Source: a bacterium (GTDB lineage: Bacteria > Elusimicrobiota > Elusimicrobia > UBA1565 > UBA9628). From it: a stretch of DNA of 32,421 bases. Location: the NCBI GenBank assembly GCA_021822495.1, contig JAKAQO010000013.1, forward strand, positions 1 through 32,421. The letters are read 5' to 3'. Numbering within the stretch: the first letter of the stretch is position 1; each line of letters starts with the position of its first letter. Of the stretch, positions 1 to 32,421 are shown piece after piece. Position numbers and translations under genes: made by a program. The notes beneath the pieces were generated by a model, which was not told where the DNA came from, did no database searches, and saw only the letters and a list, made by a program, of their open reading frames with translations.

Positions 1-2
1 AA

Positions 3-1538
3 ATGGGACTTAAGGAAGAAACGCTGGTCCGGTTGACGCTTCAAGACGACAAGGTAAAAGAGATTTTCATTCCGGGATTTTCCGACCGGGAAACGGATAT
101 TCAATATCCCAAGACGCCGAACTCCGGTTCCTCTAATGAAGCAACAAGGCCGGCTGATCCCGGGATTGGCAAGAAAGCCGCCAATCTGGCGATGGCCTTT
201 TTAAAACTCGCGGGAGGAATCTTTAGCATCCCCGCGACAATTGCGTATCGCACGAGCGCGGCGCTGTCAAAAGCCTTGAATATCCGCCCCGAATCGGCTT
301 CCGCGGTCTCAGGGATCATTCTCCTCGGCGCCGCATTCGGACTGATTTTCCTTCACGCTCCCAAGGTCGTCACCCTCTTGACGCTCCTACAGAGCGGAGT
401 TTTCGTGGAATACGCGCGTCGGATCGTGGAAAAAAGACGGGATGCCGATTCATCCCAGGCGACAACGGCCAAGAAGGAAATGCGCGAGAACGACGCCTTG
501 AACGGTTCAAAGGCCGAGCCCACCGTTCCCGCGCCGGCCTCCAATGGCAACGCTACGCTTGAGGCTACAATTGAAGCGGCGATAAATCAGGCGCAAACCA
601 TTCATTTCATTGTGAGGAACCAGGGCGTCTATCAAGACGCTCAGGATACTGTTAAGGACTTGAAGTTAAATACGGGTTGGACCGTCGAGGAGGCGAGGGC
701 TTTGGGAACAACAGCCTACGCCATTAATAGTCGGACCTGGAACGAATTAATTCCCGCTGTGCAAAATATCATTGATGTCATGAATGCTTTAAAGGGAAAA
801 AGCGTTCAAATAGACGTCGAGAAATGGGCGAGATTGCAAGAGGCGGGGCAAGCGGCTGTTCAAGACTTAGAGGATATGTCTTCGGTGAGCGCCCAGATTT
901 CGGACGCGTTGTCGAATAATAAAGCCTCGGCTCAGGATATTGAGGAATGGAAGACGCTGTCCGCTTGTTTTCACGAGGATTCCGCGAATCTTATCGCGGC
1001 TTTTCAGAAGTTGAATTTGTGGACGCCCAAAACGCCGAACTCCGGTTCCTCTAATAAAGGAAAAATCATCGCGGGTCTGGCGATTGGAACCCTCGCCTTG
1101 GCGTTTATGCCGCATCTCGCCCCGGCGGCGGCCTTGACGGCCGCGCACGCCGCTCCCATGGCCGCGGCCCACTCGGCGACTCATCACGTTCTTCTTGGAA
1201 TCGCCGAGGGAATCGGCGGTCTCGTTCTTGGCGTTTTGGACGCGATATTAAAGTCCGGCTCTAGTATGGCGGCCATGCCGCTAGCCCTTACCTTTGGATC
1301 GATAGGCCTTATCACCGGCGGTCTCGTGGGCTTTTTCGGGTTGCCTCTTCTCGCGGGAGCCGGCGTTGGCGCCGCAGTCGGGGCGGTCTTCTCTTTGATC
1401 CTTTTACGACTTGAAAATCTTCATTTTGGAAGCGCCAAGGAAATGATTCAAGCGGTTCTAGGGACAGTAGCGGCCCTCTGCGTGATCGGGGGACTCATCG
1501 GAGCTATTGCCGGAGTCGTTGTCGTCGGTCTTCTATAG
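3..1538 (+). CDS. Hypothetical multi-spanning membrane protein, possibly 5'-truncated by the window edge
   Basis: I do not recognise this 511-residue protein. An ATG lies two bases into the window, so the true start may be upstream and no ribosome site can be judged. A hydrophobic region at about residues 60-140 is followed by a basic stretch, a soluble, probably helical middle (about 185-345), and a Gly/Ala-rich C-terminal region (about 350-511) with several likely membrane helices. A ten-residue segment, PKTPNSGSSN, occurs twice, near residues 36-45 and 342-351, just before each membrane block. The DNA copies are almost identical. The gene ends 35 nt before the next gene on the same strand, so co-transcription is likely. 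Function unknown. Confidence 0.6.
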   Translation: MGLKEETLVRLTLQDDKVKEIFIPGFSDRETDIQYPKTPNSGSSNEATRPADPGIGKKAANLAMAFLKLAGGIFSIPATIAYRTSAALSKALNIRPESASAVSGIILLGAAFGLIFLHAPKVVTLLTLLQSGVFVEYARRIVEKRRDADSSQATTAKKEMRENDALNGSKAEPTVPAPASNGNATLEATIEAAINQAQTIHFIVRNQGVYQDAQDTVKDLKLNTGWTVEEARALGTTAYAINSRTWNELIPAVQNIIDVMNALKGKSVQIDVEKWARLQEAGQAAVQDLEDMSSVSAQISDALSNNKASAQDIEEWKTLSACFHEDSANLIAAFQKLNLWTPKTPNSGSSNKGKIIAGLAIGTLALAFMPHLAPAAALTAAHAAPMAAAHSATHHVLLGIAEGIGGLVLGVLDAILKSGSSMAAMPLALTFGSIGLITGGLVGFFGLPLLAGAGVGAAVGAVFSLILLRLENLHFGSAKEMIQAVLGTVAALCVIGGLIGAIAGVVVVGLL

Positions 1539-1573
1539 GAAAATCAAAACATTGGTCATGGGGGGGTCGTTAA

Positions 1574-2248
1574 ATGAAAAAAATCGTGGTGTCGTTAGTC
1601 GTAGTTGTGATGTTCGGCTCTCAAGTTTTGAGCGCGGCGCAAATCGCCGGTTCCAACTTCGAGACCCAGGTGAGTCAAGGCGTTCAGACGTCCGTTCACG
1701 CGGCAAAAGCTAAAACCGCCGCTTTTGGAAAAAAGTCGGCTTCCGCGCGTTTGTCTTCCTGCGCCCAGAATGATTGCGTCGGCGGAAGACTCGCCGGCGC
1801 GCCGAGCCTGGAAGAGGCAAAAGCCTTTTTTAACGCCGCGCGGATGCCCTCGTTTGAAGAAATGGTGGGCAACTGGGGAATGGTAGCGATTATTTCAAAA
1901 GAGAACGCTGACTACAATATGGGAGATTTTCTTCTTTCCGGAGGAGGACCCCTGGCTTATGAGCTCATATTCAAGAGCGTCCCGGAGGTATTAACCGGTG
2001 AAAAATCCCTGGGAGTACTGCAAATGGCGAATAATTGTTCTGTTGATAAGCCCGACTGCGCGCGCGGTTCGGGCTATGTGGAAGCCTCTCGTGACTTGAG
2101 CAAAAATGTTCTTTGTTTTAAATATACTCAAGCGATGTCGTGCAGAATCAATGAGTCAAAGGGACTTCTTATTTGCAAGAGTCAAGGGGGTAAGTTCCTC
2201 ATTCTTAAGAAAATTCCTCGAAGAGGAGATTATCATCCAAACAATTAG
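1574..2248 (+). CDS. Small secreted protein of unknown function
   Basis: The 224-residue product starts with a classic signal peptide: two lysines, a Val/Leu-rich core, then a Ser-Ala-Ala region near residue 21. It is therefore probably exported. The mature part has several cysteines (S-S-C-x4-D-C, N-N-C-x5-D-C, then three more), which suggests disulfide bonds outside the cytoplasm. A middle segment around E-E-A-K-A-F-F-N-A-A-R-M-P-S resembles motifs in short secreted proteins, but I cannot name a family. A run of seven G at 1560-1566 sits where the ribosome site should be, about 7 nt before the ATG. The gene follows the membrane protein by 35 nt and is closed by a strong hairpin pair. Confidence 0.65.
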   Translation: MKKIVVSLVVVVMFGSQVLSAAQIAGSNFETQVSQGVQTSVHAAKAKTAAFGKKSASARLSSCAQNDCVGGRLAGAPSLEEAKAFFNAARMPSFEEMVGNWGMVAIISKENADYNMGDFLLSGGGPLAYELIFKSVPEVLTGEKSLGVLQMANNCSVDKPDCARGSGYVEASRDLSKNVLCFKYTQAMSCRINESKGLLICKSQGGKFLILKKIPRRGDYHPNN

Positions 2249-2273
2249 AAATTCCTAATTCGCCGGCCTCGCC

Positions 2274-2330
2274 CGCCCGCTTGAAATTCAAGCGGGCGGA
2301 TTCTTTTGGCCTGCGGCTGCGGGCCAAAAG
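2274..2330 (+). terminator. Tandem hairpins downstream of the secreted-protein gene
   Basis: The first hairpin has a perfect 10-bp GC-rich stem (2274-2283 with 2289-2298) and a 5-nt loop, followed by GATTCTTTT. The second has a 9-bp stem (2303-2311 with 2322-2330). The first fits a Rho-independent terminator for the upstream gene. The second may instead belong to the leader of the MFS gene at 2398, whose upstream region shares GGCC-rich palindromes with that of the FtsH-like gene. Confidence 0.6.
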
Positions 2331-2397
2331 GCCTAGACCACAAATAGGACTTTAGTCTCAGGTTTTATCTTTTATTTTTATCTACTCTATATCCATC

Positions 2398-4578
2398 ATG
2401 ATGCGGCAACTCAAACGCGCCATCGCGACTCTTCTCATCACTGCGCTTCTCATCAATCTCATTCCCTGTTCCGCCCTTCAAGCCGCCCAAATCTCCAACT
2501 CCGGGGAAAATATTTCTGAAATCCCGGAGTTTAACGCTCCCATCGTTCCCGATTTTAATCCTGGAGTCGCCCCAAACTTAGACGCGCCTAATTTAGATTT
2601 GACCTCTCAAAGCGCAAGTCTGAAAAATCCAAAGTCATTAGTCCTCAATGAGCAATTACCCCTCGCTCCAACCAGGGAAGTTCCCCCTGCAATAACGACG
2701 GTCATTGAAACCGCAAAACCGGAAACCCAAAAACCGCGCCAGGGACCGGTTTCTCTTGCGGCCTTGACTAATGCCGTCACAAAATTTGCGCCGCATTCGA
2801 CTTCAAATGATGGAATTTCTTCCCTCTCGGGAGTTCTGTTCGACGGCGAAAAGACGCGCGCCTATTCTCCTCTATCGCCGGAGGAAACGGAGCCCGCAAA
2901 TTCTTCTTTCGCAAAATTTTTTCCCCTTCCCGAAAGCGCGCTCTTAGCACACAGCCCTGAAGGAAGTTTCTCTCTCTTGCCGCAACCGCCCACCCAACCC
3001 GCGCAACCAGAAAATACTACTCCGGTTAAACTTCCTAAATCCTTGTGGTCGCTTTTCTGGGCTTCCAGCATTCTGACTTCTTTTGGCGCCTATTTCTATA
3101 TTTTAAGCCAACCCTTCCTGGTCATGAACGCTCTTAAAAAGAGCAAAACCATGATGGGAGTTTTACGCAACATTCAATTAGGAACCATGGCCATTGTCAA
3201 CCTTTTGCCCGTTGGCCTCATGGTTGATAAGACCAACTTTAGAGTTTTATTCGTCTCAACCATGATTGGACGAGCCGCTCTCATGGCAACGGTTCCCCTT
3301 CTTTTTTTTCTGGGACATTTTAGCTTTCTCGCATTGGCGGCTGTCACCGTCGCCAATGCCGTTTTCCAGGGCATTCAAGCCATTGTCTACGGGGCGGCTT
3401 CAAACGCTTTTGTCGGGACCGATGGCAAACTTAACAAGGAAGCTTCCGCCATCATCACCAAATACTCTTCCCTGGCCGGCATCGCTTTTCCCATCGTAGT
3501 GGGCGCGATTGTCGGGTCTTTAGTCTGGCATTTCGGTTCCGCCGGTTACGCCATCGCCTATGGGCTCTACAGCCTTTTTCTACTTGCGGCGATTCCCGTC
3601 TATTGGTTTGGAATCAAGGACCCCCGCACAGGTCTTGAAATTACGACTTTCAGCCAATTTTTTAAGGCCGCGGGACAACTCATCCGCCATCTGTTCACAA
3701 AAAGCTCAAAAGCCGCTTTTGAATCGCTCAGAGGCATGGCTAAAAACTTTCAACTCAAGCGCGCCGAAAACATAACGCCCAAGCCTTCCTGGCTGGACTC
3801 CTTTTTGAAATTCTTAGCTCGACATGAAGCCACCCAAGGCTTGACCTATATTCTTAAAAACAGAATTCTCAAAGTCTGGCTTTTCTCGTCCTCCCTTGAT
3901 TCTCTGCTCAGCGATGCGCTTCCCATGGTTGTTTTCCCGATTTTTATCGGAAAGCTTTTGGTTCCTCCGACCCATTTACCGGCCCTCTTGGCTTCCCTTT
4001 TCGGAACAGCAGGCGGAGTTCTGGGACTCACCTTCGCGGTGGAATCCCTGGGGCTTTTCCTCGGCGCATGGATGATGCAAGGTTCAAGAGGAGATGCCTT
4101 GATTCAAAAACTCGGGGTCAAGGGGTTTTACCGAATAGCGGGAACCAGCTCCCCTCTTTTTTGGCTCATGTGGCTTTTTCCGGCCATTCTTTTCCCAGGA
4201 GCTTTCTGGGTTAATCTTCCTCTCGTGCTCGCGGTTCAGCTCTTGACTTCATTTTTTCATGCTCCCATTGGAGTCGCGATGGCGCCGGTCGTCCGACAAG
4301 AGATTCCCAATGATTACCTTGGACGAGTAGCTAGCGCATTTTTTATCGTTCAGATTCTCTCCTCAGCTTTGGGTGGAATCGCCATGGGAGTCTTGCTTGA
4401 CTTTGTTCCGATTAGCCTCGCCATGGTTATCGCCGCCGTAAGCGTAACCATCATGGGCGTGATTGATTGGATTATCCCTCATTGGCTCTCGGGAAACGCA
4501 AAGGCCTCGCAAAACACTCCCCAGAAAGACAACAGAATCGCGAGGCTGAATTTTACGCCGAATTTGAGATACGCCTAA
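2398..4578 (+). CDS. MFS-type transporter with a long signal-like, Pro-rich N-terminal extension
   Basis: The 726-residue product has two parts. Residues 1-30 look like a signal peptide (basic, then Leu/Ile-rich, then an Ala-rich cleavage-like end). They are followed by about 185 Pro/Ser/Thr-rich, probably disordered residues. From residue 214 there are about twelve hydrophobic helices in two groups of six, split by a long hydrophilic loop, with the MFS loop-2/3 signature G-L-M-V-D-K-T-N-F-R at 273-282. This indicates a Major Facilitator Superfamily carrier of unknown substrate. An ordinary MFS protein has about 400 residues and a cytoplasmic N-terminus, so the extension is odd. No Shine-Dalgarno sequence is visible before the ATG-ATG start. 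The gene converges with the slipin gene, stops 6 nt apart. Confidence 0.8.
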   Translation: MMRQLKRAIATLLITALLINLIPCSALQAAQISNSGENISEIPEFNAPIVPDFNPGVAPNLDAPNLDLTSQSASLKNPKSLVLNEQLPLAPTREVPPAITTVIETAKPETQKPRQGPVSLAALTNAVTKFAPHSTSNDGISSLSGVLFDGEKTRAYSPLSPEETEPANSSFAKFFPLPESALLAHSPEGSFSLLPQPPTQPAQPENTTPVKLPKSLWSLFWASSILTSFGAYFYILSQPFLVMNALKKSKTMMGVLRNIQLGTMAIVNLLPVGLMVDKTNFRVLFVSTMIGRAALMATVPLLFFLGHFSFLALAAVTVANAVFQGIQAIVYGAASNAFVGTDGKLNKEASAIITKYSSLAGIAFPIVVGAIVGSLVWHFGSAGYAIAYGLYSLFLLAAIPVYWFGIKDPRTGLEITTFSQFFKAAGQLIRHLFTKSSKAAFESLRGMAKNFQLKRAENITPKPSWLDSFLKFLARHEATQGLTYILKNRILKVWLFSSSLDSLLSDALPMVVFPIFIGKLLVPPTHLPALLASLFGTAGGVLGLTFAVESLGLFLGAWMMQGSRGDALIQKLGVKGFYRIAGTSSPLFWLMWLFPAILFPGAFWVNLPLVLAVQLLTSFFHAPIGVAMAPVVRQEIPNDYLGRVASAFFIVQILSSALGGIAMGVLLDFVPISLAMVIAAVSVTIMGVIDWIIPHWLSGNAKASQNTPQKDNRIARLNFTPNLRYA

Positions 4579-4584
4579 AGCCCG

Positions 4585-5322
4585 TTAATCCTTTCTGGAC
4601 TTGAGCAAGTCGGAAAAGAAATCAATGGGAATAGGAAAGACAATCGTCGAACTTTTCTCCGTCGCAATCTCGGATAAGGATTGCAAATAGCGAAGCTGAA
4701 TGCTGACCGGGTTGTCCGATAAAACAGCGGCCGCTTCCTTTAATTTCTGGGAGGCTTGAAACTCGCCGTCGGCGCGAATAATTTTAGCCCTTCGGTCGCG
4801 CTCGGCTTCGGCCTGCATGGCAATCATCCGCACCATGTCTTCCGGGAGATCGATATTTTTAACCTCGACTTTAATCACCTTAACGCCCCAGGGCTCGGTG
4901 TCCGAATCTAAAATTTGCTGAAGCTCGGCGTTGACTTTTTCCCGGCTGGCCAAAAGCTCGTCCATCTCCATTCGCCCGAGAACGCTTCTTAAAGTCGTCT
5001 GGGACAGCTGGCTGGTCGCATAGAAAAAATCCTGAACGGCCAAAATCGCCTTTTGAGGATCGACTACCCGAAAATAAACGACCGCATTCACTTTAATGGA
5101 TACGTTGTCTTTCGTTATGATGTCTTGGGGCGGAACGTCATGAACCACCACGCGCAAGGTGATTTTCTGGGCGCTCATGAAGCCTGGAATAACCAAAACC
5201 ACGCCCGGCCCGGCCACGGAATGAAACTTTCCCAAAAAGAAGAGAATGAGGCGATCGTACTCCGTGACCACACGCACGCTCGCAAGAACCAACGCAACTA
5301 TCGCGACTAGAAAAATAAGCAT
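4585..5322 (-). CDS. Slipin / stomatin-like SPFH (Band 7) membrane protein
   Basis: The 245-residue protein has one N-terminal membrane helix (about 2-20) followed by an SPFH domain: E-Y-D-R-L-I-L-F-F-L-G, then P-P-Q-D-I-I-T-K-D-N-V-S and the helical stretch A-E-A-E-R-D-R-R-A-K-I-I-R-A-D-G-E. This is the slipin signature. Such proteins form oligomeric rings and membrane microdomains and often accompany an NfeD-type partner. No NfeD gene is adjacent here. The start is supported by a strong GGAGG 4-5 nt before the ATG. The gene lies 45 nt downstream of the small membrane protein at 5368 and probably shares its transcript. Confidence 0.9.
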   Translation of the reverse strand: MLIFLVAIVALVLASVRVVTEYDRLILFFLGKFHSVAGPGVVLVIPGFMSAQKITLRVVVHDVPPQDIITKDNVSIKVNAVVYFRVVDPQKAILAVQDFFYATSQLSQTTLRSVLGRMEMDELLASREKVNAELQQILDSDTEPWGVKVIKVEVKNIDLPEDMVRMIAMQAEAERDRRAKIIRADGEFQASQKLKEAAAVLSDNPVSIQLRYLQSLSEIATEKSSTIVFPIPIDFFSDLLKSRKD

Positions 5323-5367
5323 ATCGCCTCCTTGTTTTTTCTCATTGTAGCAATTACATCGAAAGAA

Positions 5368-5832
5368 TCACTCAAACATGTAATCTTGATACGCAATATG
5401 CCGAGCGTCCAATTCTTTTTTCCACAGGGCAAGAGTTTTGGGCATTTCTTGCCGGGACAATTTGACCCAACGGCTTTCCGGAGGAGAAAAAAGCTTGACC
5501 GCAGTCTGAAACCAGACATAGGCGTATTTGAGGGAACTTTCGGAGATGCGTTCTTGTTCCCTAAATTGGGCCAAATCTATTTTTTCTTTCTCCTCCGCCG
5601 GGGTTAAGCGTCCGGCTTTAAAGTCCGCTTCTATTTCCTTTTCTCTTTGCGCAAAAACCTCTTCATAATACGCCTTTTTCAACTCCGGGTGGGCGTTCCA
5701 TTCGAGATATTTTTTGCCTTCCAGGTAAGCCGAGCGCGCGCGGAAAATTAAATCAATATAGGCCATGGCGTAAACCATCGCGGCCATAAGAATAAATAAA
5801 AGCGCCCCTCGAAAGATTTTTTTCTTTTCCAC
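5368..5832 (-). CDS. Small membrane-anchored protein of unknown function
   Basis: The 154-residue protein starts with lysines and a hydrophobic helix (about 8-28), then has a charged, helix-forming soluble part with many Lys, Glu and aromatic residues. This suggests a bitopic inner-membrane protein with an extracytoplasmic domain, or a protein held by an uncleaved signal anchor. The start given is GTG. An AGAGG lies very close to it, so the true start is uncertain and an internal ATG near residue 18 would remove most of the anchor. It is followed by the slipin gene. I recognise no domain. Confidence 0.6.
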   Translation of the reverse strand: MEKKKIFRGALLFILMAAMVYAMAYIDLIFRARSAYLEGKKYLEWNAHPELKKAYYEEVFAQREKEIEADFKAGRLTPAEEKEKIDLAQFREQERISESSLKYAYVWFQTAVKLFSPPESRWVKLSRQEMPKTLALWKKELDARHIAYQDYMFE

Positions 5833-5907
5833 CTCTTCATTAAATCAAAACCAGGAAAGGCATTCAACGTAAAGATTTTGAAACAAAAACTCGCTATAAA
5901 TGGAAGG

Positions 5908-8202
5908 ATGGCGGAAAGCGAAGGAGAAGGTTTTGGAAAGATAGAGAATATCGAGGCCGCGCACCTGGCCTTGCGCGGAGCTTTGGAGACTATTCGCAAT
6001 CTTCAAGGCGTTAATGAGCGTATTAAATCCGAAAGAAAAGAAGAGTCCTTCCAGAAAAAGGCCCTTGAAAATAAGGTCTTAGAACTTGAGACGGCCCTTA
6101 AAACCCTCAACGAAAACCTCGCCCATCAAGAAGCCGTCGAAAAAGAACTTCGAGACCGGGAAGATCGCTCTAAAAATGAAATGCGGCTTCAAATACGCTC
6201 GGAAGAAAGAGCCCGCATCGAAGCCGATCAAAAGCGCCTGGAAGAGGCCCTCTCTCTGGCTCAATCGGAGATAGAAAAAATCGCGCGTAACGCTTCCGAG
6301 AAAGAAAAATCCTGGGCGGAGGCTTTAAAGAAAATAGAAGAACGGGAAAAGGCCCTTCTTCAATCAGAAAAAGAGAAGCTGCAACTCGCCGAAAATTATA
6401 AACAAAATATCGAGAAAATTGAAATAGCCCGCCAGGAAAGAGACCGCGAAATTGCCGCCATTTTAAGAACGCGGGAAGCGGATTTAAAAGGGATTCTGGA
6501 AGAGCGTTCAGCCCTTAAAAGCCAAAACGAGGACCTGGAACGCCGCCTTGAGAACCTGGCCAAGGAAATAGAGCTCAAGGTCGCCGAAAAAGAAGAAAAA
6601 CTCATCAAGGAATACCGCGCCAGGGAAAGCGAGCTTCGGGAAAAATACGCAAGACGAGAAAGCGAGCTTCAGTCTTCCTGGGGAGAACTGGAAAACGGAC
6701 TCTGGACAAGAGTCAAAGAAGCGCGCGAAAACCTGGACCGAGCCGCCAACCAACAATTTGAGGAGCGCGCCAAGGCCCTGGCGGAACGCTCCCAAGAAAT
6801 AGACGAACGCCTTAAAATTGAAAGAAAAAATCTCGAGGAAGAATTCCAGCGCAGAGCCCAGGATTACGAGACGCGCTACGCGGAACTGGAACGCCGGCTA
6901 CGAACCCAATGGGCGGAAAAAGAAGAAAATTTGGTTCGGCATTTTGAAGAAGAGCTCGCCAAGGAAAAACTGCCCCTTCAAAACCAAGTTCAAGAAAAGC
7001 TCAAAGCGCTCGATGAGGAATACGCGCTTAAGCAAAAAGAACTGGAAAGAAGGCAGGAAGAGCTCGAAGAAAAATTTAGAAAAAAAGAAGCCGAACTTGA
7101 AAGCGAAACCGCGAGAATGCGCGAAAGGAGAAATCAGGAATTACAACGCGAGTTTGAGAGAAAAAGCGCGGAACTGGAAAGCGTTTATCAAGATCGCGCC
7201 CAACAGCTTTCCAAAAGGGCTATTGAAATCGAAGAAGAGTTGCGCAAACGCGAATTATCCCTGGCGCAATCTTTCGCCAATCAAGAAAACGAACTAAGAA
7301 AAACTCTCGCGCTAGATAAGGAAGCCTTTGTAGCGGCCCAGGAAGCCCGCATTGAAGCGGAAAGAACTTCTCTCAAAACGGAATATGAAGAAAAAAACCG
7401 CGCTCTGGACGCCGCCTTTGCCTCCAAAGCCGCCGAACTTGAAAGAATACGCGAATCTCAAGGGCAAGAATTTAAAGAGTGGAAAGCCCGCGTTATTTCA
7501 GATTACGCGCTTAAGGAAAAAAATCTTGACAAACAATGGGGCTTAAGGGAAGAAGAACTCGTGCGCCGATACGAATCCGAGATGGAACGCCAAAGACGGG
7601 AATTTGCCCAACAGCTCGTCAAAATCAAAGACGACATGGAGGAAAGAAGAAAAAAAGAAAAAGAAGAAGCCATTGAGCGGGAGCACGAACTCCAGCGCTA
7701 CTTTAACTCGCGGGAAGAAGCCCTCAAGAGAGAAATGGCTCGCCGAGAAGAAGACCTCATCTATAATCACGAAATTCAGCTCACCGACATGCGCGAGCGG
7801 CAAGCCGAGGAACTTTCCCGAAGGGAGAAAATGATGGAAGCTCGTTTTGAGAGGCGAAAAACCGATATGGAAGCGGAAATAGCGAAAACGAAAGAAGCCG
7901 CCGAGAAATTCGAGGCCCAAGTCTTGAAACAGCAGGCGGAAGACCTCGAAGTTCTGAGAAGAGAGTTGCAGGATGAATGGAAGCGGCGTTCTCTCGAAAT
8001 CGATCGCAGAAAAGAAGATATGGAACAAGACTACTTAGACAAGCAAAAGAAAGCCCGCGAGATTTGGGAGAGAAAAGAAAAAGAAATCACCGCAAGAATA
8101 CAAATGCTTGAATCACCCCGGGCTCCCGAGCCCACAAAACCCTCCTCCGAAGGAGTGCGCCCCATCGAGAACGCCGAAGACGACGAAAACGATATAGAGT
8201 AA
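5908..8202 (+). CDS. Long alpha-helical coiled-coil protein
   Basis: Almost the whole product (about 764 residues) is made of Glu, Lys, Arg, Gln, Leu and Ala with no Pro until residue about 735, giving an essentially continuous coiled coil. Motifs such as R-R-E-E-E-L and E-L-E-R-R recur at roughly 18-22 residue spacing, suggesting a built-up rod. The last 30 residues are Pro-containing and acidic. There is no signal peptide or membrane helix, so a cytoplasmic scaffold or cytoskeletal role is possible but unproven. The ATG at 5908 is chosen. A TTG ten codons upstream (5878) is the alternative, and neither has a well-spaced ribosome site. The gene is divergent from the operon ending in slipin, 75 nt away. 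Codons are strongly purine-biased. Confidence 0.75.
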   Translation: MAESEGEGFGKIENIEAAHLALRGALETIRNLQGVNERIKSERKEESFQKKALENKVLELETALKTLNENLAHQEAVEKELRDREDRSKNEMRLQIRSEERARIEADQKRLEEALSLAQSEIEKIARNASEKEKSWAEALKKIEEREKALLQSEKEKLQLAENYKQNIEKIEIARQERDREIAAILRTREADLKGILEERSALKSQNEDLERRLENLAKEIELKVAEKEEKLIKEYRARESELREKYARRESELQSSWGELENGLWTRVKEARENLDRAANQQFEERAKALAERSQEIDERLKIERKNLEEEFQRRAQDYETRYAELERRLRTQWAEKEENLVRHFEEELAKEKLPLQNQVQEKLKALDEEYALKQKELERRQEELEEKFRKKEAELESETARMRERRNQELQREFERKSAELESVYQDRAQQLSKRAIEIEEELRKRELSLAQSFANQENELRKTLALDKEAFVAAQEARIEAERTSLKTEYEEKNRALDAAFASKAAELERIRESQGQEFKEWKARVISDYALKEKNLDKQWGLREEELVRRYESEMERQRREFAQQLVKIKDDMEERRKKEKEEAIEREHELQRYFNSREEALKREMARREEDLIYNHEIQLTDMRERQAEELSRREKMMEARFERRKTDMEAEIAKTKEAAEKFEAQVLKQQAEDLEVLRRELQDEWKRRSLEIDRRKEDMEQDYLDKQKKAREIWERKEKEITARIQMLESPRAPEPTKPSSEGVRPIENAEDDENDIE

Positions 8203-8223
8203 GGGCTTAGACCCTTTTTTTTT
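8201..8223 (+). terminator. Rho-independent terminator after the coiled-coil gene
   Basis: A short stem AAGGG/CCCTT (8201-8205 with 8212-8216) with a 6-nt loop runs into nine T residues. It starts within the stop codon of the coiled-coil gene. The stem is only 5 bp but the T run is strong. Confidence 0.6.
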
Positions 8224-8283
8224 CAAAAAGAGTTTGCTTTTTCTTTTCCACTTATGGCAAAATGGGGCAACAAAGGGGGCTTT

Positions 8284-9279
8284 ATGTCCAAAGAAAAAAA
8301 ATTCTTCTTGCCTGCCGTAATACTGTCAGTCTTTTTGGTTCTCACGCAGAAATCTTTTGGCGACCCGCCGTCCGTTTCTAAAGAAAGCTTTTTGCCGCCC
8401 AACCAACTCCAAAACCCGATTAACTCCATGGCGGGGAAAAGCGGCATTACCGAAAAACAGTTTAACCAAGTCATTGACGAGGTCCAAGCCGTCTATGCGC
8501 CCATTGTGGCCGCTCACGGCGGAGTTCTGGTCTTTAACCGCCTATGGAACGACCCCACGGTTAATTCCGACGCCGAGGAAATCAACGGCCAGTGGATTAT
8601 TAATAGCTATGGAGGCCTTGCAAGAGACAAGCACATGACTCAAGACGGCTTTGCCTTGGTCGCCTGCCACGAGATGGGACACCACTTGGGCGGCGCGCCC
8701 AAATACGGCGGCGGGGATAATTGGGCTTCAGACGAAGGAGAGGCGGATTATTTCTCGACTTCAAAATGCCTTCACCGCGTTTTTGCTGATTCCGGATCAA
8801 CTCACTTCACTCGTTTTTGGGGCGGCAAGGATTCTCGCTTTGTTAAGAAAGCCTGTAATAAATCCTATCCAAACAATCAGGGAGAAATCTCGATTTGTAT
8901 CCGAGAATCAATGGCAGGACTTTCAGTTTCAGGCTTACTCGCCGAACTCACCAAGGACCATAAACCTCTTCATTTTTATACCCCGGATCCCCACGTGGTC
9001 TCAACAACTAATGATGACCATCCCGCCGCTCAATGCCGATTGGATACTTATTTTCAGGGCGCTCTCTGCAACAAATCCTATCTCATTGATATGAGCAATT
9101 CCGATCCATCAGTCGGCGCCTGCGTTCTTTCGCAAGGATATACCTCGGGAATACGGCCTTTGTGCTGGTATAAGCCAGCGCCAGATGAATTACCGGCTTC
9201 TCTCAATGTGGCCTCAACGCTGAGCCGCAATAAGACAATGAGCTTTCTTAAAAACCCGTCTTTGTGGCAAGGCCGCTAA
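8284..9279 (+). CDS. Secreted zinc metalloprotease-like protein (HEMGH motif)
   Basis: The 331-residue protein has a signal peptide (K-E-K-K, hydrophobic core, end near residue 24) and the zinc motif H-E-M-G-H-H-L-G-G at about residues 129-137. About 20 residues later comes D-E-G-E-A-D-Y-F (150-157), whose Glu could be a third zinc ligand as in gluzincins. Cysteines are frequent in the C-terminal half, fitting an exported, disulfide-bonded enzyme. I cannot assign a peptidase family, and substrates are unknown. The ATG at 8284 is chosen because AAAGGGGG lies 5 nt upstream; an ATG at 8254 would add ten residues with no ribosome site. Its stop overlaps that of the convergent hydrolase gene by 4 nt. 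Confidence 0.75.
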   Translation: MSKEKKFFLPAVILSVFLVLTQKSFGDPPSVSKESFLPPNQLQNPINSMAGKSGITEKQFNQVIDEVQAVYAPIVAAHGGVLVFNRLWNDPTVNSDAEEINGQWIINSYGGLARDKHMTQDGFALVACHEMGHHLGGAPKYGGGDNWASDEGEADYFSTSKCLHRVFADSGSTHFTRFWGGKDSRFVKKACNKSYPNNQGEISICIRESMAGLSVSGLLAELTKDHKPLHFYTPDPHVVSTTNDDHPAAQCRLDTYFQGALCNKSYLIDMSNSDPSVGACVLSQGYTSGIRPLCWYKPAPDELPASLNVASTLSRNKTMSFLKNPSLWQGR

Positions 9280-9980
9280 TTTCTTATAACAGCTGAATTG
9301 CGAGATAGCCAAGACAAAAGCCGGTCCACAAACCCCGGATGGGCCAACATTTGGGCTCCGTGTCCGGAAGAGGCTTGTAAAAAAACCACATTGGGCGCCG
9401 TGATTAAAGACAACGCCGTTTGAAACGCATAGGAATCTTGAGGGGAAGCCGCGACGCAAACGCGGATATTTTGCGGAATCTGAAGTCTGACCCCCCGGTA
9501 TTCTTCACCGGGAGAAAGGAGAGCTTCCCAGGGAAGACGCAATTTTTCAGCAACGCGGGAAGCAAGGTTTGCCCCAATAGAACCGCCAATGAGGCCAATC
9601 CGCTCTCTTTTAAATCCGTGATGCTCCAAAAAACGAACCGCGAACTCAACGTCTTTCTGGGCAGAAATCCAATCGGAATCGGAAAACTCTTTCCAGGTTT
9701 TCTTTCCCGCCAGAACGCTTTGCCCGTGTCCCCGCAAATCAATCGCCAAACTCCCTAGCCCCATCTTCCAAAGTTTGGGCGCTAAAGAGTCCCATTCCCC
9801 AAACCCCGCTCCGACCCCATGAATCAAGACCACAGCCCCTCTCGCTTTTGGAGGAGCGTAATATATGCCGGCAATCCTCCAACCGTCAGGAGTCTTGAAA
9901 TGAATCAAATGGCCTTTCGCCCCAACGACGGCCCAGGAAGCAACGAGAAAAACCCTAGCGAGCGCGTAAAGCGATATCAT
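9276..9980 (-). CDS. Alpha/beta hydrolase, probably exported or membrane-anchored
   Basis: The 234-residue protein has an N-terminal hydrophobic segment (about 4-20) resembling a signal peptide, then an alpha/beta-hydrolase fold. The oxyanion motif H-G-V-G is at about 54-57, the nucleophile elbow G-G-S-I-G has Ser near 134, the acid is in S-P-Q-D-S (Asp about 182), and the His is in S-S-G-H-G (about 207). This resembles serine aminopeptidase S33 / lysophospholipase-type hydrolases; substrate unknown. A longer reading frame extends to 10103, but it would run through the upstream gene. The ATG at 9980 keeps a 26-nt overlap with that gene and exposes the signal-like segment. It is the last gene of the large minus-strand cluster. 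Confidence 0.8.
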   Translation of the reverse strand: MISLYALARVFLVASWAVVGAKGHLIHFKTPDGWRIAGIYYAPPKARGAVVLIHGVGAGFGEWDSLAPKLWKMGLGSLAIDLRGHGQSVLAGKKTWKEFSDSDWISAQKDVEFAVRFLEHHGFKRERIGLIGGSIGANLASRVAEKLRLPWEALLSPGEEYRGVRLQIPQNIRVCVAASPQDSYAFQTALSLITAPNVVFLQASSGHGAQMLAHPGFVDRLLSWLSRNSAVIRN

Positions 9981-10617
9981 AGGCGGAATTATACAGAGCG
10001 AAGACCTCTCCTTGTAAGCTATAGAGACTACGGATAAAAAATTGTGATTGATAGATGAACAGAGAAGACTCCTCCTCTCGATGGGATTGAATGGCCTTAT
10101 CATCGGCGCTCGCGTCTGAATACAAAGAATCCACTTCCAACTGAAGACGCTTGGTTTCCGCGAGAATTAAAAGCGCGTTTTGATAAATCTGAGGATCCGG
10201 CAAGGCTTGGGTAAAAGCGATGTTAGACCTGACCGTCAAGTAAGTCAAATTATTTTTAACCTGGACCATTCCTTGGGCAAGGGTTCCGAGATTAAGGCCG
10301 ATGACCTTCAGGCTTGCGCTTGAATCATCCTGGTGAAAAGCGTAGTGAAGACTGCCTAATTGCGTTTTAACATAGGCGTCAATCTGCCCGACATTGGCGG
10401 CCTGCTGGAGGACTTCTCCCGCAATCGAACGCAAGACGGGGACAAGATTCGAATCGCTTTCCGAGCGGCTTTGACGATCCCGCGCTTCAAGAAGGGCGTC
10501 AAAATAATAACGCTCCTGCCATAAAAGCGGAGCGGGAGCGGCCTGAACTTGCCCCGCAGAAACCCCTCCACAAAAAGCGATTCCGAGAAAGATGAAAGCC
10601 GCGCGAGACGTTTTCAT
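9955..10617 (-). CDS. Periplasmic helical protein of unknown function
   Basis: The 220-residue protein has a signal peptide (M-K-T-S-R, hydrophobic core, Ala-rich end near residue 26). The mature part is polar and probably mostly alpha-helical, with no cysteines after the signal and no recognised motif. The ATG at 10617 overlaps the stop of the M23 peptidase gene as TGATG, with AGGGG about 4 nt upstream, so translation is coupled. A TTG one codon upstream is unlikely. The pairing with an M23 peptidase suggests an envelope role, but that is inference from position only. Confidence 0.7.
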   Translation of the reverse strand: MKTSRAAFIFLGIAFCGGVSAGQVQAAPAPLLWQERYYFDALLEARDRQSRSESDSNLVPVLRSIAGEVLQQAANVGQIDAYVKTQLGSLHYAFHQDDSSASLKVIGLNLGTLAQGMVQVKNNLTYLTVRSNIAFTQALPDPQIYQNALLILAETKRLQLEVDSLYSDASADDKAIQSHREEESSLFIYQSQFFIRSLYSLQGEVFALYNSAYDIALRAR

Positions 10618-11540
10618 CAACCCCTGCCGATTTCTTTCATGGGATTAATGGGATGGCCATATTTATCCCTCACCTCAAAATGTAAATGCGGTCCCGTTGA
10701 AAGCCCGGTCGAACCCACGCGCCCAATCATGGTTTTTCCGCGCGAGACCAATTGGCCGGGTTTGACATAGATTTTAGACAGATGTCCGTAGCGAGTCGTG
10801 TCGCCGTCTGAGTGCCGGATCACGATGAGAAGACCGTAGCCGCTAGACCATCCGGCGCGGATAACTCTTCCGTTTCTGGCGGGATAGACGGGAGTTCCCC
10901 AGGGTCTCGGCAAATCCAAGCCTTCGTGAAAGCGCGTGCGCTTTAAGATGGGGTGATACCGCATTCCAAATTTGGAACTGATTCTTCCCCACCCCCAACC
11001 GCGAAAAGGAAAATGGAATGTGTCGAAGTTGACATGAACTTTTGGGAGAAAAACCAAGGTTCCTTGATGGAAATCGTAGTTTTTCGCCAAAGCCGTCGCG
11101 GGAAGATGATTATCTTCCAAAACTAATATTTTAAATTTCTCTATTTGGCTGGAATGCTTATAATATTTTTTTGCGATTAAACTCAAAGTCTCATTTTCTT
11201 TTTTGATCGGATAAAGCGCGCCATTTTTATTGAGGACAATAATATCTTTTCCAATTGGAAGAAAAAGCAGTTCGCTATGGTTAGTGGCCTGCAAAGCTGA
11301 CACGGTCGTTCCGTAGCGCTTGGCCAAGATATAGGCATTCCCATCTTTCCGGGTCACCCGATGCTTGGCGTAGACGAGGCTTTCAATCTGGCGAAACGCC
11401 TTGGGAGAAGGCTCTTGGGGGCCCGCCGGGGTCAACACCGAATAAGTCAGCCAGTTTTGAGATAGCGTCGGTTGCGCGGCAAAGGCCGAACACCCAAAGC
11501 CAAGACCCAAGACAAGAAAAAAGAGTTTACGAAAGGCCAA
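10617..11540 (-). CDS. Secreted M23 family peptidoglycan endopeptidase with LysM-like region
   Basis: The 307-residue protein has a signal peptide (residues 1-22), one or two LysM-like wall-binding segments (about 56-105 and 108-168), and a C-terminal LytM/M23 domain. Zinc ligands H205-x3-D209 and H287 in G-P-H-L-H-F-E-V are present, as are the catalytic region Y-G-H-L-S (His 253) and His 285. All key residues are intact, so it probably cleaves peptide crosslinks of peptidoglycan in the periplasm, in septum splitting or growth. The start is TTG, one nucleotide after the rho stop codon, with GAGGAA inside the end of rho as ribosome site, so coupling to rho is likely. Confidence 0.9.
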   Translation of the reverse strand: MAFRKLFFLVLGLGFGCSAFAAQPTLSQNWLTYSVLTPAGPQEPSPKAFRQIESLVYAKHRVTRKDGNAYILAKRYGTTVSALQATNHSELLFLPIGKDIIVLNKNGALYPIKKENETLSLIAKKYYKHSSQIEKFKILVLEDNHLPATALAKNYDFHQGTLVFLPKVHVNFDTFHFPFRGWGWGRISSKFGMRYHPILKRTRFHEGLDLPRPWGTPVYPARNGRVIRAGWSSGYGLLIVIRHSDGDTTRYGHLSKIYVKPGQLVSRGKTMIGRVGSTGLSTGPHLHFEVRDKYGHPINPMKEIGRG

Positions 11541-11541
11541 T

Positions 11542-12882
11542 TTATTCCTCGCTCAAGTTGGACAATTCCATGGATTTCAGGAAATCGGCGTTCGATTTGG
11601 TCTGGAGAATCTTGTCCCTGAGAAGCTCCATCGCCTCAACTGAAGAAAGCGGCGCCAAAACCTTGCGCAAAATCCACATCTTGTTAATTTCATCTTCCGA
11701 TAAGAGAAGCTCTTCCTTTCGCGTTCCGGAACGGTTGATCTCAAAAGCCGGGAACATGCGCCTGTCGGCCAGTTTCCGGTCCAAGTAAACTTCGCTGTTG
11801 CCGGTTCCCTTGAACTCTTCAAAAATGACCTCGTCCATGCGGCTTCCCGTATCCACCAGGGCGGTCGCGATAATAGTTAAAGATCCGCCCTCTTCGATGT
11901 TTCTGGCCGCGCCCAAGAAGCGTTTGGGTCTTTGAAGAGAAGTCGCTTCGATTCCGCCGGAAAGGACCCGGCCTGATGACGGAGTAATCGTGTTGTAGGC
12001 TCTCGCCAAGCGCGTGATGGAATCAAGTAAAATCACGACGTCTTTTCCAAGTTCGGCTTGTCTTTTGGCTTTTTCAAGCACCATCTCAGCGACTTGAACG
12101 TGCCGGTCCGCCGGTTCGTCAAAAGTGGAGGAGACGACTTCTCCCTTAACGCCCCTTTGCATTTCGGTGACTTCCTCCGGCCGCTCATCAATCAAAAGAA
12201 CCATGATGACGACCCCTTTATGATTGGCCGCGATGGCGTTGGCGATTTTTTGGAGGATGACCGTTTTACCGGTTTTGGGCGAGGCGACGATAAGGCCTCT
12301 TTGGCCTTTTCCAATGGGAGCGATCAAATCCATCAGCCGAGTCGTCAGTTCCATGCGCTCAGTTTCGAGAGTAAAACGCTTGTTGGGGTGAAGCGGAGTC
12401 AGATTGTCAAAAAACGTCCGGTCTTTGGTTGTTTCCGCTTCGACTCCGTTTATTTTTTTAACCTGTAAAAGGGCGAAAAATCTCTCTCCGTCTTTTGGAG
12501 GCCTAACATGTCCGCCGACGGTGTCCCCTTTTCTAAGGCCAAAGCGCTTAATTTGAGACGGCGAGATATAGATGTCGTCCGGCCCCGGCAAATAATTGTA
12601 ATCCTGGGAGCGCAAAAACCCGAAGCCGTCCGGCAAAATTTCAAGCACGCCTTCGTCATAAATCATGCCGTTGGCCTTTAGTTGGCCTTCGAGAATTTTC
12701 GCGATCATCTCCTGCTTGCGGAGACCGGAAACGCCCTCGATTTTTAAATCCTTGGCAATCTGCGAAAGCCCGGCGACCGTCATTTTAGAGAGTTGGGTCG
12801 CATCCAACTGCGAGATCGCAGGCTGAGCCGCCTGGGTTTGCGCCGGGTTTTGAACCGACGAGGTTTGAGCGCTTGTTTCCAT
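11542..12882 (-). CDS. rho: Transcription termination factor Rho
   Basis: The 446-residue protein contains a helical Rho N-terminal domain (about 30-72), a cold-shock-like RNA-binding domain (about 74-147, with G-F-G-F-L-R) and the RecA-like ATPase. Walker A is S-P-K-T-G-K-T at about 201-207 and Walker B is V-I-L-L-D-S-I-T-R. Rho is the hexameric RNA translocase that ends transcription. A short Gln/Ala-rich segment precedes the N-terminal domain. The ATG at 12882 is chosen because AGGAG lies 7 nt upstream. ATG 12888 is too close to that site, and the longest frame (12936) adds an implausible Arg-rich tail. Its gene is followed after 1 nt by the M23 peptidase gene and lies 85 nt after coaE. 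Confidence 0.97.
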
Positions 12883-12967
12883 ATCCATTCTCCTGATTCT
12901 TCTATGCCTCTTCCTCATAATTCTTATGGACGGCATTGTCCCGACCTTAAGATTATGTGGAAAGGGA

Positions 12968-13576
12968 CTATCTTTGTTCTTGGTTGATCAGACAAAACGC
13001 CTGATAATATTGAGCGACATTTTGACGAAAGGCCTTTAAACTTCCGTCATTATGAATAACGACATCCGCTCGCCTCATGCGTTGTTCATCCAAAATCTGA
13101 GAAGACATTCTTTTTTTTATTTCCAAATTTGAGAGCCGATCTCTTTTTAAAACGCGACGAAGTCTCTCGGAGAAGGGCGCAAGAACAGCCAAGGTCGCGT
13201 CAAAATGTTTTTCATGATTTCCCTCAAAAAGAAGCGGAACGTCAACCACCACAATCCCTGAGGAAAGTCTCATTTTCCTAAGCATCTCTTTTAATATCAA
13301 GGGGTGAGTCAAGCGTTCCAAACGCTTCCGGAAATTTGAATTTGAAAAAATTTTTTCACCCACTTTCTTCCGATCAATACGGCCCGCATCATCCAGAATC
13401 CGGCGTCCAAAGGCCCTGACGATTTTGAGAAATGCCGCCCCCCCGGGGCGAGCTTGCTCATGCGCGATCTCATCTAAAGAAATAGTCGAAGCGCCCAAGG
13501 CGGAAAAACGGCGAAGGGCTTCCGTTTTCCCTGAACCAATGCCGCCAGTCAGTCCTATCAAAAAGCGACGACTCAT
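12968..13576 (-). CDS. coaE: Dephospho-CoA kinase
   Basis: The 202-residue protein has the P-loop G-G-I-G-S-G-K-T at 11-18, the D-E-I-A motif of the CoA-binding part, and the V-V-D-V-P-L-L-F-E segment typical of CoaE. It phosphorylates the 3'-hydroxyl of dephospho-CoA, the last step of coenzyme A synthesis, in the cytoplasm. Length matches the family. The ATG overlaps the rhomboid stop as TAATG, so the two are translationally coupled. It follows polA and a rhomboid gene; a polA-coaE-rho order is known from many bacteria, though the rhomboid gene between them is less usual. Confidence 0.96.
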
Positions 13577-14415
13577 TAGGCGTTCCCTCCCTTATTTGAA
13601 TAGCGGCGCATAATCGCCTTTTCTTCTTCCGTCAGGGAATCGATGCCGCTGACCAAAATCTTGTCTAATATCTTATCGATTTCAATCATGGAAGATTCCA
13701 AATCTTCTTTGACGGCTGGTTTTTCCCGCGCCGAAGGCGCCGGACGCCGAATTCCAGGCTGAATGCCGCCTCTGGAAACGGAATCTCTCCACAAAGACTT
13801 AACCTTGATTTTGAGAACCCACCACCATCTTAAATAAAGGTATCCCGTAATCATTCCCCCGAGATGGGCGAAACGGGCGATGCCGGGCGTCGCATGGGTG
13901 GCGCCGGCAAAAAATTCAATAAGCCCAAAGAGTATCGCCATATGAGCGGCTTTGACCGGAATGAGAAAATAGAGGTAGACGACCGCATCGGGATAAATCA
14001 TCGCGAAAGCGACCAAAAGTCCGTAAATCGCGCCGGAGGCGCCAATGACCGGATTCATGGAATGGGGAGACAAGATAATAGAGGCCGCGGCCGCGCCCAA
14101 GCCGCAAATAAAATAATACTTCAAGAAATCGCGGGAACCCCATTGGGCCTCGACCGGAACGCCGAACATCCAAAGAGCGAACAAATTGAGAAGCAAATGC
14201 ATGATGCTCCCATGCACGAATAAATAGGAAAGCGGCTGCCAAACCCAGCGATCGGCCAAGACCCGATGAGGAACCAGCCCAAACAAATCGAAAAAAGAAT
14301 TCCCCACTAAAGTCGCGACGATGAAAACGGCGACGTTGGCGATAATCAGCGATTTAAGCGCCGGGGGAAGCCTCTTATAACTCATCGGCTCATGGGAGAA
14401 AACCTCGGGACTCAC
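13576..14415 (-). CDS. Rhomboid family intramembrane serine protease
   Basis: The 279-residue protein has about six membrane helices with the rhomboid catalytic dyad: Ser in G-A-S-G (about 127) and His in R-F-A-H-L-G-G (about 184). H-L-L-L-N, around residues 73-77, supplies the conserved oxyanion-side His and Asn. A soluble tail of about 75 residues, rich in charge and ending with E-E-E-K-A-I-M-R-R, follows the last helix. Rhomboids cleave membrane-spanning substrates; the target here is unknown. The start is taken as GTG at 14415, because GGAGG lies 7 nt before it and it overlaps the polA stop as GTGA. A TTG eight codons upstream lacks a ribosome site. Confidence 0.93.
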   Translation of the reverse strand: MSPEVFSHEPMSYKRLPPALKSLIIANVAVFIVATLVGNSFFDLFGLVPHRVLADRWVWQPLSYLFVHGSIMHLLLNLFALWMFGVPVEAQWGSRDFLKYYFICGLGAAAASIILSPHSMNPVIGASGAIYGLLVAFAMIYPDAVVYLYFLIPVKAAHMAILFGLIEFFAGATHATPGIARFAHLGGMITGYLYLRWWWVLKIKVKSLWRDSVSRGGIQPGIRRPAPSAREKPAVKEDLESSMIEIDKILDKILVSGIDSLTEEEKAIMRRYSNKGGNA

Positions 14416-16982
14416 CTCATAACCTCCAAGTCTCGCCAATTGCGCCCGGCCTTGACCGAAACCACCAGGGGAACGTCCAAAGAAACGGCGCCCTCCATCA
14501 TCTTCCTGACCCAGGGAGAAAAGCCTTCCACGCCTTTTTCCGGAACCTCAAAGACCAGTTCATCGTGAATTTGCAAAAGCGCCGCGGCGTGAAACTCATT
14601 TTTTTGAGCTAGAGCCTTGGCGATTTGAATCATCGCAATTTTAATCACGTCTGAAGCTGCGCCTTGAACCGGGGTGTTTCGCGCGGCCCTTTCCGCGTAT
14701 TGGCGAAGAGCCGTATTTTTGGCGTCTAATTCCGGCAAATAGCGCACCCGCCCCAAGAAAGTTCTGGTCTTTTTTTCTTTTTTCGCCTCGGCTAAATTCT
14801 CTTCAATCCAGCGAGACACGCCCTGGTATTTCTCAAAATATTTTTTGATGATTGCGGAAGCTTCCGGTTGCGGGATTTGGAGTTCTTGAGCAAGGCCGAA
14901 CGCCGTCTGGCCGTAAGCGATTCCAAAATTAACCGCTTTCGCTTTTCTTCTCATTTCAGCGTCCACCTTTTCAAGCGGAATATGAAAAATCGCGGCCGCA
15001 GTTAAGGCGTGAATATCCTCGTTTTTTTCAAAAGCTTCTTTTAAGGCCTTGTCCTTTGAAACGTGGGCTAAAATTCTAAGTTCAATTTGGGAATAATCGG
15101 CGCAGACAAGAAGAGAACCTTCGCCGGCGACAAAAGCGCGGCGAATTTTCTGTCCGGCTTCGGTCCGAATCGGGATATTTTGAAGATTGGGGTCATAGCT
15201 TGAGAGTCTTCCGGTTTCCGCTCCCGCTTGATCGAAATGAGTGTGAATTCTCCCGGTCTTTGAATCAATCCGGTTCAAAAGGCCGTCCACGTAGGTCGAT
15301 TTGAGCTTAAAAAATTCCCGAAACTCCAAAATTTTTCCCGGCAAGGAATGTCTTTGCGCCAAAATTTTGAGACAATCCTCATCGGTCGAGCGTCCGCCCT
15401 TGGCGGTCTTATGGACGACGGGAAGATTCAATTTATCAAACAAAAGCTCGGCCAGTTGTTTGGGAGAATTGGCGTTGACGGGAAACCCCGCTTCCTCATC
15501 AATCTCTTTCTGAAGACGGTTAATTTTTTTCTCAAATTCATCGGAAAGTTTTTCCAAATACGGGCGATCGACTTCAATTCCGGCCTTTTCCATGGAAGCC
15601 AAAATGCGGATTAAGGGAAATTCAATGTTCTGATAAAGTTCCAAAAGACCTTCTTCTTTCAGGCGTCGCCGAAAAGTTGAAGCCTTCAAAGATTCTTCCA
15701 ACTTCCATAACGCGCGCGTTCTGAAATCCGCCTTTTTGTCCAAAGCGCCTTCGCGCGGCCTGATGGGATTGAGGCAATAAGCCGCCATACGGACGTCAAA
15801 AGCGGGTTCCGGCTGAGAAAGCTCCCAATGATCAGCCAAAGCATAAACTTCTTTTAAATCATAAGCGGTTTTAAGCGCGGGAGACTTAAAGATGCGGGAT
15901 AAATCCGCCTGATGCGCTTCGATTTCCATTTCCGTCAAAAAGGCAAACTGCCGATCCGGCAAGGCCAAGGCAAGTCCCATCTCCCCTGGTTGCACAGAAG
16001 CGGCAACGGCCATTTCTTGAGACTTCATCAAGGCGGGCTTTAAATCGTCGAAAGGCTTTTCCTGAAAAACAAATGCCGTCTGTTCCGGCGATGCGGCGGG
16101 CGCATATCCATTGGAACCGGACAAAGAAAATTCCTGGAGCAAGGAATTAAAGCCGAAACGCGAAAAACTGTCTTTCAATTTTTCCGGATCAGAAATTAAG
16201 TGCGCGCATTGGGAAGGTTTAAGAGAAAGCGGCACGTCTTTTTTAAGCTCTAAAAGACGCACTGCGGCATTCGCCGATTCCTTTCCATTTAAGAGAGAAT
16301 GGAGCGCTCTGGGGTTAAGACCTGGATCACGGGATTGCGCGGCCTCGAAGATTCCGTCCAAATTTCCATATTGATGAATGAGTTTGACCGCCGTCACAGG
16401 GCCGATTCCCTCAACCCCGGGAACATTGTCTGAGGAATCTCCAATTAAAGCCAAATAATCTACGACCGCGCGCGGGGAAACCCCCAGTTTTTTTTGAACT
16501 CCGCCCGCATCCAGCCATTCTCCCTTACTCACATCGCGCAAAACCTTAATTCCCTCTCCCACCATTTGAAGAGCGTCCTTGTCTCCCGTGACCAGAACCG
16601 CCTCCATTCCTTCTTTTTCGGCGGCCTGGGCCATGGTCGCCATCAAATCATCGGCCTCATAACCGGGAGCAGCCAGACAAGGAAAACCCATATCCTCGGC
16701 GAGTTTCGGCGCCGCGCGCAATTGAACCAAAAGATCTTCATCTATTTTTTTGCGCGTGGCCTTGTATTCTTTATAAATTTCGTGCCTAAAGGTCGGCCCC
16801 GGAGAGTCAAAACAAACGGCGATATAATCCGGCTTTTCTTTTTTAAGCGTCAGAATCAGCATCCGGGCAAAACCGTAAAGCGCTCCCACCGGTTCCTTTG
16901 CCGCATTGGTTAAAGGCGGCAAGGCATGATAAGCCCGGTGAAGATAAGCGTGGGCGTCAATGAGATAAATACGAGGCTTCAT
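14412..16982 (-). CDS. polA: DNA polymerase I
   Basis: The 856-residue protein has an N-terminal 5'-3' exonuclease domain (about 1-290, with G-Y-E-A-D-D and G-D-S-S-D-N-V-P-G), a middle 3'-5' exonuclease-like domain (about 310-465), and a C-terminal polymerase domain. Polymerase motif A is D-Y-S-Q-I-E-L-R (Asp 629), motif B includes R-R-K-A-K-A-V-N-F-G-I-A-Y-G, and motif C is H-D-E (806-808). It works in Okazaki fragment processing and repair. The exonuclease-like middle lacks the Asp-x-Glu metal motif (A-V-A-A-S is seen there), so proofreading is probably lost, as in many bacterial PolA proteins. The gene lies 80 nt after trx and overlaps the rhomboid gene by 4 nt. Confidence 0.97.
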   Translation of the reverse strand: MKPRIYLIDAHAYLHRAYHALPPLTNAAKEPVGALYGFARMLILTLKKEKPDYIAVCFDSPGPTFRHEIYKEYKATRKKIDEDLLVQLRAAPKLAEDMGFPCLAAPGYEADDLMATMAQAAEKEGMEAVLVTGDKDALQMVGEGIKVLRDVSKGEWLDAGGVQKKLGVSPRAVVDYLALIGDSSDNVPGVEGIGPVTAVKLIHQYGNLDGIFEAAQSRDPGLNPRALHSLLNGKESANAAVRLLELKKDVPLSLKPSQCAHLISDPEKLKDSFSRFGFNSLLQEFSLSGSNGYAPAASPEQTAFVFQEKPFDDLKPALMKSQEMAVAASVQPGEMGLALALPDRQFAFLTEMEIEAHQADLSRIFKSPALKTAYDLKEVYALADHWELSQPEPAFDVRMAAYCLNPIRPREGALDKKADFRTRALWKLEESLKASTFRRRLKEEGLLELYQNIEFPLIRILASMEKAGIEVDRPYLEKLSDEFEKKINRLQKEIDEEAGFPVNANSPKQLAELLFDKLNLPVVHKTAKGGRSTDEDCLKILAQRHSLPGKILEFREFFKLKSTYVDGLLNRIDSKTGRIHTHFDQAGAETGRLSSYDPNLQNIPIRTEAGQKIRRAFVAGEGSLLVCADYSQIELRILAHVSKDKALKEAFEKNEDIHALTAAAIFHIPLEKVDAEMRRKAKAVNFGIAYGQTAFGLAQELQIPQPEASAIIKKYFEKYQGVSRWIEENLAEAKKEKKTRTFLGRVRYLPELDAKNTALRQYAERAARNTPVQGAASDVIKIAMIQIAKALAQKNEFHAAALLQIHDELVFEVPEKGVEGFSPWVRKMMEGAVSLDVPLVVSVKAGRNWRDLEVMR

Positions 16983-17016
16983 AAGGATGTGACGAGGAAC
17001 GAACGGCTAAATCGGC

Positions 17017-17044
17017 CCGCTCCGCCTCAAAACAGGCGGAGCGG
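17017..17044 (-). other. Hairpin between trx and polA
   Basis: A perfect 11-bp GC-rich stem (17017-17027 with 17034-17044) with a 6-nt loop lies between the end of trx and the start of polA. No T run follows on either strand, so it is at best a partial terminator or an RNA-processing site that could lower polA expression relative to trx. Confidence 0.5.
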
Positions 17045-17062
17045 AAACATGAGGCGCTTAAA

Positions 17063-17398
17063 TCAATGCTGCGGAACGGAAATGAGGTTTTCGAGAATCT
17101 TCTTGATTTCGGCTTTTGAATGAAGCCCCACCAGCTGCTCGGCCACTTTTCCGCCCTTGAAAAACAAAAGCGTTGGAATCGCGGAAATCTGATAGCGGCT
17201 GGCGGTATTTTGATGCTCATCGGTATTGAGCTTGCCGACCTTGATTTTCCCCGCGTATTCCTTGGCCAACTCCTCAACCACCGGAGCCAGCATTCTGCAC
17301 GGGCCGCACCAGGGGGCCCAAAAATCGACTAAAACCGGCTCAGCGCTTTGAAGAACGTCCTTATCAAACCCGGCATCCGTTAATTGAATTTCTGACAT
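17063..17398 (-). CDS. trxA: Thioredoxin
   Basis: The 111-residue protein has the active site W-C-G-P-C (Cys 31 and Cys 34) after the V-D-F-W-A-P strand, and the cis-proline loop A-I-P-T. Length and motif order match classical thioredoxin, a cytoplasmic disulfide reductase fed by thioredoxin reductase. There is no signal peptide. GAGG lies about 8-10 nt before the ATG. It is the first gene of the minus-strand cluster and has a well-formed promoter upstream. The polA gene follows after a hairpin-containing gap of 80 nt. Confidence 0.97.
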
Positions 17399-17459
17399 TT
17401 TATTGACCTCGCTGTGAAGATGATTTCCGGCGGCGACGCGCGACTGCGTCTACAAGAAT

Positions 17460-17488
17460 AGGATAGCAGGACTAAGCCCCGATGTCAA
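17460..17488 (-). promoter_or_regulatory. Sigma70-type promoter of the trx-polA cluster
   Basis: On the minus strand TTGACA (17483-17488) is separated by exactly 17 nt from TATCCT (17460-17465). Transcription would start near 17453, giving a leader of about 55 nt before the thioredoxin ATG. Confidence 0.75.
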
Positions 17489-17506
17489 GAGAAAAAATGG
17501 AGAAAG

Positions 17507-17740
17507 CTAAAGAATATTCAAGAACTCATCCATGGAAAGCCCGATGTCCTCAATAATCGCCTTAAGGGTTTTTCTCTTCAGAGTAACCCCCGGGTGCACG
17601 GGGACCACGGTTCTCCGACCGTCAACCGAACGGCGAAAAACCGCGTGACTCGTTCCCGCTTGGCGAATCAACTCGAATCCCAAACCGCGGAGGACGCGAA
17701 TAATTTGTTTAGAGGTGACCGCGGGGAAATGCGGGGTCAG
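17507..17740 (-). CDS. hicA: HicA-type mRNA interferase toxin, apparently started at CTG
   Basis: The 77-codon frame reads (M/L)-T-P-H-F-P-A-V-T-S-K-Q-I-I-R-V-L, then G-F-E-L-I-R-Q-A-G-T-S-H, D-G-R-R-T-V-V-P-V-H and L-K-R-K-T-L-K-A-I. These are the hallmarks of HicA, including the catalytic His after G-x-S and a dsRBD-like fold. HicA cleaves mRNA and is neutralised by HicB. No ATG, GTG or TTG exists in frame between the nearest upstream stop codon and this point. A CTG at 17738-17740 overlaps the hicB stop as CTGA and gives exactly the family's length, so it is the best start. The order is hicB then hicA. The rare start may keep toxin dose low, or may mark a decaying gene. Confidence 0.8.
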   Translation of the reverse strand: MTPHFPAVTSKQIIRVLRGLGFELIRQAGTSHAVFRRSVDGRRTVVPVHPGVTLKRKTLKAIIEDIGLSMDEFLNIL

Positions 17741-17973
17741 ACGGAGACTCCAATGGAAGCGATGGCCACCTGACGCGGCTTTGGAATCGTCTCCCCTTGG
17801 TTTCGGATATCCTCAAGATAAGCGCCTATGGCGGACTCCATCTCTTTAAGGGTTCCCTCCAACGTTTCTCCTTGGACGTGACAGCCCGGCAAGGACGGAC
17901 AATCCGCGAAATACCCGCCCTCCTCGCAAGACTCGACAAACACCGTGTACTGATAAATAGATTTCTTTTTCAT
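17737..17973 (-). CDS. hicB: HicB family antitoxin
   Basis: The 78-residue protein has the HicB pattern: Y-T-V-F-V-E, then E-E-G-G-Y-F-A-D-C-P-S-L-P-G-C-H-V-Q-G-E-T, then A-I-G-A-Y-L-E and P-K-P. This partially degraded RNase-H-like fold binds and blocks HicA. The C-terminus is short and has no obvious DNA-binding domain, so autoregulation is uncertain. The frame extends upstream to 18078, but those residues have no family similarity and run to the end of the ATPase gene; M-K-K-K at 17973 (or the Met just before) is the natural start. No good ribosome site is visible. It overlaps hicA by 4 nt. Confidence 0.88.
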   Translation of the reverse strand: MKKKSIYQYTVFVESCEEGGYFADCPSLPGCHVQGETLEGTLKEMESAIGAYLEDIRNQGETIPKPRQVAIASIGVSV

Positions 17974-18013
17974 CATCCATAGCTTAGCAGGAGGCGCGTA
18001 AAAAATCAATAGG

Positions 18014-18121
18014 CAGAATTTTTTCTCAAGGGACTTCCCCCAATTCCCCCGCGCGTAGTCCGTATCGCGACGGATCACGCGAAAAGGCGCCGCATCGCTT
18101 CCCGCCAGTGCAGGGCGAGAG
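18014..18121. repeat. Direct repeat, left arm, copy 1
   Basis: This 108-bp segment, spanning the 3' end of the ATPase gene and about 60 bp beyond it, recurs at 21638-21745 with only three mismatches. Confidence 0.9.
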
Positions 18122-19235
18122 TGTAGCCAAATTTGCGTTCGAGGGGATCATTGGAAATCAGCCACTTTTCAGCCTTGGGGTCAAGGTCTCCTCCCAGCGT
18201 CTCAAGAGCCTTGGCGTCTTTGGCGCTCGCCAAGTCCTTGGATTTAATCTCAATCAAAAGGAGCCTTTCCCCAGGCCGAACCACCACAAGATCGATTTCG
18301 ACGTCTTCTTTCGTCCGAACGTAGGAAAAACTCCAATCCAGGCGTTTGTAAGACGCGTTCTTGAATATCTCTAAGATTACCCAATGCTCGAAAGCCTCGC
18401 CCCATGCGAAAGTCCGCGGCAAAAGCTCCATCCCGAGAGTCTTGTCTAGCGCGCGTTTAAGACCGGGATCGATGAAATAAAACTTAGGGGCCTGCCGTTG
18501 CGCCTTCCGCACGGAGACATGGTAAGCCGGAAGCATGAACCCCAGGAGGGTGTCCTCAAGTATTTCAAAATAATGGGCGACCGTGACGTCATCGACCCCT
18601 GCCTCCGACGCCAGGCTCGACTTATTGACGATTTGCCCATTCATCTGCGCGGCGACCGCCAAGAACCTCCTAAACGGAAGGAGATTTCTAACCCACTGCT
18701 CCTGCAAAATTTCCTTTTGCAAATAGGTCGCGACATAAGCGCCGAGGAACTCCCGAGCGTCCTCGGGAGACGGCGCCAAAAAGGCGTCCGGAAAAGTTCC
18801 CCACTGCAGCGCTTTTTTTAGATCGAAGGCTTTTCCCAGCTCCGCGGTCGTGAAGGGGTAGAGATTAAACACGTAGGCTCTCCCCGCGAGCAGGTTGACC
18901 CCTTGCTGTTTAAGGCGCCGGGAGCTGGAGCCGGTGAACACGAATTGCCTTTTTCTCTTTTGGATCTGCCGATGAGCGACGTCAAGGAGGCGCGGAAATT
19001 TTTGAATCTCATCGATGACCACTCTCTTGCGCCTATTCTCAGGAGAGTCGATGAGCGCCTCAAATCTGGACGGATCGAGCATCAATTGATCGAAGAGATT
19101 GATGTCCAGGAGATCCACGAAAACGCTGTCCTTGGGCTTGAACGCCGCCTCCAACATCGTCGTCTTTCCAACGCCCCTGGGACCGAATAGAAAAAAACTG
19201 TGGGTTTTGGGGAGCCTGCAGATTCTTCCTATCAT
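18075..19235 (-). CDS. AAA-type ATPase with DUF4143 C-terminal domain
   Basis: The 386-residue protein has Walker A G-P-R-G-V-G-K-T at 18-25, Walker B R-V-V-I-D-E-I-Q-K at about 70-78, and a sensor-like F-T-G-S-S-S-R. The C-terminal part matches the DUF4143 type, including a PD-(D/E)xK-like pattern (V-E-I-D-L-V-V, then L-L-L-I-E-I-K-S-K-D). This large family is common in genomic islands, and its molecular role is not established; DNA-related or defence-type functions have been proposed. The gene lies upstream of hicBA on the same strand, ending about 100 nt before hicB. Both of its ends and short flanks are duplicated at 21.6-21.9 kb. Confidence 0.9.
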   Translation of the reverse strand: MIGRICRLPKTHSFFLFGPRGVGKTTMLEAAFKPKDSVFVDLLDINLFDQLMLDPSRFEALIDSPENRRKRVVIDEIQKFPRLLDVAHRQIQKRKRQFVFTGSSSRRLKQQGVNLLAGRAYVFNLYPFTTAELGKAFDLKKALQWGTFPDAFLAPSPEDAREFLGAYVATYLQKEILQEQWVRNLLPFRRFLAVAAQMNGQIVNKSSLASEAGVDDVTVAHYFEILEDTLLGFMLPAYHVSVRKAQRQAPKFYFIDPGLKRALDKTLGMELLPRTFAWGEAFEHWVILEIFKNASYKRLDWSFSYVRTKEDVEIDLVVVRPGERLLLIEIKSKDLASAKDAKALETLGGDLDPKAEKWLISNDPLERKFGYTLALHWREAMRRLFA

Positions 19236-19309
19236 GATAAGAATTTTAACGCTTTTTTCCGACCGAAGTCAAATTTTTTCGTCATTCCGGCGTTTCTTCT
19301 CTCGTCATT
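19183..19309. repeat. Direct repeat, right arm, copy 1
   Basis: This 127-bp segment covers the first 17 codons of the ATPase gene and 74 bp upstream. It recurs at 21746-21872 with two mismatches, where it is joined directly to the left arm. Confidence 0.9.
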
Positions 19310-19310
19310 G

Positions 19311-19420
19311 CGGCGACCGAGCATCGGCGAGGAAGTGTGACCGAGGGATATCCCGAGGAAATGCCGTTTCCAGAATCTGCGGAGAAACGGCGCGCTTCCA
19401 AGTTTGTAGGAAAGCGGCCG
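19311..19420 (+). repeat. Inverted repeat R1, copy A
   Basis: About 110 bp, including GTGACCGAGGGATATCCCGA, matches the reverse complement of 21926-22041 at roughly 85-90% identity by eye. It is non-coding and contains a short internal palindrome around GGGATATCCC. The two copies face each other across the AbiE genes. Confidence 0.85.
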
Positions 19421-19494
19421 GAAGCCGGAATCCAGCGTTTCATGCAGACGGAGACGTTCGGTCTGGATTCCCCGCTGACATTCGCGGGGAATGA
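19421..19494. repeat. REP-like palindromic repeat R2, copy A
   Basis: A segment with GCCGGAATCCAGCG at one end and GGTCTGGATTCCCCGC plus CGCGGGGAATGA at the other can fold into a long hairpin. It recurs almost unchanged at 22861-22947 and in part at 21867-21924. Similar GTCATTCCGG-type intergenic repeats are common in many bacteria (from memory). Confidence 0.8.
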
Positions 19495-19514
19495 AAGCAA
19501 TAGAGAGGGAAGTT

Positions 19515-19573
19515 CCTTCCCCCCTTGCGGGGGAAGGTTAGGTTCTCCCTCTCCCATCAAGGGAGAGGGAGAA
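19515..19573. repeat. Pair of perfect intergenic hairpins
   Basis: The first hairpin has a 9-bp stem (19515-19523 with 19529-19537). The second has a 13-bp stem, TTCTCCCTCTCCC with its complement (19543-19555 and 19561-19573). No T run follows. They look like mobile intergenic palindromes rather than a terminator. The rest of the gene-free stretch 19236-19728 holds R1, R2 and the AbiE promoter. Confidence 0.75.
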
Positions 19574-19680
19574 TCCGGGGTGACGAGATGTTTTTGGCCT
19601 CTAAAAATCGAGATGGAGGTAATGCACCCGTCATTGGGTAAAACAGAATAAAGCAGTGCATGGATTTTAATAAAAAATAC

Positions 19681-19727
19681 TTGCATTTTCCCAGGAAATC
19701 ACCTATACTATTAGCACGGAATTGTGC
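19681..19727 (+). promoter_or_regulatory. AbiE promoter with possible operator
   Basis: TTGCAT (19681-19686) and TATACT (19704-19709) are separated by 17 nt. An inverted repeat GCAC-N6-GTGC (19714-19727) lies at the predicted start of transcription, directly before the ATG. It could be the site where the AbiEi antitoxin represses its own operon, as known for type IV systems. Confidence 0.7.
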
Positions 19728-19728
19728 C

Positions 19729-20301
19729 ATGAAGAACGCGACCAAGCTGAAAGAAGCCATGGAACCGGGTCGAGTTTACAGACGGCAAGACCTCGAAGGT
19801 CTTTCGACCGCTGTCGATCGCGATCTCAAAACACTCGCCGCTTCAGGAGAGGTCCGAAAACTTTCCGCCGGACTCTACTGCCGGCCCAAGTTGAGCCGAT
19901 GGGGCGCTTTGCCCCCAGACGATCGCGAGTTGGTTAAAGCTTTTTTGAAAACTGATGACTTCCTCTTGACTTCCTATAACGGTTTTACGGATTTAGGGCT
20001 AGGCTTGACTCAAGTCTACAATACCTATCTCGTCTATAATCACAAGAGGGCGGGGACGTTTAATATTGGCAATAAGGAGTTTATCTTTCGTTTGGTACCC
20101 GCCTACCCTCATGAGGCGAGCAAGGAGTATTTGCTTGTCGATATGCTCAACAATCTCACGCGGCTTCCCGATAACGTCGAGACCGTGCTTGGAAATTTGA
20201 AAGAAAGTCTCAAGGAATTCGATCGCGATCAGGTGTTTGACTGCCTCCAGCGCTATGGCAACGCCGGAGCCAAACGAAGGCTCAGGGAGGCGTATGCCTG
20301 A
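19729..20301 (+). CDS. AbiEi-like antitoxin / transcriptional repressor of a type IV toxin-antitoxin pair
   Basis: The 190-residue protein has an N-terminal winged-helix-like part (R-V-Y-R-R-Q-D-L-E-G-L-S-T-A-V-D-R-D-L, then G-E-V-R-K-L-S-A-G-L-Y), as in the AbiEi N-terminal domain and DUF6088 proteins. The rest is a mixed alpha/beta antitoxin-type domain. It should repress the operon and counteract the downstream nucleotidyltransferase. The ATG at 19729 is chosen because it follows the promoter and operator-like repeat; an earlier in-frame ATG (19660) lies upstream of the promoter. It overlaps the toxin gene by 8 nt, fitting coupled translation. Confidence 0.85.
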   Translation: MKNATKLKEAMEPGRVYRRQDLEGLSTAVDRDLKTLAASGEVRKLSAGLYCRPKLSRWGALPPDDRELVKAFLKTDDFLLTSYNGFTDLGLGLTQVYNTYLVYNHKRAGTFNIGNKEFIFRLVPAYPHEASKEYLLVDMLNNLTRLPDNVETVLGNLKESLKEFDRDQVFDCLQRYGNAGAKRRLREAYA

Positions 20302-21235
20302 GTTTCTTCATTCCCTAAAAGACGCGAAGGACCTCCTTGAGATGATCGCTTCCGAGAAAGGTTTGGCGCCCGCGGTGGTGGAGAAGGATTACTGGATCAT
20401 GCACTGTCTGTGGGGCCTTCAGAAGTTGGGGCTCAATTTCGAGATGAAGGGCGGGACTTCATTATCCAAGGGCTGGCAGATGGTGGAGCGATTCTCGGAG
20501 GATATCGATATCCGTTTCGATGCCCCTGCAAAACTTAATCTTAAGGGCGATAAGCCTGGACACGCGGAGGCGCGCCTTGCTTTCTACGATGACCTCGCTT
20601 CGCGGATCAGGATTGAAGGAATTACTACGGAACGTAATCGCAAGCATGATGATCCAAAATCGCAAAATGGCGGCATCAGTCTGAGATATCCCGCCCATTT
20701 TGCGATGGCGCCGGGTCTTCGAACAGAGGTTCTTCTAGAAGTCGGATTCGCCAAAACAGCGCCGAATGAGCCGCGCGATTTCAGCAGCTGGGCTCTCGAC
20801 AGGGCCTTGGCATCTCATGCCAATGTGATCGACAATCGGGCTCTCGGCGTCAAATGCTTTTATCCTGAGCATACCTTCGTAGACAAGATTCAAACAATCT
20901 GCCGGCGGTTTCGTCAGTATAGGGATCGCAATGATCCCGAGAAAGACAAGCCTCAATTCTTCTTGCGGCATTATTACGACCTCTATATGCTGTTGGAAGT
21001 TCCCCGGGTTAAGGCTTTCATCGGCACGCCGGACTATGAGGCTTATAAGAAGGAGAAGCTAAAGACCGCGGATATGGCGGAATTTGAGACTCGCGATGCA
21101 TTTCTGCTTAAAGATGCCCGCGCCTACGAGTTGTTTGAGAAAGAATTTCCGGAGGTCGCCGGGATAATCTATCCACCTCGGCCTAAGTTCGCCGATATTA
21201 TCGCCCGCATACGGGAGTACGCTCCAAATCTTTAG
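20294..21235 (+). CDS. AbiEii/AbiGii-type nucleotidyltransferase toxin
   Basis: The 313-residue protein carries V-V-E-K-D-Y-W-I near residue 28, the nucleotidyltransferase motif G-G-T-S-L-S-K-G-W (53-61) and the metal-binding S-E-D-I-D-I-R-F (Asp 70 and Asp 72). It also has the later conserved K-C-F-Y-P-E-H-T-F-V-D-K-I and R-H-Y-Y-D-L-Y-M-L blocks of the AbiEii family. Relatives transfer nucleotides to target RNAs (tRNA in studied members) and give abortive phage defence. All catalytic positions seem intact. The start at 20294 has GGGAGG 3 nt upstream, inside the end of the antitoxin gene. The reading frame upstream of it overlaps that gene and is not used. Confidence 0.92.
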   Translation: MPEFLHSLKDAKDLLEMIASEKGLAPAVVEKDYWIMHCLWGLQKLGLNFEMKGGTSLSKGWQMVERFSEDIDIRFDAPAKLNLKGDKPGHAEARLAFYDDLASRIRIEGITTERNRKHDDPKSQNGGISLRYPAHFAMAPGLRTEVLLEVGFAKTAPNEPRDFSSWALDRALASHANVIDNRALGVKCFYPEHTFVDKIQTICRRFRQYRDRNDPEKDKPQFFLRHYYDLYMLLEVPRVKAFIGTPDYEAYKKEKLKTADMAEFETRDAFLLKDARAYELFEKEFPEVAGIIYPPRPKFADIIARIREYAPNL

Positions 21236-21266
21236 GTCAGGCGCCCCTGAAAATTACGGATCGCAG

Positions 21267-21543
21267 GCTAAGGACTCTTGACAAAATAATATGGACATTT
21301 GGCTAAGCCGATTTTGGAGCGAAACAAGGAGAGAGGAGCGCGCATGGCTTAAGCCATGTAAGCGACGAACGACGCGGTTGTAGCCCAAAAGCGGCTTAGC
21401 CCCTTCGGGGGAGGCCCATCTTCGGCCCATTTTTTCGTTGCTCGGCGCTCACATAACTCGTTATGCTCGCTTCTCGCGCCTCGAACTGGGCTCGAACCTG
21501 GGCCTCCCAAATGTCCATATTATTTCGTCACGAGTCCTAAGCT
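21267..21543. mobile_element. MITE-like element with long terminal inverted repeats
   Basis: The ends, about 36 bp each (21267-21302 and 21507-21543), are near-perfect inverted repeats containing AATAATATGGACATTTGG. Inside are further inverted repeats: GGCTAAGCCG (21301) pairs with CGGCTTAGCC (21391), ATGGCTTAAGCCAT is a palindrome (21344-21357), and CATAAC-TC-GTTATG another (21451-21464). The element has no coding capacity. TAA on each side of GGACTC...GAGTCC may be a target-site duplication, though the flanking bases are themselves partly palindromic. It follows the AbiEii gene by 31 nt. Confidence 0.75.
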
Positions 21544-21637
21544 TAAACGTGGAGGGAGGGAATGAGCGTGAGACGAAGAGGGCGGCTCGCTATATTCCAA
21601 ATTGAACGAGAAGTAACAGGCTTTTCTCGACTTTTGT

Positions 21638-21872
21638 CAGAATTTTTTCTCAAGGGACTTCCCCCAATTCCCCCGCGCGTAGTCCGTATCGCGACGGATC
21701 ACGCGAAAAGGTGCCGCATCGCCTCCCACCAGTGCAGGGCGAGAGCCGAATAGAAAAAAACTGTGGGTTTTGGGGAGCCTACAGATTCTTCCTATCATGA
21801 TAAGAATTTTAACGCTTTTTTCCGACCGAAATCAAATTTTTTCGTCATTCCGGCGTTTCTTCTCTCGTCATT
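21638..21872. repeat. Second, internally deleted copy of the ATPase locus
   Basis: Positions 21638-21745 match 18014-18121 and 21746-21872 match 19183-19309, in the same order and orientation, with five mismatches in 235 bp. The 1061 bp between them in copy 1 are absent. The remainder of the gene-free stretch 21236-22146 holds the MITE-like element upstream and R2/R1 repeats downstream. Confidence 0.92.
21699..21798 (-). pseudogene. Remnant of a second AAA/DUF4143 ATPase gene
   Basis: The first 17 codons (from the ATG at 21798) and the last roughly 47 nt of the ATPase gene are joined directly. The lost 1061 bp is not a multiple of three, so the join also shifts the frame. Walker A, Walker B and the nuclease-like part are gone. 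It cannot make a working protein. Confidence 0.88.
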
Positions 21873-21924
21873 CCGGCGAAAGCCGGAATCCAGTTCATCG
21901 CGAGACCTGGACCCCGGCTTACGG
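21867..21924. repeat. REP-like repeat R2, partial copy
   Basis: CGTCATTCCGGCGAAAGCCG folds on itself and is followed by ATCCAG and a variant right half (CTGGACCCCGGCTTACGG). It is related to the copies at 19421 and 22861. Confidence 0.75.
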
Positions 21925-21925
21925 A

Positions 21926-22041
21926 TTGGCCGCTCTTCAGAGAACTTGGAAGTGCGCCGTTTTTCCGCGGATTCTGGAAACGGCATTTCCTCGGGATATC
22001 CCTCGGTCACACTTCCTCGTCTATACTCGGTCGCCGGGGTG
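21926..22041 (-). repeat. Inverted repeat R1, copy B
   Basis: This is the reverse complement of copy A at 19311-19420 with about 85-90% identity by eye, again containing the GGGATATCCC core. Together the copies bracket the AbiE operon and the MITE-like element. The following 100 bp up to the HigA-like gene show nothing recognisable. Confidence 0.85.
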
Positions 22042-22146
22042 ACGAATGTAAAAGGATTTCAGGGACACTACACTAGGCCTTTTGCAAGGATTAACATCGA
22101 GATAGCTGGGGAAAAATCAGGCTGTCTGTTATGCTTGGTTCAGATG

Positions 22147-22494
22147 CTATACGGCGCTGGCCTGTTCAGTATTGAGCAAGTGCATGAATTTGACGAATGT
22201 CGGCAGCGACGGCTCCGTGGAGGGCTTCAGCAGTCTATGAAAATACTGGCGCGACACACCCATCGCCTTTGCGCCACGAGACCTATTGAAGATTTGAAGA
22301 TGAGCCCGGTAGATTTCCGTGACCGCTTCATAGTCGCCCTCAGCAAGAGCCTCAAAAATGGCTTTGCGCACAAAGACGGGATCGCCGAGCTTGATCGATG
22401 GATCATGGTCCTTGATATTCTCGTCAAGCCGCAGTTTACGCGGTTTCCCGAGCCAAGAGAGCCCTGGCTTTCCCGATGTCACGGTTCTGCCCAT
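22147..22494 (-). CDS. HigA-like antitoxin (addiction-module antidote, HTH)
   Basis: The 115-residue protein has a charged N-terminus and a region D-P-V-F-V-R-K-A-I-F-E-A-L-A-E-G-D-Y, then A-K-A-M-G-V-S-R-Q-Y-F-H-R-L-L, a helix-turn-helix, and S-L-P-T-F-V-K-F. This matches the probable addiction-module antidote (COG3636-type) pattern. The ATG at 22494 has a very strong ribosome site, GGGAGGAG, about 6 nt upstream, lying inside the toxin gene. So although the overlap with the toxin is 59 nt, the start is well supported. It should neutralise the RelE-like toxin and repress the pair. Confidence 0.8.
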   Translation of the reverse strand: MGRTVTSGKPGLSWLGKPRKLRLDENIKDHDPSIKLGDPVFVRKAIFEALAEGDYEAVTEIYRAHLQIFNRSRGAKAMGVSRQYFHRLLKPSTEPSLPTFVKFMHLLNTEQASAV

Positions 22495-22732
22495 TTTTAT
22501 CTCCTCCCAAAAACATCAATGCCGCCTGCCCATCCTCCATCACGACGTAGCCAAAATAAACCCGGAGCCCATTTTTCCATCGAAGCTCGAATAAACCGCC
22601 GCCCAACGCCTTTACGTCGCCAAAATGGTTGTGGTCCCGAATGCGCTTCAGCCTGATTTCTACGAGCGCTTGCAGATAAGAACTCAGGCCGTTCAGCCAT
22701 TCATCGAACTCGACTACTTTCGGCGTTTTCAT
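22436..22732 (-). CDS. RelE/HigB-like toxin (phage-derived Gp49-like / addiction module killer)
   Basis: The 98-residue protein reads V-V-E-F-D-E-W-L-N-G-L, then A-L-V-E-I-R-L-K-R-I, G-D-V-K-A-L-G-G-G-L-F-E-L-R and G-L-R-V-Y-F-G-Y. These are the core strands of the small RelE/ParE-superfamily killer proteins (COG3657 type), with the conserved basic and aromatic residues. It is probably a ribosome-associated mRNA interferase. The toxin comes first, as in higBA. The ATG at 22732 is chosen because the promoter lies directly upstream; the frame continues to 22804 through that promoter. Confidence 0.85.
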   Translation of the reverse strand: MKTPKVVEFDEWLNGLSSYLQALVEIRLKRIRDHNHFGDVKALGGGLFELRWKNGLRVYFGYVVMEDGQAALMFLGGDKNGQNRDIGKARALLARETA

Positions 22733-22753
22733 CGAATGTAGCTTATCAATGAT

Positions 22754-22782
22754 ATTGTAACTGATCGGCGACATCTTGTCAA
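22754..22782 (-). promoter_or_regulatory. Promoter of the HigBA-like pair
   Basis: On the minus strand TTGACA (22777-22782) and TACAAT (22754-22759) are separated by 17 nt, a near-consensus sigma70 promoter. Transcription would start about 15 nt before the toxin ATG. Confidence 0.8.
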
Positions 22783-22860
22783 GGATTAGAATTATCCAAT
22801 GCAAGATGAGCCTGAAAAAATGGCGTTTCCATCTTTATCATTGCGGACGTCCCCGGCTTC

Positions 22861-22947
22861 GTCATTCCGGCGGAAGCCGCAATCCAGCGTTTCATGCAGA
22901 CGGAGGCGTTCGGTCTGGATTCCCCGCTTACGACCGCGGGGAATGAC
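22861..22947. repeat. REP-like palindromic repeat R2, copy C
   Basis: The segment starts GTCATTCCGGCGGAAGCCG and ends CGCGGGGAATGAC, so its ends are complementary. The middle (CAGCGTTTCATGCAGACGGA and onwards) is shared with copy A at 19421. It lies between the HigBA pair and the lipoprotein gene, in a gene-free stretch of about 340 bp (22733-23073) that otherwise holds a promoter and one hairpin. Confidence 0.8.
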
Positions 22948-22958
22948 GAAAGAAGCAA

Positions 22959-22989
22959 AGCCGCCTTTCGATTTTTTCGAAAGGCGGCT
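22959..22989 (-). terminator. Hairpin downstream of the lipoprotein gene
   Basis: A perfect 13-bp stem AGCCGCCTTTCGA with its complement (22959-22971, 22977-22989) surrounds a loop of five T. On the minus strand it is followed by a moderately T-rich sequence. It probably ends transcripts of the gene that stops at 23074, although the T run is weak. Confidence 0.5.
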
Positions 22990-23073
22990 TAAGGATGCGA
23001 CCAGATTTACAAAAGCCCCTAAATTAGCGGCTCCAACTTACGGTTCCGGTGATGGCTCCAATCAACCTTTAAC

Positions 23074-24024
23074 CTAGAAAGACCTGCTTGAGGCGCGAAG
23101 AATGCCCGTGCCGCTCTGATTAGCCGCGCAACCGCCGGTTCCGGTAAAGGAATCGCTATTCGTACCACCACCAGCCTGATCAACCGTCTGACTAACAGTT
23201 TGACTAACGCTAGTCGAACCGCAACTCGTGCCGTTGACCGTGAAATTAGGTCCTGCGGTGAAGCTCTCGGACCCCGTAATGGCAATACTCGTCCAGCTTG
23301 TATTGTTAAAGTCACTAGTGGGAGTAAAGTTAAGAGAGAAGTTATTCGTATAACTCACCGTCACATTTCCGTTAAGAGTCAAGGTCGTCGTCGATCCCGC
23401 AGGATTCAACATACAACTATTATAGGTCTCAACCACTGATCCGCCAAGAGTAACAGGATTTTGGGTGGCGTTTCCCGTAACGTTAACCGTGTTATAAGAT
23501 ATGCTTCCACTTTGGCACTCACTACCGCAAGTTGAAACAGCACTAGAATCAATATACTTCGCGGAGTTGCACGTGCCATCATTTTCAGCCAACCCCGCCG
23601 CAAGGCCATCAAAAGCCGTTCCGCCGGAGGAAGCATTAAAGCCCGCGCTTACGGTCACCGTGTTGGTCCCAACAGTTACACTGCACGAACCACTACCCGA
23701 ACATCCGTTCCCCCAACCGCCAAAGTTTGAGGATCCGTTTGGAGATGCGCTTAGAGAGACCAAAGTCCCTGACGAAAATTTCACCCCGCAGGTGCCGCTG
23801 GAACTTGAGCCGCTACAAGAACAGCTGATTCCGCTCGGGCTCGAGGTCACGGTACCGCCGGCATTGCTACCATTGTCGTTACAGCCGACAGTCAAGTTAG
23901 CTCCTGTAGGGATAGAGCCCGTGCTTGTGCTTCCGCTTGAAGTGGAGCTTGATTTCTTATTGCAACCCCATGTCACGAAACCAACCACGGCCGCAAGGGC
24001 CGCTACGCTGACTAGTCTTTTCAT
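23074..24024 (-). CDS. Probable lipoprotein with a divergent InlB B-repeat-like domain
   Basis: The 316-residue protein has a hydrophobic N-terminus ending V-T-W-G-C (Cys 21), followed by K-K-S-S-S and a Ser/Thr/Gly linker. The cysteine is placed as for a lipoprotein, but the lipobox is imperfect. A region from about residue 45 to 130 (N-G-S-S-N-F-G-G-W-G-N-G-C, then T-V-T-V-S-A-G-F) resembles the divergent InlB B-repeat domain of bacterial surface proteins. The rest is rich in Asn, Ser and Thr with several cysteines, typical of an exposed beta-rich protein. The ATG at 24024 is preferred, with GAGG 9 nt upstream; a TTG three codons earlier is less likely. Function unknown. Confidence 0.75.
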   Translation of the reverse strand: MKRLVSVAALAAVVGFVTWGCNKKSSSTSSGSTSTGSIPTGANLTVGCNDNGSNAGGTVTSSPSGISCSCSGSSSSGTCGVKFSSGTLVSLSASPNGSSNFGGWGNGCSGSGSCSVTVGTNTVTVSAGFNASSGGTAFDGLAAGLAENDGTCNSAKYIDSSAVSTCGSECQSGSISYNTVNVTGNATQNPVTLGGSVVETYNSCMLNPAGSTTTLTLNGNVTVSYTNNFSLNFTPTSDFNNTSWTSIAITGSESFTAGPNFTVNGTSCGSTSVSQTVSQTVDQAGGGTNSDSFTGTGGCAANQSGTGILRASSRSF

Positions 24025-24094
24025 TTCACGCAACCTCTTTATACGCGATTTTTTCTCCGGGCACAGGACTCAAACCCACCGATGAGGATTATAC

Positions 24095-24132
24095 AAAAAA
24101 AACGCGGCGCAAAATAAAATTTCGCGCCGCGT
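24095..24132 (-). terminator. Rho-independent terminator after the barrel pseudogene
   Basis: A 9-bp GC-rich stem (24102-24110 with 24124-24132), extended by A/T pairs in the loop, is followed on the minus strand by about seven T. It is well placed, 13 nt after the end of the pseudogene. Confidence 0.85.
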
Positions 24133-24144
24133 CAATCTTAAGGC

Positions 24145-24460
24145 TTAGCTTCCGCCGACTTTGTATCTGATATGAAAGAGAACGTCAATATCGTTTACGG
24201 CGTTGAAGCCGCCGGAGCCTGAATTAAAGTTGTGGTTCAGGGTCGAATCCGTCCAGCGAAATTCCGCGCCGATTCCAAGCCCCGCACTTCCATCCAATGG
24301 AATTGGTTATGGGAGGGTTGTTGTTGGTTACGTTGTAATTCGTCAGCGGATCAGCGATACCGATGTTGAGGTCGGTTTCTTGCGTCCCCGCAACTATGGA
24401 GGTATGCAGACACGGCGTTACCATCAGCGACAGGATCAACAGTCCGAACAGTTTTTTCAT
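24145..24460 (-). pseudogene. Frameshifted small outer-membrane beta-barrel-like protein
   Basis: The first frame starts at 24460 with a signal peptide (M-K-K-L-F-G-L-L-I-L) and continues for 78 codons before an early stop at 24224. A second frame, starting around 24310, continues with G-A-G-L-G-I-G-A-E-F-R-W-T-D-S, then N-D-I-D-V-L-F-H-I-R-Y-K-V-G-G-S and a stop at 24145. That ending is typical of a last beta-strand of an outer-membrane protein. The simplest reading is one frameshift between about 24224 and 24312, which would restore a protein of about 104 residues. The start has AAAGGAAAA upstream, and a real terminator follows, so the gene was recently active or the shift is a sequencing error. 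Confidence 0.65.
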
Positions 24461-24539
24461 TCATTTTTCCTTTTATTTAAGATTTAACGACTAGGGCGGT
24501 TATACTAAAAATTTAGACCACGCAACGCTCAAATATCGT

Positions 24540-24590
24540 TTTTGATTTTCTGGGTCCTTTGGCCCGCCAAGGCCTGGGCCTTTTGGCCCT
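24540..24590 (+). promoter_or_regulatory. GGCC-rich palindromic leader before the FtsH-like gene
   Basis: TGGGTCCTTTGGCCC, GGCCTGGGCC and GGGCCTTTTGGCCC lie in a row 35-85 nt before the ATG. They resemble GGCCAAAAGGCC and GGACTTTAGTCTC ahead of the MFS gene at 2398. Both genes lack a Shine-Dalgarno site. A protein-binding site or structured leader RNA is possible; the role is inference. Confidence 0.45.
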
Positions 24591-24624
24591 GTTTACTTTT
24601 GCCAGATTGGTTTAAACTATACCT

Positions 24625-27396
24625 ATGCCGCGAAGATTGCGAGATCAAACTCTAGCCGTTGTTTTGTCGGCCTTTCTGCCGATGTCCAGTCTGGCCCAGG
24701 CTTTTCACGGGGAAGACGCCGCACGCCCGGAAATCTCGCCGGCGGAAACCGCCGCCACGCCCAAACTCATTAATTTTCAATCTCTTGAACTCAACTCCCT
24801 CGCCCCATTAAAGTCTCAAGACGAGATTCATTTCACAAAGCGGGAACAAAAGATATTGAGTCTCGAACCTCAACCTCATAAAAAAGCCGCTCAAACTAAA
24901 AAACAAACTGAAGGTCAATCCGATCTTTCTCTCTTTCAACTCCAAAATCAGAACGCCCAAAACGCCCCTCATCTAGCCGGTGGCCGCTTCAAAGGCGCGC
25001 GGCTTCTCATTGAAAACATCCGCGAAAACCTGCCCTGGAAAAAACCCGCTCCGGAATTTACATCCTCCGCTCAAACCCAGGAAAATTCCCCTATTAATAA
25101 GGAAAGCCAAAATGGAACCTTTGTTCCCGTCAGCAAAATTGTTTCCCGCCTCAACAACCTTAATAAGGAAAATCCTGCCGCGGCCTGGACTTTAGCCAAG
25201 CAAATACTCAACGATCCCTCGGAAAAGCGCTTGGTCGTTCGCTCCTCCGCCTTTGACATTCTCAAAACGGCTCCCCTTTCGGAGTCATTTCCCGAAGCGC
25301 TCGCAATACTCAAATCTTTTCATCAGCCGCATTCAAAAGACTACCAGATTGAAGATTGGTATTTGGCCCGCGAAGCGGCGCAATTTTTGGGGCAACGCGC
25401 GTCTCAATTAAGCCCCGAGGAGCGCACTCAAACTCTTGGAATCCTTCAAGGCATTGAGAACTTTTACCCCTTAATTGATAAAGCCTCTCAGTTTCCGGAA
25501 GCGGGAAAAGTCATCGTCAAGCTCAAACCGCTTCAATCGGTTTCCAATATGGCGGCCTGGGCCATTCTTCAAATGGGGGAATTTGCTCCGCAAGGAATTT
25601 TTAAATCTGAAAAGATAAAATTTGAAGCCCAAAAAAAATCGCCCGTTCTATCCTGGCTATCGTCCAAATTTTTACGGCGCACGGTTTTGGGGATTCTTTT
25701 CGCCGCAGGAGTGGCCATCCCGATATTATCGCACTACGCCCAAATGCCTGCTCCCAAAACTCCAGCCGCCGTGGTTCAAGTTCAAAAATCCGCGCCCGGG
25801 CTTAAAGCTCCCGCTTTCAAGGTTCAGAAACCGCAATCTCCAATAGATCAAATCGCCAAGAACACCGGCGACATGGCCAAAGCGATGAAAAGACCGGAAC
25901 TTTCCGGCTGGGCGGCCATTAAAGATTCTCTCATCAACATCTTGCCGTGGGTTTTTCTCATGGGGGCGTATCTTTTCATCGCCAATCGCACGAACCCCCT
26001 CTCCCGCGGCGCTTCTCAAAAAAACAAGGCCCAGGTTCAAAGTGAAAAACCCAAGGCGCGCTTTTCCGACATCGGCGGAATTGACGAGTCGCTCCTTGAA
26101 GTCCAGGAAATCGCCGATTATTTAAAAAACCCCGGCAAATGGATTCGCGCAGGCGCCGTCCCGCCCAAGGGCGCGCTTCTTATCGGCCCGCCGGGAACGG
26201 GAAAAACCCTTTTGGCCAAGGCCTTGGCCGGAGAAGCCAACGCTTCTTTTATCCAAATGACGGGATCTGATTTTGTCGAAATGTTCGTCGGCCTTGGAGC
26301 CGCGAGAGTGCGGGAACTTTTCAACGAAGCGCGAAAAAACAAACCCACCATCATCTTTATTGACGAAATCGACGCCATCGGCAAAGCCCGCGGAAAAGCC
26401 GGTTCTAACGGAGACAACGAACGCGAACAGACCCTCAACCAGCTTTTAACCGCCATTGACGGTTTTGACGGTTCCGATGGAATCGTGGTTTTAGCCGCGA
26501 CCAACCGGGAAGACGTTTTAGATCCAGCGCTGACCCGTCCCGGGAGATTTGACCGGAAAATTTATGTGGGAAACCCTGACGCTTTGGGCCGAAAAGCGAT
26601 ACTCGCCATTCACGCTGGTAAAGCGTCCCTGGACCCTGAGGTACAACTTGACCCCATCGTACGCCGAACCACCGGTTTTTCCGGCGCGGAGCTGGCGGGA
26701 ATTATTGACGAAGCCAAACGCCTTGCCGCCCGAAACGGCCGCGCGGACGTTTCTCCCCGCGATATTCATGAAGCCATTGACAAAATGACGGTGGGAATCG
26801 AGCGCAATCTCGCCCTTTCTCCCGCGATTAAAAAAAGAGTGGCTTATCACGAGGCGGGGCACGTTCTCGCCGGTTTTTTCGCGGGGCAACCCCTGGCCAA
26901 CAAATTAACGATTGTGCCCCACGGAGGCCAAGCCCTGGGATACGCCGAACCCGCGCCGGAAAACGAAGACGACGTTTTTCTCTTGACTAAGACCCAGCTT
27001 AAAAACCGCTTGGTCGGCCTCATGGGCGGACGCGCGGCCGAGGAAATTATTTTCGGCGAAACCTCGACTGGCCCTGGAAACGACATCGAACAAGCCGAGC
27101 GCCTCGCGCGCAACATGGTTGAGAAATTAGGGATGGATGAAAACATCGGCATTCTCACCTCCGGCGCGGATGCGCCCGGGGTCAGCAAAAATAGCGAACA
27201 GACCAAGCGAGAAATGGATTTAGCCGTCAACAAACTTTTAGGAGAAGCTCTCTCTAAAGCTAAAACCCTGTTAGAAGCCCATCAAAAAACGCTTGAGAAT
27301 GTCGTCTCGGAGCTTTTAGAAAAAGAAACTCTCCAGAAAGAAGATTTAGAAAAAATTATTACCGCTAACCGCCCAAAGGGAGAAAACCATGACTGA
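24625..27396 (+). CDS. FtsH-type AAA+ zinc metalloprotease with a long N-terminal extension
   Basis: The 923-residue protein ends with a complete FtsH core. It has Walker A G-P-P-G-T-G-K-T (521-528), pore motif M-F-V-G, Walker B I-I-F-I-D-E-I-D, second region of homology with R-P-G-R-F-D-R, the zinc site H-E-A-G-H (742-746) and the third ligand in G-N-D-I-E-Q-A. FtsH degrades membrane and cytoplasmic proteins. Two membrane helices (about 353-371 and 439-455) flank a short loop, as in normal FtsH. Before them are about 350 extra residues: a signal-like start, a Gln/Pro-rich linker and a helical-repeat-like part (about 160-330). Normal FtsH has about 600-650 residues. It overlaps the next gene by 8 nt. 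A second, ordinary ftsH probably exists elsewhere (inference). Confidence 0.9.
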   Translation: MPRRLRDQTLAVVLSAFLPMSSLAQAFHGEDAARPEISPAETAATPKLINFQSLELNSLAPLKSQDEIHFTKREQKILSLEPQPHKKAAQTKKQTEGQSDLSLFQLQNQNAQNAPHLAGGRFKGARLLIENIRENLPWKKPAPEFTSSAQTQENSPINKESQNGTFVPVSKIVSRLNNLNKENPAAAWTLAKQILNDPSEKRLVVRSSAFDILKTAPLSESFPEALAILKSFHQPHSKDYQIEDWYLAREAAQFLGQRASQLSPEERTQTLGILQGIENFYPLIDKASQFPEAGKVIVKLKPLQSVSNMAAWAILQMGEFAPQGIFKSEKIKFEAQKKSPVLSWLSSKFLRRTVLGILFAAGVAIPILSHYAQMPAPKTPAAVVQVQKSAPGLKAPAFKVQKPQSPIDQIAKNTGDMAKAMKRPELSGWAAIKDSLINILPWVFLMGAYLFIANRTNPLSRGASQKNKAQVQSEKPKARFSDIGGIDESLLEVQEIADYLKNPGKWIRAGAVPPKGALLIGPPGTGKTLLAKALAGEANASFIQMTGSDFVEMFVGLGAARVRELFNEARKNKPTIIFIDEIDAIGKARGKAGSNGDNEREQTLNQLLTAIDGFDGSDGIVVLAATNREDVLDPALTRPGRFDRKIYVGNPDALGRKAILAIHAGKASLDPEVQLDPIVRRTTGFSGAELAGIIDEAKRLAARNGRADVSPRDIHEAIDKMTVGIERNLALSPAIKKRVAYHEAGHVLAGFFAGQPLANKLTIVPHGGQALGYAEPAPENEDDVFLLTKTQLKNRLVGLMGGRAAEEIIFGETSTGPGNDIEQAERLARNMVEKLGMDENIGILTSGADAPGVSKNSEQTKREMDLAVNKLLGEALSKAKTLLEAHQKTLENVVSELLEKETLQKEDLEKIITANRPKGENHD

Positions 27397-29386
27397 ATTA
27401 AAAACCACCTCGCGCGTTTTCTTTGCGCTCCTTCTCTTATCATCTAGTCCAGTCTTCGCGGGGATGAACTCGGCGTTGCCCACGGAAACGGGTTTTCTTT
27501 CCCAACCGATATTTACGATGGGCGCCAATCAAGGGCTCGGCGCATCCCTTCAAAACTTTTCAAAATGGTCCTCGAACCCGTCTTTGAATTTAAATGAGGA
27601 CGCCAAAACCTCCGAGTGGGTTTCTGTCTTAAAAAACGCCGCAACTCCCGAAGGCAGGCAGCTTTTAGCGCCTCTACTCAACGCTTTAAACTCAAAGGCC
27701 AAGGCCCAAATCAAAGGACGCCTTAACGCCCTTGTGTCCATCCAAAACCCTCAACGTCAAAAAGTTCTTCTCTCTCAAATCGCCGCTCTCCTGGAAAAAG
27801 GCAGAAAAAAATCAGCCGCGCGAGTTTTGGAATCTCTCCAAAAATATGCCAATGACTTGACCCAAAATGAGGGAGCGTCCTCATCCTCTCAAGAGTCCTT
27901 TGAAAAAGCCAAGGCGCTCGATCAGATGTTAATGCCCTTGGCGAAAATCTACGTTCGCGACGCCAAACAAACTAATACAGTCAACCGCCTCTCCCAAACC
28001 CTGGCCCAAGTCCAGTCCCAACATATCTCAAAGACGCTTGAGCCTTATTGGGCCAGCGGCAAAAACCCCGAACAAGGCTCCGCCGCTGAAAAACTACTCA
28101 GCGACCCCGCCTATAACGTGGACGCGCCCCGGGAAGGCCCGTCGTGGCTTAAATCTGCTGAAACCAAACAGGTCCTGACCCCACAGGAGGTTAATCTTCG
28201 CTCATCCAACCTCCAACTTCAATTCCCGCATATCTTTATTCCCACCCACAGCGATCTGATCAAAATTGGAGATCAGAACGTCAAGAGAACTCTTTTCCCT
28301 AACGTTCCCAATGGAACGGGAGACGATATTCCCTCAATCCTTGCCGCTGGAAATAACGCCTCGAACTCAACTCAAATCATGCTCTATGAAGAAACCTTGG
28401 ATGCGGATGTCGCCTCCATCGTCCAAGGCCTTAAACAGGGAAAGAAATTTGAAATCATTGCGGACTATTCCAATCTTTTCCCGGAAAAAATGCGCGATCA
28501 CAACCGAACGCGAAGCCCGCAGCTTCAAAAACTGGTGGATGAGTCCAACGCCGGGAACCCGAACCTCAAGCTTTACGCGCTCAAGGGTTTGGGAAGTATT
28601 GGAATCCAACACGCAAAATTTCGCATTTGGAATGTCCCGCATCTCCTTGGAAATTCCCAAATACTTGAAACCGGTTCCTACAATTATTCAACTCACTCCC
28701 AACAAAATAACTGGGAAAACGTGGTATTCATCGACGATAAAAAAATTATCGCGCTTTACCAGAGTTTTTTTAATTGGGCCAAAAGCGTGGCCAGGCCCTA
28801 TTCAGACGATCTTAATCCCGAGGAACCGACCATCAATAGCCCCATTCCCACGGACCCGAGCCTCGGACAAAGTTTTAATGGAACAGCCCTTCCCATCGCG
28901 TCATTTTCTCCTGACGGTGGAACAGGAGATGCCTGGGCCAAAATCATCAACGCCTCTAAACAAGAAGCCATTATTGGGATGTTCGGCTTTTACCCTTGGC
29001 CGGATTTGGTCTCGACCATCGTTTCAAAACTCAACCAGGGCTTGTCTGTCCGCGTTTTGTCCGACATTCACCAATCCCATAACCCGGCTTCCATCGCCGA
29101 CATGAAAAAAGTGAAAGACGCCGGGGCCCAGGTGCGCGTGATTGCCGGCGCCGGAGAAACCGGGCTTTTTCACAACAAACTCGTCATTGGAGACGGGAAA
29201 AACGGCGGCATTGTCGCCACGGGTTCAACCAACATGAGCTTTAACGGAAACCGGCACAATTTCGAGAACACGGTTTATCTCAAGGACCCCTATCTCGGGG
29301 CGCTGGTCGATTATCTCGAAGCCCTTTGGAACATGGGAAGCGAACCGGATTATTCCCAACTGACGGTTCCCCATCCGCAAGGATAA
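27389..29386 (+). CDS. Secreted phospholipase D-like protein with one degenerate HKD motif
   Basis: The 665-residue protein starts with a signal peptide (hydrophobic core at about 10-22, then V-F-A-G). After a helical region of about 270 residues come two PLD-type halves. The first has H-A-K-F-R-I-W-N (His 408), where the motif's Asp is replaced by Asn, followed by G-S-Y-N-Y-S. The second has a full H-N-K-L-V-I-G-D (His 595, Lys 597, Asp 602) and G-S-T-N-M-S. PLD-family enzymes hydrolyse or transfer phosphodiesters using a His from each half; the activity here is uncertain. AAAGGGAG lies 7 nt before the ATG, inside the FtsH-like gene, so the two are translated together. Confidence 0.88.
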   Translation: MTELKTTSRVFFALLLLSSSPVFAGMNSALPTETGFLSQPIFTMGANQGLGASLQNFSKWSSNPSLNLNEDAKTSEWVSVLKNAATPEGRQLLAPLLNALNSKAKAQIKGRLNALVSIQNPQRQKVLLSQIAALLEKGRKKSAARVLESLQKYANDLTQNEGASSSSQESFEKAKALDQMLMPLAKIYVRDAKQTNTVNRLSQTLAQVQSQHISKTLEPYWASGKNPEQGSAAEKLLSDPAYNVDAPREGPSWLKSAETKQVLTPQEVNLRSSNLQLQFPHIFIPTHSDLIKIGDQNVKRTLFPNVPNGTGDDIPSILAAGNNASNSTQIMLYEETLDADVASIVQGLKQGKKFEIIADYSNLFPEKMRDHNRTRSPQLQKLVDESNAGNPNLKLYALKGLGSIGIQHAKFRIWNVPHLLGNSQILETGSYNYSTHSQQNNWENVVFIDDKKIIALYQSFFNWAKSVARPYSDDLNPEEPTINSPIPTDPSLGQSFNGTALPIASFSPDGGTGDAWAKIINASKQEAIIGMFGFYPWPDLVSTIVSKLNQGLSVRVLSDIHQSHNPASIADMKKVKDAGAQVRVIAGAGETGLFHNKLVIGDGKNGGIVATGSTNMSFNGNRHNFENTVYLKDPYLGALVDYLEALWNMGSEPDYSQLTVPHPQG

Positions 29387-29470
29387 AACGCACCCCGAAA
29401 AGCTGAGAGAATCTCTCTTAGAACCATGCTCCGACGGGCTTAAGAAAGAGAAAAGAGACCCTTACCTTCT

Positions 29471-30091
29471 TTACGGTTCCAGGGCCTGGATGCCTTGATT
29501 TTGCGATGAATGAGTTGAAGGACTAACGCTCGCAAGGTTTGACTTGGTCCAAAGTCCGGCTTTAAGCCCGGCCTGCTGACAGCCAAAAGGCAGTTGCGCA
29601 AGATTGTCCTTGAGACAGCGGGACACGCCTTTTTCGGTCGTCTCCTGGTAACAGAGACCGAGAATTTGGGGTTTACAGAAATTAAATACGAGCGTTCGAT
29701 AGGCGTAATGCTGAATTTGAGGCATTTGTTCGCGGCAAGAAGAAGAAAGTTTTTTTTGATTATTTAAAAGGCATTGGGAGGCGGGGCCGTATCCGCTCAT
29801 TTGACTGGCGCAATACTTGGATAAATCATGGCTACAGGCATGGAGGAGTTGAGCCGCTTTTTGATGAGCCGCCTTCACCTTTTTTCGGCAATCTGTTGAG
29901 AGACGGTTTTTATGCGCTTCCAGGCAGCGCAGTCTTTCCGGCATCGTCTTTGCCTCCTGGCAATAATCATGGATTTCTTTTCCGCACCAACCGTAGATGA
30001 TTTTAGGCTTGGCCGCCCCTTTAATTTCAGATGCCCAAGAAAGCCTTGCCGCAGCAATAAGGATTAAAATAATTGCCCCTGTCTTTTTCAT
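29471..30091 (-). CDS. Exported cysteine-rich repeat protein (GLG1-like repeats)
   Basis: The 206-residue protein has a signal peptide (about 1-20). The mature part contains three units of four cysteines: 36/44/56/68, 86/94/107/119 and 139/147/159/171. Spacing within each unit is nearly the same (8, 12-13, 12), and the units are about 50 residues apart, with D/E-I/L and C-L conserved in each. This is the cysteine-rich repeat pattern known from Golgi apparatus protein 1 and found in various bacterial exported proteins. Disulfides should form outside the cytoplasm. The start overlaps the end of the fibre-like gene as ATGA, and no separate ribosome site is seen, so coupled translation is likely. 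The role is unknown. Confidence 0.8.
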   Translation of the reverse strand: MKKTGAIILILIAAARLSWASEIKGAAKPKIIYGWCGKEIHDYCQEAKTMPERLRCLEAHKNRLSTDCRKKVKAAHQKAAQLLHACSHDLSKYCASQMSGYGPASQCLLNNQKKLSSSCREQMPQIQHYAYRTLVFNFCKPQILGLCYQETTEKGVSRCLKDNLAQLPFGCQQAGLKAGLWTKSNLASVSPSTHSSQNQGIQALEP

Positions 30092-30927
30092 GGATTATGG
30101 TTGCCTGGCACATATCCTACATTAATGTTCGAGCATATCCCTCGGTTGTCCCATTCCCAATTGCCGTTACAACCCGACTGCCAACGATTGATGCAGTAAG
30201 AGGTAATTAAGTAGGGAGTTTCTGCTGGACAAGGCGGGAGAGGTTTACATGAATTACTACATGGAGCATCTGATTCAACGCCACCAAGCTTCTCTGCTGA
30301 CCCGCTACCCCACGCCCCATCTCCATATTGATCCGTAGCCATCCAAACGTTTCCGGGCGTGACGCTGTTTTGTGGAGAATTGATTCTCAATATCGGATTA
30401 GCGCAAGGGTTGCAACCATAAGAACCGCAACAGGTTGTCATTGTCGGTTCAACATCTAAAGTCGCCTGCGGATTACTTGTCCCGAGGCCGACTTTACCAT
30501 CAAGAAATAAATTGGCCATCCCCGAGCCGTTGAAATACCCCAGGCGTTCATATTGTCCGGAGTCGCTAACATTGACGACTCCATATTTCGAAGGGCTCGC
30601 GGCGCTGCCATGGATTCGGATGGAGTCCAAGGTTCCATTATCTTGCGCGAAGATATTGACTTTCACTCCCGATGTCGCTTGATTACTTCCAATTTCCACA
30701 AAACTCGGAGTTCCTCCAGCTTGAGGATCACGGGCAAGCCAGGTATTTCCAATCGTCACCATATTGTTGTAAGCCCCGGCAGGAGCGGGATAATAAGTGG
30801 AAAGAGTGATATCTTCAGTGGCAATGGGCTGAGTTAAAAGCGCGAGCAAGACTGCGGATAAAAAAAGGGCGGCTTCACCGCGCGAGAGTTTAAGCCGAAA
30901 TTGATGGAGATGAACTTTTTTTTCCAT
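30088..30927 (-). CDS. Fibre-like surface protein
   Basis: The 279-residue protein has an N-terminal hydrophobic helix (about 13-36), then I-T-L-S-T-Y-Y-P-A-P-A-G-A-Y-N-N-M, a motif I associate with surface or pilin-like proteins of Elusimicrobiota/Omnitrophota-type genomes. Next comes a beta-rich part with G-L-G-T-S-N-P-Q-A-T-L-D-V, the motif of tail-fibre-like repeats. The C-terminal half has many cysteines (T-C-C-G-S-Y-G-C-N-P-C and more), suggesting disulfide stabilisation. It is probably exported and exposed on the cell surface. The ATG at 30927 is only about 4-10 nt from the predicted transcription start, so the mRNA is nearly leaderless. The promoter contains a run of nine C. It overlaps the cysteine-repeat gene by 4 nt. 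Confidence 0.78.
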   Translation of the reverse strand: MEKKVHLHQFRLKLSRGEAALFLSAVLLALLTQPIATEDITLSTYYPAPAGAYNNMVTIGNTWLARDPQAGGTPSFVEIGSNQATSGVKVNIFAQDNGTLDSIRIHGSAASPSKYGVVNVSDSGQYERLGYFNGSGMANLFLDGKVGLGTSNPQATLDVEPTMTTCCGSYGCNPCANPILRINSPQNSVTPGNVWMATDQYGDGAWGSGSAEKLGGVESDAPCSNSCKPLPPCPAETPYLITSYCINRWQSGCNGNWEWDNRGICSNINVGYVPGNHNP

Positions 30928-30937
30928 CGGTCCTATG

Positions 30938-30967
30938 AGTATATCCCCCCCCCACCGCGTTTGTCAA
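30938..30967 (-). promoter_or_regulatory. Promoter with a C9/G9 homopolymer spacer, overlapping the tgt stop
   Basis: On the minus strand TTGACA (30962-30967) and TATACT (30938-30943) are separated by 18 nt. The spacer contains nine consecutive G (30945-30953 on the plus strand as C). The -35 hexamer includes the stop codon of tgt. Gaining or losing one base would change the spacer to 17 or 19. Confidence 0.8.
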
Positions 30968-32121
30968 GGGGAAAAATGATCATGAGCCAAAACGTCTTTG
31001 GAATCCTTCTTGATTTGGGAAAAAAATTCCCGTTTTTTTTCGGTAAAAGAGCCGTCCAAAATGCTTTGCCGAATTTCGCGGGCTAAAACCAGCATCAGGT
31101 GAATGTTATGATAGGAAATCAAGCGATGGGCTGAAAGCTCGCGGCTCCGGTGAAGATGAGAGAGATAGGCCTTTGAATACCTTCGGCAGACAAAGCAGGA
31201 ACAAGAAGACTCAAGAGGCTTAAAATTGGTCCGGCAAAGACTGTTGGAGATATTGTATTTTCCCACACGGGTCATCACCTGGCCATTTCGGGCCACCCGG
31301 GTCGGCCAAACACAATCCATCATATCTACCCCCAAGGCGACCGCCTCCCATAAATCTTCCGGCGTTCCCACGCCCATGAGATAGCGCGGTTTTTGCTCGG
31401 GAAGAGATTGAACCGTCTTGTCCAGAATTTCCCACGTTAGTTCCTTGGGTTCTCCAACCGAAAAACCGCCGAGAGAAATTCCATCGGTCTTAATTTGGCT
31501 CATGTGTTCGGCCGCCCGCAGCCGCAAAGGCGCGAAAAAACCGCCCTGAAGAATGGGGAAAAAGAGAGCTTTTGAACCCTCCGCTTTTTTTTGAAGAAAT
31601 GCTTTTTCTGAAAGATCAAGCCACCTCATTGTTCGCTCAAGCGCGAGTCGAGTCTGGGCCTCATCCGAGGGATACGGCGCGCAAACATCCAAGGCCGTCC
31701 AACAATCGGAACCCAACTCCGATTGAATCTCGATCACTTTTTCCGGAGTCAGGCGGTGCGCGCTCCCGTCAATATGAGACTTAAACGAAACCCCGTGATC
31801 ATCAATAGTCCTTAAATCCGCCTGGCTTAAGACCTGAAAGCCGCCGGAATCGGTCAAAATCATGCCGTCATATTTCATGAAGCGGTGAAGTCCGCCCGCT
31901 TGCTTAATCACGGAGGTCCCGGGCCTTAAATAAAGGTGATAGCTGTTGGAGAGAATCGCCTGAACGCCCAAGGACTCTAAATCTTCCTGGGACAAAGCCT
32001 TAACCGAAGCCTGGGTCGCAACCGGCATATAAACGGGAGTCTCAACTTCTCCGTGGGCGGTTGCTAAAAGCCCAGCTCTCGCGCGGGATTTCGCGTCGCG
32101 CCCCAAAACATTAAAGCTCAT
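30964..32121 (-). CDS. tgt: tRNA-guanine(34) transglycosylase
   Basis: The 385-residue protein has the catalytic D-S-G-G-F-Q (Asp 91), [12 protein letters not shown] (nucleophile Asp near 269) and the zinc ligands C307, C309, C312 and H338. It exchanges guanine for a queuine precursor in tRNAs with GUN anticodons, using an enzyme-RNA intermediate. The usual D-E-C-x-x-Y-P motif is D-V-C-A-P-Y-P here, a position that varies in the family. Its ATG overlaps the queA stop as ATGA, so the two queuosine steps are coupled. It is a complete gene. Confidence 0.96.
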
Positions 32122-32421
32122 AAAATCAGCATCGCGTCGCCATAGGAGAAAAGACGATATTTTAAAAGAAAGGCTTCTTGGTAAATTTTAAGTAATTTCT
32201 CCCGTCCCACGAAAGCGGAAGCCAGAATTAAGGGGGTCGATTCCGGTAAATGAAAGTTGGTGATCAGGCCTGAGACCATCTTTATAGGATAACCAGGATA
32301 GACAAAAAAATCCGTCCAGCCGAAAAGGGGACTGTCCCCTTTTTCAGCCGAAAAGGGGACAGTCCCCTTTTCGGCTAAGGTTTCAAGAGTGCGGACAACC
32401 GTGGTCCCGACCGCGATAATT
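32118..32421 (-). CDS. queA: S-adenosylmethionine:tRNA ribosyltransferase-isomerase, C-terminal part, cut by window edge
   Basis: The last roughly 100 codons of queA run off the window end. Visible are [10 protein letters not shown], then [23 protein letters not shown] and Y-G-D-A-M-L-I-L, all standard QueA blocks. QueA converts preQ1 in tRNA to epoxyqueuosine using SAM, the step after Tgt. Between L-E-T-L-A and G-W-T-D there is an in-frame insertion made of two tandem palindromic repeats. Only the C-terminus is visible, so the total length cannot be given. Confidence 0.93.
32318..32376. repeat. Two tandem palindromic units inside queA
   Basis: Unit 1 (32318-32345) contains CCGAAAAGGGGACTGTCCCC followed by TTTTTC; unit 2 (32346-32376) is the same palindrome with A in place of T at its centre. 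Each unit is a near-perfect palindrome of about 28-31 bp. Both are translated in frame in queA. Confidence 0.92.

Follow-up and report, generated by a model that had tools for sequence, protein, structure and literature searches.

Promoters with a homopolymeric tract between or beside the -35 and -10 boxes are known from several bacteria. In Neisseria meningitidis porA, surface expression is graded across tracts of 11G, 10G and 9G, and escape is faster in a mutS mutant (PMC3639595). Treponema pallidum tp0126 is at its optimum when its poly-G brings the -35 and -10 boxes to a distance of 17, and the tracts of the tprL promoter vary in vivo from 7 to 11 G, with a mode of 9 (PMC7864442). Neisseria fetA and opc carry a strain-variable homopolymer at the promoter core (PMC5320596, PMC2791445), and Helicobacter canadensis possesses several poly-G tracts in predicted promoters, for which mixed lengths are found in reads (PMC2823697). 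A search of the literature for phase variation in Elusimicrobia yielded nothing of relevance.

The window, by which is meant the whole 32,421-nt stretch of Elusimicrobiota DNA analyzed here, contains a promoter of comparable layout between tgt and two genes for exported proteins. The features of the locus are as follows:

30964..32121, minus strand: tgt; its C-terminus differs from those of relatives, and its stop lies inside the -35 box
30938-30967, plus strand: promoter region, which reads AGTATATCCCCCCCCCACCGCGTTTGTCAA on this strand
30967-30962, minus strand: -35 box TTGACA, holding the tgt stop TGA (30966-30964); kept in the ortholog of genome G002
30961-30944, minus strand: 18-nt spacer AACGCGGTGGGGGGGGGA, that is, AACGCGGT-G9-A
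30953-30945, minus strand: nine consecutive G (C9 on the plus strand), the candidate slippage tract
30943-30938, minus strand: -10 box TATACT; TAAACT at the equivalent position in G002
30928..30937, minus strand: 10-nt interval CATAGGACCG from the -10 box to the ATG; the G002 counterpart is TATAGGACAT
30088..30927, minus strand: 279-aa exported protein of the DITLSTYYPAPAGAYNNM family; its GxGT-type fibre motif is KVGLGTSNPQATLDV
29471..30091, minus strand: second operon gene, for a 206-aa exported protein with Cys-rich repeats (PF00839, 6.7e-9)

The original prediction of TTGACA, 18 nt and TATACT with nine G inside the spacer is exact on the minus strand (30967-30938), and the -35 box does overlap the tgt stop. 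This promoter is the top sigma-70-type match of the region, agreeing at 11 of 12 bases, against 9 of 12 for the runner-up. The proposed likeness to porA also held: the -35/-10 spacing is a workable one, the spacer contains a simple-sequence tract, and the whole looks like a real sigma-70-type promoter. With porA it shares the poly-G in a sigma-70-type spacer, a putative exported or surface protein downstream, and a tract within the range of 9-11 (PMC3639595, PMC2791445), whereas tract variation and its effect on expression were measured for porA, the gene is unrelated, and a near-leaderless mRNA is predicted in the window. The tp0126/tpr promoters of T. pallidum likewise have poly-G between the -35 and -10 boxes, tprL mostly with 9 G (PMC7864442), but there the effect was shown in vivo and by reporter. 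By comparison, the fetA/opc tract is poly-C with documented variation, and the tracts of H. canadensis are longer (13-16) and backed by read-level evidence.

As had been predicted, the promoter is followed by an exported protein and then a cysteine-repeat protein, the genes for which overlap by 4 nt. The 206-aa product matches the Cys_rich_FGFR repeat (PF00839) at 36.1 bits, above the cut-off of 22. No match to the 279-aa protein was found in Pfam, NCBIfam or PHROG profiles; it has a hydrophobic N-terminal export segment and belongs to a lineage-wide GxGT-motif family of exported proteins, present in 38 of the 57 relatives searched. The common motif of this family is E..TL.TYYPAP.G.Y, often accompanied by GxGT..P...LDV. 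It is plausible that the protein is a surface fibre. The lack of a PHROG match does not support its identity as a phage tail fibre, and tail-fibre profiles matched only one shorter homolog (L238).

The ATG of the 279-aa open reading frame (ORF) is at 30927, 10 nt past the -10 box. Transcription is predicted to start approximately 7 nt after TATACT, which would leave an mRNA leader of about 4 nt, i.e., one that is near leaderless. Since the gap is equal in G002, and TATACT lies just 7 nt ahead of the ATG in two further relatives (G008 and G016), part of the gene family of the 279-aa protein seems to be characterized by near-leaderless translation.

The two-gene operon recurs in G002, a genome of the same genus, where protein 1 is 43% identical over 216 aligned columns and protein 2 is 61% identical. 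Its promoter there reads TTGACA-AAGGATGAGAGAGGGGA-TAAACT, then TATAGGACAT-ATG, as compared with TTGACA-AACGCGGTGGGGGGGGGA-TATACT, then CATAGGACCG-ATG, in the window. The two align in their hexamers, in the spacing to the start codon and in a ATTTTTCC stretch upstream, from which we conclude that the promoter is real and was inherited with the operon; that it is genuine is well supported by this comparison. The spacer in G002 is 17 nt long with a longest G run of four, while that of the window is one base longer. Genus-wide conservation of the poly-G is ruled out by this non-homopolymeric spacer, G002 holding the only ortholog seen. The pure G9 thus appears to be specific to the window lineage and to have arisen from a G-rich spacer and, as the homopolymer is absent in G002, switching, if any, would be specific to the window lineage as well. 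The original reading of the locus as a poly-G switch promoter stands in part: the promoter, a second copy in the genome and tract lengths that differ among relatives all speak for it, but the homopolymer is missing at the G002 ortholog.

A run of guanines is in itself unremarkable, two overlapping G8 matches being present in the window where 1.8 are expected. Pattern searches of the 2.2-Mb genome revealed 25 G-runs of at least eight, nine of them of at least nine, together with 31 TTGACA-N15-21-TATA sites (nine for the reversed pattern). Two of the nine longer runs fall within TTGACA-TATA spacers, against an expectation of 0.0006 (P(>=2) ~2e-7), which rules out chance placement. What is rare is the position of the G9 inside a near-consensus promoter, not a G9 run per se. 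The second promoter of the genome (G000:C4:193827-193858) reads TTGACA-AAACGC-G14-TATATA, with the G14 at 193839-193852 and a 20-nt spacer, and precedes a 247-aa exported ORF. Approximately 1.5 kb downstream of it is a paralogous promoter, TTGACATAACGCGAGGGCGGGTATATATATTTAGGAATGGGAATGCCGCAA, with the same leader and a non-homopolymeric spacer; here the distance to the leader-adjacent TATATA is 17 nt, the G14 copy being 3 nt longer. Another genome of the same genus, G004, carries TTGACAAAACGCGGGGGGAGGTATATA in the family of the G14 promoter. A G26 run also occurs in this genome (C26 on the coding strand; L047:2931-2956, equivalent to G000:C11:8430-8455), directly after HGLGYRF, where the DNA-binding domain of an OmpR-like regulator ends. 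This represents either switching of a C-terminal tail, as in H. canadensis (PMC2823697), or an assembly artefact.

Among 341 Elusimicrobiota genomes the pattern TTGACA-N4-9-G8-N0-3-TATA gave 15 matches in eight genomes and none when reversed; the seven genomes other than the window's own are all of family f15. One family of exported proteins (N-terminus MTSWKKYVLAAVVVTAAGFAYV...), of which the tested copy has an FGE-sulfatase domain, has promoters with G10, 11, 11, 11, 11, 12, 12 and 13 and spacers of 16-19 nt, the differences in tract length (G10-G13) being between different genes and species, with one genome per species, and not between strains. For one G11 copy (G094:C20), the product is a related exported protein whose N-terminus diverges. 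These promoters (e.g., in Elusimicrobia bacterium GWA2_56_46) come from the same phylum as the window and share its layout, as TTGACA-AAACGC-Gn-TATACT, but they serve another gene family and have conventional leaders with a ribosome-binding site. Other members of the FGE-sulfatase-type family have interrupted G-rich spacers of 16-18 nt, and the pure tracts therefore look like expansions of a common theme, the G-rich spacer.

The same observations permit a more neutral reading, namely, that the promoter is real while its G9 came about by chance or is neutral, G-rich spacers being the habit of one Elusimicrobiota promoter class (on account of a bound protein or the stiffness of the DNA) and slippage being too rare at G9 to matter. 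Many homologous promoters do have interrupted G-rich spacers of 16-18 nt, for example AATCGAGGCGGAGCGGG, ACTAGTGGTTGGGGGGA and the G002 ortholog, and both G074 and G093 have TTGACAAAA-G-rich-GGGGGGTATATT before exported ORFs. Against this, pure tracts of 9-14 recur at one position in several genera, and their spacers drift from 16 to 20 nt, with greater variation than interrupted ones (sd 1.26 vs 0.63, in small samples). We consider this reading rather unlikely. In G074 the promoter with the G-rich spacer, TTGACAAAAGGGGGTTTGGGGGGTATATT, is directly followed by a c-di-GMP-I riboswitch (RF01051) lying between it and the exported ORF (L089:2310-2454). The protein family of this ORF is also found in G091 and G093, where it adjoins ribosomal protein genes and lies behind related sequence.

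In G001, G002 and G003, tgt directly abuts a convergent PLD-domain gene with the operon absent between them; in the window the operon is placed between these two genes. The G002 operon is not located behind tgt, and the ORF upstream of it points away. The earlier suggestion that the promoter was built onto the tgt end is contradicted by these data, in that the matching promoter and operon of G002 lie elsewhere than at tgt, and tgt in G001-G003 is not followed by the operon. On the simplest reading, the operon was inserted behind tgt, bringing its own promoter, the -35 box of which now supplies the tgt stop; from the arrangement in the relatives we infer an insertion in the window lineage rather than a loss elsewhere. 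A repeated sequence of the GGGGACTGTCCCCTTTT type, probably a dispersed repeat, is found inside queA (window 32325-32370) and also adjoins another G9 run at G000:C4:379839.

The operon begins 37 nt beyond the tgt stop on the same strand, and no terminator was found between tgt and the operon, so that readthrough is possible. Were the operon expressed by queA-tgt readthrough, the promoter would be incidental and the G-run without effect; the AGGA immediately before the ATG, usable solely on a longer transcript, is congruent with this. Yet the G002 operon has the same promoter and 10-nt gap though it is not behind tgt, and we regard exclusive dependence on readthrough as improbable. That an error of sequencing or assembly produced the G-run is most improbable of all, for while poly-G is a known error type and another gene in the same assembly has the G26 tract at its 3' end, the hexamers around the nine-G tract are exact, an ortholog aligns with the promoter, and independent assemblies show similar tracts.

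The best explanation, and one that we consider probable, is a slippage-tuned sigma-70-type promoter of the porA or tp0126 type that drives an inserted operon for exported proteins. The sequence of events would have begun with the insertion of the two-gene operon, carrying its own sigma-70-type promoter, between tgt and the convergent PLD-domain gene, and the G-rich spacer would then have turned into a pure G9. Slipped-strand replication errors would add or remove one G, taking the spacer from 18 to 17 nt (G8, stronger) or to 19 nt (G10, weaker). By analogy with porA and tp0126, such changes in spacer length would tune transcription of the operon, the 18-nt state being moderately strong. Some points weigh against tuning: nine G is short for a slippery tract; an 18-nt spacer is active itself, and a shift to G8 or G10 may alter expression modestly at most; and readthrough from tgt may give a constant baseline that blunts switching. 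The genome has an intact mutS gene, so that slippage is not explained by a lost mismatch repair, and frequent slippage is not favoured. Phase variation by this promoter is likely but unproven, and it is from the resemblance to the characterized systems that we infer slippage in the window species, an effect on expression and a benefit to the cell.

Poly-G spacers are also found well beyond this phylum. A scan of the named genome collection gave at least 119 stretches from many phyla; among the matches listed, 108 of 123 sites extend to TATAAT or TATACT, though the query asked for TATA only, and the next ORF is often exported or lipoprotein-like. A second search, of 46 of these genomes, revealed 148 distinct promoters and no reversed controls, a count per genome that is biased upwards since the genomes were picked for having one site. 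Within these 46, 13 of the 19 same-genome groups with identical flanks differ in G number, a comparison that the choice of genomes leaves unaffected. A shortage of 17-nt spacers, seen as a dip among the matches listed and suggestive of too few promoters at the optimum, was small in an independent search (22 vs 27 and 36) and is therefore given no weight. Promoter sets with identical flanks and a G number 1-2 apart within one genome occur in G345, G365, G372, G374 and G375. The 1.7-Mb genome of Streptobacillus notomytis (G359; L124, L203) contains 22 promoters with a spacer poly-G of 8-11, the few of which that were read precede exported proteins; these may constitute a large switching regulon. 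A termite-gut Bacillota (G372, L146) has TTGACA-AACGCGGT-G11-TATACT, in which the eight bases before the G-run are identical to those of the window promoter. In two further loci (L277 and L278, of G217 and G224), a promoter TTGACAAAACC[GA]-G8/9-CTGTATAATAT stands at the start of each of the tandem DUF3800-V RNAs (RF02964), and the poly-G spacer is therefore present at non-coding RNA genes as well.

Promoter-spacer phase variation has been described mostly in host-adapted pathogens, and the window would represent a case in a little-studied phylum. Together with the ordinary 17-nt spacer of G002 it provides a before-and-after pair for the origin of such switches. The 148 promoters in 46 genomes suggest that the mechanism is commoner than the examined literature shows, and metagenome reads allow a direct test. 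It is conceivable, and we propose this tentatively, that poly-G-spacer promoters form a widespread, largely undescribed slippage-tuned class that serves exported proteins of uncultured bacteria (Elusimicrobiota, gut Clostridia/Bacilli, Saccharibacteria and Streptobacillus), with the copies in each genome acting as independently switching regulons, and that the window captures the birth of one out of a spacer that was no more than G-rich.
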